Below are positions 1-52,502 of a stretch of 52,502 nt of DNA, one piece after another (the first letter of the stretch is position 1; the number at the start of each line of letters is the position of its first letter). Source of the DNA: Bacilli bacterium (GTDB lineage Bacteria > Bacillota_I > Bacilli_A > RF39 > UBA660); the NCBI GenBank assembly GCA_017434825.1, contig JAFSGC010000010.1, forward strand, positions 1 through 52,502, written 5' to 3'. The notes under the pieces were generated by a model. It had not been told where the DNA came from and searched no databases. It saw only the letters and a program-made list of their open reading frames with translations. The translations under genes were made by a program, and so were the position numbers.

Positions 1-102
1 ATTCATAATTGGGTTATTTCTCTTGAACTAAAAAAATTGCAAAAAGGTTTGCATTTAAAAATCATCATTCAAGATTATTATGATTCTTTTTCATACCCTA
101 AA

Positions 103-148
103 CCCTTGATTTTCCCCATACTATCAAAAAAAAAAAAAAAATCAAGGG
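103..148. repeat. Flanking repeat, copy 1 (imperfect palindrome with A16 tract)
   Basis: A 46-bp unit: arm CCCTTGATTTT, a short CCCCATACTATC centre, a run of 16 A, then the complementary arm ending in ATCAAGGG. A copy differing at one position (CCCTCGAT for CCCTTGAT) lies at 2803-2848, exactly 2700 bp away in the same orientation. Together they bracket the 857-aa surface-protein gene. Because the arms are complementary, each copy can fold into a hairpin. No third copy was noticed in the window. Confidence 0.85.
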
Positions 149-156
149 ATTTGAAA

Positions 157-190
157 CACAAAAAAATTTGCTCCGCAAAGCAAATTTTCT
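157..190 (-). terminator. Terminator of the LamG-like repeat gene
   Basis: Read on the minus strand, 14 bases past the stop codon, a 10-bp perfect stem (AAAATTTGCT/AGCAAATTTT, 179-188 with 163-172) with a 6-base loop runs into T residues. This is a typical intrinsic terminator. Confidence 0.75.
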
Positions 191-201
191 CAATTTATTT
201 T

Positions 202-2775
202 TTATCCACTAGCAAACGTTCCACTTCCAGCATTTGTATAGAATTTATCATTTACCAAATCGTACATTCCTAAGGTTCCCGAAGAATCCTGACAAGGAAC
301 AAAATATCTTACTAATTTATATTTGTCCCAAATCTTGGCAGAATAAATAGTTACATTGCCTCCGGCATCACCTAATGCACCATTTGCATTTCTTCCGAAT
401 AAAAATAAAGGAAGCGTATCAGTAAATGTACTAGAATTAAAAGTATGAAATATTGAATTATCAATATACGCAATATTATTATCCTGTTTAAATGAATGTA
501 CTACATTTTTTAAATCACTTACCGCAGAAGCTCCTTGGCCCCCGCTATTTGTATAACCATCATAGTAAAAATAACCTCCCGCGGAATTTGCAGTAAAATT
601 CATAAATGCTGATGTTCCGCCATAAATACTGTATCCACCAGTATAACTAGCAACCACATCTATCATCGTATTATTACTTGCATAATATCCTGTATTTATA
701 TATTGGGTTCCAGATGATTGCAAATAATTCACGGAAGCATATCCATCAGGTACACCTGCTCTTAAAGTACCGGTTCCAGCATTTCCATAAAATCTATCGT
801 TCACTAGGTCATACATTCCCACTTCGCCATACGGATTTATACACGGAACAAAATCTCTAACTAAAACATCACCTTCATATATTTTAAAATAATACATTTT
901 TGCATTTGCATTCATTTCAGTCGTTCCATTCGTATTTACCGCAAATAAATATAAATTAACCGGTGATTGAAATGCTGTATCTCCGTAGGAAACACTTGTG
1001 CCATTTGCAGTAGTTTTAGTGGGGCCCATCGTTATATGATAGTAGTCGGACGTGCCAGCATTTATATTTTGCTGAACATTATTATGGTCCACTCGATATG
1101 AACCTGAAAAATCAGCACTTAAAAAGGAGAATGTATTCGTAGTATGTGCTTGTCTTGCTCCAAATAGGAATTGGGTTGCTACTATCGGAAATTTAACTAC
1201 TGTCTCAATAGTTGTTTTATGATTAGGTTTATATCCTGTATCTATATGTTGTTTTCCGCTATCAGGAACCGACTCTATATACGGAACTGCTATATAACCT
1301 TGAGGTAATCTATTATTATTAACATGATATTTAAATTGGCCAGTCCCTGCATTTGTATAAAATTTATCTTCCACTGTATCATACAATCCTGGTACTCCTT
1401 GTTTATTCAATGCAGGAATATAGTTTCTTACAAGATTTCCATTATCAAAGATTTTGAACAAGTAAATTCGTGATATTGAATTATACGAAATCCCATTTCT
1501 ATCTAATGCATAAAGTTTCAGTGTAGTATAGCCCGTAAAGGTTTCCACAACAGTTGGTGTTACAGAAACAATCGTTCCACTCACGTCAACTGTCGCACTA
1601 TCTTTAGAAAAATCAATAAGCATACGTTGACCAACTGGCGAAGAACCCGTTGCGCTATATTGATAAGAACCATAAGAAAACCAGTGTTTACCATTCCAGT
1701 ACAAATATTCAAATTGGTTTGTTCCACCCGGGGTTCTTTGCCCAAACAATCCACAATCAGCATTTGAATGCACTACAAATTCCATTTCAGCAACTACCCT
1801 AGTATCTTGATTAGGGATAAACCCAGTATCTATATACTGGGTTCCTGTCGATTCAATATATTCTAGTTGGGTATAGTCTGATGGTAATTCATCTCCTGAT
1901 ATTTCATATAAAAATTCATCAGAGCCGAGATTCCCGTGAAATGTTTTTCCTATTTGATCGTATAACCCTGCTTTTCCACCTTCATTTAGACACGGTACAA
2001 AACTATGGATTAACTCATTTTCTTCATACACTTTAAAATAAAATAATTTTGCAGAAGAATTATATGTTACCCCAGCATTTTCATTAACTGCAAATATTGT
2101 TATACTATTTGGAGATTGAAACGCCGCATTACTATATGTAGCTGTCGATTGATTATTTACAGTTGCAGATGTTGTATCTATTATCACATGTGTATACCAA
2201 TCCGAGTTCACTTTACTGGTAGAATTTTGAACCGTATTATGATCTGCTCTATATCCTCCATTAATCGCAAAAAATGTTATTGATGATTTATCCCATGATG
2301 GTCTTCCACCAAATAACACTTGCGTCGCTGATGTGACCGGGAATATCGCTTCCGCTTCAACCTTTGTTTTTTCATTTGGAGCATATCCCGTATCAATATA
2401 TTGTGTACCTGTACTTTCTATATATTCTAATTTTGTATATCCTTCAGGTAAATAAACATCAAAGTATAAGTAGCATCTATCATCAGTAGCTAAGGCATAA
2501 TTAACATATTCATAATAACTATCATAATTAACTACTTCTCCTCCACTTTTACAATATGATTTACTTACATTTAATTCATAACCATGTGGCACTTCACTTT
2601 TTCGTTCATACTTTTGAGTTTTTTCATTATAAATATAAATTGCTAAAGCTTCCGGAGTTTTTAAAGAATATTGCGTTTCTTCTTTTTTATCATAACTAAA
2701 AAAGATAATTACTATTATCGATAATGTAAAAACAATTAATAATGATAGTGTGATTCTTTTATTTTTTAAAGACAT
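202..2775 (-). CDS. Membrane-anchored surface protein with four LamG-like repeats
   Basis: 857 aa. An N-terminal hydrophobic segment (about residues 9-27) is followed by Lys/Asp, consistent with a signal anchor, so the rest should be outside the cell. A linker to about residue 108 precedes four tandem modules of about 180-195 residues starting near 109, 297, 491 and 678. Each opens with a form of LEYIESTGTQYIDTGY and closes with a form of FVPC-(N)-G-LYD-FY-NAGTG. This module is common in adhesin-like and phage-tail-like proteins of gut Firmicutes and looks like a concanavalin/LamG fold. No sortase motif, catalytic site or phage neighbours are seen. A GAGAGG ribosome site lies 8 bases before the ATG. 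The gene is bracketed by the 103-148 and 2803-2848 repeats and has its own terminator, so it forms a self-contained cassette. A binding or adhesion role is inference. Confidence 0.8.
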   Translation of the reverse strand: MSLKNKRITLSLLIVFTLSIIVIIFFSYDKKEETQYSLKTPEALAIYIYNEKTQKYERKSEVPHGYELNVSKSYCKSGGEVVNYDSYYEYVNYALATDDRCYLYFDVYLPEGYTKLEYIESTGTQYIDTGYAPNEKTKVEAEAIFPVTSATQVLFGGRPSWDKSSITFFAINGGYRADHNTVQNSTSKVNSDWYTHVIIDTTSATVNNQSTATYSNAAFQSPNSITIFAVNENAGVTYNSSAKLFYFKVYEENELIHSFVPCLNEGGKAGLYDQIGKTFHGNLGSDEFLYEISGDELPSDYTQLEYIESTGTQYIDTGFIPNQDTRVVAEMEFVVHSNADCGLFGQRTPGGTNQFEYLYWNGKHWFSYGSYQYSATGSSPVGQRMLIDFSKDSATVDVSGTIVSVTPTVVETFTGYTTLKLYALDRNGISYNSISRIYLFKIFDNGNLVRNYIPALNKQGVPGLYDTVEDKFYTNAGTGQFKYHVNNNRLPQGYIAVPYIESVPDSGKQHIDTGYKPNHKTTIETVVKFPIVATQFLFGARQAHTTNTFSFLSADFSGSYRVDHNNVQQNINAGTSDYYHITMGPTKTTANGTSVSYGDTAFQSPVNLYLFAVNTNGTTEMNANAKMYYFKIYEGDVLVRDFVPCINPYGEVGMYDLVNDRFYGNAGTGTLRAGVPDGYASVNYLQSSGTQYINTGYYASNNTMIDVVASYTGGYSIYGGTSAFMNFTANSAGGYFYYDGYTNSGGQGASAVSDLKNVVHSFKQDNNIAYIDNSIFHTFNSSTFTDTLPLFLFGRNANGALGDAGGNVTIYSAKIWDKYKLVRYFVPCQDSSGTLGMYDLVNDKFYTNAGSGTFASG

Positions 2776-2802
2776 ACAACTTACCTCTCAAAATTTCCAA
2801 TA

Positions 2803-2848
2803 CCCTCGATTTTCCCCATACTATCAAAAAAAAAAAAAAAATCAAGGG
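2803..2848. repeat. Flanking repeat, copy 2 (imperfect palindrome with A16 tract)
   Basis: Nearly identical to 103-148 and in the same orientation, including the 16-A tract. It lies 28 bp upstream of the start codon of the LamG-like gene, so it would sit in that gene's 5' untranslated or promoter region. There the homopolymer could slip in length and alter expression. Confidence 0.85.
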
Positions 2849-2943
2849 TTGTAAACCACTCTAATTTTTAATATTGGTTCTCCAATTATTTCACTTTATT
2901 TTTCATTATATATACTTTCCTTCCAAAAACTCGACACTTTCAA

Positions 2944-2972
2944 TTGACTTTTACCCCGTTTTATGGTAGGAT
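2944..2972 (+). promoter_or_regulatory. Sigma-A-type promoter for the 3007 operon
   Basis: TTGACT (2944-2949), a 17-bp spacer and TAGGAT (2967-2972), 34 bp before the ATG at 3007. This shows that the longer reading frame opening at 2944 is not the real start. Confidence 0.75.
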
Positions 2973-3006
2973 AGGCGCCATACAAAACAAAAAGGGAGGT
3001 TTTGGT

Positions 3007-4239
3007 ATGAATAAAACAGAGGTACTAGCACTTTTAGCATCTTGCAAAAAGAAAGCTTTAAAAGCTTTAGAACGTACAGATTTAACTCAAAAACAAAAAA
3101 AAGATTTAGATGGTTGTCTTGGAGCAATCGAACACTACACTATGTATGTTAACAATTTAGAAGAAACTCAAACTGAAGAACTTAAGAATGTTCATGAACA
3201 ATTCCAAGCAATGTTCCAACAATTAAAACAACTTGAACAACCAATTTCAATTGCAGAACGCAAAGCTGGCGAACTAGTTAAAGTCGAAAAAGTTATTCCT
3301 AAAGAAAAACAAAAAGACAAAACTCAAAAGGACAAAAGCAAAGCCTGGGAAATCATTAGAAACATTTTAGCTACTCTAGGAGTTGCTGCACTAGTTGCTA
3401 TACTTATAATTTCTTTAAGAAGTTGTGATGTTAAAGATAAAGAAGACACTTTAGATACACAACCTGGTATTGAACAAGAAGACGAACGCAAACTAAATAT
3501 CAATTCTATCGATGTAGATAATTATGAACAATTAGTTGGTTATGCTTCTGAAATTCAAAAATTATTAGGAGAAGATACTGACCTTGCTATCGAAGATATT
3601 ATGTATGCAATTAGACTTGCAAACTTTGATCGTCTAGATGAAAAAGCTGTTTTCAAGGATCGTGACGAAGTATGTTACAGCACAAATGTAATTGGAAAAG
3701 TTACTTCAGAATTAGGTTCTGATAGTATTATTCAAAAAGATCCATTAACTGACATTTATTTAAAAGACGTTGAATTATCAGACATTATTCTATGTGCTAC
3801 AGATAACAAATTATCAATTGATGAATTCGCTTCTGCAAAAACTGAAAATGGTTATGATATCTATGCAATTGCGGATGTATGTATTAAAGGAATCCATTCT
3901 GAAGAAGAAAACAATGTACTTTTCGCTAAAGTATTTAATGACTTACTAGCTAGAAAAGTTTGTGCATTTAGTATTACTCCAGATTCACCAGTATCTACAT
4001 ACTATGCTCTACTTGGTATGTATCACCAAAATAGCCATAGACTTTTAGAATTAACTTCAGGTATTGGACTTACTTCAGTTTATGGAGACGGAACTAGAAT
4101 TGACGGTTACTACGGATTTACTTGTGTAGAGGAATTAGAAGCTTACTTACATGTAGGAAATCCAAACAACGTATTCTATACAGACATCATTGATCAAAAT
4201 ATTACAAACTATTCTCAAGAAGAAAATCTTGGAAGATAA
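3007..4239 (+). CDS. Single-pass membrane protein of unknown function
   Basis: 410 aa from the ATG at 3007, chosen because a GGGAGG ribosome site lies 8 bases upstream and the promoter overlaps the longer frame. Residues 1-115 are hydrophilic, Lys/Gln/Glu-rich and helical, probably coiled coil and cytoplasmic. One membrane segment lies at about 117-137 and ends in a Cys (SLRSC). An acidic linker and a C-terminal domain of about 250 residues follow, probably outside the cell, with scattered Cys but no family motif I recognise. The gene is co-transcribed with the Cys-repeat protein 23 bp downstream, so the two may work together at the envelope. The function is unknown. Confidence 0.75.
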   Translation: MNKTEVLALLASCKKKALKALERTDLTQKQKKDLDGCLGAIEHYTMYVNNLEETQTEELKNVHEQFQAMFQQLKQLEQPISIAERKAGELVKVEKVIPKEKQKDKTQKDKSKAWEIIRNILATLGVAALVAILIISLRSCDVKDKEDTLDTQPGIEQEDERKLNINSIDVDNYEQLVGYASEIQKLLGEDTDLAIEDIMYAIRLANFDRLDEKAVFKDRDEVCYSTNVIGKVTSELGSDSIIQKDPLTDIYLKDVELSDIILCATDNKLSIDEFASAKTENGYDIYAIADVCIKGIHSEEENNVLFAKVFNDLLARKVCAFSITPDSPVSTYYALLGMYHQNSHRLLELTSGIGLTSVYGDGTRIDGYYGFTCVEELEAYLHVGNPNNVFYTDIIDQNITNYSQEENLGR

Positions 4240-4262
4240 TTAAAGTCAGGGGGAAGAAAATT

Positions 4263-6326
4263 ATGTACGGAAGAAATAAAAACGGAAAAATTTTAAACGT
4301 TCTTCTTGGTGTTATTGCTCTATTCATTATTATCTTTATCATCGCTTGGATAGTTAACAAAGGCGCTAACAATTCAAATTACGATGAAATATTTAAAGCT
4401 AATTTAGAAACGATGCAAGAAAATGCAAAAAATTATTTTGCAAATGAATTACCAGAAGAAATTGGAGATACTACATTAATATCTCTAGAAGAAATGTATA
4501 CACTTGATTTAAGCGACAAACTCACATACGGAAAAACTACTTGTGACGAAACACTAAGTTACATTTCAATTACTAAAATTAATGCTACTGAATTTAAAGT
4601 AAAATCAAATTTAGTTTGTGGTTCAAAAAGCGATAATATCGTTGAGAAAATCCAAACTAATACAATCGTTGAAGACGAAAATAACAACGTTATCGTTGAT
4701 GATAACAAAGACGATGTTAATTTAGAAGTTAACGATAATAAAAATAATAGCAATACAAACAATAATAACAGCAATACAGGTTCTTCAAATAACACTGTTA
4801 ACTGTTTTGGTCCTGTTTGTACATTCGTAGAAATTGAAACTACATGTAAAACTACTTACGAATATGAATTTGTAAAAAGAAACGTTAAATGTACTACTGG
4901 TACATACGTAAATGGTACTTGTGTAAGTGAAAAAACTCATACTATTGACCCTACTCCACAATATTCACAAGAACAATTAATTGTTGAAGATGCTAAGATA
5001 AACAATGGTAAACCATATTATAGATATGTTAATCCAATCGTTACAGGTGGCGATGCATACGCTTATTGTAAAAATGGACAACTAATTAATGGTTATTGCT
5101 ACCAATATGCAGACAAGATTATTACTGAAGACAAAACTTGTCCAGCTGGATATACTCGTGAAGGTAATGCTTGTTATAAATATACTGACTTAATCGTTGA
5201 AGGTACTACTTCTTGTCCTTCAGGATTTACAGCTAAAAATAACGCATGTTATAAATACGCTGATTTAATCACTAAGGAAGAATCAACTTGTCCTTCAGGA
5301 TTTACTAAAAAGAACGGTTACTGCTATAAATATGCTGATTTAATCGCAAAAGATACAAGTACTTATACTTGTCCAAACGGATATACTAAAGACGGAGATA
5401 AATGTCTAAAAGTTGTATCTGCTGTTAAGAAGTATACTGAATGGGGAAATCCAGATTCTATCTACTCTACTACTAAAAAAGAAAGTACATATGAATATGA
5501 GCTTTCTAAAAAGGTTTTAGTAGGTACTAATAAAGTTGGTGTAACTACTACTTATACTTATGCAAAATATTCTAGAACATCATACTACTATTGTGCACAA
5601 GGTACAGTAAGTGGTTCTAAATGTAATATCTATACTAATCTAGTTAAAAATGAATCATCTGAAACTTATTGTCCATCAGGTTATACAAGAGATGGAAATA
5701 CATGTTATATTAAAAAGAATATGACTATTTCTGAAGACAGTTACTGTCCTTCTGGTTATACTCGTAGTGGTAATACATGCTACATCAAAAAAGATATGAT
5801 TTATGATGAAGAAAGTTATTGTCCATCAGGTTACACTAGAAAAGGTACAACAAACATCTGTTACATGAAAGAAGATTTAATTGTAACTAAAGATGAATAT
5901 TGTCCAGCAGGATACTTAGATAATGGTAAAAACTGTTATAAGAGATCAAATCCTTCAATTGGTACAACTCCTAAGAAATATTCTTGTCCAAGCGGAGCTA
6001 ACCAATCAGGTTCTGGAGAAAACATTAAATGTTACTACATTGAAATCAGTGATAGCGAATATTACTGTGAAAATGCAAAAGCAACATTAAAAGGAAATAA
6101 ATGTTATTATACTAAAGAAGCTGAATTTATTGGTAATACATGTAATGAAGGTTATGAATTAGTTGGTAATATCTGTGTTAAAACAACTAAAGAATATACT
6201 GCACCATCTTGGTCAAATACTGAATATGTTTATAGTAAAGAAACATATTTAGAAGGATATCAAAAAACTGGTGTAGCTAAGTTCGTTACAACATGTACTC
6301 CAGTTGAAGAAGTTCATTATAAATAA
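4263..6326 (+). CDS. Membrane-anchored Cys-rich repeat protein
   Basis: 687 aa. A hydrophobic N-terminal segment (about residues 12-32) acts as a membrane anchor. A domain of about 100 residues resembling pilin-like N-terminal modules follows (NAKNYF, then two Cys in strand-rich sequence), then an Asn/Asp-rich linker at about 130-177. The rest carries at least eight repeats of about 28 residues of the form CPxGYTxxGxxCYxxxDLI, two Cys per unit, which suggests a disulfide-bonded extracellular rod. The last part has irregular Cys-containing units. A GGGGGAAG ribosome site precedes the ATG, and the start lies 23 bp after the upstream stop, so the two form an operon closed by a strong terminator. 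The repeats recall short Cys-rich surface repeats, not a known enzyme. Confidence 0.8.
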   Translation: MYGRNKNGKILNVLLGVIALFIIIFIIAWIVNKGANNSNYDEIFKANLETMQENAKNYFANELPEEIGDTTLISLEEMYTLDLSDKLTYGKTTCDETLSYISITKINATEFKVKSNLVCGSKSDNIVEKIQTNTIVEDENNNVIVDDNKDDVNLEVNDNKNNSNTNNNNSNTGSSNNTVNCFGPVCTFVEIETTCKTTYEYEFVKRNVKCTTGTYVNGTCVSEKTHTIDPTPQYSQEQLIVEDAKINNGKPYYRYVNPIVTGGDAYAYCKNGQLINGYCYQYADKIITEDKTCPAGYTREGNACYKYTDLIVEGTTSCPSGFTAKNNACYKYADLITKEESTCPSGFTKKNGYCYKYADLIAKDTSTYTCPNGYTKDGDKCLKVVSAVKKYTEWGNPDSIYSTTKKESTYEYELSKKVLVGTNKVGVTTTYTYAKYSRTSYYYCAQGTVSGSKCNIYTNLVKNESSETYCPSGYTRDGNTCYIKKNMTISEDSYCPSGYTRSGNTCYIKKDMIYDEESYCPSGYTRKGTTNICYMKEDLIVTKDEYCPAGYLDNGKNCYKRSNPSIGTTPKKYSCPSGANQSGSGENIKCYYIEISDSEYYCENAKATLKGNKCYYTKEAEFIGNTCNEGYELVGNICVKTTKEYTAPSWSNTEYVYSKETYLEGYQKTGVAKFVTTCTPVEEVHYK

Positions 6327-6333
6327 CAAAATA

Positions 6334-6362
6334 AAAACTCAGTTAAACAACTGAGTTTTTTT
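6334..6362 (+). terminator. Intrinsic terminator
   Basis: An 11-bp perfect stem (AAAACTCAGTT/AACTGAGTTTT) with an AAAC loop and a T run follows the Cys-repeat gene. Its reverse also ends in a T run, so it may serve the minus-strand oxidoreductase gene ending at 6374. Confidence 0.85.
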
Positions 6363-6373
6363 ATGTTTAAAAT

Positions 6374-7957
6374 TTATTTAAAGATTTTACCAATTGCCTC
6401 TGCAACTTTAATTCCATCAATACCAGCTGAAGTTATTCCACCAGCATAACCAGCTCCCTCTCCACAAGGGAATATTCCTTTGTAATTTGACTCAAAGTTT
6501 TCATTACGAACAATTTTAACTGGAGAGGACGTTCTACTTTCTACTCCCGCTAAAATTGCATCAGGATTATTAAATCCATTAATCTTAGATCCAAAATGTT
6601 CAAACGCCTCTTTTAAAGACCTATTAATATCTTCGTTAAATAATTCATTAAGATTTGCAAAGGTATATTTCCCCTTCATTACTGGACTAATAGATTTAAA
6701 TTCTTTACTTACAGTATTAGAATTATAATCGCCAAGTAATTGAATAGGCACATGTCCTTTACCAAGTTCATAAGCTCGTTTTTCTAAATTTCTTTGAAAT
6801 TCGATGCCTCCCAATGCAGATTCTCCATAATCTTTTGGATCAACAGTGACCACAATCGCACTATTAGCATTATTTTCATCTCGCGCGTGATTACTCATTC
6901 CATTGATAGCAAGTAATCCGGTTTCACTTGATGCATTAACCACAAAACCTCCAGGACACATACAAAAGCTATATACTCCTCTTCCACTTGAAGCTTTATA
7001 TGTTAGTTTATAAGAAGCAGTTCCTAATTTGTCCGCATATTTTTCTCCGTATTGAGAAGTATTAATCATTTCTTGCAAATGCTGAACTCGTAAACCTACT
7101 GCAAAAGGTTTGCTTATCATTTCAAACTTATTATCACTTAACATTTTAAAAGTATCTCTAGCGCTATGACCAATTGCTAGCACTAAAGCATCACATAATA
7201 TTTGGTCTTGGTTATTAACTTCGATTGCAGAAATATGATTACCCTCTAAGAAAATATTAGTTAAACAATTTTCATATAAAAATTTTCCACCCATTTCAAT
7301 TATTTTGTTACGCATATTAACAATTACCTGACGAAGAACATCTGTTCCTACATGAGGCTTATAGCTATATAAAATATCTTCATTAGCTCCACATTCAACA
7401 AACGTTTCAAACACTTTTTTCATGCGATTATTCGAATCTTTTACTAAAGTATTTAATTTACCATCAGAAAACGTTCCAGCACCACCTTCACCAAATTGAA
7501 CATTGGATTCAGGGTTTAATAATCCCTCTTCCCAAAATTTTTGAATATCCCCTATTCTTTGTTCAACGGGTTTACCTCGTTCAATAATTATTGGTTTATA
7601 ACCATTTTCTGCTAAAGTATATGCACAAAATAATCCCGCTGGTCCTGCACCAACAATAACAATTGGATTATTAAGTGTTGTTTTACCACTTTTTTCAAAT
7701 ATATACTTGTCATCTAAAGATAACACAATATCATTACATTTATTTCTTTTTAAATAATCTTCTTCATTATTTATTACTACATTAAATTCATAAACATATA
7801 ATATATTATTTTTATCACGAGCATCTAATGATTGCTTAGTAATTTTATAACTTACAATTTCCTCTTCACGAATCCCCAACTTTTTACTAAGGGCTTTTTT
7901 TCTTTTATTTTCATTATCTGATAATACTTCAATTTTGACTTGTCTTACTTTAAGCAT
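6374..7957 (-). CDS. FAD-dependent dehydrogenase (COG2509-like)
   Basis: 527 aa. An N-terminal domain of about 95 residues precedes a Rossmann FAD-binding motif (VGAGPAGLFCAYTLAENGY) near residue 100. Downstream it has FGEGGAGTFSDGKL, SGRGVYSFCMCPGG and a C-terminal PCGEGAGYAGGITSAGIDG block, all typical of the large uncharacterised FAD dehydrogenase family related to geranylgeranyl-reductase-type flavoproteins. I start it at the ATG at 7957, which follows the upstream stop after one base and has a GGAAAGGG ribosome site. The longer frame would run 42 bp into the neighbouring gene. It is translationally coupled to another flavoprotein gene. Its substrate is unknown. Confidence 0.85.
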   Translation of the reverse strand: MLKVRQVKIEVLSDNENKRKKALSKKLGIREEEIVSYKITKQSLDARDKNNILYVYEFNVVINNEEDYLKRNKCNDIVLSLDDKYIFEKSGKTTLNNPIVIVGAGPAGLFCAYTLAENGYKPIIIERGKPVEQRIGDIQKFWEEGLLNPESNVQFGEGGAGTFSDGKLNTLVKDSNNRMKKVFETFVECGANEDILYSYKPHVGTDVLRQVIVNMRNKIIEMGGKFLYENCLTNIFLEGNHISAIEVNNQDQILCDALVLAIGHSARDTFKMLSDNKFEMISKPFAVGLRVQHLQEMINTSQYGEKYADKLGTASYKLTYKASSGRGVYSFCMCPGGFVVNASSETGLLAINGMSNHARDENNANSAIVVTVDPKDYGESALGGIEFQRNLEKRAYELGKGHVPIQLLGDYNSNTVSKEFKSISPVMKGKYTFANLNELFNEDINRSLKEAFEHFGSKINGFNNPDAILAGVESRTSSPVKIVRNENFESNYKGIFPCGEGAGYAGGITSAGIDGIKVAEAIGKIFK

Positions 7958-7958
7958 T

Positions 7959-9155
7959 TTAAATACCCTTTCCTGCCAAATATCCAGTAATGAAAGCAAA
8001 AGCTAAATTAAAACCACCACATTTACCATCAACATCTAATAGTTCTCCAACTAGGTATAGATTATCACATTTTGTTGACTGCATATTTTCATCAACTTCA
8101 CTTAAACTAACGCCACCAGTACAAACTTGACCCTTATCATAAGAATTGGTATCTAAAATATCAACTTCAAAATTATCAACATTACTACATAGTTCTATTT
8201 TTTCTTTTTCAGTTAAACTTTTCCAATAAACACCACGAGATAAATGTGACTTATGTAAAATAACATTTATTAATTTATAATTTAAAATACTCTCTAAAAG
8301 TTCTCCGATGGATTGATTAGGAATATCTTTGGATCTAGCATCAAAAAAATCATAAAAGCTTCCATTTAAAAATGGAGAGAAATTTATACTTACTTTAACT
8401 TTACTGCCTTTGCTAAGAGCTCTAGAAGCAAGAGAACTAATATTAAATGTGCAAATGCCACTTATCCCATCTTGCGTCATTTGCAGTTCCCCTTCTTCCT
8501 CAGTTACTTTTTCATCATCAATATATAAAGTTAATCTTGCATCTTGTCTTACGCCATTCCACTCTTTTAAATACCAACCGTCACTTTTAAGTTGAACCAA
8601 AGCTGGTAAAACACAATTTATTTGATGACCAAAGTTCTCTGCAATTTGATATCCAAATCCATCGCTCCCAGTTTTAGGAGCCGCTTTAGATCCAGTGGCC
8701 ACTATCACTTTGTCAGCATCAACAGTTCCAGCACTTGTCTTAATCATAAATCTGCCATCTACTTTATCAACATCAACAACTCTAGTTTCATACATAACTT
8801 TTATATGACGTCTTTCAATCTCATTTTCTAAGATTTCTCTTACACTTGAGGCTTGCGAAGAATATGGATAGTAATATCCATTTTTTATTTTAGGATAAAT
8901 TCCCAATTTATATAGAAGATTTAAGACTTCATCTTTATGGTTTAATATTTCTTTTAAATTATTTTCGTCATCAGTAAAATAATTATCTAAAGATATGTTT
9001 TCATTCCAATAATTACATTTACCATTACCTGTAATTAATAATTTCTTACCGCATTTATCATTACCTTCGATAAGTATGACTTCATTATTTTCCGAAGCTT
9101 TAATCGCAGATATCATTCCTGCAGCTCCACCACCAATTATTACTACTTTCTTCAT
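7959..9155 (-). CDS. HI0933/BaiN-family flavoprotein
   Basis: 398 aa. The N-terminus has the dinucleotide-binding motif GGGAAGM and the family signature KCGKKLLITGNGKCN. ATGSKAAPKTGSDG and the C-terminal CTGGVSLSEVD and LYLVGELLDVDGKCGGFNLAFAFITG blocks are characteristic of HI0933-like NAD(P)/FAD oxidoreductases. Members include BaiN, which acts in bile-acid dehydroxylation, but most have no known substrate, so no specific reaction is assigned. The start has an AGCGGAGG ribosome site. It is the first gene of a two-gene flavoprotein operon with the COG2509-like gene. Confidence 0.88.
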   Translation of the reverse strand: MKKVVIIGGGAAGMISAIKASENNEVILIEGNDKCGKKLLITGNGKCNYWNENISLDNYFTDDENNLKEILNHKDEVLNLLYKLGIYPKIKNGYYYPYSSQASSVREILENEIERRHIKVMYETRVVDVDKVDGRFMIKTSAGTVDADKVIVATGSKAAPKTGSDGFGYQIAENFGHQINCVLPALVQLKSDGWYLKEWNGVRQDARLTLYIDDEKVTEEEGELQMTQDGISGICTFNISSLASRALSKGSKVKVSINFSPFLNGSFYDFFDARSKDIPNQSIGELLESILNYKLINVILHKSHLSRGVYWKSLTEKEKIELCSNVDNFEVDILDTNSYDKGQVCTGGVSLSEVDENMQSTKCDNLYLVGELLDVDGKCGGFNLAFAFITGYLAGKGI

Positions 9156-9191
9156 CTTTGCCTCCGCTTAAATACATTCATATTATAGCAT

Positions 9192-9223
9192 AAAAAAAGA
9201 CTAATAATATTTAATTAGTCTTA
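9192..9223 (-). terminator. Terminator overlapping the end of the small membrane gene
   Basis: On the minus strand AAGACTAAT/ATTAGTCTT forms a 9-bp stem followed by seven T. It covers the stop codon at 9211-9213 of the ldh-94 aa operon. Confidence 0.75.
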
Positions 9224-9495
9224 TCATTTTGCTTCATCCATACGTTTCTTAATTTCGCTACACTACCTACCAACATAAATATCGTTAACCCAATTAAGAA
9301 AAGTGAAGCTAATATCGAAGTCTTATACATAGCTATTGCAACTGCTAACATTAATGCAATTACTCCCACAAAAAGCAAGATTATTAAAAACATTAACGGA
9401 TACCTAATCCATTTACTGATTTTTTTGTTTTTGGTAAGTTCTAAACTACCCTCAAAAAATATTTCAAGTATAAATTCAAATACAATATCCCACAT
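9211..9495 (-). CDS. Small two-pass membrane protein, unknown function
   Basis: 94 aa with two hydrophobic segments (about residues 32-54 and 60-80) and a charged C-terminal tail. No family signature is recognised. The ATG comes one base after the ldh stop (TAA-A-ATG), so translation is coupled to ldh and the gene is almost certainly expressed with it. Its end lies inside the terminator hairpin. Confidence 0.65.
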   Translation of the reverse strand: MWDIVFEFILEIFFEGSLELTKNKKISKWIRYPLMFLIILLFVGVIALMLAVAIAMYKTSILASLFLIGLTIFMLVGSVAKLRNVWMKQNDKTN

Positions 9496-9496
9496 T

Positions 9497-10408
9497 TTAA
9501 TTTCCTAAACTATTAATATTTTCCTTAATAACACTTATTGAATGTTGTAGTTTTTGAGTTTCTTCTTCAGTCAGTTTTAACGGAACCCTTCTTTGAACTC
9601 CATTTTCACTAACTATTGCCGGCATTCCTACATAAACATCATTTGTTTCATCGTAAATAGATAATGCCATAATTGTATTTTCATTACCTAAAATTGCATT
9701 AGTTATTCTTACCATAGCCATTCCAATGCCATAATAGGTCGCTCCCTTACGATTGATAATTTCATACGCAGCATTTCTTACATCATCTTCGATTTGCAGC
9801 ATTTCTTCCTTACTAAAGAATCCTTTAATATTCTGAAGACTTATACTTGCATTACTCCATGGAATAAATTCTGTATCACCATGTTCTCCGATTACATACG
9901 CATGAATGTTTTTAGGATTTATACATAATTTTTTACCAATTATCAATTGCAATCTTGCGGTATCTAAGCTTGTTCCAGTTCCAAGAACTCTACTCGCAGG
10001 AAGCCCTGAATACTTATAAGTTAAATAAGTCATCACATCTAATGGATTGGTAGCTACCAAAAATATTCCATCAAAACCTGAGGCCATTACATTTCCTACA
10101 ATCTCTTTAAATATTGAAGCATTCTTATTAATTAAATCGGTTCTTGTTTCTCCAGGTTTTTGATTTGCTCCTGCAGCAATCACAACAAGTCTTGCATCTT
10201 TACAATCCGCATAAGTACCTTTATTAATACTAATTTTCGAAGGAGCATAAGAAAGACAATGGTTCAAATCCATAACTTCCCCCTCTACCCTTTGTTCATT
10301 AACATCAATTAAATATAATTTATTTACATATGTTCTTTGATTTAATAATGCATATGCATAACTCATTCCTACATTACCACAACCAACAATCACAACTTTA
10401 TTATTCAT
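9497..10408 (-). CDS. ldh: L-lactate dehydrogenase
   Basis: 303 aa, slightly shorter than the usual 310-320. It reduces pyruvate to L-lactate with NADH in fermentation. Seen: the NAD-binding VGCGNVGMSYAYAL at the N-terminus, the mobile-loop AANQKPGETR-type motif (here GANQKPGETRTD) whose Gln at the specificity position indicates lactate over malate dehydrogenase, a substrate-binding Arg in SLDTARLQ, and the catalytic His in GEHGDTEF. The AAAGGGT ribosome site fits. Residues for fructose-1,6-bisphosphate control were not checked. With ackA at 27.5 kb it suggests mixed lactate/acetate fermentation. Confidence 0.92.
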   Translation of the reverse strand: MNNKVVIVGCGNVGMSYAYALLNQRTYVNKLYLIDVNEQRVEGEVMDLNHCLSYAPSKISINKGTYADCKDARLVVIAAGANQKPGETRTDLINKNASIFKEIVGNVMASGFDGIFLVATNPLDVMTYLTYKYSGLPASRVLGTGTSLDTARLQLIIGKKLCINPKNIHAYVIGEHGDTEFIPWSNASISLQNIKGFFSKEEMLQIEDDVRNAAYEIINRKGATYYGIGMAMVRITNAILGNENTIMALSIYDETNDVYVGMPAIVSENGVQRRVPLKLTEEETQKLQHSISVIKENINSLGN

Positions 10409-10441
10409 ATTTTACCCTTTCTTATATTCTACGTAATTATA

Positions 10442-11650
10442 TCATAACTTTTGTTTAATCATCTTTTTTGTAAGTACACAAAATACTTCAACATGATAAG
10501 TAAAACTAAACATATCTAAAATATATAACTTCGACACTTCATATTTATCTTTAAACTTTTTAATGTCCTCTGCAAATTTTTGAGTTTCACAAGATATATA
10601 AATAACTTTATCCGGGCTTAATTCTAACACTTTATTAATAGTAACATCATCAAGTCCACTACGCGGAGGATCTACAATAACAGTATCTATTTCATCTTCA
10701 ATATATTTTATTTTATCTTCGACATTTCCTAAAATAAAATTCGTATTTTTCACATTATTTATTTTAGCATTTTTGATAGCATTAATAACTGCATTTGGAA
10801 TATTTTCGATTGCATATACTTTACTTGCATTTTGACTAGCCATAATCGAAAGTGTACCAACTCCAGAATATAAATCTAAAACAACATCACCCGATACATT
10901 ATCTTTAATTAAACCAAATAATTTTTCATTGATACCTTGATTTACTTGAAAGAAGGAATCATAAGATACTTCAAAAAACATATTACCAACTTTATCTAAA
11001 AAATGGTCTTCTCCATATAATCTTTCGTTATTTTTTATAATTCCTACAACTTTATAATCAGGGTATGTTTTCTCGTTAATTATAAGAGCATCTTCAGTTT
11101 TAATCCACACTAATAATTCATCATTATAATTACACCTTAAAGTTACATCACCATTTTTTAGTTCCATGTCTTTTAATAATGGGATAAATTTATTTATAGC
11201 TTCTTTTGTTATTTTACATTCTTTAATTTCAATTAATTCATGACTTTTAGATTCATAAAAACCGATTCTTCCATCAATAACTTTAAGCTCTATTTTGTTA
11301 CGATAATTTATTGGAAAATCATTTTTTATAACTTCAATTTCATTATTAATATTTGCTCTAGATAAAATATTAGCAACTCTATCTTTTTTATATTCAAGAG
11401 TCTTTTCATAACTTAAATTCTGAAGATGACATCCACCGCATTTATCATAATATGGACAAAAAGCTATTTTTCTATCATTACTAGAATTAATTATTTCATA
11501 TGTAGTAGCTCTTGCATATTTTTTATGTTCCTCATAATTTGTAATTTCAACTTCATCACCAGGGATTGTCTTAGGAACAAAAATAATCTTACCATCGATA
11601 TATCCAATTCCCTTTCCCATGTGATCCATTCTTTCTATAATACACTTCAT
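10442..11650 (-). CDS. rlmD: 23S rRNA (uracil-C5)-methyltransferase, RlmD/RlmCD type
   Basis: 402 aa. An N-terminal TRAM domain (about residues 1-55) precedes four Cys of a 4Fe-4S site (CPYYDKCGGCHLQ), then a SAM-dependent methyltransferase domain with LDLYSGVGTLS, VDPPRSGLD and the catalytic Cys in YISCET. This is the TrmA/RumA family that methylates C5 of uridines in 23S rRNA. Firmicute members usually modify both U747 and U1939, and which sites apply here cannot be told from sequence. An AGGTT ribosome site lies upstream. It is transcribed divergently from the germination operon. Confidence 0.88.
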   Translation of the reverse strand: MKCIIERMDHMGKGIGYIDGKIIFVPKTIPGDEVEITNYEEHKKYARATTYEIINSSNDRKIAFCPYYDKCGGCHLQNLSYEKTLEYKKDRVANILSRANINNEIEVIKNDFPINYRNKIELKVIDGRIGFYESKSHELIEIKECKITKEAINKFIPLLKDMELKNGDVTLRCNYNDELLVWIKTEDALIINEKTYPDYKVVGIIKNNERLYGEDHFLDKVGNMFFEVSYDSFFQVNQGINEKLFGLIKDNVSGDVVLDLYSGVGTLSIMASQNASKVYAIENIPNAVINAIKNAKINNVKNTNFILGNVEDKIKYIEDEIDTVIVDPPRSGLDDVTINKVLELSPDKVIYISCETQKFAEDIKKFKDKYEVSKLYILDMFSFTYHVEVFCVLTKKMIKQKL

Positions 11651-11708
11651 AATAACCTCATATCTAAATTATACTATAACATACTTTAAATAACATAATT
11701 ATTTAATT

Positions 11709-13115
11709 TTGAACAATACTATAAATATGAAAAATTATATAGATAGATTAAAACAAGAATTTAGTGAAACCCCCGATTTGATTATTAAACCAATCAAGAT
11801 AAATCCTCTGCATAAAATTTATGTGGTTTTTTTAGAAACTTTATGCAGTCAAGATAAAATTAATGATTATATTCTTAAAAATCTCACTAATAAAAATTTC
11901 ACTAGCAATTTAGAAAATGTTATACCTGGTGGTAATGTAAAAACTTTAGAACAATATGATTTATGCGAAAGCTATCTATATAATGGATTTACTCTTATTT
12001 TTGACAGCAAAAATATTTATGCCGTTGAAACTAAAGGCGACCTTACACGAAGTGTATCTACCAATGAAACTGAGCCCGCTTTAAAAGGACCTAAAAATGC
12101 CTTTGTCGAAAGCTACCAAACTAATATTGGGCTAATCAAAAGAAGAATTCGTTCTTCGCACTTAAAGACAAAAAAATTAAATATAGGAAGATTAAGCAAT
12201 ACTCCTGTTGGAATCTTATATTTAGATAATATTGTTAAACCAAAACTAGTAAAAGAAGTTTACAACAAATTAAATAGTATTGATTTAGATATTTTAAATG
12301 ACGTCGAAAGTCTTTTGAGTTATTTAAGTGATAAATCACATTTTCCTACCGTCATAACTACAGAACGTCCTGATAGATGTGCAGAAGCTCTAAGCGAAGG
12401 GAAAATTGTAATCATTTGTGATGAATCACCATATGCGCTAATTATACCTGCTTTTTTAGTAGACTTTATTAATCCATTTACTGATAAATACGCTAAAAAT
12501 TTAAACATTAATTTTACTAAATTGATTCGTTTTTTGTGTTTCTTTCTATCGGCGATTGTACCTGCTTTTTATATTGCCATTATCAACTATAATCAAGAGG
12601 CAATACCTACAAGTTTAATAATCAACTTTGCCATCCAGCGCGAAGGGGTCCCCTTTCCTGCAATCGTCGAATGTATCATTATGCTCGTGATATGCGAAAT
12701 ACTAAGAGAAAGTGATTTAAGATTTCCAAGTAAATATGGTTCTGCAATATCAATTCTCGGAGCATTGGTTCTCGGAGATGCAGCGGTTAACGCCGGACTT
12801 GTATCCCCAATTATGATTATAATTACGGCATTCACTTATATATCATCATTAATATTTAATGAAACTGAAATTGGAAACGCCCTTCGAAATTATCGATTCC
12901 TATTTTTAGCAATGAGCGCCTTTTTGGGCCTATACGGTCTATTTGTTACATTACTATTCTTCTTAGTTAATCTTGTAGACACCAGTTCAATGGGTTATCC
13001 TTATACATTCCCAGCATCTCCATACGATAAAAGTTATTTTAAAGAATTTGTTTTTAAAAGTAGAAACAAACAAAGAAGTAAAATGTTATCAGACAACATC
13101 ACAAAGGAGCAATAA
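11709..13115 (+). CDS. gerKA: Spore germinant receptor subunit A (GerA/GerKA family)
   Basis: 468 aa, near the family's 470-500. The N-terminal half is soluble with the GerA motifs TNIGLIKRRIRSS, TTERPDRCAEALSEGKIVI and DESPYALIIPAFLVDF. The C-terminal half holds about five membrane segments (roughly 275-440). It forms the inner-membrane germinant receptor with the B and C subunits that follow. The start is uncertain: a TTG at 11709 and an ATG at 11727 are both possible and neither has a clear ribosome site. The stop overlaps the next gene by one base (TAATG). The order A-C-B is the one often seen in clostridial gerK-type operons. Confidence 0.9.
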   Translation: MNNTINMKNYIDRLKQEFSETPDLIIKPIKINPLHKIYVVFLETLCSQDKINDYILKNLTNKNFTSNLENVIPGGNVKTLEQYDLCESYLYNGFTLIFDSKNIYAVETKGDLTRSVSTNETEPALKGPKNAFVESYQTNIGLIKRRIRSSHLKTKKLNIGRLSNTPVGILYLDNIVKPKLVKEVYNKLNSIDLDILNDVESLLSYLSDKSHFPTVITTERPDRCAEALSEGKIVIICDESPYALIIPAFLVDFINPFTDKYAKNLNINFTKLIRFLCFFLSAIVPAFYIAIINYNQEAIPTSLIINFAIQREGVPFPAIVECIIMLVICEILRESDLRFPSKYGSAISILGALVLGDAAVNAGLVSPIMIIITAFTYISSLIFNETEIGNALRNYRFLFLAMSAFLGLYGLFVTLLFFLVNLVDTSSMGYPYTFPASPYDKSYFKEFVFKSRNKQRSKMLSDNITKEQ

Positions 13116-14188
13116 TGAAAAAAGTTATCTTAATAATAATGTTACTATTAATGACTGGATGCTACGATTACGTTGAAATAAACGATCTATCATTTGTATC
13201 GTGCATTGGAATTGATTATGAAAATGATAGTTATAAATTAACCTATGAAATATTAAACGATACAAAAACAGGTTCAGAACAAGCTTCACAAAAGGGATAT
13301 ACAGTAAATGGGAGTGGAAAATCTTTAGCTAAAGCATTTAATAACATATCTTTAAACATTGCTAAAAAACCCTATTTTTATCATTTAAAAGCAATCGTAA
13401 TCTCTGAAGATGTAGCTAAAGACCATATGAAAGAATTAATTGAATTTGTAACCAGAGATCCTGAAATTAGAAACGGTTTTTATTTAGTGGTTGCCAAAGA
13501 TGTTAGCGCAAAAGAAATAGTTGAAAACTCTACAGAAAGCAATCCCATCGTTGGGAACCAGATTACTAAATTAATTGAGTCTAACACTAAAGGCTATAAT
13601 ATTACATTCTCTAAAGCGTTCGAAGATGTTTTAGAAAAGTTTTTAAATAACAAAATAGACCCAATTACCAGTGCAATAACAATTTCTAACAAAGAATTAA
13701 AAGCTGAAGGTATAGCTACTTTTCAAGATTTTGATTATGTTTATACTCTTTCAGCCCAAGACTCATCCTATCTTAATCTTTTATTAAATGAACAGACAAA
13801 CTTTTTAGTCTCTAGAAAGTATGACGATAAAGAAGTCATCATCAATATCGCAGATGGTAAGTCAGATTATAATTTTGAAAATAAGACAATAACAATAGAT
13901 ATTAGCATCGAAGGTGAAATCCGAGAAAATATGCCTGAATTTAATCTCAGAAAAGAACAAACATACATTGATTTGGCCAATGATTTTGAAAAAACTATTA
14001 AAAGCGATATTGAAGATTTACTTTCATCACTAACTAAAGAAAATCTTGATGTTCTAGGATTAGAAAATATGTATTATAAAAAAACAAGAAAAGAAAATGA
14101 CTCAATATTAAAATATTACAATATAAAGGTAAATGTTAACTTAGAAATCAATAAAAAAGGGTTAATATTTGAGGTGGAATATGAATAA
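13115..14188 (+). CDS. gerKC: Spore germinant receptor lipoprotein subunit C
   Basis: 357 aa. A lipoprotein signal ends in LMTGC with the lipid-attachment Cys at residue 16, followed by YDYVEINDLSFVSCIGIDY, the typical opening of Ger(x)C proteins. The C-terminal region has the family's long helix and a strand pattern ending near KKGLIFEVEYE. It is anchored to the spore inner membrane as the C component of the receptor. It overlaps gerKA by one base and gerKB by eight, so the three are translationally coupled. An AAAGGAGC ribosome site is present. Confidence 0.9.
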   Translation: MKKVILIIMLLLMTGCYDYVEINDLSFVSCIGIDYENDSYKLTYEILNDTKTGSEQASQKGYTVNGSGKSLAKAFNNISLNIAKKPYFYHLKAIVISEDVAKDHMKELIEFVTRDPEIRNGFYLVVAKDVSAKEIVENSTESNPIVGNQITKLIESNTKGYNITFSKAFEDVLEKFLNNKIDPITSAITISNKELKAEGIATFQDFDYVYTLSAQDSSYLNLLLNEQTNFLVSRKYDDKEVIINIADGKSDYNFENKTITIDISIEGEIRENMPEFNLRKEQTYIDLANDFEKTIKSDIEDLLSSLTKENLDVLGLENMYYKKTRKENDSILKYYNIKVNVNLEINKKGLIFEVEYE

Positions 14189-15134
14189 AGAACATTTTAG
14201 TTTGGTGTATTTTTTATCAAGACCATTATTTTTAGGAATCGCATTTTCACTTCTTTTTAACCAAAGTGGTAGCGATGCAATTATTGCTTGTTTGCTAGGA
14301 ACACTACTTGGAATTGGATTAATCTGGTTTATCAACAAAATGAACTTTTCTAAAGATAATTTCAAAATAATACAGCTTATTATTTATATATATCTTCTTG
14401 TGTTATCAATCATGGTCTTAGAGGCATTTATTAGTTCTTTCTTTCTAACTACTACACCGAAATTACTTATTATTGCGCCTTCCATTATTCTTTGTTTATA
14501 TGCTTCTTTTAAGAAGATGAAAACTATTAAAAGAACTACTTTTCTTTTATTTTTCTTAAGTATTACTATTTTTTCTATTGCAGCGCTCTCTTTAGGTAAT
14601 TTCTTTACTATCAGCAACATAACGCCCCTTTTCACACATAAAACAACAAACATTTTAAAGTCTGCAGTAGTTTTTGCTTCACTTTCTGCTTGTCCTAATA
14701 TTCTTTTAAAAGAAGAAAACATTAAATTATCTAAGCACATTGGATATTATATTTTCTCTTGTATAATTCATACTTTAGTATGTACTATCATATTAGGCTC
14801 CCTAACTCCAAACGTTGCTCAAATATATAGTTTCCCAGAATATATGGTATTAAAAAGAATTAAGATTTTTACTTTTATTGAGAATATCGAAAATATTTTA
14901 TCCTCTATTTGGTATATCGATATTTTTGTATTCATTACTCTCTTGTCAAAAAGAATTTATAACATAATAAAAAGTAAGTTATTATTCTTTCCTATAGTTA
15001 TTGCCATAGTAATATTTACAACTTACTTTATTGTGGATGACTATTACCGAGTAATATTTTTATACCATTACACACCATATATCCTTTTAGGATTAATTAC
15101 TTTACTAGGAACCAGTGCATTAAAAAAGAGTTAG
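14181..15134 (+). CDS. gerKB: Spore germinant receptor permease subunit B
   Basis: 317 aa from the ATG at 14181, preceded by GAGGTGG. An in-frame TTG at 14169 is rejected because that ribosome site lies downstream of it. It is almost wholly hydrophobic, with about nine or ten membrane helices in an APC-superfamily permease layout, as in GerAB/GerKB, the subunit that senses the germinant. It is shorter than the usual 360 residues. It converges tail to tail with the next gene (stops adjacent at 15134/15135), sharing a hairpin. Confidence 0.87.
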   Translation: MNKEHFSLVYFLSRPLFLGIAFSLLFNQSGSDAIIACLLGTLLGIGLIWFINKMNFSKDNFKIIQLIIYIYLLVLSIMVLEAFISSFFLTTTPKLLIIAPSIILCLYASFKKMKTIKRTTFLLFFLSITIFSIAALSLGNFFTISNITPLFTHKTTNILKSAVVFASLSACPNILLKEENIKLSKHIGYYIFSCIIHTLVCTIILGSLTPNVAQIYSFPEYMVLKRIKIFTFIENIENILSSIWYIDIFVFITLLSKRIYNIIKSKLLFFPIVIAIVIFTTYFIVDDYYRVIFLYHYTPYILLGLITLLGTSALKKS

Positions 15135-15165
15135 TTATATCCATCTAGAGACATAAATAACTCTT
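15122..15165 (-). terminator. Hairpin between the gerKB and 15135 gene ends
   Basis: AAGAGTTA (15126-15133) pairs with TAACTCTT (15158-15165). On the minus strand the stem is followed by a T run, so it suits the minus-strand gene. The 24-base loop is long and it overlaps both coding ends. Confidence 0.45.
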
Positions 15166-15494
15166 GTCGTATAATCTTCATAATTTGAAAATATTTTAAT
15201 GATTGCATCGATAAAGTACTTAACGATATCCTTGCAATCATTTTTTACTTTGATTGATAATATTTGTCTTTGAACTTCTTTTCTAAAAGAATAATCATCA
15301 ATATACTTAGCAACCGCAGCATCAAGTTCTTTTATTTCATTAACTTCATCTTCATTATGAATATTAATTCTAAAAATATAATCTTGATACATATGAATAA
15401 TCCTCTCACTAAGTTCATCACCCATGATAGGATTAAAGTTTATAATTTTATAAAAATTTGGACAATATTTTAATATTAATTTGTTTTCGCTCAT
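15135..15494 (-). CDS. Hypothetical protein, 119 aa
   Basis: Soluble, no signal or membrane segment, mixed helix and strand, with a basic/aromatic C-terminus (TTRVIYVSRWI). It contains ISIKVKNDCKDIVKYFIDAIIKIF, a helical stretch of no recognised family. It lies between the gerK operon and the RNHCP gene and is transcribed toward gerKB. No clear ribosome site is visible before its ATG. Length and separation from other frames favour a real gene, but no function can be given. Confidence 0.6.
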   Translation of the reverse strand: MSENKLILKYCPNFYKIINFNPIMGDELSERIIHMYQDYIFRINIHNEDEVNEIKELDAAVAKYIDDYSFRKEVQRQILSIKVKNDCKDIVKYFIDAIIKIFSNYEDYTTRVIYVSRWI

Positions 15495-15559
15495 TTACAA
15501 CCACTACCCTAAATAAATAATAATATAAAATAAGCAGTTTGTAAAGGAAAGTTCGGTAA

Positions 15560-15871
15560 TTATCGAACATTTTTCATAACTTCAATAATTTTATCAAAAT
15601 CATCATCATTTGCCATAACATTACGATGTGTTTGATTACATTTTTCACAACGATAAACTATTTTATAAGTATCTTTAAATTTATCGATTTCAATTGGTCT
15701 AAGTATTCCCTTACATTCATTTTGACGATCACCAGGATTAATGTCAACGTGAATGCTGCATAAGCAATATGGGCAATGATCTCTTGCACTATATTTTAAT
15801 GGTTCAACTTTCTTGCCACACACTACACACATAAACTCTTCATCTATCATTTTAAATCTTTTTGTTTCCAT
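15560..15871 (-). CDS. RNHCP-domain zinc-ribbon protein
   Basis: 103 aa. Two CxxC pairs (CVVC near residue 15, CEKC near residue 78) and the signature block ARDHCPYCLCSIHVDINPGDR match the RNHCP domain, a small family with probable zinc-binding Cys and His and no assigned function. Here the name-giving RNHCP reads RDHCP. It lies upstream of and divergent from sigK. Confidence 0.8.
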   Translation of the reverse strand: METKRFKMIDEEFMCVVCGKKVEPLKYSARDHCPYCLCSIHVDINPGDRQNECKGILRPIEIDKFKDTYKIVYRCEKCNQTHRNVMANDDDFDKIIEVMKNVR

Positions 15872-15930
15872 AGTTTTAGTATATCATAAAGTCCTCTACT
15901 GAGATATATAATTTAACAGGATGTGATAAA

Positions 15931-16626
15931 TTGTTTTTTGAATTATTAAATATTTTAAAAGGGATGATTTTCTTCACCGGAAGCTACTCTAACACTGTAT
16001 TTTTAGAACCATTAAGCGAAGCTGATGAAGTAAAATACGTCAAGTTAATGTTAAACGGTGATAGCGACGCCCGAAACAAATTAATTGAACACAATTTAAG
16101 ATTAGTCGCCCACATTGTAAAAAAATTTGAAGTAAAAGAAAACATCACAGATGATTTAATTTCTATTGGAACCATTGGACTTATAAAAGGAATTGATACC
16201 TACAAGGATGATAAAAAGACTAAAATTACAACATATGCTGCTAGATGTATTCAAAATGAGATTCTAATGTATTTTAGAGCTAATAAAAAAAGCAACAATG
16301 ATGTCTCTTTGTCCGATTGTATTGGCTTTGACAAAGAAGGAAATGAAATAAATCTTATTGATGTCATTCAAGATAATACCGTAGATTTAGATGAACTAAT
16401 ATCAATCAAAGATAATCTGTCTGATTTAAAGCAATACTTGAATCTATTAACTCCGAGGGAAAAGAAAATTATCATTAAAAGATACGGTCTTAATAACGAA
16501 GAAGAAAAAACACAAAAAGAAATAGCAAAAGAAATGCATATATCAAGAAGTTATGTATCAAGAATCGAAAAAAGAGCTTTAACAAAAATCCTAAAGGAAT
16601 TTATAAAAAGCAAAAAAACATTATAA
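15931..16626 (+). CDS. sigK: RNA polymerase sporulation sigma factor SigK (pro-form)
   Basis: 231 aa. It directs late transcription in the mother cell during sporulation. The N-terminal 18 or so residues form a hydrophobic pro-sequence ending just before YSNTVFLEPLS, matching the place where B. subtilis pro-SigK is cut before YVKNNAFPQPLS. Region 2 (ARNKLIEHNLRLVAHIVKKFE, DLISIGTIGLIKGI, YAARCIQNEILMYFR) and region 4 (LTPREKKIIIKRYGL, QKEIAKEMHISRSYVSRIEKRA) are intact. The start is a TTG with an AGGATGTG site upstream, since ATG codons nearby are out of frame or too close to any ribosome site. The gene is not split by a skin-type element. Confidence 0.9.
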   Translation: MFFELLNILKGMIFFTGSYSNTVFLEPLSEADEVKYVKLMLNGDSDARNKLIEHNLRLVAHIVKKFEVKENITDDLISIGTIGLIKGIDTYKDDKKTKITTYAARCIQNEILMYFRANKKSNNDVSLSDCIGFDKEGNEINLIDVIQDNTVDLDELISIKDNLSDLKQYLNLLTPREKKIIIKRYGLNNEEEKTQKEIAKEMHISRSYVSRIEKRALTKILKEFIKSKKTL

Positions 16627-16660
16627 TTGCAATATCCCTAAAGAAATGGTAAAATCTAGG

Positions 16661-16666
16661 TATAAT
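16661..16666 (+). promoter_or_regulatory. Candidate -10 box (TATAAT)
   Basis: A perfect TATAAT 22 bp before the ATG of the 411-aa gene. No good -35 box is seen at the matching distance, so only the -10 is called. Confidence 0.45.
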
Positions 16667-16688
16667 AGATAAGTAAAGGAAGAAAAAT

Positions 16689-17924
16689 ATGGAAGAAAAA
16701 AATGATCAATCATTGTCTTCGCGTTTCTATTGGACCGCTACAGGAAAAGTATTAACGCAAGCCGAGCTAGATGAAATTGGACGAGTTAAAGCTAACACTG
16801 GTTTATATCATGGCATCGGGATTATAACTAAGGGAGATGTTATTGTAGACGGAATTGTTGTTACCAAGACTCCTGAATACATTGGAAGAATGACAGGAAC
16901 ACCAAAGGAAAGTATTGACCAATCACAAACCGAAAGTAAAAACAATATGATACCAACTTCTTGGTCTTGGGATCCATTTGCCTACTCTGCTTCTCACAAC
17001 TTTTTTGCAGATGTTGGTGATGTTACAATATCACGTGTTGCAGATTCAGGAAAAAGCGAGTCTGATATCGATATCATCCTTGATGAATTTAGAGACAAAC
17101 GAAAAAAGCCTACTGCATCAGATAGAAAATTTGATAGAGAAACATATGCACCAATTCAGGCAATATTTGATAAACAACCACAACTTCAAGAAGAGAAAAA
17201 ACAAGAAAGGACTACTATGACACCAGAACAAATAGAACAAAGTACACAAAGAGCAAGACAAAAATCTGCTACTCCAGTTAAACACAAACAAGAAAGACCT
17301 AGAAATCAATATACAATGAGACCAAACCGTGTGTTGGTATTTGCACTAGGCGTAATCGCCGGAGTAACAATGATGTGGGGAGCCCAAAAACTAACAACTG
17401 AAATTTCAACAAATTGGAATACATATGAAGTTGGAGATGCTATGGCAGAAATGCTAGTCCCACCAAATGCTAAATATTCTCCTGACATCGTTACTCGCCA
17501 CACTCATAGAACTGAAGATTATCAAAACTTTTGGTTTGATAACTCAGGAATTGCAGAAGATATATTAAAGTTACCAGATGAATATTGTGATGCTTACATG
17601 TATTCAATTTATGAAGAAATGGGAATTAATAGATCTAATGGTTATATCGACAATTGGAGTAATGTTATAAATTATTTAGGAATATATGCTGACGCTACAA
17701 AAAATCCTTTAACATTTGCTAGAACTAATGGTTGCAGTAATTTTGAAGAATATCTTATCAAAAATGGCTGGGTTGACGAAGCTGGCGAACCAAGCGTTGA
17801 AGCATTCATAGAACATGGTAAACATGCGGTAAATGCATACCACAATATACTTGAGCAAATGGCAAACGATAGAAACGAAGCTGCACTTACCACAGAAGAA
17901 GAACCTACTATGGGAGGAAGATAA
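16689..17924 (+). CDS. Single-pass membrane protein of unknown function, 411 aa
   Basis: The N-terminal 210 residues are soluble: a first domain of about 70 residues (FYWTATGKVLTQAELDEIG, then GIGIITKGDVIVDGIVV), an acidic stretch and a charged Gln/Lys-rich linker. One membrane segment lies at about 213-231 (VLVFALGVIAGVTMMWGAQ). About 180 residues follow, probably outside the membrane, with few Cys and a helical feel (EYCDAYMYSIYEEMG, FEEYLIKNGWVDEAGE). No family is recognised. An AAAGGAAG ribosome site precedes the ATG. It is followed after one base by a small DUF1292-like gene, so the two are coupled. Confidence 0.75.
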   Translation: MEEKNDQSLSSRFYWTATGKVLTQAELDEIGRVKANTGLYHGIGIITKGDVIVDGIVVTKTPEYIGRMTGTPKESIDQSQTESKNNMIPTSWSWDPFAYSASHNFFADVGDVTISRVADSGKSESDIDIILDEFRDKRKKPTASDRKFDRETYAPIQAIFDKQPQLQEEKKQERTTMTPEQIEQSTQRARQKSATPVKHKQERPRNQYTMRPNRVLVFALGVIAGVTMMWGAQKLTTEISTNWNTYEVGDAMAEMLVPPNAKYSPDIVTRHTHRTEDYQNFWFDNSGIAEDILKLPDEYCDAYMYSIYEEMGINRSNGYIDNWSNVINYLGIYADATKNPLTFARTNGCSNFEEYLIKNGWVDEAGEPSVEAFIEHGKHAVNAYHNILEQMANDRNEAALTTEEEPTMGGR

Positions 17925-17925
17925 C

Positions 17926-18153
17926 ATGGAAGAAATGAAAAATTTCGAAGTTGTAACTTTAGAAGATGGAATTAAATATATAGTAGCTCATGAAATTGAT
18001 AATTACTTACTTTTAATTAATTCAGAAGATGAAACTGATTTCTGCATTAGAAAAAATGTTATTGAAAACGGAAAAGAATATATTGAAAGTTTAGATAGTG
18101 ACGAAGAATTTGATAAAGCTATTAAACTATTTGCAAACTTTATTAAAAACTAA
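17926..18153 (+). CDS. Small acidic DUF1292-like protein
   Basis: 75 aa. I start it at 17926, where GGGAGGAAG lies 7 bases upstream, although the frame is open from 17833 inside the previous gene. The pattern VTLEDGIKYIVAHEI, LLLINSEDETDF, then YIESLDSDEEFDKAIKLF resembles the DUF1292/YrzB family of small acidic proteins. The match is by eye. Coupled to the 411-aa membrane protein. Confidence 0.6.
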   Translation: MEEMKNFEVVTLEDGIKYIVAHEIDNYLLLINSEDETDFCIRKNVIENGKEYIESLDSDEEFDKAIKLFANFIKN

Positions 18154-18187
18154 AAAAGAGCTTCACATTTTGTGAAACTCTTTTTTT
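18152..18187 (+). terminator. Intrinsic terminator
   Basis: AAAGAGCTTCACA pairs with TGTGAAACTCTTT with one mismatch, ATTT loop, and a seven-T run. It is shared by the genes converging here (17926 plus, khpA minus). Confidence 0.8.
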
Positions 18188-18192
18188 ATGTC

Positions 18193-18438
18193 TTAAAATG
18201 AATCAACGTTCACTTTAACTTTTGGCATATTATTAACAAAAGCATAAGCTTGAACTAAAGTTCTTAAAGAAGATACCATCTTACCGCTTCTGCCAATTAC
18301 TGTTCCCATATCATCACTGTGAACAATAACTTCAACGATTGGGTCTTCCCCTTCGCTTTCAAATAATTGTACTTTTACCATATCAGGATTTTTAACAATA
18401 CTTTTTACGATAAATTCAGTATATCCAATTATATCCAT
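18193..18438 (-). CDS. khpA: KH-domain RNA-binding protein KhpA
   Basis: 81 aa, the usual length. A single KH domain with the loop GTVIGRSGKMVSSLR, where GRSG is the GxxG RNA-contact element, and the family opening MxxxxYTEFIVKSIVKNPDMV. KhpA pairs with KhpB and influences RNA regulation and cell division in Firmicutes. It follows rpsP at three bases, the conserved gene order in Bacilli. Confidence 0.88.
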   Translation of the reverse strand: MDIIGYTEFIVKSIVKNPDMVKVQLFESEGEDPIVEVIVHSDDMGTVIGRSGKMVSSLRTLVQAYAFVNNMPKVKVNVDSF

Positions 18439-18441
18439 AAA

Positions 18442-18717
18442 TTATGCCTTCTTATTTTTACTATCAGCATATTTTTTCATAATGCCTTGTTTGCTAAGAA
18501 TATTTCTTACTGTATCAGTAGGTTCAGCACCATTATTTAACCATTTTAATGCTTTTTCTTCATCAACAGTTACAACTTCTTGTCCTTTAATTGGGTTGTA
18601 AGTACCAACAAGTTCAATGAACTTACCATCTCTAGGACTTCTGCTATCAGAAGCTACAATTCTATAAAATGGTTTTTGTTTACTTCCCATTCTTTTTAAT
18701 CTTAATTTAACTGCCAT
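18442..18717 (-). CDS. rpsP: 30S ribosomal protein S16
   Basis: 91 aa. Opens [21 protein letters not shown] with [21 protein letters not shown], the canonical S16 sequence, and ends in a Lys-rich tail. A strong GGAGGAGAG ribosome site lies upstream. It leads a two-gene operon with khpA. The ffh and rimM-trmD neighbours often found here are absent. Confidence 0.95.
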
Positions 18718-18757
18718 AATCTCTCCTCCTTCATTTGCATTAATAATATATCACAAC

Positions 18758-18792
18758 ACAAAAGTGGTGTCAACCTTTAATTGTTGACACCA
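18758..18792 (-). terminator. Terminator of cotE
   Basis: A 10-bp perfect stem, TGGTGTCAAC (18765-18774) with GTTGACACCA (18783-18792), covers the cotE stop codon. On the minus strand only four T follow, so termination may be partial. Confidence 0.65.
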
Positions 18793-19325
18793 TTATCTAA
18801 ATAATTATCATCAAGTTTATCAATATTAATATTTAATTCTTCTTCCATCTCAGTATCAAAAATTTCTTCGTAATCATCAAAATCATCCTCGACAGCTACT
18901 TTAACAGTGGTATTTCCAATAATCTCTACTCCTAGTTCCTTCTCTACTTTCAAATTAACTAGACCATTTTTAATACTTACATCAGTCACTGTCGGTTGTT
19001 TTAAACATTGAACAATAATTTCTGAATGGTCATCAAGTTTAGAGTTATTTTTTAAATTAACATTCATGACATCATTATAATTAAACTTTCTTGTGCATAC
19101 TGCAGTTTTTGTATCATTATTATATGAATACCACACATTTACATCATAAGACCCATTTAAGTTAACTTTCCCATGATTGGTATTTCCACTAAAAGCGTGA
19201 TTGATTACCCAACACCCTAAAACTGTATTCGGGCTTTCTTCACATTCCACTTCAAAATTAGCTGTTGTAGTTTTTTTGCACTTACCAATAATGGCTTTTG
19301 TCACGATTTCTTTAAAGCTAGTCAT
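18777..19325 (-). CDS. cotE: Outer spore coat morphogenetic protein CotE
   Basis: 182 aa, against 181 in B. subtilis. It assembles the outer coat around the forespore in the mother cell. The family blocks are clear: FKEIVTKAIIGKCKK at the N-terminus, VLGCWVINHAF, the signature GSYDVNVWYSYNNDTKTAV, a C-terminal domain with CLKQPTVTDVSI, and an acidic end (DDFDDYEEIFDTEMEEELN). Cys residues in the N-terminal region are more numerous than I recall for Bacillus. The ribosome site AGGAAGGTG is strong. Finding cotE and sigK within 3 kb supports true coat formation. Confidence 0.92.
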   Translation of the reverse strand: MTSFKEIVTKAIIGKCKKTTTANFEVECEESPNTVLGCWVINHAFSGNTNHGKVNLNGSYDVNVWYSYNNDTKTAVCTRKFNYNDVMNVNLKNNSKLDDHSEIIVQCLKQPTVTDVSIKNGLVNLKVEKELGVEIIGNTTVKVAVEDDFDDYEEIFDTEMEEELNINIDKLDDNYLDNGVNN

Positions 19326-19344
19326 TAATTCACCTTCCTAATCT

Positions 19345-19352
19345 AATTTATG
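19345..19352 (-). promoter_or_regulatory. Possible SigE-type -10 element for cotE
   Basis: On the minus strand CATAAATT lies 20 bases before the cotE ATG and resembles the mother-cell SigE -10 box (CATACANT). The -35 box is not clear, so this rests on the match and on cotE being SigE-controlled in Bacillus. Confidence 0.3.
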
Positions 19353-19393
19353 CATAATAAGGATAAAAGTACACACATCAGCATTTACACTTT

Positions 19394-19422
19394 TTGACAT
19401 TTATGGTATTTTGTGTTATAAT
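19394..19422 (+). promoter_or_regulatory. Perfect sigma-A consensus promoter
   Basis: TTGACA (19394-19399), a 17-bp spacer and TATAAT (19417-19422), with the start codon 26 bp downstream. Expect strong vegetative expression of the kinase-fold gene. Confidence 0.9.
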
Positions 19423-19447
19423 TATAGTATCTATGAGGGGGTGGCTT

Positions 19448-20344
19448 ATGAAAGTTTTTAAATTGTCTGAAAAAGATTTTTTATCTTTAGAAAAATTAAT
19501 AATTGGTGATGGCGTTGTTAATACAATGGCTGAACTTTATCACATGCCTAAAGACGCAGATGAACTACTGCTAGTATTTAAAAGAATTACTGTGCTTGAT
19601 GACGAATATTTTGCAAATAAAGTAGAAACAATTGTCCATTTAATGGAACAAGAAAAAGAAAGAGCTATCCCTGCTCTAGTCTATCCAAAAGGATTAGTTA
19701 CTATCGATGGTGATTTAGCAGGATTCGCAATGCCTTTAGTTAAAGGAACAAACTTAAAAACATATTTAAATGATCCCAAAGTTTCTTATGAAAAAAAGAA
19801 ACAAGCATTAATTCAAGTAGGAAACATCTTAAAACAAATGAAAGCTTGTCGCGAAGAAACTTCATTTAACGATTTTTATCTAAATGACATTCATGAAGGC
19901 AACTTTATTATCGAGGATGAAACAGGAATGGTTCGTTATGTTGATTTGGATAGTTGTGCTATTCGCGGCAATGATTTAGACCGCTCTATGTATCTAAGGC
20001 CGGTTGCCAAATTTAGACATTATGAAGAGAAATATAAATATGATAGTAACGGATTTTTTGGATCACATATTGTACCTAGTGATGACACAGAAATATTTTC
20101 ATATACATCAATGATTTTAAATTTTATAGCCAAAGATAATCTAGGTTGTCTAAATCCAGGACAAATGTTAGAATACATCGCCTATTTGGAAGACCTTGGT
20201 TATCCGTTTGACATTCTTTGTAACTTTATTACTCTTTATTCAAAAACAAAACCTAACGTTAATCCTGTAGACCTACTAGAGCACCTAGAATTCATCCCAA
20301 GAAGTACTTATACAGATTATTTATATTCACGTAGAAAGTTCTAG
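19448..20344 (+). CDS. Kinase-fold (APH-like) protein
   Basis: 298 aa from the ATG at 19448, preceded by GAGGGGG. The longer frame opens inside the promoter and is rejected. The catalytic loop reads NDIHEGNF and the metal-binding element YVDLDSCAI, as in aminoglycoside/choline-phosphotransferase-like kinases (DxHxxN then DxD). An upstream Lys in LLVFKRI may be the ATP-binding Lys. The N-terminal lobe is short and no sensor or membrane domain is seen. A small-molecule or protein kinase is likely, substrate unknown. It has a perfect promoter and ends inside its own terminator. Confidence 0.72.
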   Translation: MKVFKLSEKDFLSLEKLIIGDGVVNTMAELYHMPKDADELLLVFKRITVLDDEYFANKVETIVHLMEQEKERAIPALVYPKGLVTIDGDLAGFAMPLVKGTNLKTYLNDPKVSYEKKKQALIQVGNILKQMKACREETSFNDFYLNDIHEGNFIIEDETGMVRYVDLDSCAIRGNDLDRSMYLRPVAKFRHYEEKYKYDSNGFFGSHIVPSDDTEIFSYTSMILNFIAKDNLGCLNPGQMLEYIAYLEDLGYPFDILCNFITLYSKTKPNVNPVDLLEHLEFIPRSTYTDYLYSRRKF

Positions 20345-20360
20345 TCTTAGAACTTTTTTT
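20334..20360 (+). terminator. Intrinsic terminator over the kinase gene stop
   Basis: AAGTTCTA pairs with TTAGAACTT around a three- to four-base loop, then seven T. The UAG stop at 20342-20344 is inside the stem. Confidence 0.8.
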
Positions 20361-20398
20361 ATGCTAAAATATTACTAGTATAGTAAAGGGTGTTGAAG

Positions 20399-22147
20399 AT
20401 GCTAGGAAAGATAGAAAAAATAATAGATAGTCAGTTATATGTGAAGCTGGCAATAGATATAAATTCAGTACAAAATTTACTTAATTTGTATGTTTTAATT
20501 CAAGATAATAACTCCTCTTATATCGGAGAAATTTTAAACATTGAAAAAGATATCGCTATCATTAATCTAATCGGCGAATATAAAGATAATAATTTAATAA
20601 GTGGTTTTGTAAAAAAGCCAGCATTTAGTTCAAAAATTGACTTAATCTCCCCTGCCTATGTACCTAGTTTAATTAGTTCGACAGACCCAAGAACTAGCGT
20701 TTTACTCGGATATTCACCATTTTATGATAAAGTAAAAATAAACGCTAATATAAATGCATTATTTGGATCTCATTTAGCAATATTTGGCTCTACAGGTTCT
20801 GGTAAATCTTGTTCTTTTGCACGACTTATGCAAAATCTATTTGAAAAACAAAATTTATCTACTAAAATGAATCTAATTATCTTTGATGCCTATGGCGAAT
20901 ATTATAATGCATTTAGTCATTTAAACGAATCTTCAAAATATGCATTTAAAGCTCTTAGTAGTAACACAAGTAGTACACAAGAAACAATATGTATTCCTAC
21001 CTGGCTATTAGATATCGATGACTATGCTCTACTACTTGGAGTTCAAAATAGAAATCAAATTACAATAATCGAAAAAGCCCTTCGTAATGTCAATCTATTT
21101 AAAAGACCCGAAGAAGAAGTTTTAAAATATAAAAATAGCATTATTGCAAACGCTATCCTAGATATCTTACTAAGCGGAAGACCAGCTTCACAAATTCGTG
21201 ATCAAATCTTCTCTGCTCTTGCTAAATTTAATACAAGAGAATTAAATCTAGAAACCATTATTTCGCAACCTGGTTATAACAGAACACTACGCCAATGTCT
21301 AATTATTGATGATAACGGAAAAATTAATGCAATTGAATTAATAACTGAATTTTTACAAACCTTTCTAACCGATGAAATTTGTAGTACTTTACCTGATGGT
21401 ACCTATCAATATACTTTAGATGATTTCGCAGATGGTTTGGACTTTGCTTTAATTGATGAAGGAATTTGGAAAAGCGAAAGAATTTATGATGATGCTAATA
21501 TATTAAGAGTCCGTTTAAAATCTTTATTAAACAGTGATAATCGTAAATATTTTGAATACCCAACTTATATAAGTGAAACAAATTATATCAATAATTTGTT
21601 AACTACATCACAAGGTAAAAAAGCACAAATTCTTAATATTAGTATTGACACATTAGACGATAGATTTGCTAAAACACTTGTTAAAATTTACTCAAAATTA
21701 ATATTTACTTATGCAAAGGGGTTAGAAAATCGTGGATCTATTCCATTTAATCTTTTCTTAGAGGAAGCACATAGATACGTCCAAAATGATTCTGATAATG
21801 AAATCCTAGGATACAATATATTCGAGAGAATCGCTAAAGAAGGCCGTAAGTATGGAGTATTATTAGGACTTATATCACAAAGGCCATGTGAGCTTTCAGA
21901 AACTTGTTTAAGCCAATGTAACAATTTCTTATTATTTAAAATGACTCACCCTTTTGACATTGAATACGTATTAAGAGTGGTACCTAATATAACAAAGGAA
22001 ATTATCGAAAGAATTAAAACCGTTAAACCAGGTTATTGTATTGCTTTTGGAAACGCATTAAACATCCCTACTTTAGTTAAGTTTAGTATGCCAAATCCTG
22101 CACCAAACAGTGATAACTGCAAAATAACTGGTATATGGTTTGAGTAA
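20399..22147 (+). CDS. HerA-like ATP-binding protein (DUF87 family)
   Basis: 582 aa. An N-terminal HAS-barrel-like strand-rich domain (about 1-110) precedes a P-loop ATPase with Walker A FGSTGSGKS near residue 130, Walker B LFLEEAHRY and the sensor-like LISQRPCELSE, diagnostic of the HerA/VirB4-related hexameric translocases. Bacterial HerA proteins move DNA, often with a NurA nuclease or Sir2 partner in defence. Neither partner is adjacent here. I chose the ATG at 20399, with AAAGGG 8 bases before it, over GTG at 20390. Confidence 0.82.
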   Translation: MLGKIEKIIDSQLYVKLAIDINSVQNLLNLYVLIQDNNSSYIGEILNIEKDIAIINLIGEYKDNNLISGFVKKPAFSSKIDLISPAYVPSLISSTDPRTSVLLGYSPFYDKVKINANINALFGSHLAIFGSTGSGKSCSFARLMQNLFEKQNLSTKMNLIIFDAYGEYYNAFSHLNESSKYAFKALSSNTSSTQETICIPTWLLDIDDYALLLGVQNRNQITIIEKALRNVNLFKRPEEEVLKYKNSIIANAILDILLSGRPASQIRDQIFSALAKFNTRELNLETIISQPGYNRTLRQCLIIDDNGKINAIELITEFLQTFLTDEICSTLPDGTYQYTLDDFADGLDFALIDEGIWKSERIYDDANILRVRLKSLLNSDNRKYFEYPTYISETNYINNLLTTSQGKKAQILNISIDTLDDRFAKTLVKIYSKLIFTYAKGLENRGSIPFNLFLEEAHRYVQNDSDNEILGYNIFERIAKEGRKYGVLLGLISQRPCELSETCLSQCNNFLLFKMTHPFDIEYVLRVVPNITKEIIERIKTVKPGYCIAFGNALNIPTLVKFSMPNPAPNSDNCKITGIWFE

Positions 22148-22168
22148 ATAATTTTTTACTGATATAAT
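22140..22168 (+). promoter_or_regulatory. Sigma-A-type promoter for the HIT gene
   Basis: TTGAGT (22140-22145), a 17-bp spacer and TATAAT (22163-22168), overlapping the end of the HerA-like gene. Confidence 0.65.
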
Positions 22169-22190
22169 ATAAATATGAGGTGGTAATAAA

Positions 22191-22556
22191 ATGGATTGTA
22201 TTTTTTGTAAAATAGCAAATAAGGAAATGAATAGTAACTTCGTTTACGAAGATGATAAAGTATTTGCAATTATGGATATTAACCCTATATGTGATGGACA
22301 TATCTTAGTAATTCCAAAGGAACATTATGTAACAGTATTTGATGTACCTGAAGATATACTAAGTCATATGTTCAATATTGCAAATCAAATTGGCCAAAAG
22401 GCTATGAAGGTAACTGGTGAAAACGGAATGTCTTTAGCATTTAATTATGGAGATAAACAAATGGTAAAACACGTTCATTTGCATATTATGCCTAATTATG
22501 AAAAACCAGCGTCTAAAACTGCGGAAGAAGTATATAAATTACTAATGGAAGATTAA
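22191..22556 (+). CDS. HIT-family nucleotide hydrolase
   Basis: 121 aa. MDCIFCKI with a CxxC, AIMDINPICDGHILVIPKEHY and the histidine triad HVHLHIMP define the Hint/HIT branch. It likely hydrolyses adenosine-5'-phosphoramidates or related nucleotide adducts in the cytoplasm. GAGGTGG ribosome site. A membrane-anchored CapA-like gene begins two bases after its stop. Confidence 0.92.
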   Translation: MDCIFCKIANKEMNSNFVYEDDKVFAIMDINPICDGHILVIPKEHYVTVFDVPEDILSHMFNIANQIGQKAMKVTGENGMSLAFNYGDKQMVKHVHLHIMPNYEKPASKTAEEVYKLLMED

Positions 22557-22558
22557 TT

Positions 22559-23806
22559 ATGAAAAGAAAATTAAAAAAGAAAGTTCGTAATACTCTTATA
22601 TTGCTTATCATTTTAGCTATAGGTGCCGTTGGAGTATATAAAGGAATCGAAATTTTTAAAGATAAAGATACTAGCATTAATAAGACATCTAGTTCAAAAA
22701 AAGAAAAAGAAGTATGGCCTAAGACCTCTACTCTATCTTTGGTAGCAACAGGAGATGGCCTATTACATAACGCAGTATATCTTGATGCTTATGATAGTAA
22801 AACTGGGACATTTGACTTTTCTAGTCAATTAGATATGCTTTCTGATATTATCTCATCTTACGATATAGCTTATTATAACCAAGAAACCTTATTTGGAGGC
22901 GTTCAAGATGATTTGTTTCCAAGTTCATCATACAATGTAAAAGGATATTCTTCTTATCCATATTTTAATTCTCCGAGTGCATTTGGAGATGCAATGGTCG
23001 CAGCAGGCTTTAATATGGTATCACTTGCTTCAAATCATAGTGCAGATTGTACTAGAGATTCAAAAGAATGTATTGTTAATTCATATAATTATTGGAAAAG
23101 TAAAGATGTTGTATTTGATGGATTTAACCCTACTGCAGATAATACTAACAACTATATTATTAAAGAAAAAAATGGAATTAAATATACAATGTTAAATTAT
23201 ACAAGTACTTTAAACGGATTAAACGGTTATATCAAAAATGATCCTTATTTAGTAGATATGTATGACGAAGAGAAAGTTAAACAAGACATCGAAGCAGTTC
23301 GAGATCAAGTCGATGTTCTAATTGTAGCAATGCATTGGCACACAGGAGCTGAGTATTCATTTACTCCGACTGCAGCAAATAAGGAAATAACCGAATACTT
23401 ATCTTCTTTAGGAGTAGATATTGTTTTAGGAACTTATTCACACTGCTTACAACCATTTGATATTGTTAATGACACAGTGGTGTTCTACTCTCTTGGTAAT
23501 TTCATATCTAATCAAGGAGACTTAATTTCATCAATTGGATATAAAGGCATAGTTGGAGTTCTTGCTAGTATGGATATTACAAAAACAACTTATGAAGATG
23601 GAACAAGCGAAATTAAAATCGGTAACATTGGAGCTGACTTAACTTATACTTATAATAAAAATCATAACAATTATAAAGTTATTCCATTTAGTAAAATGAC
23701 AAGCGCATACAACAGTAATTATGAACAAATTTATAATGATTATTCTGCTGTACTAACTAGTTTAAATCAAAATATTACAATTGCTCCATTAGGTAGTAAT
23801 TTATAG
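22559..23806 (+). CDS. CapA-family membrane-anchored metallophosphoesterase-like protein
   Basis: 415 aa. An N-terminal Lys-rich stretch and one membrane segment (about residues 11-29) anchor the domain outside the cell. Family blocks: LVATGDGLLHNAVY, MVSLASNHSADC, IVAMHWHTGAEYSF, DIVLGTYSHCLQPFD and VVFYSLGNFISNQGD. CapA/PgsA proteins are tied to poly-gamma-glutamate or capsule synthesis in Bacillus, but no pgsB/pgsC partner is nearby, so envelope-polymer processing is only inferred. The usual HxHVLQP reads YSHCLQP here, with a Cys. Ends at a strong terminator. Confidence 0.82.
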   Translation: MKRKLKKKVRNTLILLIILAIGAVGVYKGIEIFKDKDTSINKTSSSKKEKEVWPKTSTLSLVATGDGLLHNAVYLDAYDSKTGTFDFSSQLDMLSDIISSYDIAYYNQETLFGGVQDDLFPSSSYNVKGYSSYPYFNSPSAFGDAMVAAGFNMVSLASNHSADCTRDSKECIVNSYNYWKSKDVVFDGFNPTADNTNNYIIKEKNGIKYTMLNYTSTLNGLNGYIKNDPYLVDMYDEEKVKQDIEAVRDQVDVLIVAMHWHTGAEYSFTPTAANKEITEYLSSLGVDIVLGTYSHCLQPFDIVNDTVVFYSLGNFISNQGDLISSIGYKGIVGVLASMDITKTTYEDGTSEIKIGNIGADLTYTYNKNHNNYKVIPFSKMTSAYNSNYEQIYNDYSAVLTSLNQNITIAPLGSNL

Positions 23807-23812
23807 CAAACT

Positions 23813-23841
23813 AAAAGAATGCAATTAAGCATTCTTTTTTT
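23813..23841 (+). terminator. Intrinsic terminator
   Basis: AAAAGAATGC/GCATTCTTTT, a 10-bp perfect stem with AATTAA loop and T run, after the CapA-like gene. It touches the stop of the minus-strand 44-aa gene and can serve both. Confidence 0.85.
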
Positions 23842-23974
23842 AATACGTTACTCCACCCATTATAATTGCAAGTAGAATAAATATAATCAAAACAATGAAG
23901 AAGTAACTTTGAAATCCATTACCACTACATGTATTTTCACATACTGGTTGGTCATTTTTCTTACAACAATTCAT
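23840..23974 (-). CDS. YjcZ-like tiny membrane protein, 44 aa
   Basis: A short frame with a perfect AGGAGG ribosome site 7 bases before the ATG. The N-terminal 23 residues hold four Cys (NCCKK, VCENTC) and Gly/Asn. The C-terminal half is one membrane segment, FFIVLIIFILLAIIMGG, resembling the YjcZ family of sporulation-associated tiny membrane proteins. It sits 9 bp after a 28-aa gene of the same type. Spore-related expression is inferred from the family. Confidence 0.72.
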   Translation of the reverse strand: MNCCKKNDQPVCENTCSGNGFQSYFFIVLIIFILLAIIMGGVTY

Positions 23975-23983
23975 ATAGGCCTC

Positions 23984-24070
23984 CTAAATATAAGCTCCAA
24001 CGATGATAATTAATAAAATAAATAATACTAATATAATCGCAGCGCCTAGGCCGTTTGAACAATGATTCAT
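23984..24070 (-). CDS. YjcZ-family tiny membrane protein, 28 aa
   Basis: MNHCSNGLGAAIILVLFILL then IIIVGAYI: the Gly-Ala-rich start and VLFILLIIIVGA membrane helix are the signature of YjcZ-type tiny sporulation proteins. A strong AAAGGAGGA ribosome site lies 9 bases before the ATG. It leads the two-gene minus-strand unit. Other members of this family are membrane or coat-associated proteins of unknown role. Confidence 0.8.
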   Translation of the reverse strand: MNHCSNGLGAAIILVLFILLIIIVGAYI

Positions 24071-24140
24071 AAATTTTATTCCTCCTTTTTGTCTTTTCAT
24101 AATATTAAATGCCAATTTTTCAAGATTGTTCGTGTTTTAA

Positions 24141-24169
24141 TTGTTTTTTAAATATGAAATTGCTATAAT
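24141..24169 (+). promoter_or_regulatory. Sigma-A-type promoter for prsA
   Basis: TTGTTT (24141-24146), 17-bp spacer and an extended -10, TGCTATAAT (24161-24169), 18 bp before the prsA ATG. Confidence 0.75.
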
Positions 24170-24187
24170 AAAGATTATGGAGGATAT

Positions 24188-25207
24188 ATGAAAAAGAAAG
24201 TATGTTATTTATTAGCAATTGCTATGCTTGCTACTGGTTGTGGAAAAATCCCTACTCTAGAAAATGGTCAAGAAGCAGTTGTAACATTTGAAAATGGGGA
24301 CAAAATTAGTGTTGATGAATTATATCAGGAAGTAAAAGATACATACGCATTAACAAGCTTAATGTCACTTATTGATACTTATGTATTAGAAAAAACATTC
24401 CCTGATTATATAGATACTGCTAATGAATATGTAGAAAATTATTACAAAGCTTTAGAAGAAAATTATGGTGGTGAGGAAGCTCTACTTGAAGCTCTAACAC
24501 AATCTGGAATCGCTTCTATCGATGCATATAAGAAAATAATTTATATTAACTACATGCAATCACATGCAGTTGAAGAATATGCAAAAGCTCAAATAACTGA
24601 TAAAGACATTGAAAAATATTATAAAAATGATGTTGTTGGAGATATTGAAGTAAGTCATATTTTGATTACTCCAGAAGTAACAGACAAGATGAAAGATTCA
24701 GAAATCAAAGAAGCTGAAAAAAAAGCAAAAGAAACAGCAGAAAGTATTCTTAAGGAATTAAAAGAAACAAAAAAAGCTGACCTAGCTACTAAGTTTGCTG
24801 AATTAGCTAAAGAAGCTTCACAAGATTCTGCTACTAAAGAAAAAGGCGGAGCATTAGGAAAAATTAATAAAAATACATTAAGCGAAGATTATAATGAACT
24901 TGTAAAAGCTGCATATAACCTAAAAGATGGAGAATATTCTCCTAAAGTTATTACAACTGAACTTGGATATCACATCATTTATCGTACTAAATCATATGAT
25001 AAAGCTTCATTAGAAGATTCTAAGAAATCAATTCTTGAAACTTTAGCTGATAATTTAATGGCTGATGATGCAACTGTTTTAGTAGATGCACTTACACATT
25101 ATCGTAAAGAACTTGGAATGGAAATTCAAGATACTGAATTACAAACACAATATGCATACTATATTCAAAATCAAATAGCAAGTCTTACAGAAAGCAAAAA
25201 CGAGTAA
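24188..25207 (+). CDS. prsA: PrsA-like lipoprotein foldase (parvulin PPIase)
   Basis: 339 aa. A lipoprotein signal ends in MLATGC with the lipid Cys at residue 18. An N-terminal chaperone arm of about 130 residues precedes a parvulin domain (about 154-272: VSHILITPEV, KGGALGKINKNTL, ELGYHIIYR), then a C-terminal helical tail. It folds secreted proteins on the outer face of the membrane. GGAGGA ribosome site. Ends in a bidirectional terminator. Confidence 0.9.
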   Translation: MKKKVCYLLAIAMLATGCGKIPTLENGQEAVVTFENGDKISVDELYQEVKDTYALTSLMSLIDTYVLEKTFPDYIDTANEYVENYYKALEENYGGEEALLEALTQSGIASIDAYKKIIYINYMQSHAVEEYAKAQITDKDIEKYYKNDVVGDIEVSHILITPEVTDKMKDSEIKEAEKKAKETAESILKELKETKKADLATKFAELAKEASQDSATKEKGGALGKINKNTLSEDYNELVKAAYNLKDGEYSPKVITTELGYHIIYRTKSYDKASLEDSKKSILETLADNLMADDATVLVDALTHYRKELGMEIQDTELQTQYAYYIQNQIASLTESKNE

Positions 25208-25225
25208 TTACTTACTCGTTTTTTT
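25194..25225. terminator. Bidirectional intrinsic terminator
   Basis: AAAAACGAGTAA/TTACTCGTTTTT, 12-bp stem, T runs on both strands. It closes prsA and the minus-strand nrnA-recX operon, and covers the prsA stop. Confidence 0.85.
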
Positions 25226-25232
25226 ATACAAC

Positions 25233-25670
25233 TTAATATAATCGATTTGAGCTTAGTTCAACATTAGCAAAATCATTAAGAACAAACGTTAATGTTTCTA
25301 AATCAATATATCCTATAATATTAGCAGAATCCACAATGTAATCTGGAGACCCTACACCTTCCCAATATACAGTATTTACATAATCATTTGCAATAGGTCT
25401 AATAAATTTTTCCATTTCATCTTCATAAACTGCAACTATTATCATAGCGCGATTTTGCTTAACTTTAGTAGATTTGTTATCATTAATAACACTTTCTATA
25501 TCATCTAATTCGTTATTTGTAAATTCTAAAAATGATTGTTCCCATCTCGGATTTGCTACAATTATTCCTTGTTCAACTAAATCCTCAGGAAAAGATGGAG
25601 TGAAATGGTAAAAATACCGAATTCCTTCATCACGAGGAAAGCTAGCAATCAATTCTTTTAAATCTTCCAT
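25233..25670 (-). CDS. Hypothetical protein, 145 aa
   Basis: Soluble, acidic, no signal or membrane segment. It opens with a helix then IRYFYHFTPSFPEDLVEQGIIV, a pattern reminiscent of ADP-ribosyltransferase-like folds that begin with a short HFTP-type strand, but no catalytic residues can be assigned, so this is not claimed. An AGGGGAA ribosome site lies 8 bp after the recX stop, so it is the third gene of the nrnA-recX operon. Confidence 0.65.
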   Translation of the reverse strand: MEDLKELIASFPRDEGIRYFYHFTPSFPEDLVEQGIIVANPRWEQSFLEFTNNELDDIESVINDNKSTKVKQNRAMIIVAVYEDEMEKFIRPIANDYVNTVYWEGVGSPDYIVDSANIIGYIDLETLTFVLNDFANVELSSNRLY

Positions 25671-25678
25671 AAATTCCC

Positions 25679-26446
25679 CTATTCTTTATTTGCTAACGAC
25701 TCAATTTGCTCAATATTATATCCTAACTGAAACATTTTTTGTTTAATCATTATTCTTAGCTTTTCATCAGAATGTTTTCTAGATAATTTATTATATACTT
25801 TTTGATAGTCTTTTTTCATTTGCTCATTATCATCAAATTCTATATCCATTAATAAATGATTATAATATTTTTCATCATAGCCCAATGTGTTATAATCTTT
25901 TTTAAGTTTTATAATAAACATTTTTTTTGATAAATTATGATTTGCTTTCAATTTCTTGTTTATAATCTTTTCTGCTTTTTCATTCCAAATATCATCAGGT
26001 ACATCATTAATATATTTAGAAATCAAATTATCATTAAATCCTAAACGTCTTAACTCAAAAGCAATCTTTCTTGGTCCATTCAAAGATAATAACACATTAT
26101 CGTTAATAAAACTTTTAACATACATTTCATCATCAAGATATTTTTCATTACGCAATCTTTGAACTATTCTGTCTTGATCATTTTTGCGAATTAGTAATTT
26201 CGTTAAACGTTCTCTTATTTCCTTTTCAGTGCGTAATTTAGCTGTTATATATTTAAGCATTTTATTATAAGCTTCATGATAATTATTTGAACTAACAATG
26301 CCATTATATACTTCATCGCTAATCTCACCTTTTTTTAAAATATTATATTCTAAAAGCACATCATCATAGACGATATGCTTTTTTCCTTCGATTATTAAAC
26401 TGTATTTATTACTACCTATTTGTCTAATATTAGTAATTGTTTTCAT
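25679..26446 (-). CDS. recX: Regulatory protein RecX
   Basis: 255 aa. Helical repeats with AYNKMLKYITAKLRTEKEIRERL, then RLRNEKYLDDEMYVKSFINDNVLLSLNGPRKIAFELRRLGF, matching the RecX three-helix repeats that modulate RecA filaments. It overlaps nrnA by four bases (ATGA), so the two are translationally coupled. recX with nrnA is an arrangement not tied to recA in this window. Confidence 0.87.
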   Translation of the reverse strand: MKTITNIRQIGSNKYSLIIEGKKHIVYDDVLLEYNILKKGEISDEVYNGIVSSNNYHEAYNKMLKYITAKLRTEKEIRERLTKLLIRKNDQDRIVQRLRNEKYLDDEMYVKSFINDNVLLSLNGPRKIAFELRRLGFNDNLISKYINDVPDDIWNEKAEKIINKKLKANHNLSKKMFIIKLKKDYNTLGYDEKYYNHLLMDIEFDDNEQMKKDYQKVYNKLSRKHSDEKLRIMIKQKMFQLGYNIEQIESLANKE

Positions 26447-27420
26447 CGTTCTTCAATATCCAAATACTCTTCACAAACTTTATCTAAATCTGCAATAATC
26501 TTTTCAACTTCGCTTTTTTTAGAAATTCTAGCTCCTGAAGCATACTTATGTCCTCCACCGTTGTATTTACTAGCTACTTCATTAATAACTGGTCCTCTAC
26601 TACGAATATTAACTTTATAGATTTCATTTCTCTCATCGTAAGTTATAAAGCACCAAGCATTAAGTTCTTTAATAAAATTAAAATTATTAATTACTACAGA
26701 CGGAGTTGAATGATCTACTCCATATTCTTCTATAGCTTTAGGATCAATTAAGATATACCCAAAACGATTATCAGTAATGGTTAAATTATTAATTATGTAA
26801 GCTTCAAAACGACATTCATTAAAACTTTTTTCGTAAATAAAGTCATATAAAGCTACAAAGTCTAAACTATAATCTTTAATTAATTTAACTACAACTTCAA
26901 AAGTATGCATTTGAGTATTTTTAAATAAGAATCTCTCACTATCAGATACAATACCTAAAAATAAGTTTTCCGCAATGTTCTTATCCATCATTAACTTTGT
27001 ATTAAAGATTAAGTCAGCTACCATTTCTGCAGTTGAAGAATAATCACTTGATGTAAAATCAGCAGTTCCTTCGATATCTTCTTTTGGATGATGGTCTATT
27101 TTAACTATATCTTTGTATGTAAGACCTTCGATTCCATCTACTCTAATAAAGTTTGGAACATCTAAAACAATAAGTAAAGCATTTGTAATACTATTATAAT
27201 CAATCTTATCTAGACTACCTAAGTATTTAAATTTGCTTACTCCTGCACCAACTGCATACACTCTTTTATCTGGAAAAGTCAGTTTTATTGACTCTCTTAA
27301 CGCTATTTGACTTGCAATTGCATCTGGATCAGGCCCAATATGTCTTGCAATAACAATTTCATCATAAGACTTTATTAATTTAAAAATTTGTCTAAATAAA
27401 TCTTTGTTTATAATAGTCAC
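26443..27420 (-). CDS. nrnA: DHH-family oligoribonuclease/pAp-phosphatase NrnA
   Basis: 325 aa. DHH-family motifs VIARHIGPDPDAIAS, VLDVPNF, KIDHHPKED and the DHHA1 substrate-binding GGGHKYASGA. NrnA degrades short RNA fragments and removes the 3' phosphate from pAp. The start codon is unclear: GTG at 27420 is called, but its AAGGTGA-like ribosome site overlaps it, so translation may begin a few codons later at a rare start. It overlaps recX at its 3' end. Confidence 0.87.
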   Translation of the reverse strand: MTIINKDLFRQIFKLIKSYDEIVIARHIGPDPDAIASQIALRESIKLTFPDKRVYAVGAGVSKFKYLGSLDKIDYNSITNALLIVLDVPNFIRVDGIEGLTYKDIVKIDHHPKEDIEGTADFTSSDYSSTAEMVADLIFNTKLMMDKNIAENLFLGIVSDSERFLFKNTQMHTFEVVVKLIKDYSLDFVALYDFIYEKSFNECRFEAYIINNLTITDNRFGYILIDPKAIEEYGVDHSTPSVVINNFNFIKELNAWCFITYDERNEIYKVNIRSRGPVINEVASKYNGGGHKYASGARISKKSEVEKIIADLDKVCEEYLDIEER

Positions 27421-27452
27421 CTTCTTTTCTAGTTATTTTTATTTTCACTTTA

Positions 27453-28643
27453 TTATGCAATAAATTTATAAGTATCTTTAACAATCATTATTTCTTCATT
27501 TGTAGGAACAACCATTACTGGAATTCTTGAATCACTTCTAGAAATAACGCCTTCACTAACTTCTTTAAATCCTAAAGTGTTATTGTTAGCTTCTTCATCT
27601 GTATAGATACCAATTGGATTTAATTTATCCATTACCATTTTACGAGCTGTAGCTCCGTTCTCTCCAACGCCTGCAGTAAATACGATTGCATCAACATCTC
27701 CCTTTAATTCTAGGAAATATTCAGCTACATATTTAGCAATACGATCAGTAAACATATCAAATGCCATTGTAGCAAGTTCACTACCTTCATTCATAGCATT
27801 TTCCATATCACGATTATCTGATACACCAGCTATTCCTAAGCAACCACTCTTTTTATTAAGTTCATTAGTTACTTCAGAAACATTCATGCCAGATTCTTTG
27901 CATACGTATTCAATAATTGATGGATCAATAGCACCAGATCTAGTTCCCATCATAAGACCATCAAGAGGAGTAATACCCATTGTAGTATTTAAGCATTTAC
28001 CATCTTTAATAACAGCAATACTTGAACCACTACCAATATGGCAACTAATAATATTAATATCTTTTTTGCCTAATTTTTCTTGCATTTTTTGAGTAATATA
28101 TTTATGGCTAGTTCCATGGAAACCATATTTTCTTACTCCATACTTTTCATACCATTCATATGGCACTGGATAAATATAATTTTTCGCAGGCATAGTTTGA
28201 TGGAATGCTGTATCAAATACTGCAACATTTGGTACATCTATAGCATTCATCATAGCTTCGATACCAGCTAAATTACCTGGATGATGTAAAGGTCCAAGTT
28301 TAGTTAAATCCTTAATATCTTGGATTACTTCATCAGTGATTACAACTGAATCAGCATACTTTTCTCCACCGTGTAATACACGATGTCCTACAGCTTTAAT
28401 TTCTTCTAAAGATTCAATAACTTTGTTTTCAAATAATTCATCAATTAATACTTGAACAGCTTCAGTATGATTACTGATTAACTTAGTTTTCTTAATCTTT
28501 TCACCATTGATTTTAATTGTATAGAAACTATCTTCTAAACCGATTTTTTCTATATAACCATTAATTAATACTTTTTCTTCTGGCATTTCATATAATTGGA
28601 ACTTTAATGAAGAACTACCAGCGTTTACACATAATATTTTCAT
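27453..28643 (-). CDS. ackA: Acetate kinase
   Basis: 396 aa, standard length. Converts acetyl phosphate and ADP to acetate and ATP. MKILCVNAGSSSLKFQLYEM at the N-terminus, HRVLHGGEKY, VFDTAFHQTMP, YGFHGTSHKYI, SCHIGSGSSIAVI and VFTAGVGENG are all present, including the catalytic residues of the ASKHA fold. GAGGTGA ribosome site. No pta gene is adjacent. Confidence 0.95.
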   Translation of the reverse strand: MKILCVNAGSSSLKFQLYEMPEEKVLINGYIEKIGLEDSFYTIKINGEKIKKTKLISNHTEAVQVLIDELFENKVIESLEEIKAVGHRVLHGGEKYADSVVITDEVIQDIKDLTKLGPLHHPGNLAGIEAMMNAIDVPNVAVFDTAFHQTMPAKNYIYPVPYEWYEKYGVRKYGFHGTSHKYITQKMQEKLGKKDINIISCHIGSGSSIAVIKDGKCLNTTMGITPLDGLMMGTRSGAIDPSIIEYVCKESGMNVSEVTNELNKKSGCLGIAGVSDNRDMENAMNEGSELATMAFDMFTDRIAKYVAEYFLELKGDVDAIVFTAGVGENGATARKMVMDKLNPIGIYTDEEANNNTLGFKEVSEGVISRSDSRIPVMVVPTNEEIMIVKDTYKFIA

Positions 28644-28665
28644 TCTTTCACCTCGCTATTATTAT

Positions 28666-28702
28666 ACAAAAAAAAAGCCCATTTGACTATCTTTTTGGCT
28701 TT
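28666..28702 (-). terminator. Terminator downstream of thiI
   Basis: On the minus strand AAAGCC/GGCTTT forms a 6-bp stem around a 17-base loop with a nine-T run. The stop of the 83-aa frame (28687-28689) falls in the loop. Confidence 0.6.
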
Positions 28703-28938
28703 ATTTTTGCATTATTTTGATTTGTATAGCTGAACATTTTAAAATGGTCAACTGGCTTTTTACGATTCGAATAAATATTATAACCATATTCATTAAAATA
28801 TTCATTCTTCTTACGTTCATTTGAACTTTCTAAAAATAAGTCACACGATTTATAATACTCTTTCTTTATCATATTATTATGATAGGTAAAAATTAAAAAA
28901 TTATAACAAATCGTTATAACTTTTTTGATCATTTTCAT
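28687..28938 (-). CDS. Hypothetical 83-aa protein, uncertain
   Basis: A Lys/Tyr/Asn-rich frame that starts inside the last 38 bases of thiI and ends inside the terminator hairpin, a habit shared by other genes here. No ribosome site of note and no recognised motif. It could also begin at an internal ATG (28872). It may be read with thiI or be non-coding. Confidence 0.35.
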   Translation of the reverse strand: MKMIKKVITICYNFLIFTYHNNMIKKEYYKSCDLFLESSNERKKNEYFNEYGYNIYSNRKKPVDHFKMFSYTNQNNAKIKPKR

Positions 28939-30085
28939 TTATTTTAATAATTTTTCTAGTCTTAATTGCTTCGAATATTAATGATTTAAAATCTACTAAA
29001 GATTCATATTCATGAACCAATTTGATATCTGGATGAATAACTGGATGGTCAGGAACAAATATTGTACAACAGTCTTCATATGGTTCAATACTTTTTTCAT
29101 ATGTTCCAATTTTTTTAGCCACATCTATTATTTCTAATTTATCATAAGTACAAACTGGTCTTATTACCGGCATTTTAATCGCTTCATTAATAACCTGCAT
29201 GCTTTTTAATGTTTGACTTGCCACTTGGCCAATACTTTCACCGTTTATAATAATATGAGCATTGATGTTACTTGCTAAAATTGCACTTATTTGATACATC
29301 ATTCTTCTCATAATAGTTATTAAATAATAATTTGGTATATTTTTAATAATCTCTTCTTGTATCTTTGTAAAATTAATTACATGAAGACGAACTTCTCCAT
29401 TATATTTAGATAAAATTCTAGCTAAGTCTTCAACTTTTTTTAATGCCATTGGACTAGTGTGTGGTGGCGAATCAAAATAGATAGCTTCAATTCTAACACC
29501 ACGTTTAATCGCTAAATATCCCGCCACAGGAGAATCTATTCCCCCACTTAGCATTAATAACCCTTTACCAAGAGTTGAAACTGGATATCCTCCTAATCCT
29601 TTTTCCCCATTAAAATACAACAATACTTCATTTTGTCTAATTTCAATATTTATTACTAAATCAGGATTATCCATTATTACTTTTTTATCTTGAAGTCTAG
29701 ATAATAAATAGCCACCTATTTGCTTAGAGATTTCAGTGCTTGTTCCAGGATAGTTTTTATCACTTCTTTTAGTAACTACCTTAAAAGTATTAAATTCTAA
29801 ATCCTTAACTAATTCATAGATATTAGCCATTATATTTTCTAAAGCTTTGTCTGCATAAAGATACCCAATACAAATTTCATGAATCCCAAAAACTAATTTT
29901 ATTTTTTCAATAGCTTCCTCAATTTGATTAGTATGAACTATCATTCTACCATGATCATATTTTATTTGATGATTTATACCAGATAATTTATTATCTACAT
30001 TATTTTTTAAAGTTTTTAAGAAAAAATTAATATTATCACTCTTAGTCGAAAGTTCCCCGTACTTTATAATAATTACTTCTTCCAT
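28901..30085 (-). CDS. thiI: tRNA 4-thiouridine synthetase ThiI
   Basis: 394 aa. An N-terminal ferredoxin-like/THUMP region precedes a PP-loop ATPase with LLMLSGGIDSPVAGYLA and INGESIGQVASQT. Cys in EDCCTIF are positioned as the sulfur-accepting site. No C-terminal rhodanese domain, as in Bacilli, where a dedicated cysteine desulfurase supplies sulfur directly. That enzyme is encoded two bases upstream. It makes s4U8 in tRNA and possibly thiamine thiazole sulfur. Confidence 0.92.
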   Translation of the reverse strand: MEEVIIIKYGELSTKSDNINFFLKTLKNNVDNKLSGINHQIKYDHGRMIVHTNQIEEAIEKIKLVFGIHEICIGYLYADKALENIMANIYELVKDLEFNTFKVVTKRSDKNYPGTSTEISKQIGGYLLSRLQDKKVIMDNPDLVINIEIRQNEVLLYFNGEKGLGGYPVSTLGKGLLMLSGGIDSPVAGYLAIKRGVRIEAIYFDSPPHTSPMALKKVEDLARILSKYNGEVRLHVINFTKIQEEIIKNIPNYYLITIMRRMMYQISAILASNINAHIIINGESIGQVASQTLKSMQVINEAIKMPVIRPVCTYDKLEIIDVAKKIGTYEKSIEPYEDCCTIFVPDHPVIHPDIKLVHEYESLVDFKSLIFEAIKTRKIIKINENDQKSYNDLL

Positions 30086-30087
30086 TT

Positions 30088-31224
30088 TTAATCCTTTACT
30101 ACTAAGCTATTTAGCATATGATATATTTTATCAAAAGCTTCTATAAACTTAGATATTTCTTCTGATGTTGTTTGGCTAGAAATACTAATTCTGATAGTAT
30201 GTGTAGCTCTATTTATATCGTTAAATACAGCCATAACGCCACTTGAAAGTTCACCTGAAGAACACGCTGTATTTGTCGAAATGTATATTCCTTCATTATC
30301 CATAGCATGTATAAATGTTTCTGGTTTTATATTTAATAGAGAAACATTTAAGATATGAGGAATTGAGTATTTTGTCTTATTAACTACTACATCTGACATC
30401 GAACTAAACTTTTTACATAATCTTTCATTAAGTAAATTTATGTATTTTTCTTTCTTTTCAAGATCTTCTTGGCATAAACGTAAAGCTTTAGAAAACCCTG
30501 CGATCAAAGGCAACGCCGGAGTTCCAGGTTTTAAATCATTTGATTTTCCACTACCATACATAAGCGGTTTTATATTTACTTGATTACTTTTATAAAAAAG
30601 AGCTATTCCCTTTGGTCCATAAATTTTATGAGATGAAATGCTAGCTAAATCAACATCATGTAGCGAAACAGTAGTTTTACCAATGGCTTGAGTCATATCA
30701 CTATGAAGTAAAGTCATTTGATTTTCCTTCTTAATGATTTGACGAATCATTTTAAGTGGTTGCCTAATTCCAATTTCACTATTTACAGCGCAAATACTTA
30801 CTAAAATAGTATCCGGTCTAATCAAAGATTTTAAATTATCAAAATCAATTAAACCTTCCGAATCATTATTCACATAACTAATCTCAAATCCAATTGATGT
30901 TAAATACTCACAAATTGCATAAATTGAAGGATGTTCTAACTTAGATACAATTATGTGTTTGCCCTTTTTAAAGTTTGCCATAGCAACGCCAATTAATGCC
31001 ATATTATTACTCTCAGTTGATGATGACGTATATGTAATTTCACTTTCTAAAACAGAAAAAAGATCTGCAATTTGTTTAGTTGCAGAATTTAAAAGTTCTT
31101 TTGATTTAATACCTAAAGCATTAATGGAATTTGCATTACCAATAAATTCTTTAGTGGTTCTATTCATTGTTTCTAAAACCTCTAAAGATACTGGTGTTGT
31201 TGCAGAATAATCTAGATATATCAT
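30088..31224 (-). CDS. Cysteine desulfurase (NifS/IscS-like), ThiI partner
   Basis: 378 aa. PLP-dependent class V fold: DYSATTPVSLEVLE, HSDMTQAIGK, PLP Lys in SSHKIYGPKG, catalytic Cys in STNTACSSG. The product is a sulfane carrier on Cys that passes to ThiI. It is two bases upstream of thiI, the NifZ-ThiI arrangement of B. subtilis. AGGAGG ribosome site. No iscU or suf gene is near, so Fe-S assembly is not indicated. Confidence 0.9.
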   Translation of the reverse strand: MIYLDYSATTPVSLEVLETMNRTTKEFIGNANSINALGIKSKELLNSATKQIADLFSVLESEITYTSSSTESNNMALIGVAMANFKKGKHIIVSKLEHPSIYAICEYLTSIGFEISYVNNDSEGLIDFDNLKSLIRPDTILVSICAVNSEIGIRQPLKMIRQIIKKENQMTLLHSDMTQAIGKTTVSLHDVDLASISSHKIYGPKGIALFYKSNQVNIKPLMYGSGKSNDLKPGTPALPLIAGFSKALRLCQEDLEKKEKYINLLNERLCKKFSSMSDVVVNKTKYSIPHILNVSLLNIKPETFIHAMDNEGIYISTNTACSSGELSSGVMAVFNDINRATHTIRISISSQTTSEEISKFIEAFDKIYHMLNSLVVKD

Positions 31225-31234
31225 AATAAACCTC

Positions 31235-32953
31235 CTAGTCTTTGTATTCTTCTAAAAGTTTCTTGTGAATCCCTGGTTCTACGATATTTATTGCGCTAAT
31301 AGCCTGTTCAAGACTATTCTTATAATTCCCTTTGTAAAAAGCATTTTCAGCTTTAACTAAACCAAAATCCACATCTTTATTAACTGTACGATAACGATTT
31401 CCATAAACAATTGCCATTTCGGCCATCTTTGCAGTCTTCGTCGTTTCGTTAATAGTATTATACACTTTTAAAACTAAATCTCTAGCAGTATCCACTCTTG
31501 TATTCAAAGTTTTTATAGATATAGGTCTTTTTTCTAGCTCATTTACCATTTCTCCAATAGCTTCTGTAGCTTCAGATAATTCTACATAATAATTTTTAGG
31601 AATTAACGGTAATTTAACAGCTTTGGTTTTATCTTTAGATTGGAATAATATTTCTCTAATCTCCTCAAGTTGTTCTCTAGCACGAAGTTCATCATCTTTT
31701 AAACTTCCTAAATTGCGTAGCGTTACCCCTAGTTTTTCTTCTGTAACTAAAAGCTTGCTGTTTATAATTTCCATTTCATGGCCCAATTTAGAATATGCCA
31801 TAGTTTTATTCCGGTAAATATTAATTGTTTTTTCATAAGCTGTTCTGATATCAATTAACTCATCCTTAATTTCTTGAATTACTGCTACATCATCGTCAGT
31901 TAAATCATAACTATATTTTAATTCACCAATCTTTTTATATAGTTCATTATTAATTTTCTCTAACTTCGAAGATTTAATTAATACACTTCTTGAATAATCG
32001 TCAAATAGTCTTTTAGATAATTTCTCTTTGTCAAAATCACTATATAACGAATCAAAATAATCAAGCATAGTTTTCAGTTCAAAAATCGAATCCTCAACAT
32101 CTAGGACATTTAATCTTTGGAAAATGTCTTGAATCTTTTTATTGGCTTCTTCAATATTATAATCAATATTTAAATAATCTAGATTATACCCATCTTGAGT
32201 CATTCTTTTAGCAATTAAACTAATATCCTCAATTTTCTTAGGAATTAAGGACTCACCATATTGGCAAATTGTTCTTGTTTCTTCCACTACTACTTTTAAA
32301 TTTGAAATGATTGTATCAATAGCTTTAACGATTTTACCAACCTCTGTATAAGCATTTTTATCCATGGCAATTTCAAACGAAGAAAATAACTTATCTACAT
32401 TTTCAAATTGCAATTCAATTGGCACTTTTACTTTTTCATAGTCTTTTTCATTATCATTATATTGACTTACAATAGCACGATATTCAGCTTTTAGTTTTGT
32501 TATCTTATCACGATTTTTTTCTTCACTTAAGGTAATCTCACGAATTTCATCAAGTAGATAATCAGCTTTTGTTTTTAGGTAGTTTAAGTCCATTTCAGCC
32601 TTAATCAAAGATACCTTTAACGCTCTATAATCACTTTCATCAAAATTTAATTGAACTTCATTAATTGCATCTGTTATTTTAGGGATATCCTCATTTTTAA
32701 TTTGATTAAATCTTTTTTGCCAATTATCATATTGCTTTCTTAAATCATCATTATTTACAAGCGCTTCAACTTTATTAAGTTCGCTTAATATAGATGCGGA
32801 TATTATTAAATTTTTTTCTCTTTCTAGTTCTGTTATTTGACTGCGATATTTATTCTTAGTTTTACGGCTAATGATAAGCAAAACAACTACAATGATTGCA
32901 ATCGTAATGAAATAATAACCAATAGCAAATAACATAAAAGTTGATCTAGTCAT
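31235..32953 (-). CDS. ezrA: Septation ring formation regulator EzrA
   Basis: 572 aa from the ATG at 32953 (AAGGTG site 8 bases before). B. subtilis EzrA is about 562 aa. One N-terminal membrane segment (about residues 7-28) and then about 540 residues of charged coiled coil with the family pattern around NDDLRKQYDNWQKRFNQIKNEDIPKITDAINE. EzrA sits in the membrane with its coiled-coil part in the cytoplasm and restricts FtsZ ring formation. Its neighbour nifS/thiI order is also known in Bacilli. Confidence 0.88.
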   Translation of the reverse strand: MTRSTFMLFAIGYYFITIAIIVVVLLIISRKTKNKYRSQITELEREKNLIISASILSELNKVEALVNNDDLRKQYDNWQKRFNQIKNEDIPKITDAINEVQLNFDESDYRALKVSLIKAEMDLNYLKTKADYLLDEIREITLSEEKNRDKITKLKAEYRAIVSQYNDNEKDYEKVKVPIELQFENVDKLFSSFEIAMDKNAYTEVGKIVKAIDTIISNLKVVVEETRTICQYGESLIPKKIEDISLIAKRMTQDGYNLDYLNIDYNIEEANKKIQDIFQRLNVLDVEDSIFELKTMLDYFDSLYSDFDKEKLSKRLFDDYSRSVLIKSSKLEKINNELYKKIGELKYSYDLTDDDVAVIQEIKDELIDIRTAYEKTINIYRNKTMAYSKLGHEMEIINSKLLVTEEKLGVTLRNLGSLKDDELRAREQLEEIREILFQSKDKTKAVKLPLIPKNYYVELSEATEAIGEMVNELEKRPISIKTLNTRVDTARDLVLKVYNTINETTKTAKMAEMAIVYGNRYRTVNKDVDFGLVKAENAFYKGNYKNSLEQAISAINIVEPGIHKKLLEEYKD

Positions 32954-33041
32954 TTTACTCACACCTTCGTACTTTAATTTTAACATAATTTAGTTATTTA
33001 TTGAATAGCGATTTTAATTTTTTACAAAAAAGTATTTTATG

Positions 33042-33070
33042 TTGCTTTTTCTTCGTATTTGTAATATAAT
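33042..33070 (+). promoter_or_regulatory. Promoter of tRNA-Arg
   Basis: TTGCTT (33042-33047), 17-bp spacer, TATAAT (33065-33070), 22 bp before the tRNA 5' end. Confidence 0.75.
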
Positions 33071-33092
33071 TAAATTGCTTTTTGAAGCTGAT

Positions 33093-33169
33093 GCGCCCAT
33101 AGCTCAACTGGATAGAGCGTTAGACTACGGATCTAAAGGTTGGGGGTTCGAATCCCTTTGGGCGTACCA
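33093..33169 (+). tRNA. tRNA-Arg (anticodon ACG)
   Basis: A 77-nt cloverleaf with acceptor GCGCCCA/TGGGCGT (a G-U end pair), D arm GCTC/GAGC, anticodon stem TTAGA/TCTAA around loop CTACGGA, T arm with TTCGAAT, and encoded CCA. The ACG anticodon is read as ICG after deamination. Confidence 0.93.
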
Positions 33170-33188
33170 TATTTTTTTTAAAAAAGTA

Positions 33189-33217
33189 TTGGCAAAATTC
33201 AAAAAGTGTTATATAAT
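33189..33217 (+). promoter_or_regulatory. Promoter of tRNA-Pro
   Basis: TTGGCA (33189-33194), 17-bp spacer, TATAAT (33212-33217), 20 bp before the tRNA 5' end. It lies between the two tRNAs, so each has its own promoter. Confidence 0.75.
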
Positions 33218-33236
33218 ACTATAGACATCAAAAAAA

Positions 33237-33313
33237 CGAGAAGTAGCACAGCTTGGTAGTGCATCACGCTTGGGACGTGGGGGTCGCAGGTTCGAATCCT
33301 GTCTTCTCGACCA
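33237..33313 (+). tRNA. tRNA-Pro (anticodon TGG)
   Basis: A 77-nt cloverleaf: acceptor CGAGAAG/CTTCTCG, D arm GCAC/GTGC, anticodon stem around loop CTTGGGA, T arm GCAGG/CCTGT, encoded CCA. Prolyl-tRNA synthetase is encoded 1.2 kb downstream on the other strand. Confidence 0.93.
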
Positions 33314-33320
33314 TGAAAAA

Positions 33321-33352
33321 AATAACTAGATATTTAAATATCTAGTTTTTTT
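33321..33352 (+). terminator. Terminator after the tRNA genes
   Basis: AACTAGATATTT/AAATATCTAGTT, a long perfect inverted repeat, followed by seven T. Confidence 0.85.
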
Positions 33353-33416
33353 GTGTTTATCATCTGCTCCACCACACTTGTACCAATCTTCTCGTTTTTT
33401 ATTAGTTTAATTCTAT

Positions 33417-34415
33417 TTATTGGTACTTATATTCTACAATTCCGCTTATTTTATTATATCTCCAACTACCATTTGAATACGTAAAATTACTATATTTATC
33501 ATCAAATTCTATCTTAATCAAATAATTAGGAATATTTACAACAGAGTTTGTTTCAGCTGCCGATTTATCTGTATAACTCTCACAATATGTGCCATGCTCG
33601 TATTTTCCATCATATGTAATATTAAAAGAATAATCACTAGCTATGGTATAACTACAATTTCCTCCTAAATAAGCCGTTTTTATCATATTTTTGTGTTGTT
33701 CTTTATCACAATAAGACCTATTCCAATATTCAGAGTCAAACTCTTTTAGATTTATTTCACATTTTCCATCTTCTTTAAACTCTATTGTAGCTTTTTTACC
33801 ATCAAATTCAGTCAAGGTATACTTTTTATAATACTCCGGTTTATTAAGGTCATAATTCATATCTTCAACAGAAGTATATGTAGTACCATTAATATTAATT
33901 ATCATTTTATTTTCATCAATAACATACTTATTATCCTTTTTTATTTCTTCACAATTAACATTTTTATAATACATGTCTTGTTTTAGAATATCATAATTAA
34001 CTCCATAAAATTCATCTAATTCATTCATTTGAGCATCATTATAATTATCTACATAAACCTTATTTATAATCTGATAATTGTTATAACTTGAATTACAAGA
34101 GTACTTCGCATTATTACAATCAACAATTCTTTCACTTATTATATCGAGTAACATATGCTTATATATTTTAAGCGCTGAAAGCTCAGACTCAGTATAATAA
34201 TCATTCAAATCAAAGACACTTTCATAGTAAATACCAACAACATTGTTATTTTTATCAAAGTTAAAAGCAACCGTGTTAGTATTATTTTTACATAATAACA
34301 TGCTATGTTCTTTTGTTACTTCATACTCTTTTTCTGCTTTATTTGTAGAACACCCAGTTATTACAAGACATATTAATAACATTAGAATAACAACATTCTT
34401 TTTACATATACTCAT
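33417..34415 (-). CDS. Lipoprotein of unknown function
   Basis: 332 aa from the ATG at 34415, preceded by AAGGAGTGGAG. An earlier in-frame ATG has no ribosome site. The lipoprotein signal ends LVITGC with the lipid Cys at residue 22. The mature part is Asn/Tyr/Asp-rich, with several Cys that could pair, and a strand-rich C-terminal half (YTLTEFDGKKATIEFKEDGK, ITYDGKYEHGTYC) that recalls a calycin/lipocalin-like module found in firmicute lipoproteins. That match is weak. No operon partner. Its role is unknown. Confidence 0.72.
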   Translation of the reverse strand: MSICKKNVVILMLLICLVITGCSTNKAEKEYEVTKEHSMLLCKNNTNTVAFNFDKNNNVVGIYYESVFDLNDYYTESELSALKIYKHMLLDIISERIVDCNNAKYSCNSSYNNYQIINKVYVDNYNDAQMNELDEFYGVNYDILKQDMYYKNVNCEEIKKDNKYVIDENKMIININGTTYTSVEDMNYDLNKPEYYKKYTLTEFDGKKATIEFKEDGKCEINLKEFDSEYWNRSYCDKEQHKNMIKTAYLGGNCSYTIASDYSFNITYDGKYEHGTYCESYTDKSAAETNSVVNIPNYLIKIEFDDKYSNFTYSNGSWRYNKISGIVEYKYQ

Positions 34416-34520
34416 AAAACTCCACTCCTTCAAATAAATACATATATACAAGTATATTATACCACGCTTTTAATTTTTGTTATTACCTCCACATTAAGTT
34501 TCTTTTTATCAATTCAAACC

Positions 34521-34553
34521 ATAAAAAAACATTTACTAAAATAGTAAATGTTC
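34521..34553 (-). terminator. Terminator of proS
   Basis: AACATTTACTA/TAGTAAATGTT, 11-bp perfect stem with a three-base loop and a T run on the minus strand. Confidence 0.85.
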
Positions 34554-34562
34554 ATAATTTTT

Positions 34563-36002
34563 TTAATATGCTTTACCAAAGTATACCATGTGTTTTGCAG
34601 GCTTACCACAGCATACACAAACGTCTGAAAGATGTTCTTCATCAAATGGAATACATCTTGATGTAGCTCCTGCTGTTTGTGCTTTAATTTCATCTTCACA
34701 ATTCTCATCGCCACACCACATAGCTTTAACAAATCCTGTTTTTTCTTCGAACTTTTGAATCATTTCTTCCATACTAGTTGCAGTTGTTACATGATCGTCT
34801 AAGAATGCTTTAGCTCTATTGTACATATCTTTTTGCATTGTTTCCAAAATCTCAGGAAGTTTACTTGTTACTTCATCTAAAGCAACAGTAATCTTTTCTC
34901 TTGTATCCCTTCTTACAATTGTTACTACTCCATTTTCTAAATCACGAGGTCCTACTTCTACTCTTACTGGTATTCCTAGTAACTCTTGATTAGAGAACTT
35001 AAATCCTGGAGTTTTATCAGTTAAATCAATTTGTACTCTAATTCCAATTTGTTTTAAATCATTAAGTAACTTTTCAGAAGCATTTGCAACATCTTCTTTT
35101 TGATGCGCAATTGGAATAATCATTGCTTGAGTTGGTGCAATATGTGGAGGTAAAACAAGACCATCATCATCACCATGAACCATGATAATTGCCCCTAGTA
35201 ATCTTGTAGAAAGTCCCCAAGATGTTTGATGTGGATATTCCATTTTATTTTCTTTATTACAAAATTTAACATCAAATGCACGACAGAAACCATCACCAAA
35301 ATAATGACTAGTTCCCGATTGTAACGCTTTACCATCATGCATTAAAGCTTCGATAGTATAAGTAGCTTCTGCTCCCGCAAATTTTTCACTATCAGTTTTT
35401 CTTCCCCACACTACTGGTATCGCTAAATCTTCTTCAACAAAATCATGATAAAGTTTTAACATCATTTCTGTTCTTGCTTCAGCCTCTTCTTTAGTGGCAT
35501 GAATAGTGTGACCTTCTTGCCATAAGAATTCTTTACTTCTTAAGAATGGTCTTGTTGTTTTTTCCCATCTTAATACTGAACACCATTGGTTATAAATCAT
35601 CGGTAAATCGCGATGAGAATTAACATTTTTAGACCAATGTTCACAAAATAATACTTCACTTGTTGGTCTAATACATAATCTTTCTTCTAATTTTTCTTGT
35701 CCACCTTGAGTAACCCAAGCAACTTCCGGAGCAAATCCCTCAACATGATCCGATTCTTTTGCTAATAAACTTTCAGGTATTAGCATCGGCATGTAAACGT
35801 TTCTAACTCCCGTTTCTTTAAATCTACGATCTAGATTAGCTTGAATGTTTTCCCATAGCGCATACCCATTGGGCATATAAACCATGCATCCTTTAATGCT
35901 TGTGTATTCACATAACTTAGCTTTTGTAACTACGTCAGTGTACCACTTTGCAAAATCTACATCTCTTGCAGTTATTGCCTCTACGAATTTCTTTTCGCTC
36001 AT
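34563..36002 (-). CDS. proS: Prolyl-tRNA synthetase (archaeal/eukaryotic-like type)
   Basis: 479 aa. Class II motifs: GCMVYMPNGYALWENIQ (motif 1), TSEVLFCEHWSKNVNSHRDLPMIYNQWCSVLRWEKTTRPFLRSKEFLWQEGH (motif 2; shown in parts by the LRWEKTTRPFLR core) and LSTRLLGAIIMVHGDDDGLVLPP (motif 3). The length and absence of the bacterial editing insertion identify the shorter type 3 enzyme. A C-terminal Cys-containing zinc-binding-like tail is seen (CGDENCEDEI, CVCCGK). Ribosome site GAAGGAG. No T-box leader is visible upstream. Confidence 0.92.
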   Translation of the reverse strand: MSEKKFVEAITARDVDFAKWYTDVVTKAKLCEYTSIKGCMVYMPNGYALWENIQANLDRRFKETGVRNVYMPMLIPESLLAKESDHVEGFAPEVAWVTQGGQEKLEERLCIRPTSEVLFCEHWSKNVNSHRDLPMIYNQWCSVLRWEKTTRPFLRSKEFLWQEGHTIHATKEEAEARTEMMLKLYHDFVEEDLAIPVVWGRKTDSEKFAGAEATYTIEALMHDGKALQSGTSHYFGDGFCRAFDVKFCNKENKMEYPHQTSWGLSTRLLGAIIMVHGDDDGLVLPPHIAPTQAMIIPIAHQKEDVANASEKLLNDLKQIGIRVQIDLTDKTPGFKFSNQELLGIPVRVEVGPRDLENGVVTIVRRDTREKITVALDEVTSKLPEILETMQKDMYNRAKAFLDDHVTTATSMEEMIQKFEEKTGFVKAMWCGDENCEDEIKAQTAGATSRCIPFDEEHLSDVCVCCGKPAKHMVYFGKAY

Positions 36003-36070
36003 ATTTGCTCCTTCTTTCTTTTATTTTCCTTAAATTTTACCATAAACCCCTATAAATGTAAATGAAAGTT

Positions 36071-36874
36071 CTATTGATTATCCTCATTTCTTAAAGTTCT
36101 TCTTGGTCCTTCTTCAGAGAAATTATTTCCAAATCTTGTTTTTAATAAAACTTTATCCTCAAGTTGAGTTAACAATTCATTTAATCGAAGATGTTCATCA
36201 GATTCAATTTGACCAGCTTGAGCCTTAGCATAAGCTTTAATGATTTCTTGCAATTGGAGTTCATCCTCATCAGAACCATCATACGGATTATATATCATAT
36301 GTTCATCTAGCGATATTAATCGATTTACAAAATCATCTCTTTCTAAAACTAAAATATCACCATTTGGTAAATGAATATTTATATACTCAGCACATTTAGC
36401 AATTGGACTTTTTTGATTATTATTAAAAATAATTGACGCAATATTTCCCGAGCTATCACTTAACAGAGCAATAAAATCGGGAACTTTCCCATTTTCTAAA
36501 TCAGCTTTAAATTTACTAGCCATACTTAAAATAAGTTCAAACTGTTTTTTAGCATTTTTTCTAGAAACTACACTATAAAATATTAGTTCTATTGATTTAA
36601 TTAAATTTACAATAGCTACACTACCTATAGTTATATATGCCGAATTTAATAAAATAAGTCTTAGAATATCTAACACAGGTAACTGACAATTATAAGCAAT
36701 ATACGCTACCATTGAGGCAATTAAAACTATGATACCGCTTTTTACACAGCTTACTTCTTTTGCACCTGTTTGTGCTTTTATTTCTGCTAAATTCATTTCA
36801 TAAAAATCATTAATTATTTGTTTTTTATTTGATAATAAAAACGATTCAAAATCGCCAAATTCCATATTTTTCAT
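36071..36874 (-). CDS. GEFKSFL-family membrane protein, 267 aa (third in cluster)
   Basis: It opens with FGDFESFLLSNKKQIINDF, a diverged form of the motif in the two genes upstream. Two membrane segments (about 45-66 and 75-98) follow, then about 150 residues of soluble cytoplasmic domain with an acidic stretch (YDGSDEDELQLQEIIKAYAKAQAG). The start five bases after the previous stop implies co-transcription. The ribosome site is weak. Function unknown. Confidence 0.68.
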   Translation of the reverse strand: MKNMEFGDFESFLLSNKKQIINDFYEMNLAEIKAQTGAKEVSCVKSGIIVLIASMVAYIAYNCQLPVLDILRLILLNSAYITIGSVAIVNLIKSIELIFYSVVSRKNAKKQFELILSMASKFKADLENGKVPDFIALLSDSSGNIASIIFNNNQKSPIAKCAEYINIHLPNGDILVLERDDFVNRLISLDEHMIYNPYDGSDEDELQLQEIIKAYAKAQAGQIESDEHLRLNELLTQLEDKVLLKTRFGNNFSEEGPRRTLRNEDNQ

Positions 36875-36879
36875 CTTAA

Positions 36880-37338
36880 CTATTTCTCATTTCTTTTTAA
36901 TACTCTTTTTATTCCTTCAGAACTTTCCATTACATATTCATTTTCTAAAATATTTATTATTTCTTCATCTTGAACCAATTGTTCAATATACCTAATTAAA
37001 TCATGATATTGCATACCTGCTTTTACCAAATAAACAAGATGAAATAACACATATGCAATTGCTGCACCTGCGCACATAAGGCTAACACCATATGTTAAAA
37101 AGCCCTCAATTAGCCATTTCATTTTTGAATTACACGCATCTGCAATCACGTATGCAATTAAACTTGTAACAAGTAAAGATCCCGCTAAAGCTATTTCCCC
37201 AATAATCCTCATATAATAATCTTCGTCTTGCATAACAAATTCTTTTTTGAACTCTAAAATCAAATCCTTTTTGTGCTCACATAAAAAAGATTTAAATTCC
37301 CCTACCGTTGCAAAACCAATGTTTTCGTAATCTATCAT
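36880..37338 (-). CDS. GEFKSFL-family membrane protein, 152 aa (second in cluster)
   Basis: IGFATVGEFKSFLCEHKKDLILEFKKEF at residues 7-34 is the shared motif. Two membrane segments (about 46-68 and 82-104) and a short C-terminal tail follow. AGGAG ribosome site, 33 bp after the upstream gene. A paralogue of its neighbours, function unknown. Confidence 0.72.
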   Translation of the reverse strand: MIDYENIGFATVGEFKSFLCEHKKDLILEFKKEFVMQDEDYYMRIIGEIALAGSLLVTSLIAYVIADACNSKMKWLIEGFLTYGVSLMCAGAAIAYVLFHLVYLVKAGMQYHDLIRYIEQLVQDEEIINILENEYVMESSEGIKRVLKRNEK

Positions 37339-37371
37339 CGTTATCTCCTAGTAGAATCTATATTATATAAG

Positions 37372-37827
37372 CTATCTTGTAATAGTATTTTCGGGATTAA
37401 AACTTCTTACATCCACCATATCCATCGCAGTAGAATCTTGAACAAAGCACTCTGGATTATTTTCATATGCTTCCACTAAATGTAGTAATCTTTTGTAATG
37501 GCCATTAGCACGTAGAGAATTAACTAAAGCTATTGCACTTCCAGCCATAGTAGTAACACAAACAGTTCCAACTAAACCATACGTTGCAATCAACAAATAT
37601 GCATCTATCACCGGAATATTATGTTCTACAGCAAATAAATAAGCAAACATAGAAATAAATCCACCTACTCCTGATAATACTGTGCCCACTACTAAGCTAT
37701 TAGTTAATTTTTCTGTACTTTGAGAATATTTATCAAAAAAAGCTTCTTTCACTTCAGCTTTATGTTCTTTTAAAAACGATTTAAATTCTCCAACACTAGT
37801 AATCCCTAAATCTTTATATAAATTCAT
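37372..37827 (-). CDS. GEFKSFL-family membrane protein, 151 aa (first in cluster)
   Basis: Same layout as the 152-aa protein: N-terminal LGITSVGEFKSFLKEHKAEVKEAF, two membrane segments (about 44-68 and 76-100), a helical C-terminal tail (LRANGHYKRLLHLVEAYENN). A paralogue of the following two, with AAGGAG ribosome site. No known family recognised. Confidence 0.72.
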   Translation of the reverse strand: MNLYKDLGITSVGEFKSFLKEHKAEVKEAFFDKYSQSTEKLTNSLVVGTVLSGVGGFISMFAYLFAVEHNIPVIDAYLLIATYGLVGTVCVTTMAGSAIALVNSLRANGHYKRLLHLVEAYENNPECFVQDSTAMDMVDVRSFNPENTITR

Positions 37828-37880
37828 ATAAACTCCTTTTTCTTACGTTAATATTATATAAGAATTTGCTACATTGTCAA

Positions 37881-37905
37881 ACAAAAAGGCCTTTATTAAA
37901 GGCCT
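37881..37905 (-). terminator. Terminator of mgtE
   Basis: On the minus strand AGGCCTTT/AAAGGCCT with an AATA-type loop and five T. The mgtE stop (37896-37898) lies in the loop. Confidence 0.8.
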
Positions 37906-39230
37906 AATAACATTGTAGCTATATTGAAATAAACTACCAAAGCAATCGCATCTACAATTGTAGTAATAAAAGGACTAGCCATAACCGCAGGGTCAAAACC
38001 AACCTTTTTAGCTATAAGCGGTAATGTCGAACCAATTACCTTAGCAAATATAACTGTAACAAGTAACGTTAACGCCACAACTAAAGCAACCATAACACCT
38101 ACTTTATCTAAAAGTAATAACTTTAGAAAATTACAACCTGCTAATACAAAGCCACATAAGAACGAAATTAAAAGTTCTTTCCAAAGTACCTTGAAGAAAT
38201 CTTTGAAAACAATTTCATTTACTGCTAAGCTTCTAATTATTGTAACCGAAGACTGACTACCTGCATTACCTGCTGTATCCATAAACATTGGAATATAAGA
38301 AGTTAAAATTACCATTGTCGCTAATGCAGCTTCATATTTTTGAATAATCATACTAGTAAATGTAGCAGATATCATTAGTAAAAGTAACCATGGAATTCTT
38401 GTCTTCCATATTTCCCATACAGATTGTGATAAATATGGTTTATCGCTCGGAGTAATTGCAGCCATTTTTGCAATATCTTCGTTTGTTTCTTCTTCCATGA
38501 TATCCACAATATCATCAACAGTAATAATACCAACCATTCTTCGTTCGCTATCAACAACTGGAATAGCTAATAAGTCATACTTTTTAAATTTATCTGCAAC
38601 TAACTCTTGATCTTCAAGCGTTTCAGCATAAATTTCTTGATCTTCCATAATTTCAGAAATCAAAGTATCTGGCTCCGAAAGTAAAATATCCTTTATTTCA
38701 ACAGAACCTAGTAATTTTCTTTTATTATCTAAAACATAACAATTATTAATAGTTTCTTTGTCTGCTCCATCACGCCTTATTTTATCAATACACTTTTGAA
38801 TAGTCATATTTTCTTTAAAATCTAAATATTCAACAGTCATAATACTTCCAGCGCTATCTTCAGGATACTTCAAAAGATCATTAATATCTCTTCTAGTTTC
38901 TTTTGTAGTATTAGCTAAAATCTTTGTTACTACATTCGCCGGCATTTCATCAAACAAATCTGTAGCATCGTCACTTGCCAGTTCATCAATCATCGCCCCT
39001 GCATCTTTAACACTCATTAATGTAATTATTTCTTGAGCAGTTTCTATTGGCAGATTGACAAATACCTCTGCAGCAATTGTCTTTGGTAATAATCTAAAGA
39101 TTTTTACTAATACCGACGGTTCTAAATTACCAATAATTTCCGCTAAATCATATTCATTGATATCTACCAATTCTTTTTTTAGATTAATATAATCTTCATT
39201 TTTAATTAATTCTAAAATTTTGTTTTCCAT
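37896..39230 (-). CDS. mgtE: Magnesium transporter MgtE
   Basis: 444 aa from the ATG at 39230, with an AAGGGTG ribosome site (an upstream ATG adds eight residues and has none). An N-domain of alpha-helical superhelix, two CBS domains (about 130-245: DSAGSIMTVEYLDF, DKFKKYDLLAIPVVDSERRMVGIITVDDIVDIM) and five membrane helices with the pore region NAGSQSSVTIIRSLA and a C-terminal ADAIALVVYF-type helix (here VDAIALVVYF). It imports Mg2+ and gates by CBS-bound Mg2+. No M-box riboswitch upstream. Confidence 0.93.
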   Translation of the reverse strand: MENKILELIKNEDYINLKKELVDINEYDLAEIIGNLEPSVLVKIFRLLPKTIAAEVFVNLPIETAQEIITLMSVKDAGAMIDELASDDATDLFDEMPANVVTKILANTTKETRRDINDLLKYPEDSAGSIMTVEYLDFKENMTIQKCIDKIRRDGADKETINNCYVLDNKRKLLGSVEIKDILLSEPDTLISEIMEDQEIYAETLEDQELVADKFKKYDLLAIPVVDSERRMVGIITVDDIVDIMEEETNEDIAKMAAITPSDKPYLSQSVWEIWKTRIPWLLLLMISATFTSMIIQKYEAALATMVILTSYIPMFMDTAGNAGSQSSVTIIRSLAVNEIVFKDFFKVLWKELLISFLCGFVLAGCNFLKLLLLDKVGVMVALVVALTLLVTVIFAKVIGSTLPLIAKKVGFDPAVMASPFITTIVDAIALVVYFNIATMLLGL

Positions 39231-39354
39231 TTCTTCACACCCTTTCTTTTTCATTATTTTAATTTTTCATATTTTAACAAACTTTTTTCCTAGTGTCTAC
39301 CCCTACCAAACAAAGTTTTTAAATGATATAATTTATGTATAAAGGATAGATTTT

Positions 39355-40122
39355 ATGAATGCAGAAGAAAAATTTAAAAATTGGCAGATATCATTTGGTT
39401 TAAGTGAAATCGACAATGAAACTCCATCTTACTTTTTACAAAGTTTAGCTGAAGCTAATATCATTGGTTTAATTACAGACGAAGAAGCAGAACAGCTTCT
39501 TTCAGACCATTATATGGAAATTGGCATTGGGCCGCAGTATGGAACAGATGTCGTTATTTTAAAAATAAAAAGGTATTTACCCGTTCCAGATTTTCGACTA
39601 TCCACAGAGTATTTTTACGCAATCCACGGATATATATTTGATAGAGTTATGCCTGACGCTGGAAAAACACGTCATCGAAACGTTTCTAAGAAAGAACCAA
39701 TCTTAAATTACGAAACTGTTATTTACTCGCCGCTTCAGCATATCGAAGAATATTTAAACTATGATTTTGAACAAGAAAGAAAAAAGAATTATAAAAACAA
39801 AACTCCCGAAGAAGTTATAGATATGTTAACTCCATTTATCACTAACATTTGGCAAGCCCATCCATTTTCTGATGGAAACACACGCACTACTTCCGTTTTC
39901 TTAGAAAAGTATTTAAACTCACTAGGCTTCCAAACAAATAATGAAGTATTTAGGGAAAACGCCACTTATTTTAGAGCCGCTCTTGTTAGAGCTAACTATA
40001 CTACTAACGAAAAACTAGAACCAACTTATGAATATGTAAAAAAATTTTTAAGAAAACTTTTAATTGATCCTACGATTGAATTAGATATGAATGAACTTTA
40101 TATTAGCCCTACCAGAGTTTAA
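39355..40122 (+). CDS. Fic-domain protein
   Basis: 255 aa. The Fic motif HPFSDGNTRT (from about residue 169) is complete with catalytic His and the Asn/Arg that bind the nucleotide, and the flap region contains TVIYSPLQHI. Fic proteins attach AMP or another nucleotide to target proteins, and some are toxins. An N-terminal domain of about 80 residues precedes it. I see no adjacent small antitoxin and no clear inhibitory (S/T)xxxE(G/N) helix, so housekeeping regulation and toxin function are both open. AAAGGATAG ribosome site. It converges with a P-type ATPase, overlapping by four bases. Confidence 0.85.
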   Translation: MNAEEKFKNWQISFGLSEIDNETPSYFLQSLAEANIIGLITDEEAEQLLSDHYMEIGIGPQYGTDVVILKIKRYLPVPDFRLSTEYFYAIHGYIFDRVMPDAGKTRHRNVSKKEPILNYETVIYSPLQHIEEYLNYDFEQERKKNYKNKTPEEVIDMLTPFITNIWQAHPFSDGNTRTTSVFLEKYLNSLGFQTNNEVFRENATYFRAALVRANYTTNEKLEPTYEYVKKFLRKLLIDPTIELDMNELYISPTRV

Positions 40123-40144
40123 ACTCCGATAGGGATTTTTTTTG
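40107..40144 (+). terminator. Shared terminator of fic and the P-type ATPase
   Basis: CCCTA/TAGGG stem with an inner palindrome GAGTTTAAACTC, then a run of eight T. The palindrome supplies the stop codon of both converging genes (TAA read on each strand). Confidence 0.7.
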
Positions 40145-42701
40145 ATTTTAAATATTTTTTTCGAATTAAATCTATGGGAAAAATTGTTAAAGCCAAAACA
40201 AACACTACAACTAGCTCTTTTAAAGTTAGACCATATGTTCTAAACAAATCTCCTCCAAAATAAATAATAAATATTTGTGTAATAAAAATAAATATATTCA
40301 GAATTATAAAAACTTTATTTTTCAAAATATGGGCAAAGAAATTTAAGCGATGAGTTCTTGATAAAAACGAATTAAAGATACCTAAAAAGATAAATAAAGC
40401 AAAAAAGGCCGTTAAAACAAAATGTTCATCACTAGACTTTCTAATTAGGCCTGCAAGAAAAGGAACCTTTAAAAGTAAAATACACAAGACTGCACTATAT
40501 AATCCATTAATAACAATTTGATTTAACATATATTTATTCATAATCTTTTCATTCTTTGATTTAGGGATTTCTTCCATATATTCTTTGAGTGGTGCTTCAT
40601 AAGAAAATGCTAAGCCTGCAAAAGTATCCATTATCATATTAAGCCAAAGCATTTGAATTATTGTTATTGGAGTAACAATTCCTATTAACGTACCCACTAT
40701 AGACAAAAATAAAGCACAAGTATTTACCGTTAGCTGATAAATAATAAATTTTCGGATGCTTTTAAAGATTGTCCTACCATATAATATTGCTTTACATATC
40801 GAATTAATATTGTTATCTAGTATTACTATATCACTTGCTTCTTTAGCAACTTCACAACCACTTCCTAAAGCAAAACCTACATCACTTTTCTTAAGCGCTA
40901 ATGCGTCATTTACTCCATCGCCTGTCATCCCTACCACAAGATTTAAATTTTTATAAATACTTACTAACCTACTTTTATCTTGGGGTAGTGCTCTAGCAAT
41001 AATTGCAATTTTCGGAGCTATTTCCGTAAGTTTTTCATCCGTTAATTTCTCTAATTCATCATGGGTTAAAATTACACTATCTCGTTTTATTAGATTTAAA
41101 TCCCTTCCAATACTAATCGCAGTATCTTTGGCATCACCGGTGATCATCACAACACTAATTCCCGCTTTTTGAATCATCTCAATGCTTTCTTTAGCATCAG
41201 ATCTTATGGTATCAGCAATAACAATCAACGAAATAAAAACTAAATTATCCATTTTTTCTTCATCGTTATATGCATTAACAAGCACTCGATAACCATTTGA
41301 TGTATACCTATTTATAGTTAGTTTAATCTTGTCAATTTCATATAAAGGAAGAATATCTCCACTCTTACTTAAATAACGTTGACATTTGTCCAAAAGAACT
41401 TCACTAGCACCTTTATAATAACATTTATTATCTGAAGTTAAAACATAACTATATTTTGTTTCACTATCAAATTCTTTTCTTTTTAGTACTTTAATATTAG
41501 TATTTAAATCTCCAACAAACTCTAGTATTGCTCGGTCAGTAGTATTTCCTCCAATAACTTTATTATCACTAATAACAGATTCATTATTTAAGTATAAAGA
41601 CTTTTCTAAAACACTTTGGTACTTGAGATATTGTTTTAAATCTTTTTTATTCTTAATTTCAACATTATCCTTAGTCACAATCTTATTAACACTAAGCTTT
41701 CCCTCTGTTAAAGTTCCAGTCTTATCACAAAGCAAAATATTTAAAGAGCCACTTGTTTCAATCCCTACGAGCTTTCTAACTAATACATTATCTTTTAACA
41801 TTTTTTTCATATTCGAAGATAAAACTAATGTTATCATCATCGGTAGACCTTCAGGAACTGCCATAATAATTATAGTAACAGATAAAGTTAAACAATATAT
41901 CAAATATTCCATCATAAGATGAAAATCTTTTAATGTAATAAAAATTAATGGCAAATTAAAGTCATTGTTTACAACTATTTGAATAAACAAATATGACAAA
42001 CTTGATAGAATAGCTCCAGCATAACCAATCTTACTTATTTGGCCTGCAAAAATACGCAACCTCGTTCTTAAAGGACTATCTTCGTTTCGATCTTGCATTT
42101 GCGTAGATATACTTCCAATAAAAGTTTTATCTCCTACTGAAGTTATTTTTACTAACGCTTCTCCCTTGTAAATAACACTACCACCATACACTAAACTATT
42201 TTTAGAATTTATATCTTGTTTTTTATATACTTCTTTTGTTTCTCCAGTAATAAAAGATTCATCTAAAGATAGACTACCAAAAATAATCGTTCCATCCGCA
42301 GGTATTTTTTCTCCACTAGAAAGTTTAACGATATCCCCCACAACAATCTCATTAGTATATATCTCTTGCAACTGGTTATTACGATAAACTTTTGTTTTAA
42401 GCATTTGACTTTCTTTTTGTAAACGATCAAAAGCCTTATTAGAACCATATTCTGATATTGATGATATAAATGACGCTAGAAAGATCGCGATTAAGATACC
42501 AATTGTTTCATACCAATCAAAATTTTTAAATAAAAAAACAACCTTTATTGCTAATGCAATTAAAAGAATCTTAATAATTGGATCTCCTAAAGATTCAATC
42601 AACAATCTAATAAAAGAATTATTATCTTTTTTGCTAATTTCATTACTTCCATTTTTACTACGGCTTATTAGTACTTCTTCATCTGTTAGTCCTGAAGTCA
42701 T
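40119..42701 (-). CDS. P2-type calcium-transporting ATPase
   Basis: 860 aa. Phosphorylation motif DKTGTLTEG with Asp326, TGET (about 152), PEGLP in M4 (283-287) and GDGVND in the hinge. The M6 region reads NMIMDTFAG, as in calcium-pumping P2A/P2B enzymes. About ten membrane helices. It exports Ca2+ (or Mn2+) with ATP. Whether the pump is of P2B type (PMCA-like) rests on the M6 NxxMD pattern. GGAGGAT ribosome site. Converges with fic. Confidence 0.87.
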   Translation of the reverse strand: MTSGLTDEEVLISRSKNGSNEISKKDNNSFIRLLIESLGDPIIKILLIALAIKVVFLFKNFDWYETIGILIAIFLASFISSISEYGSNKAFDRLQKESQMLKTKVYRNNQLQEIYTNEIVVGDIVKLSSGEKIPADGTIIFGSLSLDESFITGETKEVYKKQDINSKNSLVYGGSVIYKGEALVKITSVGDKTFIGSISTQMQDRNEDSPLRTRLRIFAGQISKIGYAGAILSSLSYLFIQIVVNNDFNLPLIFITLKDFHLMMEYLIYCLTLSVTIIIMAVPEGLPMMITLVLSSNMKKMLKDNVLVRKLVGIETSGSLNILLCDKTGTLTEGKLSVNKIVTKDNVEIKNKKDLKQYLKYQSVLEKSLYLNNESVISDNKVIGGNTTDRAILEFVGDLNTNIKVLKRKEFDSETKYSYVLTSDNKCYYKGASEVLLDKCQRYLSKSGDILPLYEIDKIKLTINRYTSNGYRVLVNAYNDEEKMDNLVFISLIVIADTIRSDAKESIEMIQKAGISVVMITGDAKDTAISIGRDLNLIKRDSVILTHDELEKLTDEKLTEIAPKIAIIARALPQDKSRLVSIYKNLNLVVGMTGDGVNDALALKKSDVGFALGSGCEVAKEASDIVILDNNINSICKAILYGRTIFKSIRKFIIYQLTVNTCALFLSIVGTLIGIVTPITIIQMLWLNMIMDTFAGLAFSYEAPLKEYMEEIPKSKNEKIMNKYMLNQIVINGLYSAVLCILLLKVPFLAGLIRKSSDEHFVLTAFFALFIFLGIFNSFLSRTHRLNFFAHILKNKVFIILNIFIFITQIFIIYFGGDLFRTYGLTLKELVVVFVLALTIFPIDLIRKKYLKSKKIPIGV

Positions 42702-42807
42702 ATATCCTCCAGTTAATTATATTAAGAAAGTAATTTTTCTATTCATTTTAAGATTCCACCAAAGCATAAAATATATTATAATAGAAGTATAATAAAGGAG
42801 AGTTTAA

Positions 42808-43704
42808 ATGAAATATATAATAGATACAGACCCCGGAATTGATGATGCAGTTGCTATTGTTATGGCAATGAAAAACAAATTAAATATTATAGGATTTACT
42901 TTAGCAAGCGGAAATATTCCCTTAGATAAAAGTATTAATAATTTAAAAATCATCGAAGACTTTATGGAGTCAAACATTCCAATATTTAAGGGGAAGACAA
43001 TAAATAAAAGTAGCGCTACTGCAGAATATGCTCACGGCAAAGATGGTCTGGGATATGCTGTTTTTCCAGAGAATAAAACTAGACGTGTTGAAAAACAATC
43101 CGCAGAAGAATTTATTATTAAAGCTTCAAAAAAATACAAAGATGATTTGACATTAATTTGTTTAGGACCATTAACAAACTTAGCAGGAGCAATCAAAATG
43201 GATCCTACTCTACCTAAAAGATTAAAGAAAATAATAATTATGTCTGCAACATACAATCCTGAAAGTACAGAAGTCTATAAAGAATTTAATATTCTAGTAG
43301 ATCCTAAAGCTGCTAAAATTGTATATGAAGCTCCTTTCGAAGAGATAAAAGCAATCACCCATGAAATTGGTGTTAAAGCATTTATAGAAAAAGATTATAT
43401 GGAAAATCTAAAACACTCTGATGATAAAATATCAAGGTTTATTTCCATAATCGGAGAAAAATATATTGAGTTTAGTTTTGACCACTATGGCACAATCGGC
43501 TTACAAGCTCCAGATCCGATAACTATAGCATCAATATTAGACCCAAGCATCGTATCTTTTTCACCATTTAAAATTGAAATATCTACCGAAGGAAACACTC
43601 GAGGAGAAAGCTATGCTACACCTTGTGAAAATAGTCATATTTATCTTTCTACTGACTTTAACTTAGACAAATTTAGAGAATTATTTAAAAATACATTCAA
43701 ATAA
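42808..43704 (+). CDS. Ribonucleoside hydrolase (IunH family)
   Basis: 298 aa. The N-terminal DTDPGIDDAVAI (metal-binding DxDxxxDD) and downstream LICLGPLTNLAGAI, EFNILVDPKAAKIV match inosine-uridine preferring nucleoside hydrolases, which split the N-glycosidic bond of ribonucleosides for salvage. HDxxA-type active-site His is replaced in position by APDPI, so substrate range is uncertain. AAAGGAGAG ribosome site and TATAAT at 42777-42782. Confidence 0.88.
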   Translation: MKYIIDTDPGIDDAVAIVMAMKNKLNIIGFTLASGNIPLDKSINNLKIIEDFMESNIPIFKGKTINKSSATAEYAHGKDGLGYAVFPENKTRRVEKQSAEEFIIKASKKYKDDLTLICLGPLTNLAGAIKMDPTLPKRLKKIIIMSATYNPESTEVYKEFNILVDPKAAKIVYEAPFEEIKAITHEIGVKAFIEKDYMENLKHSDDKISRFISIIGEKYIEFSFDHYGTIGLQAPDPITIASILDPSIVSFSPFKIEISTEGNTRGESYATPCENSHIYLSTDFNLDKFRELFKNTFK

Positions 43705-43730
43705 AAATTACCAATTAAGGTAATTTTTTT
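43703..43730. terminator. Bidirectional terminator
   Basis: AAAATTACC/GGTAATTTT with a six-base loop and T runs on both strands. The minus-strand gene's stop (43730-43732) touches it. Confidence 0.8.
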
Positions 43731-45559
43731 TATGCTACTAACTTACTTTCAAAAGATATAATTTCATCTATAGGAATATCACTTATACTTTTTTGATTAA
43801 ATCCAATACATTTCTCATTATGAGACATTACAACTATAACATTATTAAAACTTACGTATTCATCTTTATATTCCACTAAACTATCTTTTGTAATTTTTTT
43901 CAAAAGATTATTTATTACATAATTCGGAGATTCAGAAACCCAAATTATTGAACTAGGATAATACTTCACTTTATTAAACAAATTATCTAAATTACTTTCA
44001 TTACATATCTTGATTAATTCATAGGACAAAGTGCTTGCTAAATCATTAACAAAGGATCCACAATTTCCTTTCAATAATAATGTAGTAGCTCTAAATCTAT
44101 TTTTAAGTATCTTTGATATTTGATTAATAATTTTTTTATTGTAGTTACTTTCCATACTTTTAGTCACAACATTTATTTTTTTATCACTAATTATTATATT
44201 ATTTTTAAATTCTAAAACATCAATAATATCTTCTTTTGATACATATACTTTATTCCCATTTTTTAAAGAGTTTATCTCTTTCTTCAATTTATTTTCTTCA
44301 ATATTATTTTTTAAAGCTTCTTTAAAGTTACCATTTTCTAATTCCTTTATTTTAAGAATTTCTAACTTCTTAAGTTCCTTTTCTTTAGCTTTAACTATAT
44401 CATTACTCTCTTTTAACTTTACATAACTCATTACTGAATCTAAAAGCTCAATAGATTTATCCGGATTACGTCGATTCGGAAAGTATGTTCCTGCTAAATG
44501 AACCAAAATATGTAATGTAAAATCATCAATTTTAACCTTATGAAAACTAGTATATTCATCCTTAATATTCTTTAAAATATTAAATGTCTCTTCTTCACTT
44601 GGTTCCTTTACTATAATTGGTTCAAATCTTCTCATTAGAGCTTTATCTTGTGTAATATATTTTTCATACTCTATTTTAGTTGTAGCTCCTATACATTTAA
44701 TATCACCACGAGCTAGATATGGTTTCAAAATGTCAGAAGCTGATATCGCACCTTCAGCAGCACCAGCATTTACCATTGAATGAATTTCATCAATAAATAA
44801 AACTATTTTAGGGTTTTGGGTAAGCTCATTAATAATGTTTGTAAGTCTTTCTTCAAATTCACCACGATATCTCGTACCTGAAATCAAATTTCCCATTTCC
44901 AACATTACAACTTTTGCATCCTTTAATTCATCTGGTACTTCTCCGCACATGATTCTTCGAGTAAACTCTTCGACGATAGCGCTTTTACCAACCCCAGCAT
45001 CTCCTATTAAAATAGGATTATTTTTCTTTTTTCTTAGTAAAGTTTCAATCAAAAGATTAATTTCCTTATCTCTTCCTACAACTTTGTCACAAACATCAAC
45101 GTAATCGTTTAACAGTTTACCAATTTTAAATAATTCTAAGTTTAAGTTTTCTTGCAAAGAGCTTTTCAAATTATTATATAGGGCATCAACATCAACGTCC
45201 ATTCCAATTAATAATCTAATTGCTACGCCCTCTCCTTCATCAAGTAAATAATACAAAAGTTGGTCTTCACTTACTTTTGAAGACTTTTCCATTGCTTTAA
45301 CAATAACTCTCTTAAGTAATGGTGTATAAACATTATTCTTCACTTTTCTTTGTGACGCTGATAACGTTCCTTTTACCTCATCTAAAAAAGTTCTATAATC
45401 TAATCCATAATTTCCTAGTTTCTTAGTTAAATTATTCTCTTTTTTTAATATAGCTAATAATAAATGTTCTGTACCAACATACTCATGCCTTAAAACTTCT
45501 CTTTCTTTTTCTGCAGCTTTAAACACTTCGCATACTTCGATATCAAAATTTTCAAACAT
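43730..45559 (-). CDS. ClpC-like AAA+ protein with degenerate, truncated D2
   Basis: 609 aa, against about 810 in ClpC. Two Clp N repeats (1-140). D1 is intact: Walker A GDAGVGKS (186-193), Walker B VLFIDE (253-258), Arg finger in LMRRFEP. A middle helical region (about 385-435) follows. D2 is a remnant: the Walker A place reads KGNCGSFV (497-504), the Walker B place WVSES (540-544), yet SFNNVIVVMSHN and KCIGFN match ClpC's DFRNTIIIMTSN and VGFN, so the GF-type ClpP-docking loop is kept. After IPIDEIISFESK (ClpC: RIDEIIVFHSLEK) the protein ends, lacking sensor 2 and the small domain. A shift-free frame and intact start and ends argue against a recent pseudogene. It may be a regulator or a reduced unfoldase. 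Confidence 0.82.
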   Translation of the reverse strand: MFENFDIEVCEVFKAAEKEREVLRHEYVGTEHLLLAILKKENNLTKKLGNYGLDYRTFLDEVKGTLSASQRKVKNNVYTPLLKRVIVKAMEKSSKVSEDQLLYYLLDEGEGVAIRLLIGMDVDVDALYNNLKSSLQENLNLELFKIGKLLNDYVDVCDKVVGRDKEINLLIETLLRKKKNNPILIGDAGVGKSAIVEEFTRRIMCGEVPDELKDAKVVMLEMGNLISGTRYRGEFEERLTNIINELTQNPKIVLFIDEIHSMVNAGAAEGAISASDILKPYLARGDIKCIGATTKIEYEKYITQDKALMRRFEPIIVKEPSEEETFNILKNIKDEYTSFHKVKIDDFTLHILVHLAGTYFPNRRNPDKSIELLDSVMSYVKLKESNDIVKAKEKELKKLEILKIKELENGNFKEALKNNIEENKLKKEINSLKNGNKVYVSKEDIIDVLEFKNNIIISDKKINVVTKSMESNYNKKIINQISKILKNRFRATTLLLKGNCGSFVNDLASTLSYELIKICNESNLDNLFNKVKYYPSSIIWVSESPNYVINNLLKKITKDSLVEYKDEYVSFNNVIVVMSHNEKCIGFNQKSISDIPIDEIISFESKLVA

Positions 45560-45605
45560 AATTATTTCCTTTAATTTAATTATGTTATTTTTATATTAAA
45601 AATAT

Positions 45606-45640
45606 GCAAATAAAAAAAGACTTTATTAAAAAGTCCTTTC
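45606..45640 (-). terminator. Terminator of the YfcC-type carrier gene
   Basis: On the minus strand GGACTTT/AAAGTC with a small loop and eight T, in the 95-bp gap before the ClpC-like gene. Confidence 0.7.
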
Positions 45641-45653
45641 TTAATATAAATCT

Positions 45654-47123
45654 TTAAGCGTATGTAACAATTGTTGCTAATACTAATACAACAACTACCA
45701 TAGCTACAAAGAATTTCCAAATATACTTAAACCATGATTTGTAATCTATCTTCAAGTATGATAATCCTAATAATAAGATACCACTTGTAGGAATAAATAA
45801 TTGAACTAATCCATAAGTACTTACATATAATGTATGAACTAAATCGAAATTAGCAGCATAACCTTTAGTTATGGCTGTTCCTACAATGTATGCTGAATAT
45901 CCTAAGTCAGCATGGAAAATAGATGTTACAAATGCTGTTATTGCAGTAATAAATGGATTAAATTTATCAGTTAAACTAAATGCCCATTCAGTAATATAAG
46001 CCATAAATGGTGACATATATGAAATAATAAATAACACATATGTTAATACAAATAAGCAAACTGGTTTAACCATTTTAATAATGCCTTCGCTAAATGATTC
46101 TGCAAATTCAGCACCCTTAATTCCATTCATTAATTTAATTACTAAAGTAACAATTAATAAAATAGTAATTAAAGAAGAAAGTTCATAAGCTCCTAAAGCA
46201 GTAGCATTACTTCCTAAAATATGACTGAAAATTTCAAAATCACCAATTGCTAAGTCAGTTAACCATGTATGGAACTTAGTGAAGCAATCAATACCGAAGC
46301 TTGTTTCCCATCCTACATATCCTAGAATAACTATAACAAATAAGAATGAGAATACTACAATGCTTGGCCATACTTTTACATTACCTTTAACTTCTTCAAC
46401 TGGATATAAATCAGCTTCAAGTTCAGCAGAACGATTCTTTTTATATTTAACAATACGAAGAACGTTGAAGATAATAAATAGTATTAATGCAATTCCACCA
46501 ATGATTACACGATGAGTCATACCTACTGTTACATCAGTTACACTTAAGTAACTATTCCACCAATATAGACCATCAGTTCCATAAGTAGCTGCTAAAGTAC
46601 CTACTAAAATTGATCCAAAAGTTAATCCCATTGCAGTAATTTTATCAAACTTAGCATTTAATAAAACTGAAATTAGGAATGGAACAAATGCTAATAGTAC
46701 AAATGGAGTTTTAAGAATAGATGTTAAAACAACAAATGATACTATCATTATAATAGCAGTTAATACTTCTCTTCCCTTGATTGATTTAGCAAATCTTTTA
46801 ACTAAAGCTTGATAACTTTTAGTTTTAGAAATTACACCATAGAATCCGCCAAGAGTTAGTAAATAGATAATAGTAGTTAAGCAAAAATATACTCCATAAT
46901 ATAAAATAGTCGGAATATCATTTAAGCCAATACGTTTCATTGCGTATTCATAGAAAGTTCCTTCTTGAAAATATCCATAAGGAATAACCCAAGTAAAACA
47001 GAATGCTATGAAGATTGCAATGCCAATCCATTTAAATAAATCACTATTTTTTGATTTACAAGTTAATACTGCTAAAAATGCAGCTACGGCTAATACAATA
47101 ATAACGCCAATAACAATTCCCAT
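45654..47123 (-). CDS. YfcC/DcuC-type membrane carrier
   Basis: 489 aa, about twelve membrane helices, with a large hydrophilic loop near residues 230-255 (RIVKYKKNRSAELEADLYP). Overall hydrophobic pattern and TPFVLLAFVPFLISVLLNAKF, PTSGILLLGLSYLKI fit the YfcC/DcuC-like family, whose members carry C4-dicarboxylates or amino acids. The substrate cannot be told from sequence. No ribosome site problem: AGGAGGTAG lies 8 bases before the ATG. Confidence 0.65.
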   Translation of the reverse strand: MGIVIGVIIVLAVAAFLAVLTCKSKNSDLFKWIGIAIFIAFCFTWVIPYGYFQEGTFYEYAMKRIGLNDIPTILYYGVYFCLTTIIYLLTLGGFYGVISKTKSYQALVKRFAKSIKGREVLTAIIMIVSFVVLTSILKTPFVLLAFVPFLISVLLNAKFDKITAMGLTFGSILVGTLAATYGTDGLYWWNSYLSVTDVTVGMTHRVIIGGIALILFIIFNVLRIVKYKKNRSAELEADLYPVEEVKGNVKVWPSIVVFSFLFVIVILGYVGWETSFGIDCFTKFHTWLTDLAIGDFEIFSHILGSNATALGAYELSSLITILLIVTLVIKLMNGIKGAEFAESFSEGIIKMVKPVCLFVLTYVLFIISYMSPFMAYITEWAFSLTDKFNPFITAITAFVTSIFHADLGYSAYIVGTAITKGYAANFDLVHTLYVSTYGLVQLFIPTSGILLLGLSYLKIDYKSWFKYIWKFFVAMVVVVLVLATIVTYA

Positions 47124-47164
47124 ATTCTACCTCCTTATCCAAATTATAACATTCAGCAAATAAA

Positions 47165-47195
47165 AAAAAAAGCATAAGTAGCTTTTTTTATGTGA
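47165..47195 (-). terminator. Terminator of lysS
   Basis: A short AAAGC/GCTTT stem with ten T on the minus strand. The stem is weak but the T run is long. Confidence 0.5.
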
Positions 47196-47203
47196 AAATT
47201 AGG

Positions 47204-48688
47204 TTATTTTAAGGTTTTCATAGTTGGGAATAAAATAACTTCTCTAATTGTTTCTTGTTCAGTAAATAACATACATAAACGATCAATTCCATACCCAATA
47301 CCACCTGCTGGAGGCATACCATATTCTAAAGCTTCAATGAAATCCATGTCGATGTCATTAGCTTCATCATTTCCTAAATCTCTTTCTTTTAATTGATCTT
47401 CGAATCTTTCTAATTGATCAATTGGATCATTTAATTCTGTATATGCATTAGCAAATTCTTTTCCACCAATAAATAATTCAAAACGATCTACAAAACGAGG
47501 ATCTTCTGGATTTCTCTTAGTAAGTGGTGAAATTTCTACCGGATGACCATATAAGAATGTTGGTTGAATTAAAGTTTCTTCTACATACTTTTCAAAGAAT
47601 AAATTAATGATATGACCAACAGATTTTTCGTGTTCTTCAACTGGAATATGGTGTTCTTCAGCTAAATGTAACGCTTCATTAACATCATCAATAGCTTTAA
47701 AATCAATTCCTGTTTGTTCCTTGATAGCATCAGTCATACTAACTCTTTTCCAAGGGCCTTCTAAATTAATTTCGTTGCCGCACCAATTATATGTCATTTT
47801 ACCTACAACATCTCTGGCAATAGTTTGGAACATATTTTCAGTTAAATCCATCATACCTTCCAAATCAGAATATGCTAAATAAGCTTCCATTAATGTAAAT
47901 TCAGGATTATGTTTAGGGTCCATACCTTCATTTCTAAATACACGACCTATTTCATATACCGCTTCCATACCACCAACTAATAATCTTTTTAATGGTAATT
48001 CTAATGCAATACGTAAATACATATCCATATCTTGAGTATTATGATGTGTAACAAATGGACGAGCTGAAGCTCCAGTTAAAAGTGTTGTCAAAATTGGAGT
48101 TTCTACTTCAGTAAATCCTCTTCCATCCATAAAATTTTGAATACATCTAATAATCTTAGGACGCATAAAAGCAACATTTCTTGCTTCTTCATTCATAATT
48201 AAGTCAACATAACGTCTTCTATATCTTTCTTCCGTATCTGTTAAACCATGGAACTTTTCAGGAAGAGGTCTTAAAGCCTTAACTAAATGAGTATATTCTA
48301 AACATTTAATTGTAATTTCTCCTGTATTAGTTTTCATAATTTTACCAGTAACCCCAACAATGTCACCAATATCAGCAGATTTAAATAATGTATATACTTC
48401 TTCTCCTACATCATTAATAGAAATATAGATTTGAATATTTCCTGTTTTATCTTTAATCGTAAAGAATGATGCTTTACCCATTTTTCGGATAAACATAATT
48501 CTACCTGCTACAGTAGTTGTAGCATCTAACGCGTCAAATTCATCATGTGAAACATCTTGATATTTTTCCTTAATATCTTTTGCGAAATCAGTTCTGTCGA
48601 AACGTTGCCCAAAAGGATCAATACCAAGTGAGCGAATATTTTCAGCTTTTTCTCTACGAACTAATTCTTGTTCTGTAAATTCTCTCAT
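47204..48688 (-). CDS. lysS: Lysyl-tRNA synthetase, class II
   Basis: 494 aa. I start it at the ATG at 48688, 5 bases after CAGGTGAG, over the GTG at 48697 that overlaps that site. An OB-fold anticodon-binding domain (FIRKMGKASFFTIKDKTGNIQIYI), then class II motifs FTEVETPILT, RIALELPLKRLLVGGMEAVYEIGRVFRNEGMD (motif 2 FRNE), and GGIGYGIDRL (motif 3). It charges tRNA-Lys. No T-box leader: the preceding gap is only about 70 bp. Confidence 0.95.
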   Translation of the reverse strand: MREFTEQELVRREKAENIRSLGIDPFGQRFDRTDFAKDIKEKYQDVSHDEFDALDATTTVAGRIMFIRKMGKASFFTIKDKTGNIQIYISINDVGEEVYTLFKSADIGDIVGVTGKIMKTNTGEITIKCLEYTHLVKALRPLPEKFHGLTDTEERYRRRYVDLIMNEEARNVAFMRPKIIRCIQNFMDGRGFTEVETPILTTLLTGASARPFVTHHNTQDMDMYLRIALELPLKRLLVGGMEAVYEIGRVFRNEGMDPKHNPEFTLMEAYLAYSDLEGMMDLTENMFQTIARDVVGKMTYNWCGNEINLEGPWKRVSMTDAIKEQTGIDFKAIDDVNEALHLAEEHHIPVEEHEKSVGHIINLFFEKYVEETLIQPTFLYGHPVEISPLTKRNPEDPRFVDRFELFIGGKEFANAYTELNDPIDQLERFEDQLKERDLGNDEANDIDMDFIEALEYGMPPAGGIGYGIDRLCMLFTEQETIREVILFPTMKTLK

Positions 48689-48715
48689 TTTTCTCACCTG
48701 CGCCTATTTTATCAC

Positions 48716-48750
48716 AAAAAAAAGCTATTAGGAATACCTAACAGCTAATT
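48716..48750 (-). terminator. Terminator of the NPNTG surface gene
   Basis: On the minus strand AGCTGTTAGG/CCTAATAGCT with a TATT loop and one mismatch, followed by a seven-T run. Confidence 0.8.
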
Positions 48751-48758
48751 TTCAAAAA

Positions 48759-49295
48759 TTATATTCTATGTAAAGCAGATTTTTTCTTAGTTACAAAATA
48801 TACACCAGCAGCTAATACTAAACCGCCAACGATATAAGCATATGGAACTTCAGCACCAGTGTTTGGATTAATTTTACCTTTAGCGCCTTTGAATTCATAC
48901 TCGATCATACAATCTTTATCAGCAGCATTTTTTGTAGCTTTTAAAACCAATGATCCTACTTCAATTTCTTTGCCTTTAGCGCCTTCTGGGCTTTCAAATT
49001 TACAAACTACTGTATTGTTTCCTTTATCAGTTTGACTAGCAACAAATTCACCTGCATCTCCACATTTGAATTCAGTTATAGCACTACCATAAGTAAATGA
49101 TATTTCTACTTCTTCTACTAACTCATCTCCTGTAGATACAACTGATACTTTATAATCTTTGTTTACAGTCGTTTTATCTGTATTTTCTGTAGTTTTCCCT
49201 TCTGTAATTTTAATTGTTAATGCAGCACCAACAGCAAATGGAGCTACTAACAATAGCGCTAGAACCAATAAGTACATCATCGCTTTTTTCATCAT
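48759..49295 (-). CDS. Secreted cohesin-like protein with NPNTG cell-wall sorting signal
   Basis: 178 aa from the ATG at 49295 (AGGAG 7 bases before it). Signal peptide (about residues 1-26, ending VGA-A). A strand-rich module of about 110 residues with a YKVSVVSTGDELVEEVEISF pattern like cohesin/Hemophore-type beta sandwiches and two Cys pairs. The C-terminus is a sorting signal: INPNTGAEVPYAY, a hydrophobic stretch IVGGLVLAAGVYFVT and a Lys tail. NPxTG motifs are cut by certain class B sortases, and one is encoded 120 bp away, divergent. This is the only such substrate found in the window. Confidence 0.8.
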   Translation of the reverse strand: MMKKAMMYLLVLALLLVAPFAVGAALTIKITEGKTTENTDKTTVNKDYKVSVVSTGDELVEEVEISFTYGSAITEFKCGDAGEFVASQTDKGNNTVVCKFESPEGAKGKEIEVGSLVLKATKNAADKDCMIEYEFKGAKGKINPNTGAEVPYAYIVGGLVLAAGVYFVTKKKSALHRI

Positions 49296-49324
49296 CAACA
49301 CTCTCCTATCTTTATTATGTCTTT

Positions 49325-49351
49325 ATTATATCATAAAATTCTCAAAATCAA
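49325..49351 (-). promoter_or_regulatory. Promoter of the NPNTG surface gene
   Basis: Minus strand: TTGATT (49346-49351), 15-bp spacer, and an extended -10 TGATATAAT ending at 49325. The spacer is short, but the TG extension can compensate. Confidence 0.5.
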
Positions 49352-49421
49352 TATAAAATTAAAAAAAATATACTAAATGCTGTAAAGGTGTGTTATCATA
49401 ATATAGTAAGGTGGTTAGCTA

Positions 49422-50978
49422 ATGAAGATTCTAGTAAAGATTAAAGACGATCGACTATCTTTTTATAATAAGAAAAAATTAAACACTGAATACAAAAATA
49501 TGCTTAACACCAATGTAATAAGTAATGATGAATTAGTATTTAGTGATGAATATATTAAAGAAAACTATAAAATTATAGCTACTTTTTTAAGTGAACTTGT
49601 AAAAACATATAATTTAACTACTCTATCATTTCAAAACTTTGAAGTGGCAGCTTTATTTTTTCCTATTGTAAATAAAATAAAACACATATCTATAATTAAC
49701 TTTGAATCAGATGAAGTATTACCATATAAATTTTGTGAAAAGTTACTGAAATGCTCTACTATTAAATTTGTAAGTGCCCAGTACATTCCCCCATATATGT
49801 TTGAACAATTAGATAAATATGGAATAATTCCAGAATCAAGAAACGAAATATTATTTACATCATACTTTATGGAATTAAATGGACTTTCAACATACTCTTC
49901 TTTATTTTATAAATTTACAGTTTATCTTGATTTTCCTTTAAATGAAGATGATATAAAAGACTTTAAAACATTTTGTAAGATAAATAGACATGTTAAATCA
50001 ATTCATATTAATAATCCAAATAAGTTTAATCTCGAAGAAATTATTTATATTTTAAAAGAATATAAACATCGAAATGTAAAAATTTATATTCATGGAGATA
50101 ATCTATCACCTGAACTTCTTGATTATTTAAAGAAACATCATAAAAACATCAAGAAAAAATATAAGATATTCTTAAAGCTATCATATAGTAAGAAGTTTAT
50201 CCAAGAAAATATTGCTAGAGAAACCAATAATAATATTTTAAGAATGTGCGGATTATTGATGCTTGCAATGGCACTATTCTCTATCGGATTCATATTCTTT
50301 GATAATTATCAATCAATGAAACAAGTAGCTCAAATCCAAAAAGAAATCGAAGAAGTTATTATTGCTACCAATCCTGAAGAAATTATTGAAAATCTTGAAA
50401 CAAATGACAAAGTCATTGTAAACAACTATATTGCTTCTCTAACATCTATTAATCCTGATGCTGTAGGTTGGTTAAAAGTTAATAATACAAATATTGACTA
50501 TGCTATTCTTCAGTCAAATGATAACGAATATTATTTAAACCATAATATATATAACCAAGATGACCCAACCGGTTGGTTGTTCTTGGACTATGAAAACAAC
50601 GCAGATGAAGTTGATGACAACACCATTATTTATGGACACAATCGATTAATTAATGGTGTAATGTTTGGTACATTAAATAGAACTCTATATAAAAGTTGGT
50701 ACACTAATCCAGAAAATCAAATAATCAGTTATGAAACTATGTATGGATCATATAAATATAAAATATTCTCTATATATGTTGTCCCTACTACCAGCGATTA
50801 TATTATGACTTCATTTGAGACTCCTGAAGATAAATTAAAATTTCTAGATACCATAAAATCACGAAGTATTCATAATTTTGGAATCGAATTAGATTTAAAC
50901 AGTAAAGTTCTTACTCTATCTACATGTCAAAGTGATACAAGTCGTTTAGTAGTTCATGGGGTTTTAATCGAAGAATAA
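49422..50978 (+). CDS. Class B sortase with large N-terminal cytoplasmic domain
   Basis: 518 aa, twice the usual 200-250. Residues 1-270 are soluble, without signal, and lie before the single membrane segment (about 273-293), so they should be in the cytoplasm. They show short strands at about 20-35 residue steps (LTTLSFQN, IKHISIINFES, TIKFVSAQY, VKSIHINNPN, VKIYIHGDN), suggesting an LRR-like solenoid. A helical linker (about 295-340) leads to the sortase domain: VGWLKVNNTNIDYAI, catalytic His406 in YGHN, Cys502 in TLSTC and Arg508 in TSRLVVHG, complete. It would link surface proteins to the wall. AAGGTGG ribosome site. Divergent from the NPNTG protein, a likely substrate. Confidence 0.87.
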   Translation: MKILVKIKDDRLSFYNKKKLNTEYKNMLNTNVISNDELVFSDEYIKENYKIIATFLSELVKTYNLTTLSFQNFEVAALFFPIVNKIKHISIINFESDEVLPYKFCEKLLKCSTIKFVSAQYIPPYMFEQLDKYGIIPESRNEILFTSYFMELNGLSTYSSLFYKFTVYLDFPLNEDDIKDFKTFCKINRHVKSIHINNPNKFNLEEIIYILKEYKHRNVKIYIHGDNLSPELLDYLKKHHKNIKKKYKIFLKLSYSKKFIQENIARETNNNILRMCGLLMLAMALFSIGFIFFDNYQSMKQVAQIQKEIEEVIIATNPEEIIENLETNDKVIVNNYIASLTSINPDAVGWLKVNNTNIDYAILQSNDNEYYLNHNIYNQDDPTGWLFLDYENNADEVDDNTIIYGHNRLINGVMFGTLNRTLYKSWYTNPENQIISYETMYGSYKYKIFSIYVVPTTSDYIMTSFETPEDKLKFLDTIKSRSIHNFGIELDLNSKVLTLSTCQSDTSRLVVHGVLIEE

Positions 50979-52019
50979 TTGATTATCTAATAATCTTTGA
51001 TCATTCGGATTCATAGATATTGCTATTAAATTATACTTTTTAGCAATATCTTTTTTATTGAGATAATATGAACATATTGCATATAAATCATATATTCGAT
51101 AATCCCAGGCATAGTTTTCATTAATATAGGTTTTACTCTTATCAGTAATCATAAATGCCTTATCCAACTGTGATATGGCTTTTTTATATTCCTTTAATTC
51201 ATAATACAAATATGCTAGTTCTACATATCCCTCTCTTAAATATGGAGCTTCTTCTATCGCCATTGTATACCATAATAGAGCTTCTTCATAATAACCTAAC
51301 GCCTTATAACTTCGAGCTATATATCTCATAGAAGCTGCTCTTTCATCTTTCCAAGTAGCAGTCTTTAACTTTAAATGTTTATGTAGCATCTCTATGCATT
51401 TTAAATGTTCATTATAATACATATATTCTCTTCCCAAATAATGAACATTTCGGTCATCTTCAGGATCTTCTTTTACACTAAGCTCTAAAAGCGGTAAATA
51501 GCTTCCGCGATTTTTGGTAAAATCTTGATAATGATTTAATACTATATCCTCTATAATTAATTCTTTTTCTTCTTTTAAAGGAGTTAGTACTTCATGTACA
51601 GGATGAGTCCAGACATAATCTTTTGTATGAATTTTATTTAAATAAAATACTGTCGCAGGATTACCATTTTGATCAAAAGACCAATTATAGTTGTATCTTA
51701 CCCGTGTATATTCTTTGCTATAATTATCTTCTAATATTTTTCTCCAACCAGGTACAAACCTTTCATCTAAATCAGTACACACATAAAGATCAGTATCATT
51801 AGGAACTAATTCCAAAGATTTATTTCTAGCAACATCAAATCTCCAAGGAGTTATTATTTCTGCTTTAACATTAACGCCTTTATCTATAAGTTTTTTTACT
51901 GTGTTATCTGTTGACCCAGTATCAAGCACATATATTTCATCAGCTTCACTCATACTTTCTACCCAATCATCCACATTATTTTCTTCATTTTTACATATTG
52001 CATAAACGCAAATTTTCAT
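50964..52019 (-). CDS. Family 2 glycosyltransferase with TPR repeats
   Basis: 351 aa. GT-A fold at residues 1-200: ICVYAICKNEENNVDDWV, YVLDTGSTDNTV and a metal-binding DxD (CTDLDER). The C-terminal 150 residues are TPR-like helix pairs (MRYIARSYKALGYYEEALLWYTMAIEEAPYLREG, then LAYLYYELKEYKKAISQLDKA). It likely adds a sugar to a protein or polymer in the cytoplasm. It overlaps the sortase end by 15 bases and is divergent from the collagen-like gene, so exosporium glycosylation is a reasonable inference. Confidence 0.85.
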   Translation of the reverse strand: MKICVYAICKNEENNVDDWVESMSEADEIYVLDTGSTDNTVKKLIDKGVNVKAEIITPWRFDVARNKSLELVPNDTDLYVCTDLDERFVPGWRKILEDNYSKEYTRVRYNYNWSFDQNGNPATVFYLNKIHTKDYVWTHPVHEVLTPLKEEKELIIEDIVLNHYQDFTKNRGSYLPLLELSVKEDPEDDRNVHYLGREYMYYNEHLKCIEMLHKHLKLKTATWKDERAASMRYIARSYKALGYYEEALLWYTMAIEEAPYLREGYVELAYLYYELKEYKKAISQLDKAFMITDKSKTYINENYAWDYRIYDLYAICSYYLNKKDIAKKYNLIAISMNPNDQRLLDNQLFFD

Positions 52020-52145
52020 AATTCACCTCTACGTTATCATATGTTAAAAACAAATAGTCCATCATTTAATGAGCCTATAATATGCAAAAATAATGAAAAT
52101 GATACATATTTGGGACAAATGACATAATTCATAAAATCTATTTCA

Positions 52146-52154
52146 CATAGAATA
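52146..52154 (+). promoter_or_regulatory. Possible SigK-type -10 element for the collagen-like gene
   Basis: CATAGAATA fits the mother-cell SigK -10 consensus CATANNNTA, 17 bp before the ATG. A -35 AC at the right distance is not clear. The assignment rests partly on exosporium genes being SigK-dependent in Bacillus and sigK being present here. Confidence 0.35.
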
Positions 52155-52170
52155 CTATGGAGGTAAAATA

Positions 52171-52502
52171 ATGAATAATAATATTGAACGAGCAATTGCC
52201 TATATAAATAAAAATAGACCTAATTGCCCAACCACGTGTTGCTGTTGCTACGGTCCTACTGGACCTACGGGACCAACAGGGCCTGCTGGTGGTCCTATCG
52301 GACCTACAGGAGCTACTGGCGCTACAGGCCCCACTGGACCTACAGGTCCTACCGGAGCTACTGGACCAATTGGACCTCAGGGTATTACCGGAGAAATTGG
52401 AGCCACTGGTCCTACTGGACCTACAGGGGCTACTGGTGCCACTGGACCGATTGGACCTCAAGGTATTACCGGAGAAATTGGAGCCACTGGTCCTACTGGA
52501 CC
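52171..52502 (+). CDS. BclA-like collagen-repeat spore surface protein (partial, runs off the window)
   Basis: The ATG at 52171 has a GGAGG ribosome site 7 bases before it. About 110 codons are visible. An N-terminal leader [19 protein letters not shown] is followed by four consecutive Cys (TCCCCYG) and then uninterrupted Gly-X-Y triplets, mostly GPT, GAT, GPI and GPQ, with the imperfect [10 protein letters not shown] block. These are typical of BclA-type exosporium collagen-like proteins of Bacillus. The first triplets are followed by an 81-bp near-repeat (copies at 52360 and 52441, 27 residues, nine triplets). The C-terminal trimerising domain lies beyond the window. The opposite strand has an artefactual Ser/Arg-rich frame. 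Confidence 0.87.

Follow-up and report, generated by a model that had tools for sequence, protein, structure and literature searches.

The closest described relatives of the enzyme analyzed here are the class B sortases (SrtB) of S. aureus, B. anthracis, L. monocytogenes and C. difficile, with which it shares the catalytic domain, the catalytic triad, the N-terminal membrane helix and a linked NPxT-type signal. In the known SrtB proteins the N-terminus preceding the membrane anchor is short; the C. difficile enzyme was made soluble by removal of 26 residues (PMC4155245). The tail of the sorting signal is normally described merely as positively charged (PMC4155245, PMC5569036). In two other systems, EpsH/PEP-CTERM (PMC1569441) and rhombosortase/GlyGly-CTERM (PMC3237569), a sorting enzyme co-occurs with a C-terminal signal carried by unrelated proteins; there, the signature is a short motif located before a helix.

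The sortase described below is encoded in a 52 502 nt stretch of DNA from a Bacilli bacterium (we refer to the whole of this stretch as the window). It differs from the known SrtB proteins in having about 270 conserved residues before the membrane helix and in its linked signal, where NPxTG is followed by A or S and the tail has a defined end. As in the EpsH and rhombosortase systems, the enzyme co-occurs with a C-terminal signal of unrelated proteins; unlike in those systems, an extra conserved element forms the extreme C-terminus, which faces the cytoplasm, and the enzyme has an extra, predicted cytoplasmic, domain. RF39-type Bacilli reportedly retain most of the peptidoglycan genes, and srtA/B are absent from the related orders RFN20 and ML615J-28, not from RF39 (PMC10868615).

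Our searches of open-licence literature produced no paper joining a class B sortase with a leucine-rich repeat (LRR) and a cytoplasmic domain, while a search for sortases with an ‘N-terminal cytoplasmic domain’ returned unrelated papers only. The statement of the first-pass annotation that it knew of no such named sortase is thus supported: a sortase with a large folded domain predicted to be cytoplasmic has no earlier description in the open literature searched.

The sortase gene and its catalytic domain

The sortase open reading frame (Table 1) is complete, with 518 codons and an ATG start, exactly as it was delimited in the first-pass annotation. The start residue is common to most relatives, each of them having a GGTGG/GGAG-type site. 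An internal start near residue 260, which had been named in the first-pass annotation as a refuting outcome, is ruled out by the conservation of residues 1–270 and by the ribosome-binding site present at the ATG.

In the orthologous sortases of loci L027/L085, L063, L030 and L031/L080 no in-frame ATG, GTG or TTG codon follows the upstream stop until the conserved start position is reached, and this position is occupied by an ATT or ATC codon 3′ of the GGTGG site. The predicted start of these orthologues is a rare one of the infC kind, found in at least two clades. At the other end of the window gene, the 3′-end of a gene for a glycosyltransferase-2-like protein with TPR repeats (50964–52019, minus strand) overlaps the 3′-end of the sortase gene by 15 bp.

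Table 1. Coordinates of the sortase locus, given as positions in the window
Feature	Position	Strand	Evidence or conservation
Partner gene, encoding an NPxTG-anchored secreted surface protein of about 180 aa (proposed substrate)	48759..49301	-	Signal peptide in sequence; anchor models
Cytoplasmic C-terminal tail of partner, KKKSALHRI-COOH	48762..48788	-	Family consensus K-x-[MIL]-[YHF]-[KHR]-[IV]
Sortase motif of partner, NPNTG	48855..48869	-	Signal alignment
Intergenic region (divergent promoters); -10-like boxes conserved on both strands	49302..49421	.	Alignment of 16 relatives
Ribosome-binding site AAGGTGG, 7 nt 5′ of ATG	49408..49414	+	GGTGG/GGAG-type site kept at the equivalent start in most relatives
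Sortase CDS, 518 aa: cytoplasmic N-domain (predicted), transmembrane/stalk helix, class B sortase domain	49422..50978	+	Full length kept in 58 relatives
N-domain, residues 1–256, alternating beta-alpha fold, no family match	49422..50189	+	Profile searches, predicted model
Transmembrane helix, residues 273–295, beginning of long predicted helix 257–315	50238..50306	+	Model and hydropathy
Class B sortase catalytic domain, residues 339–516	50436..50969	+	TIGR03064, PF04203, PDB sortase B by sequence and fold
Catalytic triad	His406 50637..50639; Cys502 50925..50927; Arg508 50943..50945	+	

The class B sortase model TIGR03064 matches residues 272–510 of the window protein (E-value 3.8e-52, 177 bits, with a cut-off of 153.75), and PF04203 matches residues 351–515 (E-value 2e-13). 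The triad residues His406, Cys502 and Arg508 occupy the positions assigned to them in the first-pass annotation and are invariant in the alignment of 30 relatives; in an alignment of 59 sequences His406 and Cys502 remain invariant, with Arg508 conserved in at least 90%. Among solved structures, those closest in sequence are the sortase B enzymes of B. anthracis, S. aureus, C. difficile and Listeria; structure 2oqw was matched in hmmsearch with E-value 5.8e-59. When the AlphaFold2 model of the whole protein (59 sequences, mean pLDDT 89) was used in a Foldseek search, the top rows were all sortase B (1qwz, E-value 1.5e-21). The motif NPNTG of the linked partner fits, as a sequence, the NPxT[GN]-type signal of sortase B. 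By every catalytic criterion tested the protein is a class B sortase, which sets itself apart by its N-terminal domain (N-domain).

The N-terminal domain

Mean pairwise identity among 30 sequences is 40% for residues 1–270 versus 53% for the sortase part. Residues 1–262, modeled alone with AlphaFold2, gave a mean pLDDT of 91 and a pTM of 0.80, which rules out an unstructured N-terminus. In the model, a beta hairpin region is followed by alternating strands and helices, with strands at residues 67–70, 91–94, 116–119, 136–139, 166–170, 193–197, 219–224 and 249–254. Thus, what had been described from the sequence as a large soluble domain before the membrane helix is predicted to be about 255 folded residues, conserved in relatives.

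The protein has no signal peptide and a single strong hydrophobic helix (the best 19-residue window begins at residue 275), located in the long predicted helix 257–315, which contains the membrane span and the stalk. Net charge is +7 in the 32 residues N-terminal of the membrane helix and -5 in the 32 residues after it. Because of this charge bias, the usual topology rules (hydropathy and charge) place the N-domain in the cytoplasm and the catalytic domain outside, with the single N-terminal helix likely to span the membrane between them.

Neither as a single sequence nor as 30 relatives did the N-domain match any Pfam family at gathering score. Four members matched PF16897, the best with E-value 6.7e-4, all below the cut-off of that family, and we took these matches as chance. 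The NCBIfam search of the window sortase produced coverage from residue 272 onwards and none over the N-domain; a search of PDB sequences with the N-domain gave nothing below E-value 0.05.

The first-pass annotation had called this region LRR-like. A weak structural resemblance was indeed observed, while membership in the LRR family was not: none of 30 N-domains matched any LRR family of Pfam at E-value 0.1, and LRR chains among PDB sequences matched at E-value 0.25 or worse. In the Foldseek search with the N-domain model a single match fell below E-value 0.001, and its TM-score was poor. LRR proteins (Skp2, COI1, NLRs, ribonuclease inhibitor) make up about half of the 50 structural neighbors listed in a second search; Z does not exceed about 7, a value that can reflect nothing more than a common arrangement, and the 50 are not dominated by any one known family. 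The two halves of the domain (about 6–141 and 145–260) align separately to the structural neighbors, each alignment covering a half-domain only. The N-domain model shares with LRR arcs of the ribonuclease inhibitor, NLR and Skp2/COI1 type the alternation of strands and helices with about 24–30 residues per unit; it is unlike them in its low Z, half-domain alignments, lack of a sequence match and lack of a detectable repeat. LRR arcs do lead the structural list; still, in the absence of a Pfam match and of an internal repeat family membership is not supported, and LRR identity of the N-domain is not established.

Profile self-alignment found no internal repeat beyond a cap motif of ∼10 residues, and a duplication of the whole domain was rejected, as the hhalign comparison of its two halves was not significant. 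The cap motif, [FY]-S-x(1,2)-[YF]-h-x-x-N, is found in the window sortase at residues 40–48, 147–153 and 255–263; the copies are about 108 residues apart, and the third one begins the membrane helix.

Pairing with a divergent surface protein gene

The partner gene is located 120 bp from the sortase gene on the opposite strand. Its product has in its sequence all elements of a sorting-signal protein: a signal peptide, an NPxTG-like motif, a hydrophobic stretch and a basic tail. It matches NF033846 with E-value 1.5e-4 and TIGR01167 above the cut-off, and its C-terminus, INPNTGAEVPYAYIVGGLVLAAGVYFVTKKKSALHRI, is a typical sorting signal.

In 36 of the 58 relatives the gene directly upstream of the sortase gene is transcribed divergently and encodes an NPxTG-type protein. 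The nearer (crown) relatives, L034–L070, all have this gene apart from L069 and two contig-edge cases, while most of the basal N-domain loci have no adjacent partner. Pairing of the N-domain sortase with NPxTG substrates, the check proposed in the first-pass annotation, therefore does exist and is strong, insofar as these proteins are proposed substrates; we infer that the N-domain sortase acts on them.

The partner ectodomains are highly divergent (about 16–40% identity to the window's partner). The sorting signals, on the other hand, align well: NPxTG (NKQTG in one group, xVxTG in a few proteins), then A or S, then usually xxP. The NKQTG variant, with Lys in place of Pro at position 2, is characteristic for a whole clade (partners in L039, L041, L043, L045, L046, L049, L055 and L059).

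A consensus promoter scan of the window region as a single sequence gave no scores above those of shuffled sequences. The -10-like box on the sortase side (Table 1) directly abuts the ribosome-binding site, so that the leader of the sortase transcript would be very short.

Distribution of the N-domain and other sortases of the genome

Within the window's bacterial family, 29 full-length relatives share the N-domain from the first residues. A scan of genome contigs with the full-length alignment revealed 58 full-length relatives with the N-domain in public genomes, nearly all of them metagenome-assembled Bacilli or Tenericutes from animal guts and similar habitats. The same kind of scan with the single window protein gave no match, and no stretch in the alignment of relatives was conserved enough for a pattern search.

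The domain profile detected the N-domain in 66 of 193 sampled genomes of the window's family. In a class-wide sample 22 of 395 genomes had the N-domain, all of them from the same family; one more class-wide match (G483, E-value 1.3e-4), partial and located in a 257-aa protein without a sortase, was judged spurious. Among the matches seen, the N-domain was always fused to SrtB. In the catalytic-domain tree, 59 N-domain sortases were separated from 22 short SrtBs by one change, with weak support (77). To judge from the sequences compared, the fusion of the N-domain with SrtB is an old family.

The window genome (about 1.07 Mb, 93% complete) also encodes a short SrtB of 349 residues without the N-domain (contig 13, locus L002) and, as its third member of this kind, a 240-residue sortase-like protein that is more distant. 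Like the window sortase, the short SrtB is of class B (44% identity over the catalytic domain) and is divergent from the gene of an anchored surface protein next to it; unlike the window sortase, it has about 80 basic residues before the membrane helix in place of the N-domain. Its neighbor has an NPNTA-D signal and ends with RKRFN, which is different from the window partner. This neighbor is 455 aa long; a gene of the ftsW/rodA type and a gene for a glycosyltransferase-type membrane protein are located downstream of the short SrtB gene.

Elsewhere in the window (11709–15134, plus strand) there are genes in a row for GerA, GerC and a GerB-like spore permease (PF03323 with E-value 8.8e-137, PF25198/PF05504 and PF03845), after which comes a gene for a sigma-70 family factor (15931–16626); their presence suggests that this reduced genome of ∼1.07 Mb has germination or sporulation genes. 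An 857-aa secreted-looking protein (202–2775, minus strand) carries several copies of a ‘LEYIESTGTQYIDTG’ repeat and has no Pfam match at E-value 0.001.

The carboxy-terminal tail motif

All partners, 36 from the relatives and the window's own, end with [MIL]-[YHF]-x-[IV]-COOH, beyond the membrane span and on the cytoplasmic side. Position -1 is I or V in 37/37, position -3 is Y, H or F in 37/37 and position -4 is M, I or L in 37/37; position -5 is K in 34/37. The filter by which partners were collected demanded TG, a hydrophobic stretch or helix and basic residues; the tail ending was not among its criteria.

The profile built from the linked signals also finds unlinked proteins with other ectodomains, in open frames of about 40 (at contig ends) to 1144 residues. 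Most unlinked signals in N-domain genomes have the same ending or a variant in which the aromatic residue is shifted by one position toward the N-terminus (KFPQV, VFRKI, KFNKI). The window genome encodes a further protein, not linked to the sortase gene, whose signal NPETG-A...RKNKNIKL is similar to that of the window partner. Beside short SrtBs, most signals are of the NPxT[GSNA]-D kind and their tails are different.

At E-value 1e-5 or better, the linked-signal profile, being trained on the linked set, had matches in 37 of 66 N-domain genomes versus 2 of 127 genomes without the domain (Fisher p 3e-19). For a fairer test, signals were gathered with the generic anchor models TIGR01167 and NF033846, both of which end before the tail; the corresponding stretches were fetched and their ends were read, so that the signals come from profile searches and fetched stretches rather than from a full proteome scan. 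A loose ending was defined as a hydrophobic residue at -3 or -4, with I, V or L last and one basic residue in the last five. Uncorrected for kinship of genomes, this ending was present in 27 of 67 signals from N-domain genomes versus 3 of 69 elsewhere (p 2e-7). Within N-domain genomes it was present in 22 of 31 NPxT-nonD signals versus 1 of 12 NPxT-D signals (p 3e-4, again uncorrected for kinship). As the genomes are related, the Fisher values do not describe independent events.

One genome (G183, 64% complete) has the tail and no N-domain match. It also has a sortase fragment cut by a contig edge, for which the best 40 BLAST matches are all N-domain sortases; since this fragment falls inside the N-domain clade, the genome was counted in the fairer test as an N-domain genome. 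In three other genomes, G140 (96% complete), G062 (86%) and G111 (85%), a single tail of this type was seen and no N-domain was detected.

Discussion

The observations are best explained, in our opinion, if the cytoplasmic N-domain recognizes the cytoplasmic tail of the substrate, as a second specificity check besides NPxTG; we would give such binding a probability of about one half. The proposal is based on the predicted fold and age of the N-domain, on the gene pairing and on the tail shared by 37/37 partners despite divergent ectodomains. It is based as well on the unlinked proteins carrying such tails, on the tracking of the ending with N-domain genomes and with NPxT-nonD signals, and on the NPxT[GSNA]-D signals with other tails seen next to short SrtBs, with the G183 exception explained by the sortase fragment.

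The sortase would be anchored by one helix, its external catalytic domain cleaving NPxTG-type signals of secreted proteins, while the hydrophobic stretch of the substrates would keep them inserted across the membrane, the short basic tail being inside. There the N-domain could bind the conserved carboxy-terminal end of the tail, of the crown type K-x-[MIL]-[YHF]-[KHR]-[IV]-COOH or of variants such as KFPQV-COOH. Reading of the tail would set these substrates apart from the NPxTG-D proteins, for which the ordinary short SrtB of the cell would be responsible; binding would make the enzyme more specific and might also retain the substrate there. Somewhat more tentatively, one could think of a two-sided address code for cell-wall anchoring: NPxTG would be read on the outer side, and a carboxy-terminal phi-aromatic-x-[IV] tail would be read by the N-domain on the inner side. 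Two class B sortases encoded in the same small genome could in this way each act on their own substrates. The first-pass annotation had suggested a ‘sensing or tethering’ module: the data point to tail recognition, which comes close to tethering, while for sensing we found no evidence.

We counted against tail reading the three genomes with tails and no N-domain (G140, G062, G111), the basal loci, which are mostly without a neighbor, and the N-domain itself, which is not clearly acidic (net charge +9). The tail could instead serve the translocon or another partner. In a rival view the N-domain is a localization or assembly module: it would position the sortase by binding to a partner in the cytoplasm or the translocon (SecA/SecY, a division protein or a wall-synthesis protein), and the tail would be read by this partner or not at all. 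In favor of this view, protein binding is the usual role of LRR-like arcs, the conserved N-domain residues, among them Asn188, Tyr255, Phe40 and Tyr44, suggest a defined partner, and most basal N-domain loci have no surface protein gene next to the sortase. We consider this possibility unlikely, albeit deserving attention, since it leaves unexplained a tail ending that lies on the same side of the membrane, tracks the N-domain across genomes and splits two signal classes within a genome.

The N-domain might also sense the tail, or a freed C-terminal fragment, with the purpose of regulating the sortase or gauging substrate load rather than choosing substrates. Such a role would agree with the arrangement of the sortase and partner genes: as expected for a co-regulated unit, they are transcribed divergently and share the region between them, in which boxes are conserved on both strands. 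The sharing of the tail by many unlinked proteins is a better fit to recognition, and Pfam searches found no regulatory domain, DNA-binding motif or phosphotransfer motif in the N-domain; regulation of this kind therefore seems to us quite improbable. We give even less credence to co-occurrence by shared inheritance in one clade; the ending would then have arisen as a basic anchor tail drifted, and the role of the N-domain would be an unrelated one. All N-domain matches, save the weak one judged spurious, do come from one GTDB-type family, and the statistics carry no phylogenetic correction; however, drift would not fix three positions in 37/37 divergent proteins, nor would it split NPxT-nonD from NPxT-D signals inside the same genomes.

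The tail of a sorting signal is usually regarded as a retention element delaying secretion (PMC5569036). If recognition of the tail by the N-domain is true, the tail carries information within the signal, which would help to explain how several sortases of one cell pick substrates with a nearly identical motif. For hundreds of uncultured gut Bacilli one would then have a prediction of which surface proteins belong to one enzyme.
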